Source: Litorimonas taeanensis | GTDB lineage: Bacteria; Pseudomonadota; Alphaproteobacteria; Caulobacterales; Maricaulaceae | Length of the DNA stretch: 64,000 nucleotides | Reading direction: 5' to 3' | Assembly (NCBI RefSeq): GCF_003634015.1 | Contig: NZ_RBII01000002.1 | Span: 709,597-773,596, forward strand | Shown here: one piece after another, positions 1 through 64,000 of the stretch | Layout: each line of letters starts with the position of its first letter | Numbering within the stretch: the stretch's first letter is position 1 | The notes under the pieces: generated by a model | Seen by the model: the letters and a program-made list of their open reading frames with translations, nothing else | The model's database searches: none | What the model was told of the DNA's origin: nothing | Position numbers and translations under genes: made by a program

Positions 1-1970
1 TCAACAGGAACAGAGGGCCCGGCTTGTTTAAGTGTCTTGTTACGCTCATCGGTCAAAGCTTTCACCTTGCCCCAATATTCGCCAGCCACAACGATTTGTC
101 CTCGTTTTAACGTACCACGCTTAACGAGAAGCGTTGATACAGGGCCGCGGCCTTTTTCGATCTTAGATTCAATAACCAAACCATCAGCATTGCGCGTTGG
201 GTTGGCTTTTAAATCCATCAACTCTGCTTGCAACGTAATCGCTTCTGCCAGTTCTGCTAAACCTGTCTTTTTCAAGGCGGAGACTTGAACAGCCTGTGTT
301 TCACCAGACATGCTTTCGGTGATAACGCTATGCTGTAAGAGGTCGGTTTCAACTTTCTGCGGATTCGCTTCATAGGCATCCATTTTGTTAATGGCGACAA
401 TAATTGGCTTATCTGCAGCTTGTGCATATTTAATCGATTCAATCGTTTGCGGCATAATGCCATCATCAGCAGCAACAACAAGGACGACAATATCTACGGC
501 TTCGGCGCCGCGTGTCCGCATTTCAGAGAAAGCCGCATGTCCTGGCGTATCCAATACTGTGATGGTTTCGCCTGATTTTAGTTTCAGCTGATACGCACCA
601 ATATGTTGTGTAATGCCGCCCGCTTCGCCAGAGGCAACATCTGTTGAACGTAAGGCATCCAAGAGCGAAGTTTTACCGTGGTCAACATGACCCATAACGG
701 CAATGACAGGGGCTCTAGGTTTGCGATCTTTTTCGTCTGATGGCGTGTCATCAATGATAAAGTTTTCTTCAACATCAGAGGCCGCCACACGTTTGACTGT
801 GTGACCAAAATCTTCAACGATGAGCTGCGCTGTATCAGCGTCTAGCATATCGTTAATATTCATCATCTGGCCTTGCTGCATCAGATATTTCACAACATCT
901 GCGCCGCGCTCTGCCATACGGTTGGCCAAATCGCCGACCGAGATAACTTCGGGAATGGTGACTTCACGTTGCACCTTCTCACGAGAGGCATTTCCGCCGC
1001 GTTGACGCTGCTTTTCGCGTTCACGGGCACGTTTCATAGAGGCAAGTGAGCGTTGGCGTTCGTCATCACCAGACAAAGCTGAAACGATGGTTAGCTTGCC
1101 GCGGCGGCGTTTTTGTTCGCCCTTGGAACGGGTGGGCGGTGGCATATTGCCCCGCTTTTTCTTGACGCGTCCGCCGGCCTTTTCAAGCTCGGTCATATCC
1201 TCAGAGGATGTTTCATTTCGATTCAAAGGTGAGCCGACTGGCTTGCGAGCATTGCGCGCTTCGGCTTCTTTCTTTTGACGTTCTTCTTCTTCTTTTTCAA
1301 GACGGCGTAGTTCAGCTTCTTCTTCTTCGCGCTTTTTACGCTCCAAAGCTTCACGCTCATCTTTCATACGCTGTTGGCGTTCCGCTTCTTCAGCACGTCT
1401 ACGAGCTTGGCGTTCTGCCTGTTCAGCTTGCGCTTTTTGTAGGGCCTCTTGGCGTTTCTTATATTCAGCAACGGATAAACCGAGCGCGCGGGCCGCTTCT
1501 TTTACATCAATGGGTTTTGGCGGCGGCGGGGCTAAAGCGGGTTTTAATTTTGGCGCTGGAGCTTTAGGCTTTGGCGCAGCTTCAACAGCTTTGGGCTTTT
1601 CAGGGGCCTTTGTTTCTGTTTTCGCTTCAACCTTAGGGGCTGGCTCTGCTTTAGGGACAGGTGTTTCCGGCACTTCAACCTTATTAGAAGAAACACGAGG
1701 AATAGGCGCTGGCCGTGCAATATTTGGTACGACAGGTTTTGTTTCGCCTGTGCTGGCGTTCTCTTGCCCCTTATTGATCGGCGCAATATTAGGCTTAATT
1801 TTTGGTGTGGCTTTGGCCGCACCCGCCTGTTTCGTACCAGGACGGACGAGGATTTTCTTTTTCTTTTCGACAACAACGGCAGAACTTCGTCCGCGTGCTG
1901 GTCGCGCTCCGCCTTTGTTCAATGTCAAAGGTCGGCGGGCTGGTTTTTTATCAGATGTATCGTTCATCAT
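1..1970 (-). CDS. infB: Translation initiation factor IF-2 (5' part, runs off the left edge)
   Basis: IF-2 is the GTPase that brings initiator tRNA to the 30S subunit and promotes 50S joining. About 656 codons are present; the C-terminal domains lie beyond the edge. The first ~420 residues are a long Lys/Ala/Glu/Pro-rich extension with a charged, probably coiled-coil stretch, typical of alphaproteobacterial IF-2. The G domain follows, with G1 GHVDHGKT near residue 427, the DTPGH switch and NKMD near 528, then the start of domain II. Two adjacent ATGs (1970 and 1967) are possible starts; neither has a strong ribosome-binding site. It is the last visible gene of rimP-nusA-ylxR-infB, 135 bases after ylxR. 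Identity is certain; only the exact start is open. Confidence 0.97.
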
Positions 1971-2105
1971 TTTCTTTCAGTTGAAGGGGACGGTCATAAC
2001 TCCGCTGCCTTCTTTATCGTCCCAATTTCTCTTGGGCCTTTTCGAGCGCGTAACCTAACGGTCATGCGTACTATTTCAACTCTCAAAAGCGGCTGTTTTG
2101 CTGCT

Positions 2106-2828
2106 TTATGACTCTTTCTTTTTCACTTCATGGTCGTAATCGTCCCAATCCGTAGGGATAAGAGGTACAAACCCCGAAAGCCTCTCGGCTTCGAGTCTTA
2201 AGCGTTTGCAGAGCTTACCCCGTTTAATGCCTGCGTGGACCATTTTATCACGCCCAAAACAGTCCCCTAATTCATAGGCTGTGAAACATCCAATCGTTGT
2301 GGGATCAGATAGTTCCAATTCTCTTGCAATAGCGCGAGACAAGGTACGGATTTTGCCGCGCCCATCAGCTGCGCCGTCGCGGGCTTCAACACGAAGGCCT
2401 AAGACGCCTTCACGTGCCATCCCAATGACTTGGTCATAGCCCATCGCAATATTAGCGGATTTTTTAGCCATTGATAGGAGCCCCAATACGGAGCGCTTCA
2501 AACCCGCCTCAACTTGACCCTCTAGGTCATCAGGCATTTTGACCTGAGATTTAAAACCTCTTGCGAAGGCTTTAGATTTAATCGCTTTTTGTAATAATTC
2601 AAGATTAGCACTAACCCAAACGCCGCGCCCTGGTAACTTTCCGGCAATGTCAGGCACGACCATATTGTCCGGCCCTTTGACGAACCGAACCATATCTTTC
2701 GGGTCCCGAACTTCGCCCAAGGCTACGCATCGGCGTTCTTTTGATTTATGACCCCGCCTGTCGGGGCCATATTCAAGTTCTTCTTCCGAAAGGTTTTCGT
2801 TATTCGCAATGTCGGTGGGCGTTCTCAT
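2106..2828 (-). CDS. ylxR: YlxR-family RNA-binding protein fused to an L7Ae-like domain
   Basis: The N-terminal DUF448/YlxR domain (about residues 25-105) has the family signatures RRCV at 32-35 and GRGVWV at 67-72. The remainder (about 110-225) resembles the L7Ae/L30e/YlxQ fold, a fusion common in alphaproteobacteria where Gram-positives have two separate genes. The family is thought to bind RNA; YlxR has been linked to RNase P and to transcription control in Gram-positives, but its role here is inferred. It lies between nusA (20 bases upstream) and infB, its conserved place, so it is probably co-transcribed with the initiation and elongation machinery. At 240 residues it has the usual length of the fused form. 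Confidence 0.9.
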   Translation of the reverse strand: MRTPTDIANNENLSEEELEYGPDRRGHKSKERRCVALGEVRDPKDMVRFVKGPDNMVVPDIAGKLPGRGVWVSANLELLQKAIKSKAFARGFKSQVKMPDDLEGQVEAGLKRSVLGLLSMAKKSANIAMGYDQVIGMAREGVLGLRVEARDGAADGRGKIRTLSRAIARELELSDPTTIGCFTAYELGDCFGRDKMVHAGIKRGKLCKRLRLEAERLSGFVPLIPTDWDDYDHEVKKKES

Positions 2829-2848
2829 TGTGGCCCCCGGATCGCGCG

Positions 2849-4495
2849 TTACGCGCCCTCAAAAAGAGTTTCGGCAGTGATGACAGGGTTGCCATCCTCA
2901 TCAAGTTCAGCTTCTTCCTCTTCTTCGAGTGCTGAAGCTTCAATCCAGCCAGCTTTCACGCGGGCTTGCATGATAAGGTTTGTTGCCTCTTCATTTGTAA
3001 GGCCCATATGCTCAATCATACCATCTTCATGAATACGTTCACCGTCTTTATATTCAGTGTAACCGTTCAAATCATCAGGCACGAGTCCGGCGACATCTTC
3101 GACCGTTTTGATCTCATTTTCACCAAAGATAACAGCCATAGGCAGAGTGACACCTTCGATTTCCAGAACATCATCCTCAACACCTGTTTTGATACGGGCT
3201 TGATTTTGCTCTTCTGCGATACGGTCAAGATATTCACGCGCACGCGCCTGAAGTTCCTCAGCCGTTTCATCATCAAACCCATCAATAGACGTTAGGTCAT
3301 CCAGCGCCACATAGCCGACTTCTTCCATAGTTTCGAAGCCTTCAGAAACGAGAAGCTGCGCCACCATTTCGTCGACATCCAAGCCTTCCATGAAGAGACT
3401 AGAGCGCTCTGCAAACTCTTTCTGACGACGCTCTGACTCTTGAGCTTCTGTTAAGATGTCCAAAGCCCAGCCTGAAAGCTGTGATGCGAGACGCACATTC
3501 TGCCCACGGCGGCCAATGGCCAGTGATAATTGGTCTTCTGGAACCACAACTTCGATACGCTCATTGGCTTCATCAATGACGACTTTAGTGACTTCAGCGG
3601 GTTGCAAGGCATTGACGATGAAGGCCCCCATATCTTCTGTGTAAGGAATGATATCAATACGCTCACCTTGAAGCTCATTAACAACAGCCTGAACACGTGA
3701 ACCGCGCATACCCACACAAGCCCCAACAGGGTCGATAGAACTATCAGATGAGTAAACTGCGATTTTGGCACGAGAGCCTGGATCACGTGCAACTGAGACG
3801 ATTTGGATAACGCCTTCATAGACTTCTGGAACTTCTTGGGCAAAGAGTTGAGCCATAAATTGTGGGTGCGCGCGAGATAGGAAGATTTGTGATCCACGCG
3901 GTTCTTCGCGAACATCCATAATATATGCGCGAATCCGATCGCCTGACTTTACATTTTCTCGGGGCAACGCTTGGTCTCGGCGAATAACGCCTTCGGCGCG
4001 GCCTAGATCCACAATAATGTGACCATATTCAACACGTTTGACGATACCATTGATGATTTCGCCAATACGATCTTTAAATTCAAGATATTGACGGGCCCGC
4101 TCGGCATCGCGGATTTTACCCATGATGATTTGCTTGGACATTTGGGCTTGTACACGGCCAAACTCAAGGGGCGGCAGGTCTGTTGTGATAAGGTCACCCG
4201 CCACTGCGTCAGGATTATCCATTTTTGCTGTTGAAAGGGCGACTTCTGTTGTTTCGTTTTCAAGCGCTTCGTCTTCGACAACCGTGATGACCCGGCGGAG
4301 ACTTTGTTCGCCTGTTACGGGGTCGAGCTTTGCTCGAATATCAAGCTCAGAACCATAACGCAGACGAGCGGCTTTTTGGATGGCCTCTTCAATGGCTTCC
4401 AAAACGATAGCTTGATCGATGGATTTTTCGTCAGCAACAGCTTTTGCAATCATCAAAAGCTCAAGTTTATTAGCAGCAATTCCGTTCGTGGACAT
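2849..4495 (-). CDS. nusA: Transcription termination/antitermination factor NusA
   Basis: NusA binds RNA polymerase and nascent RNA and modulates pausing, termination and rRNA antitermination. The order is complete: an N-terminal polymerase-binding domain (1-140), an S1 domain (about 145-210), two KH domains with GxxG loops GMRG at 262-265 and GRRG at 328-331, then helix-hairpin-helix/acidic repeats to about residue 520 and a very acidic tail. The start ATG overlaps the rimP TAA by one base (TAATG), which suggests translational coupling. A length of 548 residues matches alphaproteobacterial NusA. Confidence 0.98.
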   Translation of the reverse strand: MSTNGIAANKLELLMIAKAVADEKSIDQAIVLEAIEEAIQKAARLRYGSELDIRAKLDPVTGEQSLRRVITVVEDEALENETTEVALSTAKMDNPDAVAGDLITTDLPPLEFGRVQAQMSKQIIMGKIRDAERARQYLEFKDRIGEIINGIVKRVEYGHIIVDLGRAEGVIRRDQALPRENVKSGDRIRAYIMDVREEPRGSQIFLSRAHPQFMAQLFAQEVPEVYEGVIQIVSVARDPGSRAKIAVYSSDSSIDPVGACVGMRGSRVQAVVNELQGERIDIIPYTEDMGAFIVNALQPAEVTKVVIDEANERIEVVVPEDQLSLAIGRRGQNVRLASQLSGWALDILTEAQESERRQKEFAERSSLFMEGLDVDEMVAQLLVSEGFETMEEVGYVALDDLTSIDGFDDETAEELQARAREYLDRIAEEQNQARIKTGVEDDVLEIEGVTLPMAVIFGENEIKTVEDVAGLVPDDLNGYTEYKDGERIHEDGMIEHMGLTNEEATNLIMQARVKAGWIEASALEEEEEAELDEDGNPVITAETLFEGA

Positions 4496-5049
4496 TATGT
4501 GTCTCCATTTTCGGGTGTGGTATTCGTGTTGAGTTTAGCGGCGTCTTTTGCTTTTTGCCCGGCTTCAATAAGGGCGTCAGTAATTTGTAATTTCGCTTCG
4601 GAGATCCAGTCAAAGGGAATAGAGGCCGTACTGTCCGGTTCGTTTTCTAAATTGATGTCAACGTCATTGCCATCAACACCTGCCAATACGCCGCGAAAGC
4701 GTTTGCGGCCTTCGACTAATCGGTCGAGTTCAATTTTGGCGTGATAGCCTTCATAGGTTTCAAAGTCTTTGAGGTCCGTGAGCGGGCGATCAAGACCTGG
4801 CGAGCTGACCTCAAGAATATAGGCATCTGAAATTGGGTCTTCGACTTCCATTAAAGCTGACAATTCACGCGATAAAGCTTCGCAATTCTCGACAGCCATT
4901 AAACCATCGCTTTTGCGTTCGGCCATGATTTGCACGGTTTTACGCTTGCCCGCCATCACGCGCACACGGACAATATTTAGACCCAAATCTTCAGCAATGG
5001 GTTCGGCAAGGGCGAGTACGCGCTCATCTGTATGTGTTTTTGTTTTCAT
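4495..5049 (-). CDS. rimP: Ribosome maturation factor RimP
   Basis: RimP assists maturation of the 30S subunit. The family motif LEVSSPGLDRPL lies at residues 79-90 and the N-terminal domain matches in order and length; the C-terminal SH3-like domain runs to about residue 155, followed by a polar tail. It is the first gene of rimP-nusA-ylxR-infB, with its stop overlapping the nusA start. The 270 bases upstream hold a candidate promoter and a strong intrinsic terminator, so expression of the whole operon may be set there. The ATG at 5049 is the first plausible start. Confidence 0.95.
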   Translation of the reverse strand: MKTKTHTDERVLALAEPIAEDLGLNIVRVRVMAGKRKTVQIMAERKSDGLMAVENCEALSRELSALMEVEDPISDAYILEVSSPGLDRPLTDLKDFETYEGYHAKIELDRLVEGRKRFRGVLAGVDGNDVDINLENEPDSTASIPFDWISEAKLQITDALIEAGQKAKDAAKLNTNTTPENGDT

Positions 5050-5147
5050 ATATTATGGTGTTCTATATCGTATTCGAAATCTCTTAACCGACGCGGTGCC
5101 CAGGATGAAATCACAGTTTTATGTCGGGCTGAAAGAAACTCAGACAT

Positions 5148-5172
5148 AAAAAAAACGGCCCCGCTGGGGCCG
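5148..5172 (-). terminator. Strong intrinsic terminator upstream of rimP
   Basis: On the minus strand a perfect 7-bp all-GC stem (CGGCCCC/GGGGCCG, 3-base loop, 5156-5172) is followed by eight consecutive T (5155-5148). It sits about 150 bases after the stop of the phosphatase gene and 99 bases before the rimP start. It either ends the phosphatase transcript or acts as an attenuator or short-RNA terminator for the promoter at 5218-5246. Confidence 0.85.
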
Positions 5173-5217
5173 CCTGTTCCGCATCCTGTGCGGTTGGCGT
5201 TTTTTATCGTTAAGCCG

Positions 5218-5246
5218 TATTTAGAGTAAGACACCAAATTACGCAA
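5218..5246 (-). promoter_or_regulatory. Candidate sigma-70 type promoter for the rimP operon or a short leader RNA
   Basis: On the minus strand TTGCGT (5246-5241) and TAAATA (5223-5218) are separated by exactly 17 bases. Transcription would begin near 5211 and meet the terminator at 5172-5148 after roughly 60 bases. No comparably good promoter was seen between the terminator and rimP. The call rests on motif spacing only. Confidence 0.4.
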
Positions 5247-5267
5247 GCCTTTATAATGACCATTGTG

Positions 5268-5299
5268 CAGACGTTATAGATATACAAAATAAACGTCTG
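5268..5299. other. Inverted repeat just upstream of the candidate rimP promoter
   Basis: CAGACGTT (5268-5275) and AACGTCTG (5292-5299) are perfect 8-bp inverted arms around a 16-base AT-rich spacer. They lie between the phosphatase stop and the candidate -35 box. This could be an operator or a phosphatase transcript-end hairpin; it has no T-run. Confidence 0.35.
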
Positions 5300-5321
5300 T
5301 TAAGAGATGCCTTTAGGGGAC

Positions 5322-6053
5322 TTAGCGCCCAGGTCCCGGAACCGCCGCGCAAGGCTCGCCATACATAGCGCCTTGGTCAATGCAAAAGAATTTCCAACCT
5401 TTTACAGTCTCGGGTTTATCACCAATATTGTCGCCTATAAAAGCTATAACCTCGACATTTGGGTAACCTTGAGCCGCCAATATTTCTGGTACAAGGTTAA
5501 ACCGACTGGTTTTATCAGACCGTCCATTTGGTGAAGCCTTAGTCAATAAAACACGGAAATCTTCACTGCGCCTAAGGCCCAATGCGGCGAGGTTTTCTTC
5601 AGTCGCCAATTGTTCTGTGTCTCGGCGGTTTGTTACGAAGGCTACATGGCCGCCTAATTGATTTACAAAAGCAATAAACTCGGCCGCGCCCGGAACAAGG
5701 CTTGCCTGTTTTTTCTGAGTCCACTCATACCAGCTTACACTTGTGTAGCCTAAGCCGGCTTTGTCACGTGCCACTTGATACGCCACATTGTTCATTACGG
5801 TTTCATCAAGATCTAATATGACTGCCCAGCTTAGTGCGGAGTTTTTTTCGCTCTGAATTTTCACATACTCGGAGGCTTCCTCATAAACATCAAGAGCCTC
5901 TTGGCGCCAGTCAGGCGCGTGGGCGACCCATTCTGTGCTGGGCTTAAGAGATGATGTTTCATGGGTAGAAGTCGTCGTACACGCCGCCAGTCCTGTTGAA
6001 AGGCTAAATAAAAGGGATAAGGTTACTATATGCAAGGCAGGGCGTCGTTTCAT
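5322..6053 (-). CDS. Acid phosphatase lipoprotein of the e(P4)/class B HAD group
   Basis: The product begins with a lipoprotein signal ending in LAAC (Cys25), so it should be anchored in the envelope. The HAD elements are present: DLDET with the nucleophile Asp81, Thr141 of motif II in FVTNRRDTE, a Lys near 171-181, and the acidic motif IV IGDN at 206-209. This arrangement matches the HAD IIIB/e(P4) acid phosphatases, which dephosphorylate nucleotides and similar phosphomonoesters outside the cytoplasm; in Haemophilus e(P4) serves NAD uptake. The substrate here is unknown. GGAG sits 7 bases before the ATG. It separates trmB from rimP, which are often closer in related genomes, so it is probably an added gene. 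Confidence 0.85.
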   Translation of the reverse strand: MKRRPALHIVTLSLLFSLSTGLAACTTTSTHETSSLKPSTEWVAHAPDWRQEALDVYEEASEYVKIQSEKNSALSWAVILDLDETVMNNVAYQVARDKAGLGYTSVSWYEWTQKKQASLVPGAAEFIAFVNQLGGHVAFVTNRRDTEQLATEENLAALGLRRSEDFRVLLTKASPNGRSDKTSRFNLVPEILAAQGYPNVEVIAFIGDNIGDKPETVKGWKFFCIDQGAMYGEPCAAVPGPGR

Positions 6054-6107
6054 TTAAGTCTCCATTCTTCGTGTTAATTGCTACAAAGCCCATTCAGCCT
6101 TGTTATC

Positions 6108-6830
6108 TTATTTTCGAATAAACGTGAAATAATGGCACTCTCGACCTTCACGTTTTGCCTTGGCTTCATAGCGAGTAGGGCACCAATCAGCGGGCGGAAC
6201 GCGCCAGTCATCTTTAGAGGTGGCTGGCCACTCAAACCCACCATGTTTGTGAATGCGGGTTATTGTCCAGTCTACATAATGGATAATGTCGCTTGCAAAA
6301 CGGAACTCATGCCCCGGCTTTAACACGCGATGAATTTCATTTAAAAAGGCTTCATTGATAAGGCGCCGTTTATGGTGCCGGGTTTTTCGCCAAGGGTCAG
6401 GAAATAAAACAAAGACTTTTTCGAGGCTAGCATTAGGTAAGGCTGCAAGAACGTCGCGTACATCCCCGTGATGAATGCTGATGTTTGAGGTGTTATCTGT
6501 GATGATGCCATCAACAGCTTTAACAACACCGTTTAAAAATGGCTCTGCCCCTAATAGATGAATATCAGGGTTGTTGCGCCCTTGATGCAAAAGGTGATCA
6601 GCACCGCCAAAACCGATTTCGAGCCAAAGCGGTTTATTAATTTTGCTATGCCCATCTTTTACGTCCCATTCGAGTTTGGGAAAATGGGTTTCCATCATGT
6701 CTAATTGTTTCGGACTTAAGGGCCGCCCTTTAGCGCGCCCAAATGTACGAAAACGGTCTTTATCTCGGAAATATATTTTCCGATCTGAAGATTGAGGTTT
6801 GGATGGATTTGACGATTCAGAATGTGTCAT
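6108..6830 (-). CDS. trmB: tRNA (guanine-N7-)-methyltransferase TrmB
   Basis: TrmB uses S-adenosylmethionine to methylate G46 in the tRNA variable loop. The SAM-binding motif LEIGFGGADH is at residues 70-79 and the family signature FPDPWRKTRHHKRR at 143-156. The C-terminal segment GGFEWPATSKDDW and the TRYEAKAKREG motif also match. At 240 residues the length is normal. It lies in the conserved alphaproteobacterial stretch between the lnt/XRE pair and rimP. metK, commonly found in this neighbourhood, is not present here. Confidence 0.95.
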   Translation of the reverse strand: MTHSESSNPSKPQSSDRKIYFRDKDRFRTFGRAKGRPLSPKQLDMMETHFPKLEWDVKDGHSKINKPLWLEIGFGGADHLLHQGRNNPDIHLLGAEPFLNGVVKAVDGIITDNTSNISIHHGDVRDVLAALPNASLEKVFVLFPDPWRKTRHHKRRLINEAFLNEIHRVLKPGHEFRFASDIIHYVDWTITRIHKHGGFEWPATSKDDWRVPPADWCPTRYEAKAKREGRECHYFTFIRK

Positions 6831-6881
6831 GGCGGCGCTTTAGCGTGCCGTCCAAGATATTTCTAGCGTCTTATAAATATA

Positions 6882-6926
6882 TTGCGCCAACACAGGAGCT
6901 GTATTGAGGAGAGATTGTTGGCGCAA
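6882..6926 (-). other. 11-bp hairpin between the XRE gene and trmB with CUCCU motifs in its loop
   Basis: TTGCGCCAACA (6882-6892) and TGTTGGCGCAA (6916-6926) are perfect inverted arms around a 23-base loop. Read on the minus strand, as the 3' untranslated part of the XRE mRNA, the loop contains TCTCCTC and GCTCCTG, which resemble anti-Shine-Dalgarno sequences. After the stem the minus strand is AT-rich but has no clean T-run, so it is at best a weak terminator. Confidence 0.5.
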
Positions 6927-6941
6927 GTAATGTAAGAATAA

Positions 6942-7379
6942 TTAGTCGTCACTATCTGTTGAGTCTTTGGCCATAGCGCGCGCCAATTCTAACAGTTGGC
7001 GTCTGACAGATTTAGACCGAATTTGACTCACGGCTTTAGCCAAGGCTACACCGTCTGTACTGTTGATAAATTCATAGACAATCGGCATTTGGTCATCTTC
7101 TGCAAATTCACCATTGGCAAAGTCATCGGATAAGCCGTCAAAAAAGAAATTGATTGGAACCTCTAAGACTTCAGAGATTTTCCAAAGGCGGCTAGCTCCA
7201 ACGCGATTTGAACCGCGCTCATATTTTTGCACTTGTTGGAATGTGACACCTAATTTATCGCCAAGTTTCTCTTGGCTCATCTTTAAAACTTGTCGTCGAA
7301 GTCTTACACGTGTGCCAACATGCACGTCTACCGGATTGGCAGCGCGCGGCGCGTGTTTTGGATCTTTCACTGTTGTCAT
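6942..7379 (-). CDS. XRE-family helix-turn-helix regulator
   Basis: Residues 21-80 form a Cro/C1-type domain with the typical sequence RLRRQVLKMSQEKLGDKLGV, then TFQQVQKYERGSNR. The rest is an acidic linker and a helical tail (VRRQLLELARAM). Proteins of this size and sequence are found next to lnt in many alphaproteobacteria, so it is a conserved chromosomal regulator, not a phage repressor. Targets are unknown. It follows lnt by 49 bases and may be co-transcribed. The hairpin at 6882-6926 ends its gap to trmB. Confidence 0.85.
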   Translation of the reverse strand: MTTVKDPKHAPRAANPVDVHVGTRVRLRRQVLKMSQEKLGDKLGVTFQQVQKYERGSNRVGASRLWKISEVLEVPINFFFDGLSDDFANGEFAEDDQMPIVYEFINSTDGVALAKAVSQIRSKSVRRQLLELARAMAKDSTDSDD

Positions 7380-7428
7380 CCTTGTTATGTTCGGTGCCGA
7401 GGTGCCCCCACCGTCAAGTTCGAACGAT

Positions 7429-9099
7429 TTAATTGATCGCGCGATTATTTAAACCACGCCCTAATTTGATACATACTAATGATAAAAAAAGATTTATCAA
7501 GAAAAGCAGGGCAATGATTTGGTTTGTTTTCTTAATTTTTTTCAAGGGTTTTGGCAGTTTTGTGTCAATATGAGACGGGGTTTCTATATTAGTTTTGGCA
7601 AATATACGCCCATAAGGGTCAAAAACTCCGCTCACCCCGTTAGAGGCTGCACGAATGACAGGCAGGCCCTCTTCTATGGCTCGGTAGCGGGCAATGTTCG
7701 CGTGTTGCGCGGGACCCCAACTTTTCCCGAACCAAGCATCATTGGATTGGTTTAGAATAAATTCTGCCTTGTTTCCTGTTTTAGGGTGAGGCGTGAAGCC
7801 AGGGAAAATTATTTCATAACAAATTTGCGGACTGCCCAGAGGAAGGCCAGGAAATTGCGTAAGTCTTTTGGATTTAGCGGCGGATATTGAGAGAAGGTTA
7901 GTCGAAATAACGGGCACATTTTTTGACTCCATCCACTTCCCGAAAGGAATGAACTCCCCAAAGGGCACCAAGCGGGCTTTGTCATTGAACGCGGCAATAT
8001 TTGGCGTGCCTGCAGAGTCAAAGGTGATAGCGACGGAGCTATTATAATAATCATCTATGATTTGGCTGGAGTTTGGGTCGAAGCGTGATTCATGACGCAA
8101 AGAATTTAAAAGCCAAACAGGTAAATTATCTCCGCCGAGTCTTCTGGATAATTCTTGGCTCATTGTCAAAAGTAATGGTTCATTTTCCATAGCTAATCCA
8201 GAGACGGCGCCTTCTGGCCAAATGATATGCGTGACCTCTCTTAGCGGTGTTGAGAGCATAGTCTCTGTTTCCTCATCTTTAAGGCTTTCGCGAAGAAACT
8301 CTGAAACAATATTGATACTTTTATCAGGGTTAAATTTATCGGCCTGATCAAAAGGGATAGAGACTATACGGAGTAAAATATTATCTTGGGGAATGACTGT
8401 CGCATTTGATAATCTCATCGTTCCGAAACCATAAAGCCCACCAAGGGAAAGAAAAAGCACCCCCCCGGCTATCCATTTTCGCCGGGCCGTTTCATTTGTA
8501 AAAAGCGTTGCCAATAAGGCGGCTCCGGCAAATACGAAACAGCTCTGGCCGTAAATTGTCCAAAATGCTGCGCCTTGAGAAAATGCGCCGCCCGCGGGGA
8601 AAATATAGCCTGTGAGATTCCAAGGGAATCCGCTGAATAAATAGCCTCTGGCTATTTCGCTCAGGGTGAAAATGGTCACAAAAACAATTTGTGACCAAAT
8701 GGGTTTCAGGCGTGATCCTGCGAATAACAAGCCTGCAAAAGCCCAAAAAAGAGCTAAAATTGCTGCAAGACCTAAAATCATAGGCGGCATGACTGGGATA
8801 AAGGCAGCCCCTCTGGCTATGAAGGCTTCGCCCACCCAAAACACCCCAACCCCAAAATAGCCAAGGGCAAACCAAAACGCAGAATGAAATCCTGCGCGGC
8901 GAGGGGCTATTGAAGAACTTGTCTTTTCAAGGCGTAAAAAAAGAAAAGCTAAGCCAATAAGTGATAAAGGCCAAAAATGGAGAGGCGCTTGCCCTAAGAC
9001 ACAGAGCCCACCCAAAAGAAACCCGATGCCGCGTCCTGCCCATCCATCGCTTTTCAATAGGATTGAAGGAGAGCGCAATAAAGACAAATCTGTTTTCAT
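7429..9099 (-). CDS. lnt: Apolipoprotein N-acyltransferase Lnt
   Basis: Lnt adds the third acyl chain to lipoproteins at the periplasmic face of the inner membrane. The N-terminal ~225 residues hold about six to eight membrane segments, followed by a carbon-nitrogen hydrolase domain with the triad Glu296 (IWPEGA), Lys374 (DKARLVPFGEF) and Cys427 (SPQICYEIIFP), then a C-terminal membrane segment near 535. At 556 residues the length is normal. It is downstream of corC in the conserved phoH-ybeY-corC-lnt order. It would process the lipoproteins encoded in this window. Confidence 0.97.
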   Translation of the reverse strand: MKTDLSLLRSPSILLKSDGWAGRGIGFLLGGLCVLGQAPLHFWPLSLIGLAFLFLRLEKTSSSIAPRRAGFHSAFWFALGYFGVGVFWVGEAFIARGAAFIPVMPPMILGLAAILALFWAFAGLLFAGSRLKPIWSQIVFVTIFTLSEIARGYLFSGFPWNLTGYIFPAGGAFSQGAAFWTIYGQSCFVFAGAALLATLFTNETARRKWIAGGVLFLSLGGLYGFGTMRLSNATVIPQDNILLRIVSIPFDQADKFNPDKSINIVSEFLRESLKDEETETMLSTPLREVTHIIWPEGAVSGLAMENEPLLLTMSQELSRRLGGDNLPVWLLNSLRHESRFDPNSSQIIDDYYNSSVAITFDSAGTPNIAAFNDKARLVPFGEFIPFGKWMESKNVPVISTNLLSISAAKSKRLTQFPGLPLGSPQICYEIIFPGFTPHPKTGNKAEFILNQSNDAWFGKSWGPAQHANIARYRAIEEGLPVIRAASNGVSGVFDPYGRIFAKTNIETPSHIDTKLPKPLKKIKKTNQIIALLFLINLFLSLVCIKLGRGLNNRAIN

Positions 9100-9164
9100 G
9101 GTTCTATGGCTATCTGAGCGATTGGATAATTAGATGTTTCGCGGTTTTGCGCATAATGATTGAT

Positions 9165-10091
9165 TTATTTTTCAGGAAGCGGCGTGACGTTTTGCTCACT
9201 AGAAACAGCAGTTGTTTCTGTTTTCTTAGCGCTACGCGTGTCTGTAATACGCAGACGCTTCAGGCGGCGAGGATCGGCGTCAATGATTTCAAACTCTAAC
9301 CCATCTGCATGTTTGATAATTTCTCCGCGTTCAGGGACGCGTCCCGCCATGGTAAAAATGAGGCCACCCAAAGTATCAACATCTTCCTCTTGATCGGGGG
9401 TCGCAAAATCGCGCCCAAGAGTGTTTTCAAAGGCCTCAATAGACAGACGGGCATCAGCTTCCCACACAGATCGACCACCTTTGCCCGGTACGTTTTGCAC
9501 TTCAACTTCGACTTCATCATGTTCGTCATCAATATCGCCGACAATAGGTTCAATTAAATCTTCAATCGTCACGAGGCCATCTGTTCCGCCATATTCATCG
9601 ACCACAATGGCCATATGAGTGCGGCGAGCCTGCATTCTTCGCAAGAGATCTTGGGCAAGCATTGATGGGGGGACGAAAAGTACGGGCCGACGAATATATT
9701 GGATCACTTTGCGATTTGGATAGGTCTTCCCCGTTCGGCCTTTCGCATCAAGCATTAGATAGGGTAAAAGATCTTTGATATGAACCATGCCTATAGGGTC
9801 GTCGAGTGTGTCTTTATAAACGGGTAAGCGAGAGTGCCCAGCATCTTTGAACGCTAATGATAGCTCTGTCAGTGTAGCGCTGTTGTCTACGGCGACAATA
9901 TTGGCGCGGGGCACCATGACATCATCAACCCGTAAAAGATGAAACCTTTCGGCAGCATTCATCATTAATTCTTGGGCGGCAGTGGCTTTCGTTAATTCAT
10001 CCCCAGAGTTATCCGAATCCGCTTGAGTGTTGGAAGTGCCTCGGCGGAAAAGCCTTTTTAATAGGCGGGGTTCAGATGTTGGGTCGCTCAT
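9165..10091 (-). CDS. corC: CorC/HlyC-type CBS-domain protein (YbeX-like)
   Basis: Two CBS domains (first at [11 protein letters not shown], second at [12 protein letters not shown] to [25 protein letters not shown]) are followed by the C-terminal CorC_HlyC domain. No membrane (DUF21) domain is present, so it is the soluble YbeX/CorC form. The family is linked to magnesium/cobalt efflux and, through its partner YbeY, to ribosome and RNA metabolism. An upstream TTG at 10112 is in frame; I prefer the ATG at 10091. The gene follows ybeY closely and precedes lnt by 65 bases, the standard arrangement. Confidence 0.93.
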
Positions 10092-10127
10092 AGCGTTTGT
10101 ATAACTCTTCAAGTTTTGTAAAAACTG

Positions 10128-10577
10128 TCAATAAAGATAAGGGTTGTCAATATTCAATAATGTGAGGGCTTGTATTTCAAGCGCTTCCATTATGGAAGCG
10201 TCTTCTTCATTGATATGGTCGTAACCCTGTAAATGTAAAAACCCGTGAATAATGAGGTGTGAAAGATGATTGTCGAAAGAAATGTTTTTTTCTTTGGCTT
10301 CGCTTTCAACCGTTTCATAGGCCAATACGATGTCGCCTAAAAGCGGGGCAGGCGGAGGAACAGGAAAAGATAAAACATTAGTAGGTTTATCTTTTCCGCG
10401 ATATTCTCGATTAAGACATCTAATTTGGGCGTCATCAGAGAGCGCTATGGATAGCTCTCCTAATCGCGGAGATTCCAAAACCTCTAAGATTGCAGAAACG
10501 GATTTATAAATAACAGCCTCATGATTTGACCACGTGTCAGACTGTAGGGCGATATCAATATCAAAAGGCAATGACAT
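10128..10577 (-). CDS. ybeY: Endoribonuclease YbeY (rRNA maturation)
   Basis: YbeY is a zinc-dependent single-strand endoribonuclease needed for 16S rRNA 3'-end maturation and ribosome quality control. The metal motif HGFLHLQGYDH is at residues 111-121 with the usual three His, and the upstream signature KPTNVLSFP is near 64-72. At 149 residues the length is typical. It sits between phoH (34 bases after its stop) and corC, its conserved place. Confidence 0.96.
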   Translation of the reverse strand: MSLPFDIDIALQSDTWSNHEAVIYKSVSAILEVLESPRLGELSIALSDDAQIRCLNREYRGKDKPTNVLSFPVPPPAPLLGDIVLAYETVESEAKEKNISFDNHLSHLIIHGFLHLQGYDHINEEDASIMEALEIQALTLLNIDNPYLY

Positions 10578-10611
10578 AAAATTTAATTCACGGCGGGCAT
10601 TTTAGGCCGCT

Positions 10612-11559
10612 CTATTTTTCAGCCTTTTCATAGGCGTTTACAATCTTTCCTACTAATGGATGACGCACCACATCAGAGGCTAAAAACTTCACTTGGGAAA
10701 TACCTTTGATATCATCTAATATTGATAGGGCATGCGCCAAACCAGAGGTTTGGTTATAAGGTAAATCAGATTGGCTCGGATCGCCTGTCACGGCATATTT
10801 CGCGCGTTCACCCAGACGCGTTAGAACCATTTTCATTTGCGGAATCGTCGCATTTTGGGCTTCATCGATAACAACAAAGGCGTCTGATAAAGTTCGCCCG
10901 CGCATAAAGGCGAGGGGAGCCACTTCGATGTCCCCTGCCGCTTTTCGGCGGTCAACTTCGTCGCGGCCCAAAACCATATGAAGCGCATCCCAAATGGGCT
11001 GCATATAAGGGTCAACCTTTTCATTCAAATCGCCGGGTAAAAACCCAAGGCGCTCCCCCGCCTCAACGGCTGGTCGGCAAGCAATAAAGCGTGCGACTTC
11101 ACCTCGGGCTAAAAGCGAGGCGCCATAGGCTGTGGCCAAAAATGTTTTCCCTGTACCCGCTGGGCCTACGCCGAAAATGATTGTGTCATCACGCATGGCG
11201 TGAATGAATTTTTCTTGGCGCGGGGTCTTGGGTACAATTGGAGAGCGGCGCGGAAAAGGAATTATGGCTTCAACGCTAGCTGCTTTAACTTTGCCCTTTC
11301 CCATTGCGCGGATGAGCGCTCGAATATCCGAAGGGCCGCAAGGCCAACCGCGTTCAAGACGTTGATATATTTCTTTGATTAATTCCCCTGAGCGCGCACG
11401 GCTGGGTGTGTCACCATTAATATGGACGGCCGTTCCTGGGGCCTCAATATAGACGCCAAAGGCCTCTTCTATCAAAGCTAAATTGGCGTGGTTTGGCCCA
11501 CATAAACGCCGAACTAAATCGGCATCGTTAAATTCTAAGATTTCGGTCTGTTTGCTCAT
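10612..11559 (-). CDS. phoH: PhoH-family ATPase (YbeZ)
   Basis: A cytoplasmic ATPase with Walker A GPAGTGKT at residues 132-139 and Walker B/DEAQ at about 231-235 (VVIDEAQNAT), plus the family segment TGDPSQSDLP. PhoH/YbeZ works with YbeY in RNA processing and ribosome maturation. A TTG at 11586 would add nine residues; the ATG at 11559 is the simpler start, though its ribosome-binding site is weak. In relatives it follows miaB directly; here a plus-strand VOC gene is placed between the two. Confidence 0.94.
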   Translation of the reverse strand: MSKQTEILEFNDADLVRRLCGPNHANLALIEEAFGVYIEAPGTAVHINGDTPSRARSGELIKEIYQRLERGWPCGPSDIRALIRAMGKGKVKAASVEAIIPFPRRSPIVPKTPRQEKFIHAMRDDTIIFGVGPAGTGKTFLATAYGASLLARGEVARFIACRPAVEAGERLGFLPGDLNEKVDPYMQPIWDALHMVLGRDEVDRRKAAGDIEVAPLAFMRGRTLSDAFVVIDEAQNATIPQMKMVLTRLGERAKYAVTGDPSQSDLPYNQTSGLAHALSILDDIKGISQVKFLASDVVRHPLVGKIVNAYEKAEK

Positions 11560-11654
11560 AGTTTCTAGATAAGACCGACGGGCCAAAAAAGCGAGAGGCT
11601 TTATATGATAGTTTTATTGATGGGAAGGATATCAGAATAGTCTCACTGAAATAA

Positions 11655-11683
11655 TTGTGTCATAAAAAGATCAACACTATAAA
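11655..11683 (+). promoter_or_regulatory. Candidate sigma-70 promoter for the VOC gene
   Basis: TTGTGT (11655-11660) and TATAAA (11678-11683) are separated by 17 bases and lie 27 bases before the VOC start codon, which is preceded by the strong purine run GGGGGGAAG. This gives the inserted plus-strand gene its own expression signals. Confidence 0.5.
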
Positions 11684-11710
11684 GTGAGTTTTTTCAATGG
11701 GGGGAAGTAA

Positions 11711-12082
11711 ATGTCACTGGGTGCATTTTCAATTAGCTTGGCTGTAAAAAACATACAAAAATCTCTAAGCTTCTATGAGGCGTTAGGCTTTGAAGCCTTT
11801 CATGGCGATATAGACCAAGGTTGGCTAATTTTGGATAATGGCAATACTAAAATTGGATTGTTTCAAGGGATGTTCGACAAAAACATCATGACATTTAATC
11901 CGGGCTGGGATGCAAACGCACAGCCTGTTGATGTTTTCAAAGATGTTCGCGACATTCAAAAATGCTTAAAAGAGCAAGGCATAGAAATCATGAATGAAGC
12001 AGACGAGACGACAACAGGCCCTGCCAGCTTCACCGTCATAGATCCTGATGGAAACCCAGTCTTAATCGACCAACACGTTTAG
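11711..12082 (+). CDS. VOC (glyoxalase/bleomycin-resistance-like) family protein
   Basis: A 123-residue single-unit VOC protein: AFSISLAVKNIQKSLSFYEALGF at the N-terminus and ASFTVIDPDGNPVLIDQH at the C-terminus are the two ends of the beta-alpha-beta-beta-beta module. The central TKIGLFQGMF and FNPGWD resemble a subgroup of uncharacterised glyoxalase-like proteins. The family includes glyoxalase I, dioxygenases and antibiotic-binding proteins; substrate and metal use cannot be told. It is a lone plus-strand gene between the minus-strand miaB and phoH, with its own promoter and ribosome-binding site. Confidence 0.85.
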   Translation: MSLGAFSISLAVKNIQKSLSFYEALGFEAFHGDIDQGWLILDNGNTKIGLFQGMFDKNIMTFNPGWDANAQPVDVFKDVRDIQKCLKEQGIEIMNEADETTTGPASFTVIDPDGNPVLIDQHV

Positions 12083-12110
12083 AGCGGTAAAGTGAGTAGC
12101 GTTGCTTTCG

Positions 12111-13523
12111 CTACTCCACCCAATCTCCGATAAGGCTGTTGCGCCCTGCATCTGTCATTTTGACTTTCACAATTTGGCCGATAAGGCTTTCTGGGCCGTC
12201 AAAATGCGTGCCTTGCAAATAAGGGCTCCGGCCAAAGAGTTGGCCATTTTTACGCCCTCGTCCCTCGACGAGGACATCGAGAGTTTTGCCAACTAATGAT
12301 AAATTGAAATCATGTTGTTGTTTATAAAGCAAAGCCTGCAAGCGGACGAGGCGGTCTTGTTTTATATCCTCTGGGACTTGTCTAGGGAGCCCTGCACCTG
12401 GCGTGCCGGGGCGAACAGAATATTTAAAACTAAACGAACTGCCATAACCAATCTCTTCAACACACTTCATGGTTTGTTGAAAGTCAGTTTCGGTTTCCCC
12501 TGGGAAACCAACGATGAAATCGCCTGATAGAGCGATATCAGGACGGGCCGCCCTAATCTTAGCAATCAAGTTTTTATAATGATCATAGGTGTGATCGCGG
12601 TTCATCGCGCTGAGAATTTTATTCGACCCTGCCTGAATAGGCAGGTGAAGATATGGCATAAGCTTGGGCTCACTGCCTAGAGTTTCAATCAAGTCATCGT
12701 CCATATCGCGGGGGTGAGAGGTGGTAAACCGAATACGGTCTATACCGCCAATAAGGGCAACGTGACGGATAAGCTGTCCTAATGTCCATTGATTTCCGTC
12801 TTCTCCGACACCGTTATAGGCATTCACATTTTGGCCGATTAAGGTAATCTCTCGGACGCCGTGTTTCGCTAATTGGCGGGCTTCTGCGACGACTTGCGCG
12901 ACAGGGCGGCTGACCTCAGCTCCGCGCGTATAAGGCACAACACAGAAGGTGCAAAATTTATCACAGCCTTCTTGGATTGTCAGAAAGCTCGAAAATCCTT
13001 TAGGTTGGCGAAGTTCTGGTAATTGGTCAAATTTTTCGAGCGTATCGAATTCAGTCTCCAGCAAATCCCCTGTCCCGCGATGAACCTTTGCAATCATTTC
13101 GGGGAGTTTGTGATAAGTCTGAGGGCCAAGCACCATATCGACGACGGGCGCGCGCGACATTATCTCTGCGCCCTCAGCCTGGGCTACACAGCCCGCTACG
13201 GCGACTTTCATATCTGGTTTGTTTTTTTCTTTATACTGACGAATCCGGCCAAGCTCTGAATAGACTTTTTCCGCTGCCTTTTCCCGAATATGGCATGTGT
13301 TGAGAATGACAAGGTCAGCATGATCGGGTTCTTCGGTAGGCGCATAGCCAATCGGTGCAAGAACGTCGGCCATACGTTCGCTATCATAAACATTCATCTG
13401 GCAACCATAGGTCTTGATGAAAACTTTTTTAGTATTGGGTTTCGTCACATCGGGCTTGGCCGCAATAATTGCGGGAGCATCAATATCACGGGGCGCGTTT
13501 TTATCGCGGGGTGAAATCGTCAT
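12111..13523 (-). CDS. miaB: tRNA-2-methylthio-N6-isopentenyladenosine synthase MiaB
   Basis: MiaB is a radical-SAM methylthiotransferase that modifies A37 of tRNAs. The N-terminal cluster cysteines (YGCQMN Cys41, NTCHIRE Cys77, VAGCVAQ Cys112) and the radical-SAM CxxxCxxC (Cys187, 191, 194, in CDKFCTFC) are all present, followed by a C-terminal TRAM domain from about residue 400. GTG at 13535 is in frame, but ATG at 13523 is preferred. It is divergent from the LpxH-like gene at 13723 and normally sits between fur and phoH. Confidence 0.97.
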
Positions 13524-13614
13524 GATTATTCTCACTAATGTTTGGTTTGCGGCCTATAGGGGAGCTAGTCCGATTGGGCAAGCTTTGGATACAAAAGCGG
13601 CTGAGGCGAGGCAA

Positions 13615-13648
13615 GGGGCAAGGGGGTAAAGGATAAGGGGGTAAGGGG
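13615..13648 (+). other. Four-tract G-quadruplex motif in the miaB/LpxH-like intergenic region
   Basis: Four G runs on the plus strand (13615-13618, 13622-13626, 13637-13641 and 13645-13648) are separated by 3, 10 and 3 bases. The 10-mer AAGGGGGTAA occurs twice, 15 bases apart (13620/21 and 13635/36). It lies 75 bases before the plus-strand phosphoesterase start and about 90 bases upstream of miaB, on the coding strand of the former. Confidence 0.7.
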
Positions 13649-13722
13649 TTTAAAGAGGTTCTGACGAATAACCGTTACGAAAGCTTCATACGCCCGTCAT
13701 CAAATCACCCTATGGGGCGATT

Positions 13723-14562
13723 ATGGCGAAGGCTTCTAAATTTCCGAAACCGCTTTACCGCGCGATGTTTATATCCGATGTCCATTTGGGCAGTAAAGGT
13801 TGTCAGGCCGAGGCGCTTTGCGAGTTTCTCAAACACAATACCGCGGGAACACTTTATCTGGTCGGTGATATTATTGACGGCTGGCGCCTAAAGAAAAAAT
13901 GGTATTGGCCCCAAGCGCATACAAATGTCATTCGCCGTATTTTAACGGCCAGCAAGCGCGGGACAGATGTTCGTTATATTGCGGGCAATCACGACGAGTT
14001 CTTGCGTGGTTTTTTGCGCTTTAAGGTGAATTTTGGCGAAGTTAAAATTTCCAACCGAGAAATTCATATTGGTGAAGATGGCAAGCGCTATCTTGTTGTC
14101 CATGGCGATATGTTCGATGGCCTTATGCGCGCCGATCGTAAGTGGATTATGCATTTGGGTGATAATGCATATAATTTCTTACTTTGGGTGAATACAAAGC
14201 TAAATTTTGTTCGGCGAAAACTAGGTCTCCCCTATTGGTCCCTTTCGAAGAGCCTTAAAAAACGCACCAAGCGGGCAATGAATTTTATTCATAGTTTTGA
14301 AGAGCAAGTGGCGAGTTATTGTGAACGCAAAGGGTTTGACGGCGCGATTTGTGGCCATATCCATGTTGCAGAAATGCGTGAAATTAACGGCATAACCTAT
14401 ATGAATGATGGAGATTGGGTCGAGAGCTGTACGGCGCTTGTTGAACATCATGATGGCCGTTGGGAGATCTTACACACTCAACCGCACGGGAATTTTGATG
14501 CGGTGGATGGACGTGCCGAAAATAACTTAAGAGACGCCGAAGCCTTATTGGTTGCGGAATAA
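13723..14562 (+). CDS. LpxH-like metallophosphoesterase (UDP-2,3-diacylglucosamine diphosphatase family)
   Basis: All calcineurin-type metal motifs are present: SDVHLG (18-23), GDIIDGW (48-54), GNHDE (88-92), VHGD (126-129) and GHIH (211-214). The overall layout and the DGW/RRILTASKRGTDVRYIAGNHDE region match proteins annotated as UDP-2,3-diacylglucosamine diphosphatase-like, the lipid A pathway step that makes lipid X. Many alphaproteobacteria use LpxI for that step, so this protein could instead be an envelope-related phosphoesterase of unknown substrate. It is a plus-strand insertion between miaB and fur and converges on fur. GGGGCGA precedes the ATG. Confidence 0.8.
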   Translation: MAKASKFPKPLYRAMFISDVHLGSKGCQAEALCEFLKHNTAGTLYLVGDIIDGWRLKKKWYWPQAHTNVIRRILTASKRGTDVRYIAGNHDEFLRGFLRFKVNFGEVKISNREIHIGEDGKRYLVVHGDMFDGLMRADRKWIMHLGDNAYNFLLWVNTKLNFVRRKLGLPYWSLSKSLKKRTKRAMNFIHSFEEQVASYCERKGFDGAICGHIHVAEMREINGITYMNDGDWVESCTALVEHHDGRWEILHTQPHGNFDAVDGRAENNLRDAEALLVAE

Positions 14563-14594
14563 TTGAGGCAAAGGACGCTCCTGCCACACAAGAA

Positions 14595-15005
14595 TTATTG
14601 CGGTTTTTTCTTTCCGTATAATTCTAGACGATGGTCAACAAGCTCATATCCAAGTTTCTCGGCAATTTTATGCTGAAGGGCTTCAATTTCCTCATCAACA
14701 AATTCTATGACTTCGCCGGATGCTACATCAATTAAATGGTCATGATGATCAGAGTCAGCTGTTTCATAGCGTGCGCGTCCGTCGCGGAAATCATGTGTTT
14801 CGATGATATTGGCATCAGAAAACAACCTAACGGTTCGATATACTGTGGCGAGAGAAATTTTTGGGTCGACGGCAACAGAGCGCGCATAGAGCTCTTCTGC
14901 GTCTGGGTGGTCATCCGCTTCAGATAAGACCTGGGCAATAACGCGCCGTTGATCTGTCATTCGCAAACCGCGCTCAGCGCATTTTTTCTCAATCCAATTT
15001 GACAT
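14595..15005 (-). CDS. fur: Fur-family metal-responsive regulator
   Basis: A winged-helix DNA-binding domain (about 12-80, with MTDQRRVIAQVL and SLATVYRTVRLF) precedes a dimerisation domain carrying metal ligands HHDH at 87-90, Glu102 and further Glu/His residues to His125. The C-terminal CxxC zinc site of enterobacterial Fur is missing, as in the alphaproteobacterial Fur/Mur branch. In this class the protein in this position may sense iron or manganese. It is followed by miaB in the usual order, although the LpxH-like gene now intervenes. Paralogues such as Irr cannot be excluded without a tree. Confidence 0.88.
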   Translation of the reverse strand: MSNWIEKKCAERGLRMTDQRRVIAQVLSEADDHPDAEELYARSVAVDPKISLATVYRTVRLFSDANIIETHDFRDGRARYETADSDHHDHLIDVASGEVIEFVDEEIEALQHKIAEKLGYELVDHRLELYGKKKPQ

Positions 15006-15067
15006 AAAGCCTGTTTAGACGCGGCATCCTCGCTCGTCTAGCTAGAATTCATTATTATGATGTGAGT

Positions 15068-15493
15068 TTAAGTCAGGGTTTTAGAATAAGTGATAGCCGC
15101 TATTCGGCCGGTTGGGGTACGGTAATAGGCAGGTCTACGTCCAATAGGTTGAAATCCTGCGGCCTTATACAGCGCAATAGCGCCTGAATTTGCTTCTGAA
15201 ACATCCAAAAATAACGTGTGAACTTTACGGTCCCGCAAAAGGGTTTCGGCGTTTGTGAGTAATGCAAGGGCATACCCCTTTCGGCGGGCCTCAGCTGCGG
15301 TGGCTATAGTTAAAATATCGGCTTGGTCGCCGCCAATTTGTATAAGAGCAAAAGCAAGAAGGGGCTTGCCTATCCCAATACAGAGGTCTTTTTCTATATG
15401 AGCCTTCATCTCATTTTCTGGCCAACCCGCCGGGAAAGCCATTTTGTGAATCTCTGCCATGGCGGAGGCATCGTCTTCAGTTAAGTAGCGCAT
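15068..15493 (-). CDS. rimI: Ribosomal-protein-alanine N-acetyltransferase RimI
   Basis: A 141-residue GNAT domain with the acetyl-CoA segment EARRKGYALALL and the closing YKAAGFQPIGRRPAYY typical of RimI, which acetylates ribosomal protein S18. It lies 5 bases after tsaB, the standard tsaB-rimI pairing in proteobacteria, which supports the assignment over a generic GNAT. It belongs to the run nfuA-tsaB-rimI-fur. Confidence 0.88.
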   Translation of the reverse strand: MRYLTEDDASAMAEIHKMAFPAGWPENEMKAHIEKDLCIGIGKPLLAFALIQIGGDQADILTIATAAEARRKGYALALLTNAETLLRDRKVHTLFLDVSEANSGAIALYKAAGFQPIGRRPAYYRTPTGRIAAITYSKTLT

Positions 15494-15498
15494 TAATG

Positions 15499-16140
15499 TT
15501 ACAAGGCTATTTTACGGAATTGAGGTTTTGGTTTCTGTGCTTTGGGGGTAATACCTCCAGGTAATTTTGCATCAGGCGCGCGAGAATAAAGCGGCGTTGC
15601 AGGTGCGCTTTGTGAGGTTTCATCTTGGGCGAGCCATGCCAAAAGAATAGTTGATATTGGCGCGTCACGTATAATGACATCTGCGCCAATCATATCAATG
15701 AGGGTCTCGGCCTCATCGGCCTTTTGCGTCACTGGTTCGATTTCGCATATACCATTTTTCCAAACCGCCCAACACAGCTCACCGCGCCTAACATCGGCAA
15801 TAGAGACCACAAGTTTGTTGTTCTCTGGGTCAGCTTCTCTGGCCCATATTTCAAGGGATGAAAGCCCAATAACGGGTAATTTACGCGGCAGGGCAAACCC
15901 TTTAGCAAAGGAGAGCGCTACGCGTTGCCCTGTGAAACTGCCCGGGCCTGTGCACACTGCGACCCGTGATATGTCGTCCACATTTCGCCCGGCATTATAT
16001 ATCAGTTCATGAACAAGCGGAGCGAGACGTTCGGCGTGACCGCGACCAATTGGTTCAGAGCAGTGGGCGATGACACGGCCCTCATCAACCAGAGCCGCCG
16101 AACAGGCCTTGCCTGTCGTATCAAGGCCGAGAGTTAGCAT
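15499..16140 (-). CDS. tsaB: tRNA threonylcarbamoyladenosine biosynthesis protein TsaB
   Basis: TsaB is the non-catalytic ASKHA-fold partner of TsaD in making t6A37 of ANN-decoding tRNAs. Family signatures LGLDTTGKACSAAL at the N-terminus, GHAERLAPLVHELI and TGPGSFTGQRVALSFAKGFA near 75-95 are present. At 213 residues the length is usual. Its ATG directly follows the TAA of nfuA (TAAATG), and rimI follows 5 bases after its own stop. Confidence 0.94.
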   Translation of the reverse strand: MLTLGLDTTGKACSAALVDEGRVIAHCSEPIGRGHAERLAPLVHELIYNAGRNVDDISRVAVCTGPGSFTGQRVALSFAKGFALPRKLPVIGLSSLEIWAREADPENNKLVVSIADVRRGELCWAVWKNGICEIEPVTQKADEAETLIDMIGADVIIRDAPISTILLAWLAQDETSQSAPATPLYSRAPDAKLPGGITPKAQKPKPQFRKIAL

Positions 16141-16716
16141 TTAAACAGCCTGTTCAACGCGAGTCACTTCGGGTACATAATGCTTTAACAAATTTTCAAT
16201 GCCGCTTTTGAGCGTCATGGTTGAACTTGGACATCCAGCACAGGCGCCGCGCATTTCCAAATAAACAGAGCCATCGTCCTCGTCGAAGTGTTTGAAAACG
16301 ATATCTCCTCCATCTTGCGCCACGGCAGGACGAACACGTAGCTCGATAAGCTCTTTTATTTGTTCTACGATTTCCAGCGTGACACCCTCATAAACGCGGT
16401 CTTCGACTTCTCCTGATTGGAGCTGATCTAAAAGTGGTACCCCGCCAGCAACGTAAAAATCCATGATGGCGCCAAGGACGGCGGGCTTTAAATGTTTCCA
16501 CTGTACGTCTTCGCTGCGTGTTACAGAAACATAGTCAGTGCCAAAAAATACGCGTTCAACATCTGGGATCATAAACAGCATTTCAGCCAAAGGCGCGCGG
16601 GATACATCCTCGCCGCGCGTAAACTCTAAAACGCGTCCTCCCTCGCCCACAACATCACGGCCAGGTAAGAATTTCAGGGTGGCCGGATTCGGCGTGTCTT
16701 CGGTTTGTATAAACAT
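16141..16716 (-). CDS. nfuA: NifU-family Fe-S carrier (Nfu)
   Basis: The N-terminal Nfu domain (MFIQTEDTPNPATLKFLPG at the start) and C-terminal NifU domain with the cluster-binding CxxC (Cys159 and Cys162 in GACAGCPSS) define a 191-residue Nfu scaffold that delivers Fe-S clusters to targets; MiaB in this cluster is one known type of client. A longer in-frame start at 16797 would add 27 unrelated residues and run into the divergent gene, so the ATG at 16716 is chosen because family alignment begins there. Its stop abuts tsaB. Confidence 0.94.
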   Translation of the reverse strand: MFIQTEDTPNPATLKFLPGRDVVGEGGRVLEFTRGEDVSRAPLAEMLFMIPDVERVFFGTDYVSVTRSEDVQWKHLKPAVLGAIMDFYVAGGVPLLDQLQSGEVEDRVYEGVTLEIVEQIKELIELRVRPAVAQDGGDIVFKHFDEDDGSVYLEMRGACAGCPSSTMTLKSGIENLLKHYVPEVTRVEQAV

Positions 16717-16795
16717 AGCCCCTAATTGGGTGTTACAGCAGAAATGTGCAAGATGTATCATTGACGTAGAGCTCGCAAATTTGCATTGACTATGC

Positions 16796-17932
16796 ATGGC
16801 GCGAAATTTTTACAAAATGAGTCTAGCTTTGGTGGCATTAGCGGTGAGCGCTTGTGCGGGGCTTGAAACGCAATTGCCTGAAATTGCAGTTTCTCAGCTG
16901 AATCAAGAAAAATTGGCCCAAGAGAAGATTGCTCTGACAGAATGGGATTCCATGGCGGAGCGACTTTTACGTGTTGGCCGTCCTATACTTATTGCGAATG
17001 AAGCGCTCTGCCCTCACACAGGTCAAGATATGGGTATATTGACCCATTCATTCAAAACTTATGACAAACGCTGGCGTGAAGCGAGCGCGCGTGAATTGGG
17101 CGCGGGTGAGGAACCCTCCATTTTTCATATTGCTATAGATGGACCCGCGCACAAGGCGGGCTTACGGCGCGGTGATATTATACGCGATGAAAACGGCAGG
17201 GCTCTAGATGTCCTGGATATACAACAGGCTATGCGAGAGAAAGAAACGCTTTTCATAGACCGCAAAGGCGCGCGTTTACCTTTAGATGTCAATACAGTCG
17301 AAGGGTGCGGTTACGGATTACGTTTATCACAAAATGCCGACATCAACGCTTTCGCCGATGGCCGTCACATTACAATAAATACGGGCATGATGGAGTTTGC
17401 GGAATCCGACGAAGAATTGGCGATGATTGTAGGGCATGAATTAGCGCATAATACGATGGGACATATTCGTAAGATTGTGAGCAATATGATTCTGTCCGGA
17501 TTTTCCTCACGTTATACGCGGCCATTTGAATCTGAAGCTGATTATGTCGGAATGTATTACGCTCAACGCGCCGGAGTGAATATAGAGAGTGTTGAGAGTT
17601 TCTGGCGTAGACTTGCCATTGTAAGCCCTAAAGGTGTTGGCCGAGCGAAGACTCACCCGACATTTCCCGACCGTTTTTTAAGAATTGCGGCGGCTAGAGA
17701 GGAAATTAAAGCTAAGATTGCCGCAGGCGAGCCTCTTTACCCCAATTACCGTAAAGAGGGGGCCTCTTCATCGCGCTCTTCGGCGCCGTTTTCTTTTGCG
17801 CCGAAAGCCGCGCAAATTTCCTCAGAAGAAATTAGCGATGATATAAAATTGGCGCCAGTTTACAGCGATGGCAAGGCCCCAATCGACGTATCGGGCTCGC
17901 CATCTACAGCAAAAGCTTTGCCTGCAGAGTGA
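16796..17932 (+). CDS. Lipoprotein M48-family metalloprotease with internal PDZ domain (first of a pair)
   Basis: A lipoprotein signal ends in VSAC (Cys20). Residues ~50-100 form a conserved module with ALCPHTG; a PDZ domain spans about 105-165 (DGPAHKAGLRRGDII); the zinc protease follows, with HELAH at 214-218 and the third ligand Glu247 in FESEADYVG. The last ~55 residues are Ser/Ala/Pro-rich and probably disordered. The M48/Gly-Glu zincin family contains envelope quality-control proteases such as BepA/LoiP; the substrate here is unknown. It is divergent from nfuA over only 79 bases and overlaps the next gene by four bases, so the two are likely made together. Confidence 0.85.
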   Translation: MARNFYKMSLALVALAVSACAGLETQLPEIAVSQLNQEKLAQEKIALTEWDSMAERLLRVGRPILIANEALCPHTGQDMGILTHSFKTYDKRWREASARELGAGEEPSIFHIAIDGPAHKAGLRRGDIIRDENGRALDVLDIQQAMREKETLFIDRKGARLPLDVNTVEGCGYGLRLSQNADINAFADGRHITINTGMMEFAESDEELAMIVGHELAHNTMGHIRKIVSNMILSGFSSRYTRPFESEADYVGMYYAQRAGVNIESVESFWRRLAIVSPKGVGRAKTHPTFPDRFLRIAAAREEIKAKIAAGEPLYPNYRKEGASSSRSSAPFSFAPKAAQISSEEISDDIKLAPVYSDGKAPIDVSGSPSTAKALPAE

Positions 17933-18918
17933 GTCACAAGGCAGTTGTAAGACATGGCTTTTTGTGGGGCGTTATAGGCTTGCTAGGCTTTGCGTTCTCA
18001 GCTTGTGCGGGCGAAAACTTTAAAGAAGAAAACCCCTTTCCAGAATCAAGTCAGGCCGACATTATAGTTCAAGATAAAAGTGGTACAGATTTTTTGGGTG
18101 TACTGGCTTCCTATCAAGGCATGAATGATAGGCTTGAGCGCGTAAGTGCGCCTTTGCGCTTGGCGAATGTTGAACTTTGTCCCAAAACTTTTCGCGACCC
18201 AGGTTTTACAACACATATATTGGATGATTATCCCGAGCGTTTAAGAGGCATGGCACGTGACGTGCTTAATCTGAGCCCTGAGGCCATTTACGTTCGCCGT
18301 GTCAGGCCGGGCTCACCTGCTGAACGTGCCGATATTCAAGCCGGCGATCAGGTAGTCAGTCTCAACGGCCGTGTTATTCCCAGCGGGTTAACAATGGATC
18401 GGTTTTATGCGGCTCTATCGCGTGATGCATTTGGGGGCACAAAAACGCGGTTAACACTGAAAACGCCCAAGGGTGATCACTATGACACAAGTCTGCAACC
18501 GCAAACGGCCTGTGACTATGATGCGAGCGTCTTTTATTCAGAAGAGGTCAATGGCCATACGGACGGCGAAGAGATTTTCATTTCATCAGGGCTTATGCAA
18601 TTTGTTCCGGATGATAATAGTTTGGCGATGATTGTTGCTCATGAAATGGGTCATGCGATTGCAGGTCACATCAACCAAAGGCCTACAGCAGAACTAGAAT
18701 TAGAAGCCGATCGTATGGCTTTGGTTCTTATGGCGAATGCGGGTTATGACATAGCAGTCGCCATAAATTATTGGGCTAAGGCTGTTCACCCGCATCGCAA
18801 ATTGCAAGATAACTCTGAAAGTCACCCCTCAATAGAGGCAAGGCATGAAAACTTTCAGAAAGAACACGTCCGAATATTATCCCTTTCCGAGCGTGATGAA
18901 ACTTTAGGATTCCAATAG
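17929..18918 (+). CDS. Lipoprotein M48-family metalloprotease with PDZ domain (second of a pair)
   Basis: Starts with GTG inside the stop region of the preceding gene (GTGA overlap), indicating translational coupling. The lipobox FSAC (Cys26) matches the first protein's SACAG. The layout repeats that of its neighbour: VELCPKT motif near 81-87, PDZ at about 115-190 (RPGSPAERADIQAGDQVVSLNG), HEMGH at 238-242 and acidic ligand(s) in LELEADRMAL at about 256-261. It is 329 residues and lacks the long tail. The two are diverged paralogues, not recent copies. The likely role is envelope protein turnover. Confidence 0.83.
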   Translation: MSHKAVVRHGFLWGVIGLLGFAFSACAGENFKEENPFPESSQADIIVQDKSGTDFLGVLASYQGMNDRLERVSAPLRLANVELCPKTFRDPGFTTHILDDYPERLRGMARDVLNLSPEAIYVRRVRPGSPAERADIQAGDQVVSLNGRVIPSGLTMDRFYAALSRDAFGGTKTRLTLKTPKGDHYDTSLQPQTACDYDASVFYSEEVNGHTDGEEIFISSGLMQFVPDDNSLAMIVAHEMGHAIAGHINQRPTAELELEADRMALVLMANAGYDIAVAINYWAKAVHPHRKLQDNSESHPSIEARHENFQKEHVRILSLSERDETLGFQ

Positions 18919-18921
18919 GTG

Positions 18922-19455
18922 TTAATGCCCAGAGCCGTGTTCACCATGTGAACCATGCATTTTGTCATGGCTACCTTCTGAAGCGGTTTCTGGTTCACCA
19001 ATCGGTACAATAAGAGTGACGGGTTGCGCGTTTTCATAAGTTAAGGTGAGGGCAACATCTTCGGCGTCTTCGGGAATAACCGCGCCAAACATCATCAGGT
19101 GATAACTCCCGGGTCTGAACACAAGGGTTTCGCCCTGTGCAATGTCAACGCCGTCAATACGACGCATTTTCATTACGCCGCCATCATCCGAGTGCGTATG
19201 AATTTCAACAGCGTCGCTGATAGGGCTAGATGCTGAAATCAAACGATCATCTGGGCCATGATTGGTTATCTCGAAAAACCCAGCGGCCGTGTCGCGCCCT
19301 GGGAAGGGCGGCATAACATAAGCGGCCGAGACTTCGATTCCTTTGTCAGCATGTTGATTCATAACGGGGTCAGACGAGGCTTCATCATGTGTATGAGAGG
19401 CGTTACCGCAAGCTATGAGAGTTAAAGCCGATGCGGCAAGAAAAATATGTTTCAT
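18922..19455 (-). CDS. PCuAC-family copper chaperone lipoprotein
   Basis: The mature protein after LIAC carries the PCuAC copper site: EIHTHSDDGGVMKMRR, then YHLMMFG, giving the expected His-Met ... His-Met spacing. Both tails are His-rich (SHTHDE near the N-terminus; HDKMHGSHGEHGSGH at the end) and may bind extra metal. Family members deliver Cu(I) to the CuA/CuB sites of cytochrome oxidase in the periplasm. The start at 19455 is chosen because it begins the signal peptide; a longer frame would overlap trpS. Its ATG is one base after the trpS stop (TAAAATG). No Sco or oxidase genes are adjacent. Confidence 0.88.
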   Translation of the reverse strand: MKHIFLAASALTLIACGNASHTHDEASSDPVMNQHADKGIEVSAAYVMPPFPGRDTAAGFFEITNHGPDDRLISASSPISDAVEIHTHSDDGGVMKMRRIDGVDIAQGETLVFRPGSYHLMMFGAVIPEDAEDVALTLTYENAQPVTLIVPIGEPETASEGSHDKMHGSHGEHGSGH

Positions 19456-19456
19456 T

Positions 19457-20491
19457 TTACGCTCCAATAAACCCGATTGTGCGGCGAACATCCGCAACAA
19501 TTGGGTCAGCAATTTCCGAAGCCTTATCTGCCGCCGCCGCAAGAATACGGTCTAGCTCGTCAGGGTCAGCCAAATACCGGTTCATCAGGTCTGTAATGGG
19601 GCTTAAACGCTCAACCGCTAGATCCGCTAAGTCAGGTTTAAACACACCAAATCCTTTGCCTGCATAGGACTTAACAATGTCAGCATCCGTTTTACCAGAC
19701 AATGCGGCATAAATGCCAATGAGGTTTTTAATTTCAGGGCGGCCTTCCATTTCTTCTACGCTTTCGGGCATGAAGCCCCCATCAGTTTTGGCTTTTTTGA
19801 TTTTTTTGGAAATGACATCTGCACTATCAGTCAAATTAATTCGGGAATTATCGGAAGGGTCTGATTTAGACATTTTTGACGTGCCATCGCGCAAGCTCAT
19901 GACACGCGCCCCTGGGCCTTTAATCAAAGCTTCGGGTTCAGGAAAAAAATGAGGTACATTAAAGTCGTGATTGAATTTCGCGGCGATTTGCTGTGATAAT
20001 TCTAAGTGCTGTTTTTGATCTTCTCCGACAGGCACATGTGTGGCCTTAAAAGCAAGAATATCTGCGGCTTGTAAGACAGGATAATCAAACAAGCCTACGC
20101 TCATACGTTCTGAATTTTTGCCCGCTTTATCTTTGAATTGTGTCATGCGCTGAACCCACCCCATACGTGCCACACAATTGAAATACCAAGCAAGCTCAGT
20201 ATGGGCTTTGACTGCAGATTGATTATAGACAATCGCTTTCTGCGGATCGACACCAGAGGCCAAGAAGGCCGCGGCAATCAATCTTGTTTGTTCAGAAAGC
20301 TGCTGCGGGTCTTGCCAAACTGTGATGGCATGCAAGTCAACGATACAATAAACGCATTCCATTTCGTCCTGTAGGTCGACAAACTTTTTCAGGGCTCCCA
20401 AATAGTTTCCCAAATGTAAGGCACCAGAAGGTTGAACGCCTGAAAAAACGCGGCTTGGGCCTGTATAGCCCGTGTTATTTGTATCGGTCAC
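19457..20491 (-). CDS. trpS: Tryptophanyl-tRNA synthetase
   Basis: Class I synthetase charging tRNA-Trp. The HIGH-equivalent HLGN is at residues 26-29 ([17 protein letters not shown]) and KMSKS at 206-210. At 344 residues the length is normal. The start is GTG at 20491, preceded by AGGATT. It is downstream of murJ by 35 bases, the conserved murJ-trpS order of alphaproteobacteria; the usual neighbour downstream (a universal stress protein) is replaced by the copper chaperone. Confidence 0.97.
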
Positions 20492-20526
20492 AATAATCCT
20501 CTTAATGTTCCGCTTGTGGCTAAACT

Positions 20527-22107
20527 TTAGCCTCGTTTACGTGAAAACGCCTCGCGAATATCACTCAGATGAAAGGCCTGCAAGGCTATTGCCGCGAAGA
20601 GGTAAACAAGCCCCCCCATGGCGCTGACAAGCACAACGGTAAGGAGGCTCTTTACGAAACTTAAATCTGCGATGGGTGGCACATAGGCTTGGCCATATAA
20701 AAGGGCAAGCCCCATGGCGCCGCTTGCCAAGGCAATACGAGGAAGCCGGGATAAAAGCCTAAAGTCAGGTTCCATATGTTTACGGCCAAGAAGGTTAAGA
20801 CTTAGGCAAAGCACATTCCCCCAAGCCGCAATAGAGGTAGCGAGTGCAAGGCCTGAAAAACCCATTTTTAAAAATAAAATCAGCCCCAAAAATATATTTA
20901 TAAAGGCAGATATCGCCGCGTATATCATAGGAGTGCGGGTGTCTTCGCGCGCGAAAAAAGCAGGAGTGAGGACTTTAATTAAAACAAAGGCGGGTAAACC
21001 CAGCGCAAAATATTTCAAAGCTTTAGCAACTTGCAAAGTCGTGTCAGCACCAAAAGCGCCTCTTTGATAAATACCTGCGATCAGAAGTTCTGGAATAACA
21101 TATAGGGCGACGGCGGCGGGCAGTGTTAGAAACGCCGCAATTTCAAGGCCGCGATTAAGTGATGTATGGGCCTCGGCTTCATTTCCCGCTCGAATACTGC
21201 GGGACAAAGAAGGTAACAAAGCGACGCCCATAGCAATGCCAATCATGCCCAATGGCAGTTGATAAAGACGGTCAGCATAGGTTAACCAACTGGCAGCGCT
21301 ATCTTGGGATGTCGCAATTCGGTGGGATACAAGCAAATTAATCTGCGTAATCCCGGCAGAAAACATACCGGGAATTCCTAATACAAAAAGTCGTTTTACT
21401 CTGGGTGTCACTCTAGGGCGTCGAAACCCAACCTTCACGCCTATTCTGCGGCATGCCCAAATAACGATACTCATTTGAACGATACCCGAAAGGGTGATTG
21501 CTAATGAAAGTCCCCAGGCTAAGCCGGCTTGGCCCACGCCAAATTGTGGGAGCAAGGCCAAGGCGGCAATCATGAAAACATTAAGCGTAATGGGCACGGC
21601 GGCCGCCACGGCAAAATAACCACGTGTGTTAAGAATACCTGAGAATAAAGCCATCATAGACATGAACAAGATATAAGGCATGGTTATACACGAGTAGACC
21701 ACGGCCAAGGCGTATGGGGCGACTCCATTTTCATCAACTGTTCGGTCTAATCCGCCCGCTATCGCAGCCAGAGTCCACGGCATGGTTAATTCGAAAAGTA
21801 TAACGATAGCCGCGACGAGAACGAAAAGAGCAACCATAGCTTCTGAGGCAAACTCATCTGCAGCAGCTTCGCCTTCTTGTTCAATTTTCCGTGCGTAGAG
21901 CGGTATAAATGCGGCGTTAAAGGCGCCTTCGGCAAACATTCGGCGGAAAACATTAGGGAGCTTAAAGGCCGTGAAAAAAGCATCGCTTACACCGCCCGCC
22001 CCCAAGAAGCGTGCGATTAATATATCTCGTGCTAAGCCCATTACCCGGCTGACGAGTGTCAAACCAGCAATGATGGCCGTAGATTTAAGAAGCCGAGGGG
22101 ACTTCAT
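20527..22107 (-). CDS. murJ: Lipid II flippase MurJ
   Basis: A 526-residue integral membrane protein with about 14 transmembrane segments of the MOP/MVF superfamily that moves lipid II across the inner membrane for peptidoglycan synthesis. The N-terminal family sequence [22 protein letters not shown] and [31 protein letters not shown] are clear. It lies 12 bases after glnD, in the conserved mutS-glnD-murJ-trpS cluster. Confidence 0.97.
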
Positions 22108-22119
22108 CGTCTGAATATA

Positions 22120-24933
22120 TTAAGCGGCTTGAACATTTTGCGGCGATAACAGTTCTGACAAGTTCTGTCTTATGATTTTTTTCATAGATTTTGAGAGCGC
22201 ATAACCTTCGTCATTTGGCAAAAACCCGGGACGACATAAATAAAAACTATCAATAGCTTTGGCGCCAACAACTTCGATGTGGGCCGATAAAATTTCCACA
22301 TCACAATCACGTAGGATTGAGGCAATATCATGAAGGAGCCCAGGTCTGTCTCTGCCCTCGATTTCTAAAATTGTCGCGCCGCCGAGTTTGTTTTGCAAGA
22401 ACCGTATACGGGGCTTAATTGGAATTGCCCCAGCGCGTTTAGAGGCAATAGGCTTGGGTATGGTTACATTGTTTTGAACCCCGTCAGCGGCCGCCTGTGC
22501 GCGTTTTCTGAGGACTTCAAGAGCATGAGAACTTTGTCGCCCAAAAGCGAGCCCTTCTGAGTTTTGAAGATAAAACACATTCATGACACGTTTTTCTTCT
22601 GAAGTATGCAAACGCGCACCTGTGATAGTGGCGCCTGAACTTGATATGGCTTTGGTTAGATCTGCAAACAAACCCGTACGGTCATGAGTCAAAACCCAAA
22701 GTTCTGTAATATCTCGCTTTCGGGTTAATCGTGTTTGTACGGCGGTCTCTACACCGTCTTGTATGACCATATCAAAGAACCGCGCATGTCGAATGAGGTC
22801 TGCCATGTCAAAGTTTGACCAATAATTCTGGCTCATTTCCTCTAGTAAGGGATTCACGCGAACGGCCATTTCTGCGGGCAGCTTTTCTTTTAATTGTTCC
22901 ATTGCCGCCGCAGCCTTTGCAGCAGGAGCGAGGTCTTCTTTTCCATCTAAATACCGCGCCGTTGACTTATAAAGATTTCTAAGAAGAACGCCTTTCCAGT
23001 CATTCCAAATACCAGGGCCAACGCTTCGAATATCAACCACAGTCAAAGCAAATAAGAGGTTTAAGCGTTCCAAAGATCCAACAAGTTTACCGAACTCTGC
23101 AATGGTGTCGGGGTCAGAAATGTCACGTCTCTGTGCCGTTTCGCTCATATCAAGGTGTCGCCTGATAAGCCAGGCAACTGTATCGGTTACGGATTGGGAA
23201 ACGCCTAATCGGCGACAGGCTCGACGCCCTAATTGTGCGCCTTCAATACATTGGTCTCCATGCCCTTTACCTGTGTCATGAAGTAAGCATGCCAAATAAA
23301 TAATTAAGCGTTGCTCTTGAGTAAAGGTCTTTGCCAGCTCTGTGATAATGGGGTTTTCGTCTTCTAGTCTACCGTTTTCCAAGTCGTTGAAATTACCAAC
23401 CAAACGCAGCGTGTGCTCATCGACAGTGTAGGCGTGGTGCATGTTAAATTGGGTGCGCGCGACAATGCCGCCAAATTCTAATAAGTACCGCCCTAAAACA
23501 CCCGCTTCATTCATAGCCTTTAAAGTCGCTGCAGGCGCTTTGGCCCCCAAAAGAGTTTTCTGGAAGAGAGTAGAATTTTTCGGATCTCGCCGAAAATCCG
23601 TATCAATAATATTTCTGCGAAAATTAATAGCCGAAAAGGCATCTGGATGAATGTCCACATTCCGCCGGCCAGCAGATTCAAATAATTGCATGATAATAGT
23701 GGGGTCATGTCGAATTTGCATGGGGTCGGAAAAGTTCAAACGGCCATGATCCATGACTAAGGCTTTGTTTTTAATATCACGGCGAGATCGCGGCATCAGC
23801 GCTTCCAATCCTGCAGGCAGGCGAATAGCTTTTTGCGCCTCAAGCTTTGCGCAGGCTATACGTGTTAAAGCTCCGACCTCTTTGGCGTTGGTGAAATATT
23901 CTCGCATGAATTTTTCAACGGCGACTTCGACAGGACCAGAAGCATAACCCATTTTGCGGGCTAAAACCGTTTGCTGGTCGAAACTCAGTGTTTCAGTTGG
24001 TCGCCCTGCAATGAAATGCAACCAAATACGCGCACGCCAAAGAAAGTCTGCGGCATGTTTAAAACGCGTTGCGGCTTGTTCATCAAATAGTTCCATCTCA
24101 ACATAACTATCGGTGAGATGAGGGTCAGTGATTTTATTTTCACTGTCGAGGAAACGCGCAATCCAATACAAAACATGTAGGTCGCGAAGGCCGCCTTTAC
24201 CTTCTTTTACATTTGGCTCGATGACATAACGTGAATTACCTTCGCGTGTGTGGCGGTTATCTCGCTCCTCTAATTTCATGGCAATATATTTACGGCCCTT
24301 GCCTTTGGTGACATCCTTCCTAAACCGAGAATATAATGTATCCGCTAGCTCTCTATCTCCGCGCAAGAAACGAAGGTCGAGTAAAGCCGTTAAGATGGTT
24401 TGATCTTCTTTAGACAGAGCGAGGCATTGTTCTATCGTTCTTGTAGAATGTCCTACTTTTAGCCCTAAATCCCAGAGCATATAAAGCATGAACTCTGTGA
24501 CTTTTTCAGTGTAGCTAGACCCTTTTTTATCGGCGACAAGAAACAATAAATCGACATCGCTTTGGGGTGCCATTTCAGCCCGGCCATATCCTCCGACCCC
24601 GCACAGGGCAAACCGGTCTGATGGCGTAAGGTCTTTATCTTTGATTTCATGCGATGTCGTGTAATCGAATAAAGCTGTTATTACCGTGTCATGAATAGCG
24701 GCAATACGCGCGGCCGTTTCCAAACCACCAAGACGGCCTTTGGAAAATAATTCTTCGGTTTGTGCCATGCCCGTATTTAATGTTTGGCGTAGGATTTCTA
24801 GAACGCGGGCTCGCTGGGAATTGCCGCCTTCTAGCGCGATTTTATTGAGGTGCTGCCGTAAGGCTTCACCATCTAAGCCACTTTTATTGGCCAGAATGCG
24901 GTCGGGCATTTTTAATTTGGGCTTACGGGCCAT
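22120..24933 (-). CDS. glnD: [Protein-PII] uridylyltransferase/uridylyl-removing enzyme GlnD
   Basis: GlnD is the nitrogen-status sensor that uridylylates PII proteins when glutamine is low and removes UMP when it is high. The nucleotidyltransferase motif GVGGYGRAEMAPQSDVD is at about 112-128, an HD phosphohydrolase domain is central (LLHDTGKGHGDQ), and two ACT domains close the protein (ELWVLTHDRTGLFADLTKAI and ILEIEGRDRPGLLHDIASIL). At 937 residues it is full length. Its ATG immediately follows the mutS stop (TAAATG). Confidence 0.97.
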   Translation of the reverse strand: MARKPKLKMPDRILANKSGLDGEALRQHLNKIALEGGNSQRARVLEILRQTLNTGMAQTEELFSKGRLGGLETAARIAAIHDTVITALFDYTTSHEIKDKDLTPSDRFALCGVGGYGRAEMAPQSDVDLLFLVADKKGSSYTEKVTEFMLYMLWDLGLKVGHSTRTIEQCLALSKEDQTILTALLDLRFLRGDRELADTLYSRFRKDVTKGKGRKYIAMKLEERDNRHTREGNSRYVIEPNVKEGKGGLRDLHVLYWIARFLDSENKITDPHLTDSYVEMELFDEQAATRFKHAADFLWRARIWLHFIAGRPTETLSFDQQTVLARKMGYASGPVEVAVEKFMREYFTNAKEVGALTRIACAKLEAQKAIRLPAGLEALMPRSRRDIKNKALVMDHGRLNFSDPMQIRHDPTIIMQLFESAGRRNVDIHPDAFSAINFRRNIIDTDFRRDPKNSTLFQKTLLGAKAPAATLKAMNEAGVLGRYLLEFGGIVARTQFNMHHAYTVDEHTLRLVGNFNDLENGRLEDENPIITELAKTFTQEQRLIIYLACLLHDTGKGHGDQCIEGAQLGRRACRRLGVSQSVTDTVAWLIRRHLDMSETAQRRDISDPDTIAEFGKLVGSLERLNLLFALTVVDIRSVGPGIWNDWKGVLLRNLYKSTARYLDGKEDLAPAAKAAAAMEQLKEKLPAEMAVRVNPLLEEMSQNYWSNFDMADLIRHARFFDMVIQDGVETAVQTRLTRKRDITELWVLTHDRTGLFADLTKAISSSGATITGARLHTSEEKRVMNVFYLQNSEGLAFGRQSSHALEVLRKRAQAAADGVQNNVTIPKPIASKRAGAIPIKPRIRFLQNKLGGATILEIEGRDRPGLLHDIASILRDCDVEILSAHIEVVGAKAIDSFYLCRPGFLPNDEGYALSKSMKKIIRQNLSELLSPQNVQAA

Positions 24934-27633
24934 TTAATTCACTTTCGCCTTTAAGTCATAAAGGAGATCAAGGGCCTGCCTTGGGCTCAGGTCATTAATA
25001 TCAATGTTAAGAAGCGCTTTTTCAACTGCCGATGATGCCGCGGGCGTGGGTTGCGGCGGAGCTGCTGAAAATAGAGGCAAACCGCCCAAGAGCCCATTTT
25101 CACCCGCTGCAGAGTCGGCATCAGCTTCGAGGCGTAACAGAACGGCCTGAGCGCGGTCGGTTGCCGCGCGGGGCAGGCCTGCCAGACGCGCTACTTGTAC
25201 GCCGTAGGATTTATCCGCGGCGCCGGGTTGAACGTCATGTAAGAAGACTAAATCTCCATTCCATTCCTTTGCCCTTAAAGAAGCGTTCCCTGCACTTTCT
25301 AATTCATCAACAAGGTCAGTGAGTTCATGGTAGTGGGTGGCAAATAAAGCGCGTGATTTATTTACCCCGTGTAAATGTTCGACAGTAGCCCAGGCTATTG
25401 ATAATCCGTCAAAGGTAGAGGTGCCGCGGCCAATTTCATCTAAAATAACAAAGCTACGCGGTGTGGCTTGATTTAAGATAGCAGCGGTTTCAATCATTTC
25501 AGTCATGAAGGTAGAACGGCCTTTCGACAAATCATCAGAAGCCCCGACCCGAGAGAACAAGGCGTCAGCGATACCTATATGCGCGCGCGCGGCGGGTACA
25601 AATCCCCCTGCTTGAGCCAAGATAAACATCAAAGCGTTTTGGCGCAGAAAGGTTGATTTACCTGCCATATTAGGGCCCGTAATCAAGGTGAGACGGTTTC
25701 CCGCCTTACCCTCCGCGTCTAATAGACAATCATTCGGAGTGAAATCAGCGCCGCCGGCTTTTTGCAACGCTTCTCGTACAACAGGGTGGCGCCCCGCCTC
25801 TATGTGGAAACAGGTGCTTGAATCAACTTTGGGGCAGCTCGCGCCTGTTTCTTCGGCCCATTCGGCCCATGCGGACTGCACATCAAGGACGGCAAGCGCT
25901 TGGGCGCTTTGCCGTAAGGCTTCGGATAAGTTTGTGACGCGCTGAACAAAGGCTTCAAATTCTGCGAGTTCTAAGGCGGTGACTTTGTCAGCGGCCCCTG
26001 AAATTTTTGCATCTAAATCTGCAAGTTCGGTTGTCGTAAACCTTACCCCTGAAACAAGCGTTTGTCTGTGAATAAAGGGGCTGTCTGGGCCTTTACCTAA
26101 CATGACATCCGCGTATTTTGGAGAGACCTCAATAAAATAACCCAGAACATTATTATGTTTTATTTTCAATGTTGGAACATTGGCCGTTTGCGCATAATCA
26201 GCCTGCAAGCCTGCCACAATACGGCGGCTATCATCTCTTAATGCTTTTAATTCATCAATGGATGGGTGCCACCCCGAGGCAATATATCCTCCATCTCGGG
26301 CTTGCATCGGAACGTCAGGGGTTAAAGCCTTTGTCAGGTCACGCCGTAAAACAGAGAGCGTTTCTTTATCAGAAAGTGTGAGCCGATCTAAAACATAAGA
26401 AAGATTATTTGGTAGCCCAAGGTTTGGCGTTTTAGAAAATTCAGCGCAGAGATTTTCTCCGACCCCCAAAGTATCTCGAATAATAACGAGATCTCTCGGC
26501 CCGCCGCGCCCTAAACTAAGACGAGAGGTGGCCCTAGCCAAATCTCCACTTTGGGATAAGATAGAACGGACATTACTGCGCAAGAGCGGTTGTTCAACAA
26601 AAAATGAGGCCGCTTGTTGCCTATGCAAAATCTCTTTTACATCTAATAATGGCCGCGCGAGCCTATCAGAAAACTCTCTCGCGCCCGCCCCTGTTTTTGT
26701 ACGGTCAATGACGGATAAAAGAGAGCCTTTTCGTGGACCTTTTTGCGTACGGTCTATTTCTAGGCTGGCGCGTGTAGCGGGGTCGATAGCCATGAAGCCT
26801 GATGTAGTTCGACGAAAAGGCGCAGAGAGCTGAACCGGGTTTCCGGCTTGTGTCAGTTCAAGGTAATCAAGAAGCGCGCCGGCCGCAGATATTTCAGCTT
26901 TGGAAAAAGCACCAAAACCATCAAGGCTGCCGACTGAGAATTGCGTTTTCAACCGACGTTCTGCGGCGCGTGGTTCAAATTTCGTGCCTGCTAATGGCGT
27001 TAGTGAAATTCCTTCTAATGGTAATTTCGCCATAAAGTTTGGGTCTTGATAAAGCGCCTCTGAGAGCAATATTTCACGCGGGCGAAGGGCTGCGATTTCT
27101 GTCGCGAGACGCGCTTCATTCATCTCTGCGGTGCAAAAAAGGCCGTCGGATATATCCGCCCAAGCCAAGGCAAAGTCGCCAGCCAATGTTTTGGATAGGG
27201 CTGTGATAATGTTTCGCCCTCGAGCATCAAGGAGGTTGTCTTCGGAGAGTGTACCGGGCGTAACAAGCCGGACAACTTCGCGGCGCACCACGGATTTAGA
27301 ACCGCGCTTTTTGGCTTCCTTGGGGTCCTCAGTTTGCTCGCATACCGCAACACGGAAACCTTTTTTAATGAGCCTTTGCAAGTAAACCTCTGAGGCATGC
27401 ACAGGCACGCCGCACATTGGAATGTCTGCGCCCGCATGCTTACCGCGTTTCGTTAAGGCAATATCTAACGCCGCCGCCGCCCGTACAGCATCATCAAAAA
27501 AAAGTTCGTAAAAATCGCCCATCCGATAAAAAAGCAAAGCCTCTGGCCCGACTTCCGCTTTTATCGATAGGAATTGCGCCATCATTGGCGTGACTTTCCC
27601 AGCGGGCGCTTTTGTATCTTGTGAAGCCTTCAT
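24934..27633 (-). CDS. mutS: DNA mismatch repair protein MutS
   Basis: MutS recognises mismatches and recruits MutL. The mismatch-binding Phe-x-Glu lies in [12 protein letters not shown] near the N-terminus, Walker A GPNMAGKS near residue 652, and Walker B/D-loop [12 protein letters not shown] near 731. At 899 residues it is typical. A TTG at 27645 would extend it by four residues; the ATG at 27633 is preferred. No good Shine-Dalgarno precedes either. It opens the minus-strand cluster mutS-glnD-murJ-trpS and is divergent from the AmpG-like gene. Confidence 0.97.
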
Positions 27634-27763
27634 AATGCGTCGCAAGATGACGTAATTAATTTAACATTCAAGCGTTTAATCAATGGATGACAGCCAAACT
27701 TGTATTTTTATAGCATTGCTTTTTGCGCCTTAAAATCTACTCTAACGTATTCGCGAAGGGAAG

Positions 27764-29425
27764 ATGATGTCGGATACAAATACGAACAAGCCTAAAACAC
27801 GACATGCGCTCAAAATGGCGATGAAGGACCGACAAGTTCTGGCCATGCTTCTCTTGGGTTTGGCCTCTGGTTTGCCCTATGCCGCTGTTGGCGGCACTTT
27901 AAATGCTTGGCTTTCAACGGTGGATGTTAAACCTGTCGCTATTGGTCTCTTGTCCTGGGCTTTTTTAGCATACGCCTTTAAATTCATGTGGGCATCAGCT
28001 TTTCAGAGCCGAAAGACACCTTTCAATCTTAATATTGGCCCTCGCCGCTTTTGGATGTTTGTTTTTCTTGTCTTAATTACGCTCGGCCTATTTGTGCTCT
28101 CTTTCTCTAACCCTCCTAATGATTTGGCCCGCATTGGGTTGATTTCTGTCTTAATTGCCGTGTTCTCGGCGAGCTTTGATATAGTGTTGGCGGCGTGGCG
28201 TATTGAAGTTGCGCGCGATGATACGCATTTGGATATTTTATCAACTGTAGAACAATTTGGGTATCGTATTGCGAGCTTAATAGGCGGTTTTGTGGCTCTG
28301 CTCTTGGCTGACCAAATTGGGTGGAGATTAACTTTTTTAGGTGGCACAGCCCTTATGGGCCTTACGGTAATTGGTGTGTTATTGGCTAAGCCGACGCAGG
28401 TTAAAGAAACTAGCGAAGCCTTTATTCGTCAAGGTCAAAACCTAACAGATAAACAAAGGCGGCTCGGCACAGTCCTTATTTTAATGGGCTGGGCTGTTGG
28501 ATTTTATTTAATTGCGAGCTTTATGCATGGTGCGTTGACAGACCCCGACAATCACAGCGCTAGAGATTTTATCCGTTACCAAGGCCCCATCGTCGTTGGT
28601 GTTACCGTTATTTGGTTGGGCGTTGTCTCGGCGGGAATGATATATTTAAATACTAACCAACCCCCGCAAACACGCCCTGCCGAAGATAACGGTGTCTTAT
28701 CAATATTATATCAAGCCATAGTAGAGCCCATGATGGAATTGATTGGCCGTCTACGCTGGGCTGTGATTTTGGTTCTCGCTGTTGTTTTATCTTATCGATT
28801 TACAGACTTGATTTGGGGGAGTTTTGCTTACCCATTTTATCTGGGAGAGAACTACGGGGCATTAGGCCACAGCCTGACGGAGGTTGGGTTTGCGTCTAAG
28901 TTAATGGGCGTGATTGCGACCATATTAGGTATAGCCCTAGGGGGCTTGGCTATGCTGCGTTTTGGGCGAATGCCTGTCTTTTTTGTAGGGGCTGTGCTTG
29001 CGGCGTCAACAAACCTATTATTCGCGGATCTTGCTATTGGAGCGCCGGTGACGGATAAATTCTTGGGGTTAAGTCAGCTTGATGATCTGTTTGCGGTCTT
29101 TCAACTCGATATCCGTATGGCACGGCTTACCACTGTAATCTTTTTCGAAAACATCGCTGTTGGTTTAGCCAGTGCGGCTTCGATTGCCTATTTGTCCTCT
29201 ATTGTGAACAAAGATTATGCGGCCGTGCAATATGCGCTGTTAGTCTCATTGGTCATGTTGTTGGGTGTCTTAGGGCGCCCAACTATTGGCGCAATTATTG
29301 AGAGCGATGGCTTTGCGAAAGCATTTATTATCTGTGCAGCGCTGGGCGGCGTCGCGAGTGTCTTGGCGCTGATTGAATGGATTCGTGTGGCAAAAACCGC
29401 TGCGCATAACCCGGCTAAAGAGTGA
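27764..29425 (+). CDS. AmpG-like MFS transporter
   Basis: A 553-residue membrane protein with at least twelve hydrophobic segments. The N-terminal LLLGLASGLPYAAVGGTLNAWLS and LLSWAFLAYAFKFMWA, and the central segment SASFDIVLAAWRIE, resemble the PAT/AmpG group, whose best-known member imports anhydro-muropeptides for cell-wall recycling. Several polar residues in the core differ from enteric AmpG, so the substrate is uncertain. It is divergent from mutS, with GAAGGGAAG directly before two tandem ATGs (27764 and 27767). Nothing adjacent confirms a muropeptide role. Confidence 0.7.
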   Translation: MMSDTNTNKPKTRHALKMAMKDRQVLAMLLLGLASGLPYAAVGGTLNAWLSTVDVKPVAIGLLSWAFLAYAFKFMWASAFQSRKTPFNLNIGPRRFWMFVFLVLITLGLFVLSFSNPPNDLARIGLISVLIAVFSASFDIVLAAWRIEVARDDTHLDILSTVEQFGYRIASLIGGFVALLLADQIGWRLTFLGGTALMGLTVIGVLLAKPTQVKETSEAFIRQGQNLTDKQRRLGTVLILMGWAVGFYLIASFMHGALTDPDNHSARDFIRYQGPIVVGVTVIWLGVVSAGMIYLNTNQPPQTRPAEDNGVLSILYQAIVEPMMELIGRLRWAVILVLAVVLSYRFTDLIWGSFAYPFYLGENYGALGHSLTEVGFASKLMGVIATILGIALGGLAMLRFGRMPVFFVGAVLAASTNLLFADLAIGAPVTDKFLGLSQLDDLFAVFQLDIRMARLTTVIFFENIAVGLASAASIAYLSSIVNKDYAAVQYALLVSLVMLLGVLGRPTIGAIIESDGFAKAFIICAALGGVASVLALIEWIRVAKTAAHNPAKE

Positions 29426-29531
29426 AAAGCCCAGCTGAAGAGTAAAATCTTTTCAGTGATTTTGATTTGAAGCGACTGATTATTGGCTTCTTATGTTTAG
29501 AGGCTGTGGCGAGAATGTTTTGGGCCTAGGA

Positions 29532-30890
29532 TTAGCCGGCTAAATCAAGCTTGTTTTTGTCAGTCCAGTTTTTCACCATGTCAGATAATTCGTCTGCGCT
29601 AACGGGCTTCGTCATGAAATCATTCATGCCCGAATCAAAACAGGCGTTTCGGTCATCGTCAAAAGCATTTGCTGTAAGGGCGATGATGGGTAAGGATTTT
29701 GGAACATTCGGGAGCTGTCTAATTTTACGTGTGGACTCGAGGCCATCCATATTTGGCATCCGCATATCCATAAAAATGAGGTCAAAGCTTTGTGTCTTCA
29801 TGGCTTCTACGGCCAGCGCACCATCTTCTACCGTTTCAACAATATGACCTTCAGCTTCCAAAAGTGTTCGGGTCAGCAAAGCATTAATGGCATTATCTTC
29901 GGCGAGTAAAATGCGTTTATTCGGCCCAGAGGACTCATCCGAATTTGAATTAATCTTTTGAACGGTCGGCTCAGCTTTTGGCTCTGACGCTTCAGGGTCG
30001 CTTTGCCCTACGGCTTTGGCGATAACAGCATCGCGCCAATTATTACCTAAGACGGCGCTGTTAGATTCTAATGGAAGGGCCCGCCGCTCAAAACTCCGCT
30101 CTTCGCGGTTGTCTTCGTTGGAAACAGCAGGGGCGGCATCAGGCACTTGCGCGGATGGTTCCATCTCTGGTGTCTGGACTTGATGGTCTTCATCAATAGT
30201 TTCGTGTTGGAAAGCCACTTGATGGTTTTGCGTCATACCAGATTGTTCAATCTGTTCGTGAAGCGCTGCTGTGTTAGGTACAGGGGCTTCGGCCTCAAAA
30301 TTATGAGGGACTGATTCAGCCTCGACCACACCTTGGTCGGTCACGCCGTATTGGGCGGGCGCCTCATGAAAGGGCGCTTGATATTCTATTTCCGCCGAAT
30401 GGGCCTCGGCGACTTGATTCTCGACTGGTTCGGCTTCTGGTAGGGGCTGAGCAGGAGGGGTGGCTGAGCTTTCTACCATATGGTGCTGATTTTCAACCTG
30501 ATAATCAGGCTGAATAGGCGTCGCAGCATTGGCCGCCATCATAGGAGCGACAGTTTGCGCTTGAACAAAGGCCGTGACATTACGAGCTAAAGCAAAGGCG
30601 GCCCCATTTGCTTCTGTTTGTTCGATCCAATCATAGACCTGCTCGCCTTGATTTGGATCTTCAGCGGGCATACGCGTTTCAAATCGGTAGGGTACAGGAT
30701 AACCACCTTGTTGTGGGGGTTGCGGCGCTGGCCAACCTTGTAAAACATTACCTGTCCATGCTTCGACTGTGCCGCCGTAAAGATTAAGAAAGGCATTATT
30801 CACAAAGAGAATACGTCCTTGGCTGTCCCGCTTCATGGCTGGGTCAGGCCAAAGCCAAAACTGTGCAGCAAAAGCGTTATCTGACGACAT
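29532..30890 (-). CDS. PAS-like/long-linker/response-regulator receiver protein without kinase domain
   Basis: Residues ~1-120 form a PAS-like sensor (FWLWPDPAMKRDSQGRILFVNNAFLNLYGG ... YRFETR ... ALARNVTAF). About 200 residues rich in Glu, Gln, Pro and Ala follow and look disordered. A complete receiver domain spans ~326-445, with the acidic pair LAEDN, the phospho-acceptor Asp375 (FMDMRMPNMDG), the Thr in ALTAN and the Lys in MTKPV. No HisKA/HATPase or DNA-binding output is visible. The PAS and REC ends resemble hybrid histidine kinases, so the kinase may have been lost or replaced by linker. No cognate kinase is adjacent. Confidence 0.8.
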   Translation of the reverse strand: MSSDNAFAAQFWLWPDPAMKRDSQGRILFVNNAFLNLYGGTVEAWTGNVLQGWPAPQPPQQGGYPVPYRFETRMPAEDPNQGEQVYDWIEQTEANGAAFALARNVTAFVQAQTVAPMMAANAATPIQPDYQVENQHHMVESSATPPAQPLPEAEPVENQVAEAHSAEIEYQAPFHEAPAQYGVTDQGVVEAESVPHNFEAEAPVPNTAALHEQIEQSGMTQNHQVAFQHETIDEDHQVQTPEMEPSAQVPDAAPAVSNEDNREERSFERRALPLESNSAVLGNNWRDAVIAKAVGQSDPEASEPKAEPTVQKINSNSDESSGPNKRILLAEDNAINALLTRTLLEAEGHIVETVEDGALAVEAMKTQSFDLIFMDMRMPNMDGLESTRKIRQLPNVPKSLPIIALTANAFDDDRNACFDSGMNDFMTKPVSADELSDMVKNWTDKNKLDLAG

Positions 30891-31080
30891 AAACTTCCCT
30901 TCGAGCCTGATTCGAACAGGCTTCCTGATAGAAGTGTGAGGGTTTAATCTAAAAATAGTCTTACCAAGGACGGTTTTTTAGCCGTTTTTGGGCAAATTCT
31001 TTGAAATTATAAAGAAAATATGACTGTGGTTGTGATTTGTTGAGCTATTCCGTGTTGGTAGAAATAGCAGAAACGACTGA

Positions 31081-32667
31081 TTACGAATAAAAAGGGTTTT
31101 TGGTGTTTCGCCCTGTGGTTGAAGGTTTGGAACTATTTTGCTGATAATTATGAGCGGCAGCTTTGTTCATCCCATTGTGTACACGGCGATGGGATAGGCT
31201 TTCCGCAATATGTAAGCGATGAATTGTTTCCGAGCCTGCCAAATCCGCCAAAGTGCGCGCAACGCGTAAAACGCGGTGATAGCCGCGCGCTGTCAGGCCC
31301 AATGTTTCTGCGGCCTGAATCAAGAGCTTTCGGCCATCCGCATCAGGTTCCGCAACATGATCGAGACGGTCTTGAGAGAGTTCTGCGTTTGTAACCCCGC
31401 CATTGCGATCCATTTGAATTATTCTGGCTTGTGCAACACGCGCCGCAATCTCTGCTGTACCCTCGGGGCTAGGGGGTAAGGCGAGGTCAGCGGGGGTCAC
31501 AGCGGGGACATCAATTTGAATATCAATACGGTCCATAAAAGGCCCGGAAATGCGGCTTTGATAATCTGCGGCGCAACGAATGCCTCTGCGGCACGCCACA
31601 CCATTTGCGCCGCCAGTGCCGCACCGACAAGGATTCATCGCGGCAATGAGTTGAAAACGCGCTGGATAGCGTACATGAGCGTTTACGCGTGCGACCGAAA
31701 TTTCCCCTGTTTCCAGGGGTTGCCGCAAACTATCTAGGACTGAAGGCGTGAATTCGGGCAACTCATCTAAGAATAATACACCACGATGAGCTAATGAGGC
31801 CTCACCTGGTTTAGCTTTATTTCCGCCGCCGACCATAGCGGCCATGGAGGCACTATGATGAGGGCTCCTATAAGGTCGTTCACGGGAAAGCTGCCCGCGT
31901 GTTAAGAGCCCTGCAACGGACTGTACCATGGAAACGTCTAACAGCTCTTTCGCGGTTAAGGGCGGTAATAAACCAGGCAGGCGCGCCGCAAGCATAGACT
32001 TTCCCGACCCAGGCGGGCCTATCATAAGGAGGTTATGTCCCCCTGCGGCTGCGACTTCGAGGGCACGTTTAGCCGTTTCTTGTCCGCGAACATCACGCAT
32101 ATCAAGAGTAGACGAATGATCCACAATTTCGCCGGCAATGGGCCGTGAGAGAACTTGCGTGCCTTTAAAATGGTTAAGTAACTGAACAAGGCTATGCGGG
32201 GCCAATATGGGGAGATCACCAGCCCAAGCGGCTTCTGCGCCATTGGCCGCGGGGCATATTAACCCAAAATCATAGGTGTTAGCCAAGACAGCGGCGGGTA
32301 AGGCTCCTGGCACAGAGGCGATAGTCCCATCTAAGGCGAGCTCGCCCATCGCCACAAAGCTTTCAATAGCGTCAGTAGGGATAGCGCCAGTTGCAGCCAT
32401 TAAACCTAAAGCAATAGGAAGGTCATAATGCGCCCCTTCTTTAGGCAAGTCCGCAGGAGCCAAGTTAATAATAACCCGCTTTCCTGGTAAGTGTAGACCT
32501 AACGACGCAAAGGCGGCTCTCACGCGTTCACGTGACTCAGCTACTGCTTTATCGGCTAGGCCAACTATTGTGAAATGGGGCCGTGACGCAGACATAACCT
32601 GCACTTGAACATCGACGCGTCTTGCTTCGGCGCCTTCAAAGGCGATTGTTTGTATGCGTGCAACCAT
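31081..32667 (-). CDS. comM: YifB/ComM-family Mg-chelatase-like AAA+ ATPase
   Basis: An N-terminal Lon-like fold (about 1-180) precedes an AAA+ module with Walker A GPPGSGKS near 216, Walker B FLDELPEF and the cysteine cluster MNPCRCG ... CRRGIRC, then a Mg-chelatase C-terminal domain. ComM is a hexameric helicase promoting branch migration during natural transformation; in species without competence the role is unclear. At 528 residues it has a short extra polar tail. The ribosome-binding site AGAAAGG lies within a hairpin directly upstream. It is a single gene, 83 bases downstream of the C39-like lipoprotein gene on the same strand. Confidence 0.92.
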   Translation of the reverse strand: MVARIQTIAFEGAEARRVDVQVQVMSASRPHFTIVGLADKAVAESRERVRAAFASLGLHLPGKRVIINLAPADLPKEGAHYDLPIALGLMAATGAIPTDAIESFVAMGELALDGTIASVPGALPAAVLANTYDFGLICPAANGAEAAWAGDLPILAPHSLVQLLNHFKGTQVLSRPIAGEIVDHSSTLDMRDVRGQETAKRALEVAAAGGHNLLMIGPPGSGKSMLAARLPGLLPPLTAKELLDVSMVQSVAGLLTRGQLSRERPYRSPHHSASMAAMVGGGNKAKPGEASLAHRGVLFLDELPEFTPSVLDSLRQPLETGEISVARVNAHVRYPARFQLIAAMNPCRCGTGGANGVACRRGIRCAADYQSRISGPFMDRIDIQIDVPAVTPADLALPPSPEGTAEIAARVAQARIIQMDRNGGVTNAELSQDRLDHVAEPDADGRKLLIQAAETLGLTARGYHRVLRVARTLADLAGSETIHRLHIAESLSHRRVHNGMNKAAAHNYQQNSSKPSTTGRNTKNPFYS

Positions 32668-32674
32668 AGCTTGC

Positions 32675-32694
32675 CTTTCTGATACTACAGAAAG
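32675..32694 (-). promoter_or_regulatory. Hairpin occluding the comM ribosome-binding site
   Basis: Arms CTTTCTG and CAGAAAG (7 bp, 6-base loop) occupy 32675-32694. On the minus strand the second arm contains most of AGAAAGG, the apparent Shine-Dalgarno of comM, whose ATG is at 32667. Folding would hide the site from the ribosome. Confidence 0.55.
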
Positions 32695-32750
32695 CAGAGC
32701 AGAGAGAACAAATCAAGAACTTTATGGATTAAACAATCAAATTTTATAAA

Positions 32751-33359
32751 TTAAGCTAGGCCGACACACCTCAAGGCTCGAAATTTTTCAGCCGTATGCG
32801 GGAAAATTAAAGGGCGTTTGGCTTGTCGTAACGGGTCTCGCATTAGATAACCTTGGGAGGATTCATCCAAAATCAGGGCCCAATGGGTTCGGCCATTAGG
32901 AAGGATAAATTGAACTAAGGGATAATAACCCTCAGCCATACAGCCTTCAATGAGCTCTGCGCTTACGGACTCATGAAACTGAGCCTTGGCTTTACCGCCT
33001 GTGACTTTCCGTATCCCGTCCCATATCAGCCAACCTCTTGGTGTAAAGCTATCTGTATAGGTCAGGCGTTTATTGAGATCAGATGGGTTTGTTTCAAAAC
33101 CAAGATTGGCGAGGGCCATACTTACGGCGGTTACCAGACATCCATCGCTGGCCATAGTGTCGCCTGAATTTCCAAGCTCTTCATGGCCCCATCGTGGGTC
33201 TTTTTGGTAAAAGGCCGCGTAATCAGGCAGGCGTGTTTGGCTCTGCAAAGGGGTGGAATTTTGTCCTGAATCAAGAGTTTTAGAAGCCGACTTACGCGGT
33301 GTTGACGAGCAGGCCGTCATAATGACCGCGAGGATAATGATTATGGCTAAGCGTTTCAT
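32751..33359 (-). CDS. Putative C39-like cysteine peptidase lipoprotein
   Basis: A lipoprotein signal (MKRLAIIIILAVIMTAC, Cys17) precedes a Ser/Thr linker and a papain-like C39_2-type domain: QKDPRWGHEELG, then SDGCLVTAVSMALANLG with candidate catalytic Cys74, and THWALILDE with His159 and Asp165. The domain order matches C39-like families acting on small peptide bonds outside the cytoplasm; the substrate is unknown. It lacks the ABC transporter fusion of bacteriocin-processing C39 peptidases. It is upstream of comM on the same strand with an 83-base gap. It could also be a non-catalytic relative. Confidence 0.7.
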   Translation of the reverse strand: MKRLAIIIILAVIMTACSSTPRKSASKTLDSGQNSTPLQSQTRLPDYAAFYQKDPRWGHEELGNSGDTMASDGCLVTAVSMALANLGFETNPSDLNKRLTYTDSFTPRGWLIWDGIRKVTGGKAKAQFHESVSAELIEGCMAEGYYPLVQFILPNGRTHWALILDESSQGYLMRDPLRQAKRPLIFPHTAEKFRALRCVGLA

Positions 33360-33444
33360 AAGGCGAGCTTAAGGGGTAAATTTTAAAATCCCGTTAGCTC
33401 ACATTAGCTAGCGACCCTTGTGGCCAGCTTCGATTGATAGCCGA

Positions 33445-34599
33445 TTAATCAACACATAAGGCCGCGCTAATCGTGCCAGCCACGACTTCGGCATAACATC
33501 CGAAAGGATTATCCGTAATTTGGCATAGGCCGCTTACAGCATTTTGGTTGGCAGCATCTGCGCTAGCCAAACATTTGCCTTCACAATTAGAGCTATCAAT
33601 ACAAATATTTCCGCCGTCACTATAACGCATCGTACAGCGCTCATAACCCAGCATACCTGCACGTTCAATAAAGCCCCCATTCGTTAAACATTGCGTGCGC
33701 TCCACAGCGCTTAGTTTTCCAGGTTCAGAGGCATCAGCTTCAATAGGCGTCAAATTTGGACTGTCGGGGATTGGGTCTTTGAGGAAACGCGTTAGAGGGT
33801 AAAGGGGCTTAAGCAAGTTACCTTCAGAGCTGCTCAGGGCGCGTTTATCTTTTATGTTGAGCTCAACAAAAAGACGACGCTTCGGATCATAAAGGTAAAT
33901 TGAATCCTTATCATACCCGATTTGATTGAAACTGTTTATGACGCCGCTATTGGATTTTTCGAACCAGTTATGAGTGTTTTGGCGAATAAATTTACCAGAA
34001 TTATACTCTGCAACCTTTAAAGACTTCGGTGCAGGGGTCTCATCTGTCTTGATAATATCCTTGATGACATCAACGCTTTTCGGCGGGTTCTTACCCGGCG
34101 GTATGTAATTGGGCTGTTCTTGCTCTAATTTGGGCGGTGTTTGTTTTATAATAGGTCTTACGACTTCAGGCTTCGGCTCAGCTTTTGGCACAGAAAGATA
34201 AATGACATTTGTCACGTCATAAAGTTTGGCCATTGCGTGGCCGGGCCATTCCCCAGAAATGGTTTTGTTCTCTACATCAATCAAGATTTGAACATTACCC
34301 TGAAGGCCTTGGAGGCGTAGATCTTTGCCGTCAAAGGACAAGGTCGTAAATTCATAGCGTCTCACGCCGTTAAAATCATACTCAACCCAGAGACCCGTAT
34401 TTCTGTCTTCTTGGATATATTGTCCGCCGTTAAAGTCAACTTTCGCTATAGGCGCAGTAGGTTGTGATGTGGATTTCCGTTGTTCCTGAGCCAGTGATGA
34501 CGTCGCTGAAACAATAAAAAAGGCCGCAAAGAAAAAACCCATAACTATTAAGCTGATGTGTTTAAATGAAGTCTCTTTAGCCTTAAAAATCGTCATCAT
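33445..34599 (-). CDS. Uncharacterised exported protein with duplicated beta domain and Cys-rich tail
   Basis: I do not recognise a named family. A signal peptide (about 1-38, ending SSLAQ) is followed by two related ~60-residue units: one from KVDFNGGQYIQEDRNTGLWV to ENKTISGE, the other from KVAEYNSGKFIRQNTHNWF to KDKRALSSSE. A Pro/Lys/Glu-rich linker separates them. The last ~75 residues contain about eight cysteines (CTMRYSDGGNICIDSSNCEG and onward), suggesting a disulphide-linked envelope domain. The start at 34599 is chosen because CAAAGGATTT precedes it and a signal peptide begins there; a longer frame at 34671 adds unlike sequence. Confidence 0.75.
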   Translation of the reverse strand: MMTIFKAKETSFKHISLIVMGFFFAAFFIVSATSSLAQEQRKSTSQPTAPIAKVDFNGGQYIQEDRNTGLWVEYDFNGVRRYEFTTLSFDGKDLRLQGLQGNVQILIDVENKTISGEWPGHAMAKLYDVTNVIYLSVPKAEPKPEVVRPIIKQTPPKLEQEQPNYIPPGKNPPKSVDVIKDIIKTDETPAPKSLKVAEYNSGKFIRQNTHNWFEKSNSGVINSFNQIGYDKDSIYLYDPKRRLFVELNIKDKRALSSSEGNLLKPLYPLTRFLKDPIPDSPNLTPIEADASEPGKLSAVERTQCLTNGGFIERAGMLGYERCTMRYSDGGNICIDSSNCEGKCLASADAANQNAVSGLCQITDNPFGCYAEVVAGTISAALCVD

Positions 34600-34730
34600 A
34601 ATAAATCCTTTGCCCCAGAACACTGAATACATGTTTCGATTCGGTACACTCTCCCGACTCCCGAGCCACAAAAAGAGACAGAGAACGCCTGAATGACAGC
34701 ATATTCAATAACTATGATGTTAATATGCCA

Positions 34731-34754
34731 AAGCCATGCCAGAAAGCATGGCTT
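34731..34754. other. 9-bp hairpin after the symporter gene
   Basis: AAGCCATGC (34731-34739) and GCATGGCTT (34746-34754) are perfect inverted arms around a 6-base loop. The hairpin lies 47 bases past the symporter stop on the minus strand. There is no T-run, so it may be a transcript-end or stability hairpin, not a classical terminator. Confidence 0.45.
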
Positions 34755-34801
34755 ACAGGTAAAAGACAGAAATCAGGTGTGTTCCATTATGGGGCCAATG
34801 A

Positions 34802-36034
34802 TTAATCAACCGAAAGCGTTTTCGGAGTTCGATAATACAGCTTTAAACCATTCGCCGTACTCATGGAATCTGACTGTGTGTTTAATACAGTCCGGAGGCG
34901 ATCCAAAATCAACGTATCAATGGTAATGATCAAGCCTGTAACATAGGTCGCATATTCTGCAGAGACGCCTTGGCTAACAAGAATATCTTGTAGCAAGACG
35001 ACCGAAGCAGAAGGTGTGCCAGCTGCAGCCGTCGCAAATATTAGCGACTGAAAGCCGACAATTATCATATCGCTAATGCCGAACTCTAGTCCAAAAGCTT
35101 TCATGCTATAAAGAGAGAGTAAGAGTAAGCCGATTAAGGTGCCGACCATATTAATCGTCGCGCCAATAGTGAAGAAAGGCGTACTTTCATCACCATTCGC
35201 GCCTAATTGATCACAGGCGATTTTAGTGGCTGGAAGCGTCGCCATTGAGCTTGAAGTAGAAAAAGCGACAAGCGCTTGCGGTAAAATGGCATTAAGAACG
35301 AAGGCTACGCCGCGGCCCTGAATAACCGAAGTGATAATGACCATTACTAGCCATACGAGAAGCATCGCCATGAAATATGGTAGTAATACCGGAAACAGAT
35401 TGGCGAGGGTTTCAACGCCGCCAGGTTTATTTAAGGCTAAGGTAATTGAGCCAAAAACGGCCAAAGGAATCGTATATTGTAAGAACTTACGAAAACCAGC
35501 AATGAAGATGTCAGACATTTTATCTGCGGCTTCGCCCATATTAATTTTCTTAAGGGCCGCGCCAAAGAATAAGCCAGCATAGATTGATATCATTAAAGCC
35601 GAAGTTAGCACGCCATATATTTTTACGGCAAAAGAGGTTTGCTTTAGGTCTGCGCTAGCACTGCCAATTGTTGAGGGGTCTGGTAAAATGGGCAGGCCAG
35701 AAAAAACAGAAAAAGCGGTGATGGCTAGGATCATTCCCAAAAGGGAAAAGCCGACAAAGAACATGAAAACACGCACAAATTTTGCGCCCATACCGCCGCG
35801 CGAAATTGCGACAGAGCTGGCAATACTCATGATAATCAGTGCGTACATGAGCGGTTTAAGAGGGACAAACAGTGCATCTTTTGCCAAGGCAGCTATGGAT
35901 TTCGTGACGGTCACGCCGCCGGCTGAAAGCGGTTGTACTAAAAAGCTCGCGCCAAGCGCCCACAACCCAATGGCTAAGCCTGCAGCAAGAATGACGAGCA
36001 AGAGCAAAGATGTGTTGTGAAAACGGTCTGTCAT
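34802..36034 (-). CDS. Dicarboxylate/amino acid:cation symporter (DAACS family)
   Basis: A 410-residue membrane protein with about eight helices and re-entrant loops. Family motifs are visible: SSSMATLPATKIACDQLG (serine-rich hairpin and substrate region), FFTIGATINMVGT (the NMDGT-like segment, here NMVGT) and GTPSASVVLLQ. It couples uptake of C4-dicarboxylates or acidic amino acids to sodium or protons. The NMVGT change removes the Asp seen in many NMDGT members, so ion coupling may differ. The ATG at 36034 is chosen because GGGGAC precedes it; ATG 36070 has no good site. It is divergent from ftsK. Confidence 0.88.
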   Translation of the reverse strand: MTDRFHNTSLLLLVILAAGLAIGLWALGASFLVQPLSAGGVTVTKSIAALAKDALFVPLKPLMYALIIMSIASSVAISRGGMGAKFVRVFMFFVGFSLLGMILAITAFSVFSGLPILPDPSTIGSASADLKQTSFAVKIYGVLTSALMISIYAGLFFGAALKKINMGEAADKMSDIFIAGFRKFLQYTIPLAVFGSITLALNKPGGVETLANLFPVLLPYFMAMLLVWLVMVIITSVIQGRGVAFVLNAILPQALVAFSTSSSMATLPATKIACDQLGANGDESTPFFTIGATINMVGTLIGLLLLSLYSMKAFGLEFGISDMIIVGFQSLIFATAAAGTPSASVVLLQDILVSQGVSAEYATYVTGLIITIDTLILDRLRTVLNTQSDSMSTANGLKLYYRTPKTLSVD

Positions 36035-36280
36035 AAAGTCCCCAAAATATGTTTGAGCGACTAAAGCCATAATTTATCAAGGGGGGCAAGACCACATATC
36101 TGTAAGGTTCAGCTTATCAATGTGATTTTAGCAAAATTTGAAAAAATATAGCTGCAATGTTGAGGTAAGAGGCCGGCGCTTTGGTTTTCCACAATAAAAT
36201 TCATGGGCCTTAACCGGACCTTTACCCTCGGGCTTCACATTCTCTTAACAAAAACCGCTTGAATCTTTGGATAATTACGA

Positions 36281-38779
36281 ATGGCACCACCTCCTTCCGC
36301 AACGGCAAATGCTGATATGGCATATGACCCTGAGGTTGTGCATGCTATGATGGCGGATTTAGAAGCCTCGCAGATTAATCCTTTCAGGCGCGCTATTTCC
36401 GCACTTATCGTCATTGCGCTCGCTGCTTTTGCACTTTTGGCGGTGATGACCTACAGCCCCTTTGATAGCACCGCTGATACGGCAGGACTGAACGGGGTCC
36501 GCAATGCATTTGGAAGCGGCGGGGCCAGTTTTGCTAACATAATGATGCAAACCTTAGGTCTGGGCACGCTTTTGGCAGCAGGGCTGGCTTTGTTTTCTGG
36601 TGTCCGCGCCCTCTTTCGACCGAAACCCTATAAAAATAAATGGGACCAATTTGGACGTATAGGTTTATGGTTGAGCGCCATTATTTTTGGCGCCGCGACC
36701 TTATCCGCATTTCCTATTCCGCAAGATTGGCCATTAGTAACGGGCATGGGGGGATGGATAGGCGATTTGATATTCTTAAATCTGAAGGCGCTTCTTCTTA
36801 CCTTTAACATCCCTTTTGCGGGCATAATCATTGCGGCTCTAACATTTACACTGGCCATTTTCTGTATTGGCCGATTTATGCGAATTGTGACCAAAGATGT
36901 GTTCGATGTTATGGATGCGGCTGGTTTAGTTTGGGCCTATATCCGTATTTGGATTGATCGTGTGGCGTCTCTTTTGGCGCGTATATTCCGTAAATTATTT
37001 AAGACCGCCTATATTGATGACATTGCTCAGCCTGCGGGAAGGCAGAATTTGTTTCGAGAGAGTATTGCCTCTCCGCCCATGGCGACTGAATCAATGGCTT
37101 CTGATAACGCGGCCTATGCAGCGCCTGTTCATGCGCCAGTTGCCACGCCAGCCCCTGCACCCGCATATGCGGCTCAACCAGATTACGAGACTCCCGTTGT
37201 TAAACCTGCGGCCAAGACAAAACCAAAAGCGGCGAGTAAGTCGAAACCCAAAAAACCTCAATTTAACTTCCCTGACGGGTCAGACTTTGTCTTGCCGGGT
37301 CTAGACCTTTTGAAAACGCCGCCGCCGCGTTCAACGACTCATGACCAAGCCGAATTGGCGCGCCAGTCAGAGCTTTTACACAAAGTCATGGGTGATTATG
37401 GCATTGAGGGTGAAATGGGCGATGTGCGTCCTGGTCCAGTGGTAACTTTATTTGAATTTGAACCCGCACCTGGCGTAAAATCACAACGCGTGATTAATTT
37501 GTCAGATGACATTGCCCGTAACATGTCGGCTCAATCTGCGCGGATTGCTGTCGTACCTGGCCGAAATGCCATGGGCGTCGAAATGCCGAATAAACGCCGT
37601 GAAACGGTTTGGTTAAAGGACATGCTTGCCTCCAAGACTTTCCGTGAATGTGAGGCGTCACTACCGCTTATCATGGGGGAAGACATTGGCGGCGCGCCAT
37701 TTGTAGCTGACCTTGCTAAGATGCCGCATTTGCTCGTCGCAGGTACAACGGGGTCAGGTAAATCCGTTGCCATTAATTCGATGATTTTGTCATTAATGTA
37801 CACGCTGACGCCCGAGCAATGTAAGTTCATTATGATTGACCCAAAAATGCTTGAGCTTTCCGTTTATGATGATGCTCCGCATCTTTTGGCGCCTGTTGTT
37901 ACAGAACCCAAAAAGGCTGTTGTGGCCTTGAAGTGGACGGTACGTGAAATGGAAGACCGTTACCGCAAAATGTCTAAAATCGGCGTTCGAAATATGGCCG
38001 GATTTAATGAAAAAATCGCTGGCTTCAAAGAATCTGGCGAAGTCATGACAAAAACAACGATGACGGGTTATAACAAAGAAACGGGCGAGCCGGAATATGA
38101 AACCGAAGAGCTCGAGTTTGAGCCAATGCCTTATATCGTCGTCATTATTGACGAAATGGCTGACCTAATGATGGTCGCCAAAAAAGACATTGAAGGCTCA
38201 GTTCAACGCCTAGCGCAAATGGCGCGTGCCGCGGGTATTCATATGATTATGGCGACCCAGCGCCCTTCTGTTGATGTGATTACGGGTACAATTAAAGCAA
38301 ACTTCCCAACACGGGTCTCATTCCGCGTTGGATCGAAAATCGACAGCCGTACAATTTTAGGCGAGCAAGGTGCAGAGCAATTATTGGGTAATGGCGACAT
38401 GCTTTACATGGGAACGGGGCGACCTCGTCGTTTCCACGGACCATTTGTGTCGGATGGAGAGGTCGAACGCATTTCTGAATTTGTCAAAGCGCAAGGCGCG
38501 CCAAGCTATCTAGAAGATATTACAACGGAACGCGAAGAGGCGCCCGAGGATCCAAAACTCGCAGGTGGCGGATCAGAAGGCGGGTCGCTCTTTGATCAGG
38601 CTGTGGCTATTGTCGCGCGTGACCGCAAAGCTTCAACAAGCTACATCCAAAGAAAACTCTCTATTGGGTATAACCGCGCCGCTGACCTGATTGAACGCAT
38701 GGAAGGTGAGGGCATGATTGGGCCAAGTGGGGCAGGGGGTAAGCGCGATATATTCTTGCCAGAAGAAGAAGCCTTTTAA
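36281..38779 (+). CDS. ftsK: DNA translocase FtsK
   Basis: FtsK couples chromosome segregation to division: the N-terminal part anchors it at the septum and the C-terminal motor pumps DNA towards dif. Four transmembrane segments lie in residues ~35-195, then an Ala/Pro-rich linker to about 335, the motor with Walker A GTTGSGKS near 488-495, Walker B VVIIDEMADLM, and a gamma winged-helix domain (LFDQAVAIVARDRKASTSYIQRKLSIGYNRA) that reads KOPS. At 832 residues the length is normal for alphaproteobacteria. The upstream gap contains a CtrA-like half site, a GANTC site and one DnaA-box-like 9-mer. Confidence 0.97.
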   Translation: MAPPPSATANADMAYDPEVVHAMMADLEASQINPFRRAISALIVIALAAFALLAVMTYSPFDSTADTAGLNGVRNAFGSGGASFANIMMQTLGLGTLLAAGLALFSGVRALFRPKPYKNKWDQFGRIGLWLSAIIFGAATLSAFPIPQDWPLVTGMGGWIGDLIFLNLKALLLTFNIPFAGIIIAALTFTLAIFCIGRFMRIVTKDVFDVMDAAGLVWAYIRIWIDRVASLLARIFRKLFKTAYIDDIAQPAGRQNLFRESIASPPMATESMASDNAAYAAPVHAPVATPAPAPAYAAQPDYETPVVKPAAKTKPKAASKSKPKKPQFNFPDGSDFVLPGLDLLKTPPPRSTTHDQAELARQSELLHKVMGDYGIEGEMGDVRPGPVVTLFEFEPAPGVKSQRVINLSDDIARNMSAQSARIAVVPGRNAMGVEMPNKRRETVWLKDMLASKTFRECEASLPLIMGEDIGGAPFVADLAKMPHLLVAGTTGSGKSVAINSMILSLMYTLTPEQCKFIMIDPKMLELSVYDDAPHLLAPVVTEPKKAVVALKWTVREMEDRYRKMSKIGVRNMAGFNEKIAGFKESGEVMTKTTMTGYNKETGEPEYETEELEFEPMPYIVVIIDEMADLMMVAKKDIEGSVQRLAQMARAAGIHMIMATQRPSVDVITGTIKANFPTRVSFRVGSKIDSRTILGEQGAEQLLGNGDMLYMGTGRPRRFHGPFVSDGEVERISEFVKAQGAPSYLEDITTEREEAPEDPKLAGGGSEGGSLFDQAVAIVARDRKASTSYIQRKLSIGYNRAADLIERMEGEGMIGPSGAGGKRDIFLPEEEAF

Positions 38780-38881
38780 GGCGTCATTCTCTTTTAAAGG
38801 ATTGGCCCTGTCCTATACGGCCCTATCTGGCCTTGACCTCTATGGTTTTGATAGTCTTATCTTTGTTTGTGATTGTTCCTT

Positions 38882-39400
38882 ATGACCCAAATTATTCTTG
38901 AAACGCCGCGTCTTATTCTCCGCGAAATTGATATCGATAAGGATATTAATGCTTGGCACGATATGATGACAGACGAAGAAACTGTGCGATATATTGGTGG
39001 GCAGACAATGGACCGCGCGGGCGCGTGGCGACAAATGGCGACGGTTATTGGGCATCAAAAGGTTCGGGGTTATGGATTTTGGTCAGTTATTGAAAAATCC
39101 AGTGGTGAGTTTGTTGGCCGCGTAGGGCCCTGGTTCCCTGAGGGTTGGCCAGAGCCCGAGATAGGGTGGACAATTCATCGGAATCACACACGAAAAGGCT
39201 ATGCAAAAGAGGCAGGCGCCGCCTGTGTAAAGTATGTTTTTAACACGTTGTCTTGGCGGCGGGTTATCCATGTTATTGCAGAAGATAATGTGGCATCGAT
39301 TAAAACAGCAGAGGCGATTGGATCAAAGTTTTTATATTCTATTGATCATTTGCCGCCCTTTGGTGATGTAAAGTGCCTTGCTTATGGTCAGGTGAAATAA
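38882..39400 (+). CDS. GNAT-family N-acetyltransferase (RimJ/RimL-like)
   Basis: The 172-residue product starts ETPRLILREIDIDKDINAWHDMM, a standard Acetyltransf_3 opening, and carries the acetyl-CoA-binding segment RNHTRKGYAKEAGAA with VIAEDNVASIKTAEAIGSKF near the end. Members acetylate ribosomal-protein N-termini or small amines; the substrate here is unknown. A TTG at 38873 is in frame, but the ATG at 38882 fits the family start. It converges on the LytTR regulator gene with 19 bases between stops and follows ftsK by about 100 bases. Confidence 0.85.
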   Translation: MTQIILETPRLILREIDIDKDINAWHDMMTDEETVRYIGGQTMDRAGAWRQMATVIGHQKVRGYGFWSVIEKSSGEFVGRVGPWFPEGWPEPEIGWTIHRNHTRKGYAKEAGAACVKYVFNTLSWRRVIHVIAEDNVASIKTAEAIGSKFLYSIDHLPPFGDVKCLAYGQVK

Positions 39401-39419
39401 CGCTACAAGCCGAAAACTG

Positions 39420-40142
39420 TCAAATCCAACCTGCTTCTTTAACGGCTTTAGAACCATTTCGGCTGACGGGGGCCGTGTTGGCATTTTTTAAAGTCAGAAT
39501 GATTTTACCGTTTTTGCGCACAATGCTTTCGACGCCTGCTTTAGCGACCCACCATGAACGATGTGTTTGAACCCCGTTCAGAGGGTGGGTTTCTTTGATG
39601 GCATCAGACAGACGCATTAAAACCATTTCATCCCCTTTATCGGTATGGATGCGAACATAGTGATCTTCGGCGCTGAGGGCATAAATCTCGGCTTCTCTTA
39701 AATTATAAGGCAAGCGCTCTAGCAGTGCAGACCTTTGCGGTTCGGCGTAGATAGGCGTTGTTTGTGTCTTTGAGGCTTTCAAAAGCGCGCCGATAAAACA
39801 AATAACAATACCGATGACCCAAACATAGAAAGCTGTCAGGAGTAAGCCTTTAAGTGTATATTGTGGGAAGGCTAAGAGCATCGTTGCGCAAACAAAGATA
39901 GTCGCGCCTATCGATTGACCGAATGTGAGTTGCCATAGATTCAAACGCCATTTGAAGTGGGTTGACATATAATCAACGAGGCCTGCGCCTAATCCCCCTG
40001 CGACGCACAGACCAATCCAATAAATGGCGCTTTTTAAAAAGGGCAGGTGGCTCGTACCGAATGGCCCTAATATGCTCAATACAATGCCGGCTATGATCGA
40101 GGTGAGTAATAAGGGGTAAAGTTTTTTGACTAAGGCTTTCAC
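39420..40142 (-). CDS. Membrane-bound LytTR-family transcription regulator
   Basis: Four hydrophobic segments in residues ~10-125 are followed by a cytoplasmic LytTR DNA-binding domain (about 140-225) with REAEIYALSAEDHYVRIHTDKGDEMVLMRLSDAI and THRSWWVAKAGVESI. There is no receiver domain, so the membrane part may sense the signal or be held by a partner. The start is GTG at 40142 or TTG at 40145; AAGGGG precedes both. It is divergent from a small membrane protein gene; two palindromes lie between them and are good operator candidates. Confidence 0.85.
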   Translation of the reverse strand: MKALVKKLYPLLLTSIIAGIVLSILGPFGTSHLPFLKSAIYWIGLCVAGGLGAGLVDYMSTHFKWRLNLWQLTFGQSIGATIFVCATMLLAFPQYTLKGLLLTAFYVWVIGIVICFIGALLKASKTQTTPIYAEPQRSALLERLPYNLREAEIYALSAEDHYVRIHTDKGDEMVLMRLSDAIKETHPLNGVQTHRSWWVAKAGVESIVRKNGKIILTLKNANTAPVSRNGSKAVKEAGWI

Positions 40143-40169
40143 CAAAAACGGCCCCTTCAGGATGAGTTA

Positions 40170-40237
40170 TTCACGTATCGTGAACGGATAAGATAATGTT
40201 TTCAAGCCTAAACCTACGACCTTTCACGATGCGTGAG
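40170..40237. promoter_or_regulatory. Twin palindromes between LytTR regulator and membrane protein genes
   Basis: TTCACGTATCGTGAA (40170-40184) is a perfect 6+3+6 palindrome. TTCACGATGCGTGAG (40223-40237) repeats it with one arm mismatch. Their centres are 53 bases apart, about five DNA turns, which would place two bound proteins on the same face. CCGTTCACG and CCGTTCGCG occur at the edges on opposite strands and are close to LytTR half-sites. Confidence 0.5.
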
Positions 40238-40365
40238 TGGAAGGCATTGACCGTTCGCGAATTATCGGCGCGGTTTGGCGCAATCCGCCTTTCAGGCAAA
40301 AAATTTCTAGACATTATAGTCATCAGAAGAACGACAGCGAGCAAATGAGCGTAAGGAAGATAGCT

Positions 40366-40758
40366 ATGAATTGGGAATATTTTACACAGGTGAGTTTTGC
40401 CATTCAGGTACATATAATTGTGGCGTTTATCGCTTTGACACTGGGCATAATTATGTTTGTGCGCAGAAAAGGGACGGGATCTCATAAAGTGATAGGCCGT
40501 GTATTTGCCGTCATGATGTTTCTTGCCGCATTGTCTGCTGTATTTATCCGAGAAATTAATGAAGGCCGCTTTTCATGGATACATATATTCGTGCCCGTCA
40601 CATTTTTTGCTTTGTTTGAAACTTTTTATTATATCCGAAAGGGAAACTTGAAAGGCCATAAACGTGCTGTAAAGGGGTTGTTCTTTGGTGCCTTGCTAAT
40701 TCCGGGTGCATTTTCTTTCATGCCTGGCCGGACAATGTGGATGATATTCTTTGCATAA
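40366..40758 (+). CDS. Small DUF2306-like membrane protein
   Basis: A 130-residue protein with four hydrophobic segments. His16 in VSFAIQVHIIVAFIALTLG, the HKVIGRVFAVMMFLAALSAVFI segment and the conserved GHKRAVKGLFFGALLIPGAFSFMPGR agree with DUF2306-type membrane proteins of unknown function, which carry conserved His residues. The start at 40366 is chosen because AAGGAAG lies 6 bases before it; longer in-frame starts give an unlikely extension through the palindrome region. It is divergent from the LytTR gene and is the obvious regulatory target. Confidence 0.75.
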   Translation: MNWEYFTQVSFAIQVHIIVAFIALTLGIIMFVRRKGTGSHKVIGRVFAVMMFLAALSAVFIREINEGRFSWIHIFVPVTFFALFETFYYIRKGNLKGHKRAVKGLFFGALLIPGAFSFMPGRTMWMIFFA

Positions 40759-40865
40759 AACACCCGTAATTAGCGGTTAAACCATAGGGTTGAATGAAAA
40801 GGCTTAATTTTCGGCCCTAACGGCCTTAATCGACGGTTGCGGGGGGCGTCTGCACCCATTATATG

Positions 40866-40907
40866 AGTTACGATTTTTGGCACATTTGGGTGCCATGTCT
40901 TGTAACT
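40866..40907. promoter_or_regulatory. Nested dyad upstream of sucC
   Basis: Outer arms AGTTAC (40866-40871) and GTAACT (40902-40907) enclose inner arms GGCAC (40879-40883) and GTGCC (40890-40894). Both connecting spacers are exactly 7 bases and the centre is 6 bases. The symmetric 42-base unit ends 22 bases before the sucC start, so it may be an operator or a leader RNA hairpin controlling the suc operon. Confidence 0.5.
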
Positions 40908-40929
40908 TTTAACAAGCGGACACGACTTC

Positions 40930-42123
40930 ATGAACATTCACGAATATCAGGGCAAGGCTGTCCTTAAGGAAATTGGCGCGCCTGTCTCCAAAGGGGTGGC
41001 TATTTTTGACGCCTCCGAAGCAAAAGCCGCTGCAGAGTCTTTGGGCGGCCCTCTATGGGTGGTGAAATCTCAGATTCATGCCGGCGGTCGTGGTAAAGGT
41101 ACATTTATAGGCGCTCCTAAGGATGCCAAAGGCGGGGTGCGTTTGGCGTTCTCAGTCGACGAAGTTGTTAAAAATGCAGAAGAAATGCTTGGTAGCTATC
41201 TTGTGACCGCGCAAACGTCTGATGAAGGTAAGCAAGTTAACCGTCTTTATATCGAAGATGGGTCCGATATCGAAACAGAGCTTTACCTCTCTATCATTAT
41301 TAACCGCGAAACATCGCGCGTCTCTTTTATCGTCTCGACTGAAGGCGGTATGGATATTGAGGCTGTGGCGCATGACACACCAGAAAAAGTTATCAACTTT
41401 GACGTTGATCCTGCGACAGGCTTTATGCCGCATCATGGCCGTACACTAGCAAAGGCGTTGGGCTTGTCAGGCGATCTGGCAAAGCAAGCCAATAAGCTTG
41501 GCCGCACATTATATAATGGCTTCCTTGCCAAAGACATGAGCATGTTGGAAATCAACCCGCTCATCGTTACTGAAGACGGCCGTCTTCACTGTTTGGACGC
41601 GAAAATCAGTTTTGATGAAAATGCTCTATATCGTCACCCAGACGTTCAAGAACTTCGCGACATTACCGAAGAAGACTCCAAAGAAACCGAAGCTAAGAAA
41701 TATGACCTGTCCTATGTGGCCCTCGACGGCAATATTGGCTGTATGGTGAATGGCGCGGGTCTGGCTATGTCAACAATGGACATCATCAAGCTTTATGGTG
41801 CAGAGCCAGCCAACTTCCTCGATGTAGGCGGCGGCGCGACAAAAGAAAACATTGTGGCGGCGTTCAAAATTTTGACATCAGACGCCAAGGTAGAGGGTAT
41901 TTTGATCAATATCTTTGGCGGCATTATGAAATGTGACGTTATCGCCCAAGGTACAGTGGATGCGGTTAAAGAGGTTGGTCTCGAAGTGCCGCTTGTGGTT
42001 CGCCTTGAGGGTACAAATGTCGAAGCCGGGAAGAAAATTATCAATGAAAGTGGCTTAAATGTCATCGCCGCTGATGACCTTGATGATGCAGCGCAAAAGA
42101 TTGTCGCTGCAGTTAAAGCATAA
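40930..42123 (+). CDS. sucC: Succinyl-CoA synthetase beta subunit (ADP-forming type)
   Basis: SucC supplies the nucleotide-binding ATP-grasp domain of the TCA enzyme converting succinyl-CoA to succinate with substrate-level phosphorylation. [41 protein letters not shown] and [21 protein letters not shown] are family signatures, with [18 protein letters not shown] in the C-terminal half. At 397 residues it is full length. It heads the plus-strand sucC-D-A-B cluster, 30 bases before sucD. Confidence 0.98.
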
Positions 42124-42153
42124 GCCCGAAGATAATTAAAAAGAGATATTTAA

Positions 42154-43041
42154 ATGTCAGTATTAATTAATAAAGATACCAAGATTATCACACAGGGTAT
42201 GACGGGTAAAACCGGCACCTTCCATACGGAACAAGCGCTTGCTTATTACAACACGAAAATGGTTGGCGGCGTTACTCCAGGCAAAGGCGGCACCGAGCAT
42301 ATCGGCCTGCCAAACTTTGACACGGTAGCCGAAGCGAAACATGTGACAGGGGCTACAGCGTCAGTCATTTATGTTCCGCCGCCCTTCGCAGCCGATTCAA
42401 TTCTTGAGGCGATTGATGCAGAGATGGAGCTTATTATTGCCATTACGGAAGGGATTCCTGTTGCAGATATGATTCCTGTGAAACGCGCTTTGCAGGGCTC
42501 CAAATCTCGCTTAATCGGACCAAACTGTCCTGGGGTTCTAACACCAGAAGAGTGTAAGATTGGTATTATGCCCGGTAAAATCTTCAAAAAAGGGACTTGC
42601 GGCGTGGTTTCACGTTCAGGCACGCTCACTTACGAAGCTGTTTACCAAACATCTCAAGTTGGGCTCGGTCAAACAACAGCAATTGGTATTGGCGGTGACC
42701 CGATTAACGGCACAAATTTCATCGATTGTCTTGAGCTCTTCCTTAATGATGATGACACAAAGCAAATCATCATGATTGGCGAAATTGGTGGTTCAGCCGA
42801 AGAAGAAGCCGCGGAATATATTGCGCATATGGCCAAGAAGGGCATTAAAAAGCCTATGGTTGGATTTATTGCTGGGCGTACTGCGCCTCCTGGCCGAACA
42901 ATGGGCCATGCTGGGGCGATTGTTTCTGGCGGTAAAGGCGGTGCAGAGGACAAAATTTCAGCAATGGAAGCTGCTGGCATACGTGTTTCAGACTCTCCTG
43001 CGAAATTGGGCGTTACCATGATGGAAGTCTTGAACGGGTAA
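42154..43041 (+). CDS. sucD: Succinyl-CoA synthetase alpha subunit
   Basis: SucD binds CoA and carries the phosphorylated His (His252 in [17 protein letters not shown]). The N-terminal [21 protein letters not shown] and [21 protein letters not shown] are standard. At 295 residues it is full length. A 13-bp hairpin follows its stop before sucA, so its expression relative to sucA may be adjusted there. Confidence 0.98.
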
Positions 43042-43064
43042 CCCATTAGTATTTAAGAACATTG

Positions 43065-43098
43065 TTAAGGTGTAGGGGGTATTAACCCTATACCTTAA
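43065..43098 (+). other. Long hairpin between sucD and sucA
   Basis: TTAAGGTGTAGGG (43065-43077) and CCCTATACCTTAA (43086-43098) form a 13-bp stem with one G-U pair and an 8-base loop. Only a weak T-rich tail follows, so partial termination, processing or mRNA stabilisation are more likely than full termination. It ends 29 bases before the sucA start and does not cover the sucA ribosome-binding site. Confidence 0.6.
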
Positions 43099-43127
43099 TT
43101 TAAAACCTAAGACCCAGAGGTCGAATC

Positions 43128-46094
43128 ATGGCTGACAAGAGCCGTTCTGAGCAAAACCAAGAATTCTTGGACACTCTTTTTTTAGATGGCGGGAATGCCG
43201 CTTATCTGGAACAAATGCAGGCGCTCTATGCGCGCAATCCTAATTCTGTTGATGCGAGTTGGCGCGAATATTTTGCTGCGCTTGATGAAGATCGCACCAA
43301 TGCACAGCATGTAGCTGATGGCCCAGCGTGGAAAAAAGCGAATTGGCCTCTTGCTGAAAATGGTGAGCTTACATCTGCCCTAACGGGGGATTGGGGCGCA
43401 GACCCTGAGCTTGCGGCCAAAGCTGTGGCGAAGGCTAACCCGAATTTGACCACGGATGAGGTTCAACAAGCCGCAAAGGATTCCATTGCCGCTCTGATGC
43501 TCATCCGGGCTTATCGCGTTCGGGGGCATTGCATCGCGGATTTAGACCCGCTTGGATTGTCAAAGTCAGGGGCGCATCCCGAACTTGATCCAGCGACCTA
43601 TGGTTTCAGCCCGTCCGATATGGACCGCGATATATTTATCGATGGCGTTTTGGGGCTTGAATATGCATCCTTAAGCCAAATTGTAGAGATTTTACGCCGC
43701 ACATATTGCTCGACGCTTGGGGTGCAATTCACCCATGTATCTAATCCCGAAGAGAAAGCTTGGATTCAAGAGCGCCTTGAAGGCCCTGAAAAAGAGATTA
43801 GTTTTTCTAAAGAAGGTCGTCTTGCGATTTTACAAAAATTAATCGAAGGCGAAGCTTTTGAGCAATTAATTCATAAGCGCTACCCAGGAACAAAACGCTT
43901 TGGTATTGACGGCGCGGAGAGTCTGCTCCCTGCCTTAGAGCAAATTATCAAGCGCGGTGGCCAGCTCGGACTAAAAGACATCAATTTCGGGATGCCGCAT
44001 AGAGGGCGGCTGAATGTCATGGCGTCAGTCATGCAAAAACCCTATTCTGCCATTTTTTATGAGTTCTTAGGCGGCGTAGCCTCAGGCGGCGAAAGCTATG
44101 GATCCGGCGATGTAAAATACCATTTAGGCGTATCAGATGATCGCGAATTTGATGGAAATTCCGTACATTTGTCTTTGGCGCCAAACCCATCTCACCTTGA
44201 GGTTGTAGGCCCTGTCGTCATGGGTAAAACTCGCGCCAAACAACAAATGGCCTCGGGTACTTATCAGTCCCATAAACCTGAAGAGGTTATGGCTGTTATC
44301 CTTCATGGGGATTCAGCCTTTGCGGGTCAGGGCGTTGTTATGGAGAGCTTTCAGCTCTCACAATTACAAGGTTACCGGACAGGCGGCACCATTCATGTTA
44401 TCGTAAATAACCAAATTGGATTTACAACAACACCAGACGAATATCGTTCGGGACAATATTGTTCTGATGTCGCCTTTATGGTTGAGGCCCCAGTTTTTCA
44501 CGTCAATGGTGATGACCCTGAAGCGGTCGTTTTCGCGGCGCGGGTTGCAACAGAGTACCGTCAAAAATTTGGCAAAGATGTTGTCCTCGATATCGTATGT
44601 TATCGCCGTTATGGGCATAATGAGGGAGATGACCCTTCCTTCACCCAGCCAATTATGTACAGCAAAATTGGCGACATGCCGAGCACGATGAATAAATATG
44701 CGCAGCGCCTGATTGCTCAAGGTGATCTTACAGAAGCTGAACATACAAAGCGTGTTGACGATTTTTATGGGTATCTTGATACAGAATTTGACAAAGCAAA
44801 AACCTATGAAACCAAACAACCTGATTGGCTGCAAGGGGTTTGGCAGGGCTTAAGCTTACCGACTGAAAAAGATGGCAAGCGCGTCGGCGAAACCAGTGTT
44901 AAGTTGGAGCAGTTAAAAGAAATCGGCACCAAAGTAACCACTATTCCGAACAGCGTTAATATTCACCGTACGTTGAAACGTATCATAAAAGCCCGAGCAG
45001 AAAAAATTGCCTCTGGTATTAATATTGACTGGGGTCTGGCCGAGCATCTGGCTTTTGGGACACTTGTTCTAGAGGGGCACCCTGTACGTCTTTCTGGACA
45101 AGATTCTGAACGCGGAACCTTCTCTCAACGGCAATCTAACTTTGTCGACCAAAAGACAGAAGAAAAATATACACCGCTAAACCACTTGGACAACAATCAA
45201 GAATATTATCAAGTGCTGAACTCTCATCTTTCAGAGGAAGCTGTTCTGGGTTTTGAATATGGGTTCTCGACAGCCGCGCCTAAAGCTCTGACGATTTGGG
45301 AAGCGCAATTTGGCGATTTTGCCAATGGTGCGCAGGTCATGGTTGATCAATTTATTTCGAGCGCAGAACAAAAATGGCTACGTATGTCGGGCCTCGTCAT
45401 GCTCTTGCCTCATGGTTATGAAGGGCAAGGTCCTGAGCATAGTTCGGCGCGACTAGAGCGTTATTTGCAGATGTGCGCTGAAGACAATATGCAGGTCACT
45501 AATATTTCAACACCCGCAAATTATTTCCACGCCCTTCGCCGTCAGGTGAAACGCCACTTCCGAAAACCGCTTATTAATATGAGCCCTAAAAGCTTGCTTC
45601 GGCATAAGCTGTGCGTCTCAACCTTAGAAGAAATGGCAGAAGGTAGCGAGTTCCACAGAGTCTTGTGGGATGATGCGGAATATCGCCCTGAATCCACTGA
45701 AATTAAGCTTGCCTCTGATTCAAAAATTCGCCGCGTAATTTTGTGTTCTGGTAAAGTGTATTACGATCTATTCGAGGAAAGAGAGAGGCTGAATATTAAT
45801 GATGTTTATCTTTTGCGAGTAGAGCAATTCTTCCCTTACCCTGATGATGCTATTCAGGCTGAATTGAAGCGATTTAAAAACGCGGAAATGATGTGGGTGC
45901 AAGAAGAGCCAAAGAACATGGGCGCTTGGACATTTATCAACCCATTCGTAGAAGAAAGCTTGATAGCTATAAAAGCAAAGAACACGCGTTTACGATATGT
46001 TGGCCGCGTGGCCGCAGCCTCGACAGCGACAGGTATTTCTGCGAAACATAAAAAAGAACAACAAGCCTTGCTCGACGACGCCTTTGCGAAGTAG
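43128..46094 (+). CDS. sucA: 2-oxoglutarate dehydrogenase E1 component
   Basis: SucA is the thiamine-diphosphate decarboxylase of the 2-oxoglutarate dehydrogenase complex. The N-terminal E2/E3-binding helix (EFLDTLFLDGGNAAYLEQMQ) is present, then KRFGIDGAESLLPALEQII, the HGDSAFAGQGVVMESFQLSQL and NNQIGFTT segments around the cofactor, and the C-terminal transketolase part (HGYEGQGPEHSSARLERYLQ). At 988 residues it is the usual length. It follows sucD after 86 bases, an order (CD before AB) common in alphaproteobacteria. AGAGG precedes the ATG. Confidence 0.98.
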   Translation: MADKSRSEQNQEFLDTLFLDGGNAAYLEQMQALYARNPNSVDASWREYFAALDEDRTNAQHVADGPAWKKANWPLAENGELTSALTGDWGADPELAAKAVAKANPNLTTDEVQQAAKDSIAALMLIRAYRVRGHCIADLDPLGLSKSGAHPELDPATYGFSPSDMDRDIFIDGVLGLEYASLSQIVEILRRTYCSTLGVQFTHVSNPEEKAWIQERLEGPEKEISFSKEGRLAILQKLIEGEAFEQLIHKRYPGTKRFGIDGAESLLPALEQIIKRGGQLGLKDINFGMPHRGRLNVMASVMQKPYSAIFYEFLGGVASGGESYGSGDVKYHLGVSDDREFDGNSVHLSLAPNPSHLEVVGPVVMGKTRAKQQMASGTYQSHKPEEVMAVILHGDSAFAGQGVVMESFQLSQLQGYRTGGTIHVIVNNQIGFTTTPDEYRSGQYCSDVAFMVEAPVFHVNGDDPEAVVFAARVATEYRQKFGKDVVLDIVCYRRYGHNEGDDPSFTQPIMYSKIGDMPSTMNKYAQRLIAQGDLTEAEHTKRVDDFYGYLDTEFDKAKTYETKQPDWLQGVWQGLSLPTEKDGKRVGETSVKLEQLKEIGTKVTTIPNSVNIHRTLKRIIKARAEKIASGINIDWGLAEHLAFGTLVLEGHPVRLSGQDSERGTFSQRQSNFVDQKTEEKYTPLNHLDNNQEYYQVLNSHLSEEAVLGFEYGFSTAAPKALTIWEAQFGDFANGAQVMVDQFISSAEQKWLRMSGLVMLLPHGYEGQGPEHSSARLERYLQMCAEDNMQVTNISTPANYFHALRRQVKRHFRKPLINMSPKSLLRHKLCVSTLEEMAEGSEFHRVLWDDAEYRPESTEIKLASDSKIRRVILCSGKVYYDLFEERERLNINDVYLLRVEQFFPYPDDAIQAELKRFKNAEMMWVQEEPKNMGAWTFINPFVEESLIAIKAKNTRLRYVGRVAAASTATGISAKHKKEQQALLDDAFAK

Positions 46095-46131
46095 TGAATA
46101 AAGCGCACAACTGGAAAAAAGTAAGTTCAAT

Positions 46132-47655
46132 ATGACTGATATTACAATCCCTAATGTAGGCGAAAGCGTTTCTGAAGTAACGATTGCCACGTGGTTTAAG
46201 CAACCTGGCGATGCTGTGAAAAAGGATGAGCCTCTAGTTGAGTTGGAAACTGACAAAGCGGCCCAAGAGTTGGTTTCACCAGAAGATGGTGTTCTAGAAG
46301 AGATCCTCGTCGCTGAAGGTGATGTTGCGACGATTGGCCAATTGATTGCTAAACTGGGTATGGGATCCGGCACAGCCGCAAAAACGGATGAATCCCCAGC
46401 CAAAGCTGCCCCTGCTGAAGAGACAGCCCCTAAATCTGAAGCATCATCTGGCCCTGCGCTTGATATTGATGTGCCTAATGTTGGGGAGTCAGTTTCTGAA
46501 GTTACGATTGCATCATGGATGAAACAGGTGGGCGATAGCGTAGCAAAAGACGAAGCTATGGTAGAGCTTGAAACAGACAAAGCGGCGCAAGAGCTCGTGG
46601 CACCGCGCGACGGTGTTATTACGGAAATTCTTGTTGCTGAGGGTGATGTTGCGCAGGTTGGCCAAACTATTGCGCGACTAGGCGAAGGCGGCGGTGCGTC
46701 TGCTGCGCCAACGGCCTCAAATGCTGCGCCAGCGGCCACACCTCAAACCAGCGGCCAAACAGGTGGAAGAGCGATGCCATCGGCTGCCCGCATCATAAAG
46801 GAAAACCACTTGGATCAATCAGGTATTGCAGGCACAGGAAAAGGCGGCCGTATTACAAAAGCTGACGCTTTGAGTGCCAAAGCTAATCCGCCGTCAAATG
46901 CCTCAACAGCCAAGCCTTCTGCGCCAGCGGCGCCAAAGGCTCCACGGGTTGTGGGTGAGCGAGAGGAACGCGTGCGTATGTCTCGCCTTCGCCAGACGAT
47001 TGCTCGCCGTTTGAAAGATGCGCAGAATACAGCGGCTATGCTTACGACTTATAACGAAGCTGACATGAGCCATATCATGGCGATGCGCTCGGATTATAAA
47101 GAGCTATTCTTGAAAAAACACGGTGTGAAGCTAGGCTTTATGAGCTTCTTTGTGAAAGCCTGTGTTCAAGCCTTAAAAGATGTTCCAAGTGTGAATGCCG
47201 AAATTGATGGCACAGATATCATCTATAAGAACTATTATGATATCTCGATTGCTGTTGGTACGGATAAGGGCCTTGTTGTACCAGTGCTGCGAGATTGTGA
47301 TGAATTATCATTGGGCGGCGTTGAAAAAGGAATTGGGGAGTTAGGTGCAAAAGCACGTGACGGACAACTCTCTATGGATGATATGTCTGGTGGCACATTC
47401 ACCATTTCAAATGGTGGTGTCTATGGTTCATTGATGTCTTCTCCTATTCTTAATCCTCCACAATCGGGTATCTTGGGCATGCACAAAATTCAGGAGCGTC
47501 CTGTTGTCGTGGATGGAAAGATTGAGATTCGTCCGATGATGTATTTAGCGCTTTCTTATGACCATCGTATCGTGGATGGCAAAGAGGCTGTGACTTTCCT
47601 TGTCCGGGTTAAAGAGTGTTTAGAAGATCCTGAGCGTTTATTGTTAGATCTCTAA
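46132..47655 (+). CDS. sucB: Dihydrolipoyl succinyltransferase E2 with two lipoyl domains
   Basis: SucB transfers the succinyl group to CoA and forms the complex core. Two near-identical lipoyl domains are seen (about 1-77 and 112-186), each with an [10 protein letters not shown] lipoylation site (Lys42 and Lys150). An Ala/Pro linker, the E3-binding domain ([33 protein letters not shown]) and the catalytic domain with DHRIVDG (His478, Asp482) follow. Most E2o proteins, including E. coli SucB, have one lipoyl domain, so duplication is a notable variant. At 507 residues it is correspondingly long. Confidence 0.97.
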
Positions 47656-47699
47656 AGTAATAGTGGCGTAATATTTATTTAAAAAGAACAGAGGGACTT

Positions 47700-48131
47700 A
47701 TGACGAAAACAAAACCTTCAATCCTGTTTTGGGGCGTGGCTGTTCTTTTTGTAATCTGGAATTTATTCGGCATATATACATTTTATGTATCTATAACGGG
47801 CACCACAGAATCATTGATGGCGCAAGGTTATACAGCCGATCAAGCTGCCTTTATGATGGGATCCCCCATGTGGTATTGGGTGGTATTTGGCTTGGCAGTA
47901 TGGTCTGGTCTATTGGCATCAATATTATTTATGTTTCGCAAAGCCTGGGCTGTGAAAACCTATCTATTTAGCCTTTTCTTTGTGGCCATAAGCTTTGTTG
48001 CCGATGCGCTGATTGGTACGTTCAATGTCTTGGGCGGCGCATATATTGTAATTATGACGGTCGTTCTTGTCTTGGCCCTGATTGAATATTACACAGCTCG
48101 CAGATTTGCGGCAAAGGGTGTGTTAAGCTAA
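47700..48131 (+). CDS. Small four-helix membrane protein within the suc-lpd cluster
   Basis: A 143-residue protein with four transmembrane segments, starting KPSILFWGVAVLFVIWNLFGIYTFYVSIT, then SPMWYWVVFGLAVWSGLLASILFMFRKAWAVKTYLFSLFFVAISFVAD. It resembles a small uncharacterised family sometimes loosely labelled sugar transporter; I know of no proven function. GAGGGACTT lies directly before the ATG. It sits between sucB and lpdA on the same strand, with 44- and 71-base gaps, so it may be co-expressed with the 2-oxoglutarate dehydrogenase genes. Confidence 0.75.
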   Translation: MTKTKPSILFWGVAVLFVIWNLFGIYTFYVSITGTTESLMAQGYTADQAAFMMGSPMWYWVVFGLAVWSGLLASILFMFRKAWAVKTYLFSLFFVAISFVADALIGTFNVLGGAYIVIMTVVLVLALIEYYTARRFAAKGVLS

Positions 48132-48202
48132 GTTCGCGTGTTCCTAGCATATTTAAGCCTAAGCTTATCCTATTTTAAATGAATTCAAAGGCGGAGTTTT
48201 CC

Positions 48203-49588
48203 ATGTCAGATATCTATGACGTTATCATTATTGGCGGCGGTCCAGGTGGATATAATTGCGCCATTCGTGCGGGTCAGTTAGGCTTAAAAGTAGCCTGTAT
48301 CGAAACGCGCAAAACATTAGGCGGTACGTGTTTGAATGTTGGGTGTATCCCTTCAAAAGCCCTTCTGCATGCGACAGAGCTCTATGAGACAGCGACGAAT
48401 GATTTTGAAGCAATGGGTATGAAAGCCAGCGTTGAGTTTGATATTCCTGAAATGATTAAGGCCAAGCAAAAAACGGTCGATGGTTTAACAAGCGGTATTG
48501 AGTTCCTCTTTAAGAAAAACAATGTCGATCACATTCGTGGATTTGGTAAAATCGTTGGCGAAGGTAAAGTCGAGGTTGACGGCAAACTATACGAAACAAA
48601 AAATATCGTTATTGCTACAGGTTCTGAAGTGGCCACTTTGCCAAATATCGACATTGATGAAAAGCAGATTGTTTCGTCAACTGGGGCACTGGAATTACAA
48701 AAAGTTCCCGGGAAGATGATAGTTATTGGCGGCGGAGTCATCGGTTTAGAGCTTGGTTCAGTTTGGCGGCGATTAGGAGCCGAAGTTACTGTTGTTGAGT
48801 TTCTTGATACAATCTTGCCTGGTTCTGATGGTGAAATTCAAAAGCAAGCGCTTCGAACATTAAAGAAACAAAAAATGAAGTTTGAACTTGGCCGTAAAGT
48901 GACTGCTGTCGAGAAAACAAAATCAGGGCTCACCGTTAAAACAGAAGCCTCAGCGGGCGGAAAAGAAAAAGACCTTGAAGCTGACGTTGTATTGGTCTGT
49001 ATTGGTCGTCGTCCTTTCACAAAAGATTTGGGCTTAGACGTTTTAAAAGTCGCAACAGATAAGCGCGGCTTTATCGAAACGGATCACTTTAAAACAACGG
49101 CAAATAATGTTTTCGCCATTGGCGATTGTACAACAGGCCCGATGCTAGCCCATAAGGCTGAAGAAGAAGGCGTCGCAGCGGCCGAAATTATTGCCGGAAA
49201 AGCGGGGCATGTTAATTATGGGGTCATTCCGGGCGTTGTCTATACATCGCCAGAGATCGCTAGTGTTGGTAAAACTGAAGAAGAGCTGAAAGCGGCGGGC
49301 ATACCTTACAAGAAAGGGAAGTTCCCCTTCACAGCAAACTCTCGTGCGCGCTGTAATCATGAAACAGATGGTTTTGCGAAGATTCTCGCACATGCGGAAA
49401 CAGATGAAATTCTGGGTGCACATATTATTGGGGCTCTCGCAGGAGACCTTATTCATGAAGTTTGCGTTGCTATGGAATTTGGCGCGGCTTCAGAAGATAT
49501 TGCTCGTACGTGTCATGCGCATCCGACTGTTTCAGAGGCCGTCCGTCAGGCGGCTATGGACGTCGAAAACTGGGCCATGCAAATGTAA
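48203..49588 (+). CDS. lpdA: Dihydrolipoyl dehydrogenase E3
   Basis: This flavoprotein reoxidises dihydrolipoyl groups with NAD+. An FAD-binding [10 protein letters not shown] motif is at about 11-20, the redox disulphide Cys43/Cys48 lies in [13 protein letters not shown], the NAD-binding [15 protein letters not shown] is near 175-190, and the C-terminal catalytic dyad is in HAHPTVSE. The ATG at 48203 is preferred to 48179 because GGCGGAG precedes it by seven bases. It completes the 2-oxoglutarate dehydrogenase complex encoded here and probably also serves other lipoyl complexes. Confidence 0.97.
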
Positions 49589-49599
49589 GAGCGCGCCTT

Positions 49600-50202
49600 A
49601 TGAAGCTCTATGACTATTTACCGTCTGGAAATTCATATAAGGTGCGTTGGCTATTATCCTATTTAGGGCTGAGCTACACACATATCCCGATAGACATTCA
49701 TAAAAGAGAAACGCACACGCCTGAGTTTTTGAACAAAAACCCAGCCGGGCAAATCCCTTTATTGGAATTAGAAGACGGTCGTTTATTGGCCGAAAGCAAT
49801 GCAATCTTGACCTTTTTGGCTGAGGGCTCAGACCTTATTCCAGATGATGCCTTTGAACGGGCAAAAATGATGCAATGGATGTTTTGGGAACAATATCGTC
49901 ATGAACCTGCTATTGCTGTAGCGCGGTTTATTCGAAATTATGCCATGGATAGCCGGTCAGATGAATTACCAGCGTTGATGACAAAGGGTGAGGCCGTCCT
50001 TAATATAATGGATGACCACTTATCTGAGAGGGATTGGTTCGTTGGAACCTCTCGAAGTTTAGCCGATATCGCCCTATATGCCTATACTCATGTGGCTGAC
50101 GAAGCGGGCTTCGACCTTAGCCAATTTTCAAGCATAAAAGCGTGGTTAGCTCGATTTGAAGCTATAAATGTTCATATATGCATGGGCGACATACCGTTAT
50201 AG
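49600..50202 (+). CDS. Glutathione S-transferase family protein
   Basis: The 200-residue protein has an N-terminal thioredoxin-like domain (KLYDYLPSGNSYKVRWLLSYLGL, then PAGQIPLLELEDGRLLAESNAIL with the cis-Pro and the glutathione-contacting ESNA) and an all-helical C-terminal domain. The active Ser/Tyr/Cys is not certain from the sequence. A longer in-frame start inside lpdA is rejected because family similarity begins at MKLYDY. It begins 12 bases after lpdA and may ride on the same transcript. Confidence 0.88.
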   Translation: MKLYDYLPSGNSYKVRWLLSYLGLSYTHIPIDIHKRETHTPEFLNKNPAGQIPLLELEDGRLLAESNAILTFLAEGSDLIPDDAFERAKMMQWMFWEQYRHEPAIAVARFIRNYAMDSRSDELPALMTKGEAVLNIMDDHLSERDWFVGTSRSLADIALYAYTHVADEAGFDLSQFSSIKAWLARFEAINVHICMGDIPL

Positions 50203-50293
50203 CCGTAAATCCGTTGTGATTTTGCAACATATCTTAGTAAATCCTGTAAAATTTGAATTTACCGCTCGTATGTCGTGTTCATTTACGCATAGA

Positions 50294-50311
50294 TAACATT
50301 GCACGATGTTA
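50294..50311. promoter_or_regulatory. Palindrome upstream of the TonB receptor gene
   Basis: TAACAT-TGCACG-ATGTTA is a perfect 6+6+6 inverted repeat at 50294-50311, about 52 bases before the receptor start. GCACGTGC, an 8-base palindrome, follows at 50316-50323. Together they are good operator candidates. No regulator gene is adjacent. Confidence 0.4.
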
Positions 50312-50362
50312 ATAGGCACGTGCAAACAACAATAAAAATATAAATCAAATCGGGAAAACACT

Positions 50363-52711
50363 ATGAACAAGCAAACCGCTTTATCCGCAAGTCTATCCGT
50401 ACTCGCGGCTTCTCTTCTCATGAGTCCATCTGCACAGGCCCAGAACAGGCAATCTGCTATTGATGTTTTGACAGATGAGATTGTGGTGACGGCCACCAAA
50501 AAAACAGATGCTGAGGGTATTCAGGATGTTCCTATTGCAATTACAGCCTTTAGCGGCGGGACGTTGGAGGCCTTAAAAGTTCGCACGCTTGAAGACCTAT
50601 CATATTCCGCACCAAATGTGGCTCTAGATGATATTGGTACATCGCGCGGGGGCGCGAATTTTTCTATTCGTGGTTTGGGCGTGAACTCATCCATCCCGTC
50701 AATTGACCCAACGGTTGGTCTTTTCGTTGATGGGGTATATATGGGGGTTACATCAGGCGTACTTTTTGACGTCTTTGATTTAGACAGCGTTGAAGTCCTG
50801 CGTGGACCACAAGGGATTCTATTCGGACGCAATACAACAGGCGGTGCTGTTCTTCTCAATACAGGCGATCCTACGGATGAACTAGAATACAGCCTTCGCT
50901 ATGCAGTTGACGGACCGGTTGATAGCGGCCGCGGCGGCGTGAATGTTTATGGCCAAGGCGTTATCTCAGGCCCTCTCATAAAAGATAAATTAAACGGTAA
51001 GCTCGGCGTCTATTATAATAACGATGCTGGATATTTTAAAAATGTCGAAACCGGAAATAATGTCGGCCAACAAGAAACCTATATTTTGCGCGCGGGCCTA
51101 GAGTTCACGCCTTCGGAAAATATTCGTTTCCTCGCTAAGGGTGATTATTTCAATAATAAAGGCCAAGGCCCCGTTGGGCAAAACCGCGGGCTTTACGAGC
51201 GTGACTCATTTGATTTTGCCATCGATAATGAAGGTTCACAAACTGGCGAAACATATTTCGGTGTCTTGAAAACTGAAATTGATGTTGATTTTGGTGATGG
51301 CCGTATAACGAACATTTTCGGTTATCGGGATGCAGTGGGCACAACAAATGGTGATATCGATTCAACCCCGCTGAATTTGTTCCATTCGACCACAGATTTT
51401 GCACAAGATCAAATTTCGAACGAATTGCGCTATAACGGTACTTTTGGCCGCGCTGACGTCACAACGGGAGTCTTCTATTTTGATCAAGATGTCGCCTATA
51501 CAGAGACCCGCGAATTACAAAGAGCCCTAACTCCGACGCCACTGCCTATTTTCTATGGCGGCGGTTACCAAGCCCATAGTGTGTTCGGTCTCTTCGGGGC
51601 GGTGGATTATAGCCTGACTGAAGCCTTGAAACTGCAACTGGGTATTCGTTACTCAGAAGAAGAAAAAGACGCAGGCATTACATATATTCAAGCAAGAAAC
51701 CCTTGTAGTGTTGTTGAAGGGACATGCCCTGTAACAGGGACAAATATGGATGTGCCGGGCTTTCTTGGCGGTGGTTTGAATAATGGATTCACGGATAGTG
51801 ATAAGTGGAGCAACTGGTCGCCAAAAGTGGGGCTGCAATATCTTCCAAATGAAAACTCACAAGTCTTCGCAAATTGGACGCGTGGATATCGTTCGGGCGG
51901 GTATAACTTCCGAATTACAAACCCCGCTGCATTTGAAGGCTTTTTTCCACCGGGCTCCGACAGAGCCACACGTGAAGAAAAAGTGGACTCATATGAAATT
52001 GGTACGAAAATTGAGTTTGCGGATCGTAGAGCGCAATTAAATGGCTCTGTGTTTGTCACGAAAATAAATGACATGCAGCGCGAACTCAACCTGTCTGACC
52101 CTGTACGCGGTGTATTACAAAACATCATCAATACAGCTGACGCCACGATCAAAGGTGTAGAGATTGAGGGCCGTTTAAAAGCCACGGACAATCTTCTCTT
52201 TACGGGTAATATCGGGATTATTGATGGTGACTATGATACGATCCTTAATGATATTTCAGGGGACGGGATTGTAGATGATACTGATTTGGCTCTTGATATC
52301 CCGCGCCTAGCGCCGCTTACTTTTGGTGCCGGTGTTATTCACGATATGGATATGGGCGATTCTGGAACAGTGACCAGCCGCCTTAATTTCCAACGTCGTG
52401 AAGAGTTTGCTTATACCGATACCAATTTTGGCTTCATCCAAGCTGCAGATATTTTGGATGCCAATATTACGTGGAACACACCGCTTGAGGGCGTCGCTAT
52501 TTCGATCTTTGGTAAAAACCTTCTTGACGAAGTCCAGGCCGGTAACGATACGCAACTTCCTTTTGGCGGGAACTTGGCCGGTTTCATTCCGGGCGCAACC
52601 AACCTCGCGAATGGGGTTAACAGCCCATATGATAATGCCCCTGCGGTTGGTACGTTATCACCGCTTAAAAAGGGTCGACGTCTTGGGATCGAGCTAACAA
52701 TCAAAGGCTAA
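50363..52711 (+). CDS. TonB-dependent outer-membrane receptor
   Basis: A signal peptide (to about residue 26, SAQAQ) precedes a TonB-box-like segment (DEIVVTATKK), the plug domain (about 50-165: DVPIAITAF, NFSIRGLGVNS, GVYMG, VEVLRGPQGILFGRNTTGGAVLL) and a 22-strand barrel ending ELTIKG. The PQGILFGRNTTGG pattern is common in receptors from Sphingomonads and Caulobacterales whose substrates are often carbohydrates or other organics. The substrate cannot be read from the sequence. GGGAAAA precedes the ATG and a strong terminator follows. At 782 residues it is complete. Confidence 0.93.
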   Translation: MNKQTALSASLSVLAASLLMSPSAQAQNRQSAIDVLTDEIVVTATKKTDAEGIQDVPIAITAFSGGTLEALKVRTLEDLSYSAPNVALDDIGTSRGGANFSIRGLGVNSSIPSIDPTVGLFVDGVYMGVTSGVLFDVFDLDSVEVLRGPQGILFGRNTTGGAVLLNTGDPTDELEYSLRYAVDGPVDSGRGGVNVYGQGVISGPLIKDKLNGKLGVYYNNDAGYFKNVETGNNVGQQETYILRAGLEFTPSENIRFLAKGDYFNNKGQGPVGQNRGLYERDSFDFAIDNEGSQTGETYFGVLKTEIDVDFGDGRITNIFGYRDAVGTTNGDIDSTPLNLFHSTTDFAQDQISNELRYNGTFGRADVTTGVFYFDQDVAYTETRELQRALTPTPLPIFYGGGYQAHSVFGLFGAVDYSLTEALKLQLGIRYSEEEKDAGITYIQARNPCSVVEGTCPVTGTNMDVPGFLGGGLNNGFTDSDKWSNWSPKVGLQYLPNENSQVFANWTRGYRSGGYNFRITNPAAFEGFFPPGSDRATREEKVDSYEIGTKIEFADRRAQLNGSVFVTKINDMQRELNLSDPVRGVLQNIINTADATIKGVEIEGRLKATDNLLFTGNIGIIDGDYDTILNDISGDGIVDDTDLALDIPRLAPLTFGAGVIHDMDMGDSGTVTSRLNFQRREEFAYTDTNFGFIQAADILDANITWNTPLEGVAISIFGKNLLDEVQAGNDTQLPFGGNLAGFIPGATNLANGVNSPYDNAPAVGTLSPLKKGRRLGIELTIKG

Positions 52712-52740
52712 TAACAATCAGACTTTGATTGATAATTTTA

Positions 52741-52766
52741 AAGCCTCGCTTCGGCGAGGCTTTTTT
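52741..52766 (+). terminator. Intrinsic terminator after the TonB receptor gene
   Basis: AAGCCTCGC (52741-52749), a TTCG tetraloop, and GCGAGGCTT (52754-52762) form a 9-bp stem running into TTTTTT (52761-52766). It begins 29 bases after the receptor stop. A T-poor reverse side means it works mainly on the plus strand, although it may also help end the minus-strand mutase transcript. Confidence 0.92.
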
Positions 52767-52832
52767 ATTGCCTTATTTAATATAGAGTACGCAGTCAGAT
52801 AAGAGAGTTAAAACAAGGAAAGACAGATAGAC

Positions 52833-54971
52833 CTAAGACCCTTGGCTCAACCGCATATTCACGACATCAAGAACGTCTAAAACAGCTTCTGGGATATTTG
52901 TCCCTGGTGGAAAGACAGCTTTTGCACCAAGCGTTTTGAGTGTTTCCACGTCTTCTGGTGGGATAACACCGCCGACAATAATTAGAATATCTGCGCGGTC
53001 ATTGGCTTTTAACGCATCTCTTAAGGCTGGTACGAGTGTGAGATGCCCCGCCGCTAAAGAGCTCGCAGCAATGACATCAACGTCTGAATCTATCCCCAGT
53101 TTTGCCGCTTCTTCAGGGGTTTGGAAAAGTGGCCCAATTACGACATCAAAGCCAATGTCAGAAAAGGCTGTTGCCACGACCTTTTGACCGCGGTCATGGC
53201 CATCTTGTCCCATTTTCGCGATTAATATTTTGGGCTTTCTGCCTTCGAGTTCAGTAAAGGCATGAATACGTGACTTGGCCTCTGCGAAAGCGGGATTGCG
53301 TTCGTCAAAGGCCGATGAGTAAATGCCTTTGACGCCTGTTGCCACGGCATTAAAGCGGCCATAGACTTTTTCGAGGGCATCTGACATTTCGCCAACCGTG
53401 GCCTTTTTTCGCGCCGCGTCGATAGCAAGTTCTAACAAATTACCTTCGCCAGTGTCTGCAGCCCGTGTCAAAGCATCCAGAGCTGCCATAGTGGCTGCTG
53501 TATCGCGGTCTTTCTTTAATTGATTTAAGCGCGCGATTTGGCCTTGTCTAACGGCGGCATTGTCGACCTTTAAAATAGGAATGTCATCGACCTCGTCAGA
53601 GATAAATTTATTTACACCCACGACCGTTTGTGCCCCTGAATCTATGCGGGCTTGTGTACGGGCTGCTGATTCCTCAATTCTTTGTTTTGGAATACCTGCT
53701 TCAATTGCAGAGGCCATACCGCCTAGGCTTTCAACTTCGTTAATATGGGCAAGGGCCTTTTCTGCGAGGTCATGCGTTAGGCGTTCAATAAAGAAACTGC
53801 CGGCCCACGGATCGATTTGTTGCGTATGCCCGCCCTCTGTTTGCAAGAAGATTTGTGTGTTGCGAGCAATACGGGCTGAAAAATCTGTGGGTAGGGCCAA
53901 AGCTTCATCAAGTGAGTTTGTATGAAGACTTTGTGTGCCGCCATCAACGGCGGCCATGGCTTCAATGGCTGTACGGCCTACATTGTTGAAAACGTCTTGC
54001 GCCGTTAATGACCAACCTGATGTTTGACAATGCGTTCGCAGCATTGTTGATTTTGGGTTTTTCGGGTTAAAGGGGCTAATGAGCTGCGCCCATAATAAAC
54101 GCGCCGCGCGCATCTTCGCGACTTCCATATAATAGTTCATACCGATGGCCCAAAAGAAGGAAAGCCTTGGGGCAAAACGGTCAATTTCCATACCTGCAGC
54201 TAAACCAGTGCGAACATATTCTAGTCCATCCGCAATCGTATAACCGAGTTCAATATCTGCAGAAGCCCCTGCTTCTTGCATGTGATAGCCAGAGATGGAA
54301 ATTGAATTAAACTTCGGCATATGGGCCGATGTGTGCGCAAAAATATCACCAATGATGCGCATGCTGGGTTTTGGCGGATAAATATAAGTATTTCGAACCA
54401 TGAACTCCTTAAGGATATCATTTTGAATGGTACCCGCGAGCTTATCTTGAGAGACGCCTTGCTCTTCTGCGGCCGCGACATAGAGGGCGAGAATAGGGAG
54501 GACGGCCCCATTCATCGTCATAGAGACGCTCATCTTATCTAGTGGGATTTGGTCAAACAAAATCCGCATATCATAGAGGCTATCTATGGCGACGCCGGCC
54601 ATACCGACATCCCCTTTAACGCGGGGGTGATCTGAATCATAACCGCGATGAGTTGCTAAATCAAAAGCAACCGAGAGACCTTTCTGGCCGGCCGCAAGGT
54701 TGCGGCGATAAAAGGCATTTGAATCTTCTGCTGTTGAAAATCCAGCATATTGACGCACTGTCCATGGGCGTTGTGCATACATTGTCGGATAGGGTCCCCG
54801 TAAATAAGGCGCGAATCCAGGCAAGCTGTCTTGGAAAGGCAGGCCTTTAACATCCTCTGGTCCGTATTGTGATTTAACGCTTATCCCTTCTGGAGAGACC
54901 CAATCAGGGCCAGCGGCCGCCGCAATATTTGCGCTGCCAAGGTCAATCTTTGTAAAGTCAGGCGTGCTCAT
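52833..54971 (-). CDS. scpA: Methylmalonyl-CoA mutase large (cobalamin-binding) subunit
   Basis: This adenosylcobalamin enzyme interconverts methylmalonyl-CoA and succinyl-CoA in propionate and odd-chain/branched-chain catabolism. The substrate-binding barrel ([51 protein letters not shown]) and the C-terminal B12 domain with the cobalt-ligand His592 in DGHDRGQKV are clear. At 712 residues it is full length. The ATG at 54971 is one base after the small-subunit stop and follows GGGAG; a longer start at 55007 would overlap that gene. Confidence 0.96.
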
Positions 54972-54972
54972 T

Positions 54973-56268
54973 TTAGGTGTTCTCCCTGAATTTTGCGGGT
55001 CGGACATTTTCTGCAGGGTGAAGTGTGACGCCTAAAATAGGTTTGTTTTCCGCCTCTCTATTGGCTTTTGCTGCCTGTACTGATTTTTGGAAAATGCCCG
55101 ATGTGAGCATTTCGATAATGCCGCCCCCGCTTTCAAGCGCTTGGAATTCTGTCCAAGCGGTTTGGGCCAGCGCCTCTGTCATACGTTCATGAAAATAGCT
55201 GCCATAAGCGGCGTCTTGCACCTGAGCGAGATGGCTCTCCTCCATCATCATAATTTGCATATTCCGGGCGATGCGATAGCCAAACGGGGTAGCATTCCGC
55301 GGGCTTTGCGTATCAGCATCCGTGAAAGGGCGTAGCGTAATATATTCGGCGCCGCCTCCAATAGCCCCAAATCCCGCCGTCATAATCCGCAACAAATTTG
55401 TCCAAGGATCAACAGTTTGCATCATTCGCAAAGCGCTAATGCTATGGATGGGGATGTTTGATTGGGCGCCAAAGCTTTCGGCGATACGGTTCAGAATACG
55501 GCGTGCCGCCCGAATTTTGGCGATGCCTAAATGGGCATCTTGATTTGCAGCCAAACGTACCGAAAGTCGAATATCAGGGCCATAATGTCGATAATAATAA
55601 GCCAAGCTTGCCGCCATATAGCTAAGTTCTTGTGCTTCACTACCACCTGCATCATGAACAATGGCGGCGTTTATACACAGAAGTGACAGCTGGTCTGTTT
55701 GCAGAGAAATCGGCAAGAATAAGCCTTCATCCAATGTTTCAGACGCATAACTGCTAGAGACAGGGTCTAATCCTAAATTCACAACACAGTTTTCAAGCTC
55801 GTCAAGATTAAGCACTAAACGGGTCATCTCTTTTATCTTGGACGCACTTACGTCGCTAAAGGTAAAGCGGATCGGGACGAGTTCGGTGTGAACTCCTTCT
55901 AATAATCGTTTTAAATCGGCGCTATGGCGTAAATTAATGGCGCCTTCGCCGAGCGTAATATCCAAAGCGCTTGCGCCGCCTTTTAAGTCATCCAGTAATT
56001 GTTTGTTTGCAAATGCAATATCGGCGTCTCGAATAGGTGCGCAAATATGCCAAGCGCGGCCTGCTAAGAGGGGTGATGGTGTTGGCGGTAAAAAAGAGAG
56101 GGCATCAGGTCGATCAGCACGGGTTGAAAGCGGCCCTTTGGCAAGGCCATCATCAGTTTCTTGAACCAGTGTATCGATGTCTAAGCCTTTTAACCCTGCT
56201 TTGACGAGGGTTTCCCAGTCTTGACGCGAGGGGGTCTCAAACTCAGAATTTAACTTTAGGTCTGACAT
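54973..56268 (-). CDS. mutA: Methylmalonyl-CoA mutase small subunit, short form
   Basis: The N-terminal and barrel regions match the non-catalytic mutase subunit: [72 protein letters not shown]. The protein is 431 residues and stops after the barrel ([14 protein letters not shown]), lacking the ~170-residue degenerate B12-like domain of the classical ~600-residue small subunit. No frameshift is seen and it ends tightly before the large-subunit gene, so this appears to be a real short form. It is the first gene of the two-gene operon and is divergent from fpr. Confidence 0.9.
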
Positions 56269-56383
56269 AGTGGCCCTTTGTGATAATTAATCCTAGAATA
56301 TGGTTGATTAGGGTCAATAGCTAGGCATTTAAGCTAGAATGGCCGAATTTATAAGGCTTTTGCAGGCAAATCTAGGTGTTCTG

Positions 56384-56455
56384 TATATAGAACGATTGTT
56401 TTTTATATAGAATATTGCATTTTAGCTGTTCGAGACCTATATGGCGCTCGACAGC
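56384..56455 (+). promoter_or_regulatory. Direct repeats and leader hairpin upstream of fpr
   Basis: TATATAGAA occurs at 56384-56392 and 56404-56412, exactly 20 bases apart (two DNA turns). Further on, GCTGTTCGAG (56425-56434) and CTCGACAGC (56447-56455) form a 9-bp hairpin with one bulged T, 23 bases before the fpr start. The first may be regulator half-sites; the second may be a leader structure. Confidence 0.4.
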
Positions 56456-56478
56456 TTATATTACCCTCGGGATTTCTT

Positions 56479-57261
56479 ATGTCTAATGCGCCTACCGAAG
56501 AAAAAGTGCTTGAAGTCGAGCATTATACAGATCGATTATTCCGATTTAAAATTTCGCGGCCACGTTCGTTTCGTTTTCGTTCGGGCGAATTTATTATGAT
56601 TGGTTTGCCAGCTCTTCCAGATCAAAAACGACCTATTTTGCGCGCCTATTCTGTCGCCTCTCCAAGTTGGGATGAATCCCTTGAATTTTATTCAATTAAA
56701 GTGCCAGACGGACCGCTGACATCGCGTCTTCAAAAAATCAAAACTGGTGACACGGTTCTACTGGGACGCAAGCCAGTGGGCACTTTGGTTCTTGATGCCC
56801 TTTTGCCTGGAAAGCGGCTTTATATGTTTTCTACGGGTACTGGCCTTGCGCCTTTTGCGTCGCTTATCAGAGATCCTGAAACCTATGAGCGTTATGATGA
56901 GGTGATTTTAACGCATACATGCCGTGAAGCTGCGGAGCTAAATTACGGATTAGAGCTTGTGCAGAGTTTAAAAGACGACCCGCTTGTGGGTGAAATGATT
57001 GACGGAAAATTGAAACACATCACGTCTCTGACCCGAGAGGATCATCCTTTAAAGGGCCGTATCACAACTCTGATTGAAAACGGAAAGCTATTCGACGAAG
57101 CTGGGGTACCCCCTCTTAATCCCGCAGAAGATCGCGTAATGATTTGCGGTTCAAAAGACATGATCGATGATACCGCAAAACTAGTGGAAACTTTCGGATT
57201 GAAAGAGGGCTCAAATTCACAGCCCCAAGAATTCGTGGTCGAAAAATCTTTTGTCGGTTAA
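56479..57261 (+). CDS. fpr: Ferredoxin/flavodoxin-NADP+ reductase
   Basis: FAD-containing reductase linking NADPH to ferredoxin or flavodoxin. The FAD signature RAYSVASPSWDESLEFYSIKV is near 53-75, the NADP-binding segment FSTGTGLAPFASLIRDPETYERYDEVILTH near 118-147, and the C-terminal FVVEKSFVG end is typical of the bacterial class used in oxidative-stress defence and biosynthesis. At 260 residues it is full length. It is divergent from mutA and converges on lptD with one base between stops. Confidence 0.95.
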   Translation: MSNAPTEEKVLEVEHYTDRLFRFKISRPRSFRFRSGEFIMIGLPALPDQKRPILRAYSVASPSWDESLEFYSIKVPDGPLTSRLQKIKTGDTVLLGRKPVGTLVLDALLPGKRLYMFSTGTGLAPFASLIRDPETYERYDEVILTHTCREAAELNYGLELVQSLKDDPLVGEMIDGKLKHITSLTREDHPLKGRITTLIENGKLFDEAGVPPLNPAEDRVMICGSKDMIDDTAKLVETFGLKEGSNSQPQEFVVEKSFVG

Positions 57262-57262
57262 T

Positions 57263-59650
57263 TTAATTTGCAGAATCGCCTAGCGACAGCAAGGCAATGC
57301 GAATGCCGAAACCAGAAGAATCCCTTACGGCATCATTTGAAATATTGTTCCGGTTATAGGTCAGCTCAATCAGGGTGCAGTCATCCTGATAGGCAAGGGA
57401 TAGGCGTTGACGTCTGAAATCATTCGTGTCGACATCATAATAGCCAGTATAACGCGTGCTCCATTTGTCGGTGATTTTGAAGCCGAGTGAGCCTGAAATT
57501 TCTTCTGTGGGCGCGCCTTCAATCGTATTAATGTCATCCTCTACACGATAATAACGGGCTCCAGCGTTAAAGCGGTCCGTGCGGAAACGTAGTGATGAAT
57601 CTATACGGCGGAATTCACCTTCGTCATCATTAAAGCGAAGACGTGTTTTCGTGGAAAAATACTGACCTAAATTAAGTTCAAACAATCCAATAATATCAGA
57701 GGTGCTGCCTTCTAGGCCTGTGTTAACGTCATAGCGATTTTCTACGCCGCTTGTATAGCTTTGCCCGACAAAAAGATGGGCGCGGCTATCATTCCAATCC
57801 GCAATAACGGAACCGCCGACATCTGCACGAAAGCCTTCTTCCCAAAGGTCATAGCCGCCATTCTTATTAGAATTCCAAAATTGTGATTGGTCTAAATCAA
57901 TATTAGTTCCGTCTTGAAGAAGCGACACGGTAGAGCCTGTCCCATCAATCCCAATAAATTCATTCAGTTTGCCGTCACCAAAACTTTGCGTGATTTGAAC
58001 GCGTGGCTCTAGGATCCAGTCGACTGTCGATGTGGACTTGATAAGCGGGTAGCGGAAATCTGCACCAATCTGACCCAATGTACGAGAGAACTCTGTTTTT
58101 GATCCGCCATCTGGCTCTAATTCAAAATAGTCAACCCGCGCCTGAGCAAATGGTTTTATCTCGACACCCGCAGGAGCAATCCATGTTTTAGAGTAATCTA
58201 GCCCTGCCGTCGCGCGGCCATAATCTGTGCCGACTTTGCGGGTCAACCATGTTGTATCCCCAAAGGCTTTCAACCGCCCACCCAAGACAGGGTCTTGAAA
58301 ATAGGATTCGGCTTCGACCTTAGGGGCTAAAACGGGTAACTGACTGTCATCAAATTCATCGTAGAAAATCTGACCATTATCTAGCTCGGTAAAGCGAGAC
58401 CGTAAATCTTGGAAAGCGACGGTCGAAACGCTAAAGCGCGTGTTATCATTTTGCCCAATGACGAAAGCTTGGCTGGTGTTTCGGCGGCTTTCAGATTGAT
58501 AGAGCCCGCGCGTTCCTGGGCTTTCATTTAAATCATATCGATTGAGATAAGTGTCATCAGAAGATAGCTGAACACCAAACCCATAATCCCAAAAATCAGA
58601 TGGCTGAAAATAGCCATCAGCATAGAGGTGAGATCGCCAGCGTTTATCAATGGGGGCTTCGGAAGGGTTGGCGAAAAGGGTTGGGTCGTCAAACGCATTA
58701 CCATCACGGTCAAAGACGCTGCCATAAGTTAGGCTGCCTTCAAGGTCTATCCGGCCTGTGTGAAAACGCTGTGCAAATTCCAACCCTAGGAGCGGATTGA
58801 CTTTCGTGAAAATTCGCGGCGTTACCGTAAGCTCTGTTGACTCATCAATAGCCCAGTAATATGGGGTTTGAACGGTAAATCCCTTATCACTACCCACCCC
58901 CATGAACGGAGCCAAAAGCCCGCTGGCACGTTTCGCGCTCGGGTCAGGATGGGCCAGATAAGGCGTGTAAAAAACAGGCAAACCTAATAGTTCTAAAACT
59001 GCATCATTATAACGAATGGTTCGCGTTTCGCGGTCTTGTCTCACGCGCTTAGCCCGAAGCCTCCAAGCTGGTTTCTTAACTTCGCCGTCTTCTCTGCAAA
59101 TCTCACATGCCGTGTAATAAGCGTTATAGAACTCAAATTCTTCATTCGTGTTGCGATTAACAAAACGAGCGCCGACAACGCCGCCGCCTTGGATGCGGCC
59201 TGTATAATTAGTAGCGGTGCCGGCCTCTAAGGCTTCTGATAGCTCTAGCTTATCTGCATATTGAACCGAACCTGTCGCATCAATTAATGTGACATTTCCT
59301 GAGGCAATAACGCGGCCCGTATTTCGATTGTAAACGACCTCGTCTGCTCTGAGGGAGCGGTCTTCATAACGTCCTTCGACTTGTCCTTGAACGGTCAAGA
59401 TACCTTCGTCTTCATTGCTGGTCAGACTGTCAGCCTCAAGGTAAAAAAGGTCAGGGTCGCGAAATGGACTATCATCGGCGAGTTCTAAGGGTCTGTTTGT
59501 CCCTGCGGCGGTCTGTTCTACGCCAATTTGGGCAGATGCCGTGGCGGCCGTAAGAGCCATTGTCATGCCGGCCATGATAGAACTCCCGCTCCGCAAAAGA
59601 ACGGTGCGTAGAGATGTAGAAAATTGACGCGTGTTGTCGGTTTTTAACAT
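57263..59650 (-). CDS. lptD: LPS-assembly outer-membrane protein LptD
   Basis: LptD inserts lipopolysaccharide into the outer leaflet. A signal peptide (to about residue 40, TASAQ) is followed by the N-terminal OstA jellyroll (LTSNEDEGILTVQGQVEGRYEDRSLRADEVVYN) and a long beta-barrel with the family segment LLGLPVFYTPYLAHPDPSAKRASGLLAPFMG. Cys pair ACEIC lies near 183. At 795 residues it is in the usual range. Unlike most proteobacteria, no surA, pdxA, rsmA or lptFG gene is beside it here. Confidence 0.92.
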   Translation of the reverse strand: MLKTDNTRQFSTSLRTVLLRSGSSIMAGMTMALTAATASAQIGVEQTAAGTNRPLELADDSPFRDPDLFYLEADSLTSNEDEGILTVQGQVEGRYEDRSLRADEVVYNRNTGRVIASGNVTLIDATGSVQYADKLELSEALEAGTATNYTGRIQGGGVVGARFVNRNTNEEFEFYNAYYTACEICREDGEVKKPAWRLRAKRVRQDRETRTIRYNDAVLELLGLPVFYTPYLAHPDPSAKRASGLLAPFMGVGSDKGFTVQTPYYWAIDESTELTVTPRIFTKVNPLLGLEFAQRFHTGRIDLEGSLTYGSVFDRDGNAFDDPTLFANPSEAPIDKRWRSHLYADGYFQPSDFWDYGFGVQLSSDDTYLNRYDLNESPGTRGLYQSESRRNTSQAFVIGQNDNTRFSVSTVAFQDLRSRFTELDNGQIFYDEFDDSQLPVLAPKVEAESYFQDPVLGGRLKAFGDTTWLTRKVGTDYGRATAGLDYSKTWIAPAGVEIKPFAQARVDYFELEPDGGSKTEFSRTLGQIGADFRYPLIKSTSTVDWILEPRVQITQSFGDGKLNEFIGIDGTGSTVSLLQDGTNIDLDQSQFWNSNKNGGYDLWEEGFRADVGGSVIADWNDSRAHLFVGQSYTSGVENRYDVNTGLEGSTSDIIGLFELNLGQYFSTKTRLRFNDDEGEFRRIDSSLRFRTDRFNAGARYYRVEDDINTIEGAPTEEISGSLGFKITDKWSTRYTGYYDVDTNDFRRQRLSLAYQDDCTLIELTYNRNNISNDAVRDSSGFGIRIALLSLGDSAN

Positions 59651-59814
59651 GTACCCTTAGAAGAACCTTATCTGGCGATTGGCTTGGTAGAAAACAGCCC
59701 GTGCGTTTCATATATTTTATTTCTCTCTGGCCTTAAACAATCCCATCGGCAGGGTCTATTAAAAAGCCTGATTTTTCCTTTTCGTGGCATGAAATTTCAG
59801 AAATCCGCAGAGTA

Positions 59815-60279
59815 TTATGCGCCATGTGCGGGATAGCCGCCCCATCGCTTTACCGTTTTCATAACTAAAGCGGATTGAATACGGCTTACGTGAGGGAGGG
59901 AAGCAATGATACGTTTGTAGAGCCGTTCATAGTCTTTGGTATCTGGCGCGGCGACTTTGATTAAATAATCGGCACTGCCTGTCATAAGGTGACACTCGAG
60001 AACTTCGGCGCGTGCGACCGCAGCCTTTTCAAACGCTGATAATATCGCTTCGCTTTGTCCTTCCAAGGTTACCTCAACATAGAAGGTCATATTGAAGCCT
60101 AGCTTTTCCCCATTAAGGCGGGCGGCATAGCGTTCTATAATACCATTTTTCTCTAATATCCCAATGCGTCGATGGCAGGCAGAGGCAGAGAGCCCTACCT
60201 TATCGCCAATATCAGCTATGGGAAGACGGCAGTTTTGTTGGAGTATTCCGAGTATTTTTCTATCTATGGAGTCAATCAT
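59815..60279 (-). CDS. Lrp/AsnC-family regulator
   Basis: A 154-residue protein with an N-terminal helix-turn-helix (IADIGDKVGLSASACHRRIGILEKNGII) and a C-terminal RAM ligand-binding domain (VEVTLEGQSEAILSAFEKAAV ... CHLMTGSADYLIKVAAPD). Members bind amino acids and act as octamers or hexadecamers. It is divergent from ald, a standard arrangement in which the regulator controls alanine dehydrogenase (AldR/PutR-like). The 129-base gap contains a matched inverted repeat pair. Confidence 0.9.
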   Translation of the reverse strand: MIDSIDRKILGILQQNCRLPIADIGDKVGLSASACHRRIGILEKNGIIERYAARLNGEKLGFNMTFYVEVTLEGQSEAILSAFEKAAVARAEVLECHLMTGSADYLIKVAAPDTKDYERLYKRIIASLPHVSRIQSALVMKTVKRWGGYPAHGA

Positions 60280-60288
60280 AGTATTTCA

Positions 60289-60366
60289 TTCGATAAAATT
60301 TATGTATGATTGATTATTATTCTAATTCCACGGTGAATGTCGAATACATTTAGTGATTTTATCGAA
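60289..60366. promoter_or_regulatory. Candidate Lrp-type operators between the regulator and ald
   Basis: TTCGATAAAAT (60289-60299) and its exact reverse complement ATTTTATCGAA (60356-60366) flank the gap, 67 bases apart centre to centre. Between them AATGTCGAATACATT (60336-60350) is a 5+5+5 palindrome also containing TCGAAT. The arrangement suits wrapping by an Lrp-type oligomer. Confidence 0.45.
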
Positions 60367-60408
60367 ACCGCGTTTGTTAGAGGGGGGTAAATTATAGGGA
60401 GATTAGTC

Positions 60409-61521
60409 ATGCTTATCGGTGTGCCCAAGGAAATTAAAAATCATGAATACCGCGTCGGGTTAACACCTGAATCGGTTGCAGAGCTCATCCAAGATGGTCA
60501 TTCAGTCCTCGTCGAAACACAGGCGGGCTCAGGTGTTGGGGCGTCTGATGAAGACTATATCGCTGCCGGCGCGAAAATAATCGAAACAGCAAAAGAGATA
60601 TTCGAAAAAGCTGAGATGATTATCAAAGTGAAGGAACCTCAAGCCGTAGAGCGCGCCATGCTACGTCCTGGTCAAATTCTATACACCTATCTCCATCTTG
60701 CGCCAGACGCCCCTCAGACAGAAGATTTGATTAAAAGCGGCGCAGTTTGCATCGCCTATGAAACTGTGACGAATGATGATGGCATTTTGCCTTTATTACG
60801 CCCGATGAGCCAGGTTGCGGGACGTTTATCAATTCAAGTGGGCGCAAAAGCGCTGCAAAAAGATGGCGGCGGACGCGGAATGCTATTAGGCGGTGTGCCC
60901 GGCGTGGCCCCTGCAAAAGTCGTTATTATTGGCGGCGGCGATGTGGGCTTTAATGCGGCGCAAATGGCTGTTGGTATGCAAGCTGACGTTACGATTTTGG
61001 ATCGTAGCAATAAGCGGATGGAAGAGCTCTCTTATCATTTTGGCAATCGCGCCAAAGTCATACGTTCTACGCCTGCCGTTCTTGATGAGCTGTTGAAAAC
61101 AGCGGACTTAGTTATTGGCGCTGTTCTCGTCCCCGGTGCGGCGGCTCCAAAATTGGTCACACGTGAGCACTTGTCGACTATGATGGATGGCTCAGTCTTA
61201 GTGGATGTGGCTATTGATCAAGGTGGATGCTTTGAAACGTCGCATGCAACAACCCACGCAGACCCAACCTATATTGTTGATGGCGTTGTTCATTATTGCG
61301 TAGCGAATATGCCCGGCGCCGTAGCGCGCACTTCGACTTATGCATTAAATGCGGCCACCTTGAATCATGCAAAACGCCTCGCTCGTTTAGGCTGGAAAGA
61401 AGCTTTGCGTTCTGATGCGCACTTACTTAATGGACTGAATGTTTGCGAAGGTAAGTTAACCATCGAGGCCGTGGCTGAGGCACAAGGTTTAGAGTGGGTT
61501 GAAGCCAGTAGCTGTCTCTAA
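60409..61521 (+). CDS. ald: Alanine dehydrogenase
   Basis: NAD-dependent enzyme interconverting L-alanine and pyruvate plus ammonia. MLIGVPKEIKNHEYRVGLTP opens the protein, with substrate-binding Arg15, Lys75 (IKVKEPQ) and His96 (YTYLHLAPD) at the same positions as the Bacillus enzyme, and an NAD-binding VIIGGGDVGFNAAQMAVGM near 170-190. At 370 residues it is complete. GGGAG precedes the ATG. The divergent Lrp gene probably regulates it in response to alanine. Confidence 0.97.
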   Translation: MLIGVPKEIKNHEYRVGLTPESVAELIQDGHSVLVETQAGSGVGASDEDYIAAGAKIIETAKEIFEKAEMIIKVKEPQAVERAMLRPGQILYTYLHLAPDAPQTEDLIKSGAVCIAYETVTNDDGILPLLRPMSQVAGRLSIQVGAKALQKDGGGRGMLLGGVPGVAPAKVVIIGGGDVGFNAAQMAVGMQADVTILDRSNKRMEELSYHFGNRAKVIRSTPAVLDELLKTADLVIGAVLVPGAAAPKLVTREHLSTMMDGSVLVDVAIDQGGCFETSHATTHADPTYIVDGVVHYCVANMPGAVARTSTYALNAATLNHAKRLARLGWKEALRSDAHLLNGLNVCEGKLTIEAVAEAQGLEWVEASSCL

Positions 61522-61577
61522 CGCAGAATAATTTAGTCGACACCAAAGTCGACATGCCCAAAATGTTTGAATAGTGA

Positions 61578-61638
61578 TTATGCGGCAGGCTTTTACTGAG
61601 CCTGTCGTCTTGCCAAATTGCTCTGTCATGCCGCATAA
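61578..61638 (+). promoter_or_regulatory. Branched RNA structure in the leader of the aldolase-family gene
   Basis: A perfect outer stem TTATGCGGCA/TGCCGCATAA (61578-61587 with 61629-61638) encloses an internal hairpin CAGGC/GCCTG (61586-61590 with 61600-61604) and a 24-base single-stranded stretch. It ends 32 bases before the start codon. It may be a leader element or the ald transcript end; there is no T-run. Confidence 0.5.
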
Positions 61639-61670
61639 GGTTGTAAAAGAACCAATCTATGGGGAAAATC

Positions 61671-62498
61671 ATGAACCAACAATCAGCAATGACGGCCAGT
61701 GCAGGGTTTGCAATTCCAGATCCAACAGAGATACCGCGCCTCGAGGGTAAGGTTTCCGATACTGAATGGACGCTCAGAAAACAGCTCGCCGCCACATATC
61801 GCCTCTGTGCCATGTATGGCTGGACGGACTTAGTCTTCACACATATTTCCGCACGCCTCCCTGATGAAAATGGCGAACATCGTTTCTTGATTAATCCTTA
61901 TGGCGTCATGTTTGATGAAATGACAGCGTCAGCCTTGGTCAAAATCGATATGGATGGAAAAATTTGCCAAGATACGCCTTATTTCATTAATCCTGCCGGC
62001 TTTACTATTCATTCTGCTGTTCATTTGGCGCGTAAGGATGCGGGCTGTGTTATTCACGTTCATACCCCTTATGGCATGGCTGTATCTGCACAGAAAAAGG
62101 GCCTCCGTCGTTACACGCAAATGTCGATGCAAGTTTATAATGACTTAGCCTATCACGACTATGAAGGCATTGCTTTGGACATTGATGAGCGGGAACGTAT
62201 TGTCTCGGACCTTGGGACGAAAAGTCTGTTAATGCTAAGAAACCACGGAACACTGACCTTGGGCAAAACCTGTGGCACCGCTTTCTTGCGAATGTATTTT
62301 CTTGAAAACGCCTGCAAAGCTCAAATTTTTGCACAATCTGTCGGCGGAGAAGAGCATCTCATCGAGGAGCCCATCGAAATGGGTGATAAAGTCTATCAAC
62401 AGGGCGCCGCCGCCTTTGTACCCGGTATGGGAGATAACCTCGTTTGGCCGGGGCTTATGCGCAAATTAGCCAGAACAAATCCCGGTTTCGATCATTAA
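61671..62498 (+). CDS. Class II aldolase/adducin-family protein
   Basis: The protein has the zinc-binding pattern of class II aldolases: THISAR near 57-62, IHVHTPYG with His129 and His131, and NHGTLTLG with His192. The family covers fuculose/rhamnulose-phosphate aldolases, ribulose-phosphate epimerases and adducin-like proteins, and many bacterial members of this size are not characterised. The ATG at 61671 is preferred because GGGGA precedes it by five bases; an earlier ATG at 61659 is possible. It follows ald on the same strand, separated by a structured leader. Confidence 0.85.
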   Translation: MNQQSAMTASAGFAIPDPTEIPRLEGKVSDTEWTLRKQLAATYRLCAMYGWTDLVFTHISARLPDENGEHRFLINPYGVMFDEMTASALVKIDMDGKICQDTPYFINPAGFTIHSAVHLARKDAGCVIHVHTPYGMAVSAQKKGLRRYTQMSMQVYNDLAYHDYEGIALDIDERERIVSDLGTKSLLMLRNHGTLTLGKTCGTAFLRMYFLENACKAQIFAQSVGGEEHLIEEPIEMGDKVYQQGAAAFVPGMGDNLVWPGLMRKLARTNPGFDH

Positions 62499-62552
62499 TA
62501 CTCTGGTCTTTATTCCCATGCTAGTTTCTGACGAGCATGAGGGATAAGGCTT

Positions 62553-63461
62553 ATGATAAGTGAAATTTGTGTTTTGGTCTTAAGCGGCGCGGTTTTCGTG
62601 CAGCCAACAGAATGCAGGGCAGACCCTCAATCTATTGAGGCCCGCCGTTATATTTTACTAGATGCTAAAAAGCCTAAGCCAAAGCCAGTCTATATAAAGC
62701 CTAAACTGGACCACTCTAAGCCTTCGCCAAAATCCATGAACATGGTGACAATACCGCCGGGCCAATTTCTTATGGGTAGTCCCCAAACAGAGAAGCGGCG
62801 CGACGCAAATGAAGGGCCGCAACGGGCTGTCACAATCAGTACGCCTTTTGAAATTGGGCGCTATGAAGTGACTTTTAATGATTGGAACAAATGCGTCAAA
62901 GGCGGGGGTTGTAGAGGATATGTACCAAAAGATGGAGGTTGGGGTAGGGGTACTCGGCCTGTCATTAATATCAGTTGGAATGACGCTAATCATTATATTC
63001 GCTGGTTGAATAAAAAAACAGGATTACGGTATCGCCTGCCAACAGAGGCAGAATGGGAATATGTCGCCAGAGGTGGGTTGAACGCGCCATTTTCAACAGG
63101 AAATACGCTGTCTTCTGACCAAGCAAACTTCAACGGTGAGTTCCCATATGGCGCCGCGCCCAAAGGTGTATATCGACGAAAAACTGTGCCTGTCGGTAGC
63201 TTTGAAGCCAATAAATATGGTGTTCATGATATTCATGGAAATGTTTATGAATGGGTCGAAGATTGTTGGACGGCCAATTATTCGAATGCGCCGCGTGATG
63301 GACGAGCGCGCAAAGATGGCGATTGTAAGTTCCGTATTATGCGCGGCGGGTCATGGGTAACACATGGCTATCAGGCCCGCGCCGCAAAACGCCTGCGATA
63401 TACGACGGATTACCGCTATGACGATTATGGCTTTCGAATTGCCAGAACGTTAGCAAAATAA
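62553..63461 (+). CDS. Exported SUMF1/FGE-sulfatase-domain protein (probably not a formylglycine enzyme)
   Basis: An N-terminal hydrophobic segment and ECRA site suggest a signal peptide, then a Lys/Pro-rich linker, then a SUMF1 domain from about residue 62: MNMVTIPPGQFLMGS, EIGRYEVTFNDWNKCV, YRLPTEAEWEYVARGG, GVHDIHGNVYEWVEDCW, IMRGGSWV and YGFRIART. The active-site cysteine pattern of true formylglycine-generating enzymes is not evident and no sulfatase is nearby, so a structural or binding role is more likely. AAGG precedes the ATG. It ends before a minus-strand transporter gene. Confidence 0.85.
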   Translation: MISEICVLVLSGAVFVQPTECRADPQSIEARRYILLDAKKPKPKPVYIKPKLDHSKPSPKSMNMVTIPPGQFLMGSPQTEKRRDANEGPQRAVTISTPFEIGRYEVTFNDWNKCVKGGGCRGYVPKDGGWGRGTRPVINISWNDANHYIRWLNKKTGLRYRLPTEAEWEYVARGGLNAPFSTGNTLSSDQANFNGEFPYGAAPKGVYRRKTVPVGSFEANKYGVHDIHGNVYEWVEDCWTANYSNAPRDGRARKDGDCKFRIMRGGSWVTHGYQARAAKRLRYTTDYRYDDYGFRIARTLAK

Positions 63462-63496
63462 AACTTCTTGCTTGAAAATACCTATCTATAGATAGC

Positions 63497-63530
63497 AAAA
63501 AAGAAGCTAGTGGGGGGAACTAGCTTCTTT
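63497..63530 (-). terminator. Intrinsic terminator after the AbgT-family transporter gene
   Basis: AAAGAAGCTAGT (63500-63511) and ACTAGCTTCTTT (63519-63530) form a perfect 12-bp stem around a 7-base G-rich loop. On the minus strand it leads into TTTTTT (63502-63497). It lies about 130 bases after the transporter stop. It also sits 38 bases past the SUMF1 stop and may help end that transcript from the other side. Confidence 0.85.
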
Positions 63531-63657
63531 GTAATGCAAAAGTAAAAGGGAAGAATTTTGCATGCCTCTAAGAGACATGTAACTCATATCCTATTATTTT
63601 TATCCGTCTATTAACGGTTTCGTGAGGGCCCCGTGAGACGCCCTCGCATGACGCCTC

Positions 63658-64000
63658 TTACCCAGGTAGTGAATAAGAGATAGGCGCGCCAGGCCCTAGA
63701 TCCAAGCCAAAGGCAATCCATACAACCATTAATATGACTCCTGTAATTAAGAGCCACACTGAATACGGGATCATCATGGCCGTGAGGCTGCCCAGACCAA
63801 AGTCTTTTTGCCAGCGGCGCGCAAAGACAAGGATAAGCGGGAAATATACCATGAGCGGGGTGATGATGTTTGTGGCCCCATCCCCAACGCGATAAGCCGC
63901 TGTCGCGCCTTCTGGACTAATGCCCAAAAGCATAAGCATCGGCACGAGAACAGGCGCGAGAAGAGCCCATTTTGCACTGGCAGAACCAACAAACAAGTTA
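63658..64000 (-). CDS. AbgT-family transporter (C-terminal end, runs off the right edge)
   Basis: The visible 113 residues end a membrane transporter: NLFVGSASAKWALLAPVLVP, then GDGATNIITPLMVYFPLILVF and two further helices. This is the conserved C-terminal half of the AbgT family, known for p-aminobenzoyl-glutamate uptake in E. coli and antimetabolite (sulfonamide) efflux in others. The substrate here is unknown. The N-terminal part lies outside the window, and the reading frame is open through the edge. Confidence 0.9.
   Translation of the reverse strand, partial: NLFVGSASAKWALLAPVLVPMLMLLGISPEGATAAYRVGDGATNIITPLMVYFPLILVFARRWQKDFGLGSLTAMMIPYSVWLLITGVILMVVWIAFGLDLGPGAPISYSLPG

Follow-up and report, generated by a model that had tools for sequence, protein, structure and literature searches.

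A probable attenuator ahead of the rimP-nusA-ylxR-infB operon of Litorimonas taeanensis and its order-specific form

In the window, i.e., the whole 64,000-nucleotide stretch analyzed here, the sequence preceding rimP probably encodes a leader attenuator that acts in cis on the rimP-nusA-ylxR-infB operon. Its form is particular to the bacterial order and would rely on a switch between an upstream P1/P2 structure and the terminator. Attenuation of rimP leaders had already been predicted (Naville and Gautheret, 2010); this order differs in the absence of the published signature and in the presence of a hairpin structure that overlaps the terminator.

The host genome is alphaproteobacterial and 2.78 Mb in size, and the minus strand of the window carries, in order, trmB, an acid phosphatase gene, a gap of 272 nt, rimP, nusA and ylxR; that infB follows ylxR we take from the first-pass annotation and from the usual gene order. 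The features referred to below, all on the minus strand, are as follows.

5322..6053, minus strand: HAD acid phosphatase gene, upstream and outside of the leader (Pfam Acid_phosphat_B)
5241..5246, minus strand: predicted -35 box of the operon promoter, TTGCGT, from sequence and alignment with the CTTGCC/CTGACA boxes of relatives
5218..5223, minus strand: predicted -10 box, TAAATA (TATATN in relatives), from sequence and the conserved 17-nt spacing
5148..5211, minus strand: predicted leader RNA of about 64 nt, its start (about 5211) placed from the -10 box
5196..5199, minus strand: CGCC, 5' strand of the antiterminator-like outer stem P1, pairing with 5174-5171 (minimum free energy fold of the truncated RNA; own-versus-foreign arm test)
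5179..5193, minus strand: P2 hairpin, CCGCA (5193-5189), CAGGA, TGCGG (5183-5179) (covariation in relatives; folding z-scores)
5171..5174, minus strand: GGCG, the competing segment common to P1 and to the base of the terminator 5' arm
5148..5175, minus strand: intrinsic terminator, with the perfect stem AGGCGGCCCC-AGC-GGGGCCGTTT at 5175-5153 and a U tract of 8 at 5155-5148
4495..5049, minus strand: rimP, first gene of the operon, starting at 5049 (Pfam RimP_N and RimP C-terminal SH3)
2849..4495, minus strand: nusA (Pfam NusA_N, S1, KH_5 and KH_2)
2106..2828, minus strand: ylxR (DUF448; Pfam YlxR)

For the comparative analyses, the order set comprised 60 genomes, with a RimP match in 56 and none in 4, and the upstream regions of all 56 were read. 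The class set of other Alphaproteobacteria, which leaves out two genomes of the window's own order, derived from 144 genomes searched, 127 of them with a match, from which 80 were fetched by score. The named set consisted of the best 80 of 356 loci, partly from the same genomes as the order set, and among these best 80 the nearest named relatives of the window were Hellea, Litorimonas, Algimonas and Robiginitomaculum. Hellea is placed in Maricaulales by NCBI; we designate the group Caulobacterales in what we take to be the GTDB sense, with named members reaching Brevundimonas, Caulobacter and Phenylobacterium.

The first-pass annotation had described a perfect GC terminator with eight T, and this element is present at 5175-5148, where it ranks first of 22 in 12 kb (shuffled sequences gave 15.5 +/- 4.2 terminators). 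A GC-rich hairpin followed by a T run was detected by script ahead of rimP in 55 of the 56 order relatives, the lone miss (L020) having an imperfect terminator that was added by hand. A terminator also precedes rimP in 76 of the 80 named loci, with three of the remaining four displaying an imperfect hairpin like that of L020 and one (L203) none, and in 64 of the 80 regions fetched from elsewhere in the class. Control runs of the finder, at settings slightly narrower than those of the 55/56 count, returned 5/56 (order) and 9/80 (class) on the reverse strand, and 3/56 and 7/80, respectively, further upstream. The T run lies 98 nt from the RimP start in the window and 12-126 nt (median 34) in the 56 relatives; in 22 of these it ends 30 nt or less before rimP, which leaves no room for a promoter, and therefore transcription of rimP must cross the terminator. 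Just after the U tract, many leaders (among L002-L011, L017 and L025) carry ATTGCCT or ATGCCT, which in some of them pairs with a nearby AGGC.

The promoter that had been proposed (TTGCGT-17-TAAATA) is likewise present in the window, with boxes that are poor relative to the E. coli consensus (6/12 by hand count) and that were not listed by a promoter scan at 9/12 of that consensus. These boxes alone would not stand out, and it is the relatives that settle the predicted promoter: TTGCC/CTGACA-17-CTATAT occurs at the equivalent position in 36 of 56, against 3.1 expected from shuffles, a favourable count given that the pattern was drawn up only after the sequences were viewed. The spacer is nearly always 17 nt, the pattern is located 51-71 nt ahead of the terminator stem, and the 20 misses include leaders with boxes off by one base. 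The minimum fold of the full predicted leader of the window has -24.9 kcal/mol (z -2.60). Between the phosphatase stop and the promoter, an inverted repeat, CAGACGTTTAT...ATAACGTCTG, was observed at 5265-5295, which may serve as an operator or mark a weak 3' end of the phosphatase transcript.

A small hairpin (CCGCA/TGCGG) had also been noted ahead of the terminator, together with the suggestion that the gap be compared in related genomes for conserved stem pairs; this comparison shows that the hairpin, P2, is real, as its pairs covary with compensatory changes. In alignments built with MAFFT without structure for subgroups A3 (24 sequences) and A4 (17), both sides changed in 5 of 10 pairs of helix 1 of A3 and in 4 of 5 pairs of the P2 stem of A4, in which 94.1% of cells are paired; the covariation score was matched by 0 of 500 shuffles in each run, and slid controls scored far lower. 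The stem varies in sequence and the loop mostly retains CAGGA or GGAT, with a near-invariant GGAT loop above the varying stem in A3 and GGA in the terminal loop of 46 of 106 leaders. In family f2 the hairpin is weak (mean z -0.59). Two genomes of the window's own genus (L010 and L012) keep the terminator and the -10 box and display no clear P2, and are natural tests of the role of this hairpin. Judged by eye, two alternative stems, CGTTAG/CTAACG or CGGCGTC..GGCGCCG, are possible in the hairpin region of L026, L029 and L187-L219 (Brevundimonas and kin).

P2 is enclosed by the outer stem P1, which uses the 4-6 nt at the start of the terminator 5' arm, an overlap that was not seen in the first-pass annotation. 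By eye, the letters of P1 and of the terminator arm change together between groups, namely CGCC/GGCG in the window group, CACC/GGTG in L015, GTTCG/CGAGC in the Maricaulis relatives, CGCT/AGCG in L024, L030, L194 and L044, CTTTGA/TCAAAG in L038, and GTCGA/TCGGC in L052. As nucleotides of the arm were added to the upstream element, its folding z went from -0.91 (0 nt) to -2.26 (6 nt) and -1.38 (12 nt), being best at about 6. A genome's own 6-nt arm outfolded the arms of foreign genomes in 47 of 56 cases (p 1.4e-7), in 36 of 50 further named loci (p 8e-5), and in 22 of 30 when one genome per genus was used (p 2e-4), p-values that ignore shared ancestry, an effect of kinship that the one-per-genus version reduces and does not remove. 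No effect was obtained with a decoy segment (11/56), and no own-arm advantage was found in 64 other Alphaproteobacteria (30/64).

In the window, RNA cut before the terminator 3' arm folds as P1/P2 with -13.1 kcal/mol, and imposing all 4 P1 pairs on the full leader raises its energy by only 1.7 kcal/mol over the minimum. The minimum fold itself keeps three P1 pairs together with the upper terminator; as modelled, the exclusion between P1/P2 and the terminator may be partial. In a duplex test of the P2 flanks, 42 of 105 leaders ranked in the top 10% relative to shuffles; another 4 of the 109 had been dropped for an undetected hairpin or a too short flank, and the finder mislocates some hairpins (L028). 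In a truncated-RNA test, 36 of 109 leaders reached the top 10%. Pairing between upstream sequence and the entire terminator arm did not exceed that of shuffles (f1 0.39 vs. 0.48) and was rejected, only the base of the arm being above chance, and the P1 stem was only 61.8% paired in the MAFFT alignment A4. The comparisons point to an upstream structure that has bases in common with the terminator and is conserved beyond chance, with weaker or negative outcomes in the whole-arm and A4 tests. Pairing of a 5' A-tract with the U tract occurs in the window fold, but was not general in the relatives and was dropped.

The rimP-leader described by Naville and Gautheret (2010; PMC2965389) resembles the present element in having an intrinsic terminator upstream of rimP-nusA-infB, proposed as a NusA-linked attenuator; there, the terminator is placed 4-130 nt from the gene, a range that covers the distances found here, and the general motif is a GGGc...gCCC terminator without a visible antiterminator. 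The terminator stem of the window, GGCGGCCCC/GGGGCCG, departs from this signature. Outside the order, 49 of 64 terminators carry GTGGGC, the class version of the signature, versus 0 of 56 inside; for the loose form GGGC..GCCC, the counts are 51 of 64 and 11 of 56. Unlike the published rimP-leader, that of the order combines absence of GTGGGC with a conserved overlapping P1/P2 hairpin; the order has lost a signature presumed to be recognized by a protein, and possesses a hairpin that other Alphaproteobacteria, as a set, do not show. We tentatively propose that in this order the widespread rimP-leader may have exchanged its signature for a switch based on structure. It would be a minimal riboregulator of about 64 nt, with P1/P2 and the terminator in competition over 4-6 nt, and NusA or another ribosome-linked factor would read it through the P2 loop.

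Under the attenuator reading, RNA polymerase would start at about 5211 and make some 35 nt that, according to in silico folding, would form P2 inside P1; with P1 occupying the beginning (4-6 nt) of the terminator 5' arm, P1/P2 and the complete terminator would be mutually exclusive, as the comparative tests suggest. Transcription would stop after about 64 nt where the terminator wins, and would read through into rimP where P1/P2 holds, and this balance would set the supply of RimP, NusA and IF2. The likeliest controlling factor would be NusA itself: by analogy with B. subtilis and E. coli, abundant NusA would favour the terminator. NusA-linked attenuation has been proposed for rimP leaders (Naville and Gautheret, 2010; PMC2965389); NusA of B. 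subtilis is autoregulated via NusA-stimulated termination in its leader, according to a review (PMC12288461); and in E. coli, a reduction in NusA termination is accompanied by higher transcript levels of the operon (PMC6511841). Against a NusA trigger counts the strength of the window terminator, unlike the suboptimal hairpins and U tracts that NusA is said to aid (PMC8060035). Given an attenuator, control by NusA is in our view a possible assignment, somewhat short of an even chance.

It is rather unlikely that the same switch responds instead to a ribosome-assembly signal, an RNA chaperone acting in the cold or a protein reading the GGA-containing P2 loop, as might be suggested by the GGA loops and by the near-invariant GGAT of A3. 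However, GGA is not universal, and the best known GGA-loop binder, CsrA, is excluded as the controlling factor, being absent from 60 of 60 genomes in a search whose positive control was found in 3 of 14. Cold induction of the E. coli operon (PMC6511841) also fits such a trigger. A sensorless attenuator with constant readthrough, in which P1/P2 would do no more than protect the terminator arm or adjust its efficiency, would agree with a strong terminator of conserved position and with a minimum fold that retains the upper terminator and most of P1 together; we hold it unlikely, since an overlap between P1 and the base of the terminator that is conserved, and a P2 that covaries, look like more than a fixed stop.

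The remaining readings had been raised in the first-pass annotation next to that of an operon promoter with an attenuator. That the gap only holds the end of the phosphatase mRNA would agree with a phosphatase gene whose end, at 5322, is separated from the terminator stem by about 147 nt. Of the 56 relatives, however, only 1 has a phosphatase upstream, and in 21 of 56 the opposite strand carries the longest upstream ORF (a rough count), yet the terminator is kept. As the upstream genes vary and the terminator persists, it does not serve the phosphatase gene, and this reading is highly improbable. The attenuator reading is favoured by the same arrangement, conserved ahead of rimP despite changing upstream genes, and is further borne out by the 22 relatives with no space for another promoter.

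A short RNA gene, whose 64-nt transcript would act in trans with expression of rimP being incidental, might be suspected from the compact and stable fold and from the report of rimP-leader RNA among ProQ-associated, attenuator-derived RNAs (PMC5391140). Covariance models of the leader, searched genome-wide, argue otherwise: with R1 (36 genomes), 10 of 11 matches at E<1e-7 were directly ahead of rimP, the other being a second copy 2.4 kb upstream, and with R2 (60 genomes) all 11 matches at E<1e-5 were ahead of rimP. Weaker matches were scattered, and of two that were fetched, one was near rimP (G013) and one in G018. Furthermore, the sequence drifts while the pairing is retained, and an Rfam search of the window gave no match, including to RF01770 at gathering score or up to E 10. 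Apart from the local second copy, these results disfavour the short RNA gene, which we deem very unlikely. The sRNA Atu_C8 (RF02502) was rejected as a candidate, with 16 bits against a gathering score of 50 (E 2), and its one match above cut-off (L057) had no RimP within about 1.5 kb.

Second rimP-leader copies were observed 1.6-2.4 kb upstream of the first, at 2622-2682 (minus strand) in L230 and about 1837-1885 (minus strand) in L231. The second copy of G009 is complete with terminator (51.7 bits), and that of G013 retains promoter and P2 and has lost the terminator. The two copies flank an ORF of about 475 aa that looks secreted, an arrangement resembling a gene insertion accompanied by duplication of the leader.

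Among known systems, trp-type attenuators of B. subtilis have an antiterminator and a terminator that overlap by a few nt, a likeness to the present leader, for which no binding protein is known. The gammaproteobacterial rimP leader (RF01770) belongs to the same operon and is described as a termination/antitermination structure in several Gammaproteobacteria (PMC2965389); it has a tandem second terminator upstream, in contrast to the single terminator of the window. The leader of the B. subtilis nusA operon shares the promoter, leader terminator and operon with nusA (PMC12288461); its dependence on NusA has been demonstrated, whereas that of the present leader is a proposal, and it measures about 180 nt (PMC2965389), compared with about 64 nt plus 98 nt to rimP in the window. 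In the literature library searched, no study of the rimP leader of Caulobacter turned up.

Products of this operon include a transcription termination factor, a 30S assembly factor and IF2. Through the proposed switch ahead of it, which is compact, covaries clearly and occurs in bacteria that can be cultured (Brevundimonas, Caulobacter, Maricaulis and Litorimonas), the old proposal of NusA autoregulation becomes testable in Alphaproteobacteria, and our results suggest that an attenuator can hold its place while its recognition code changes.
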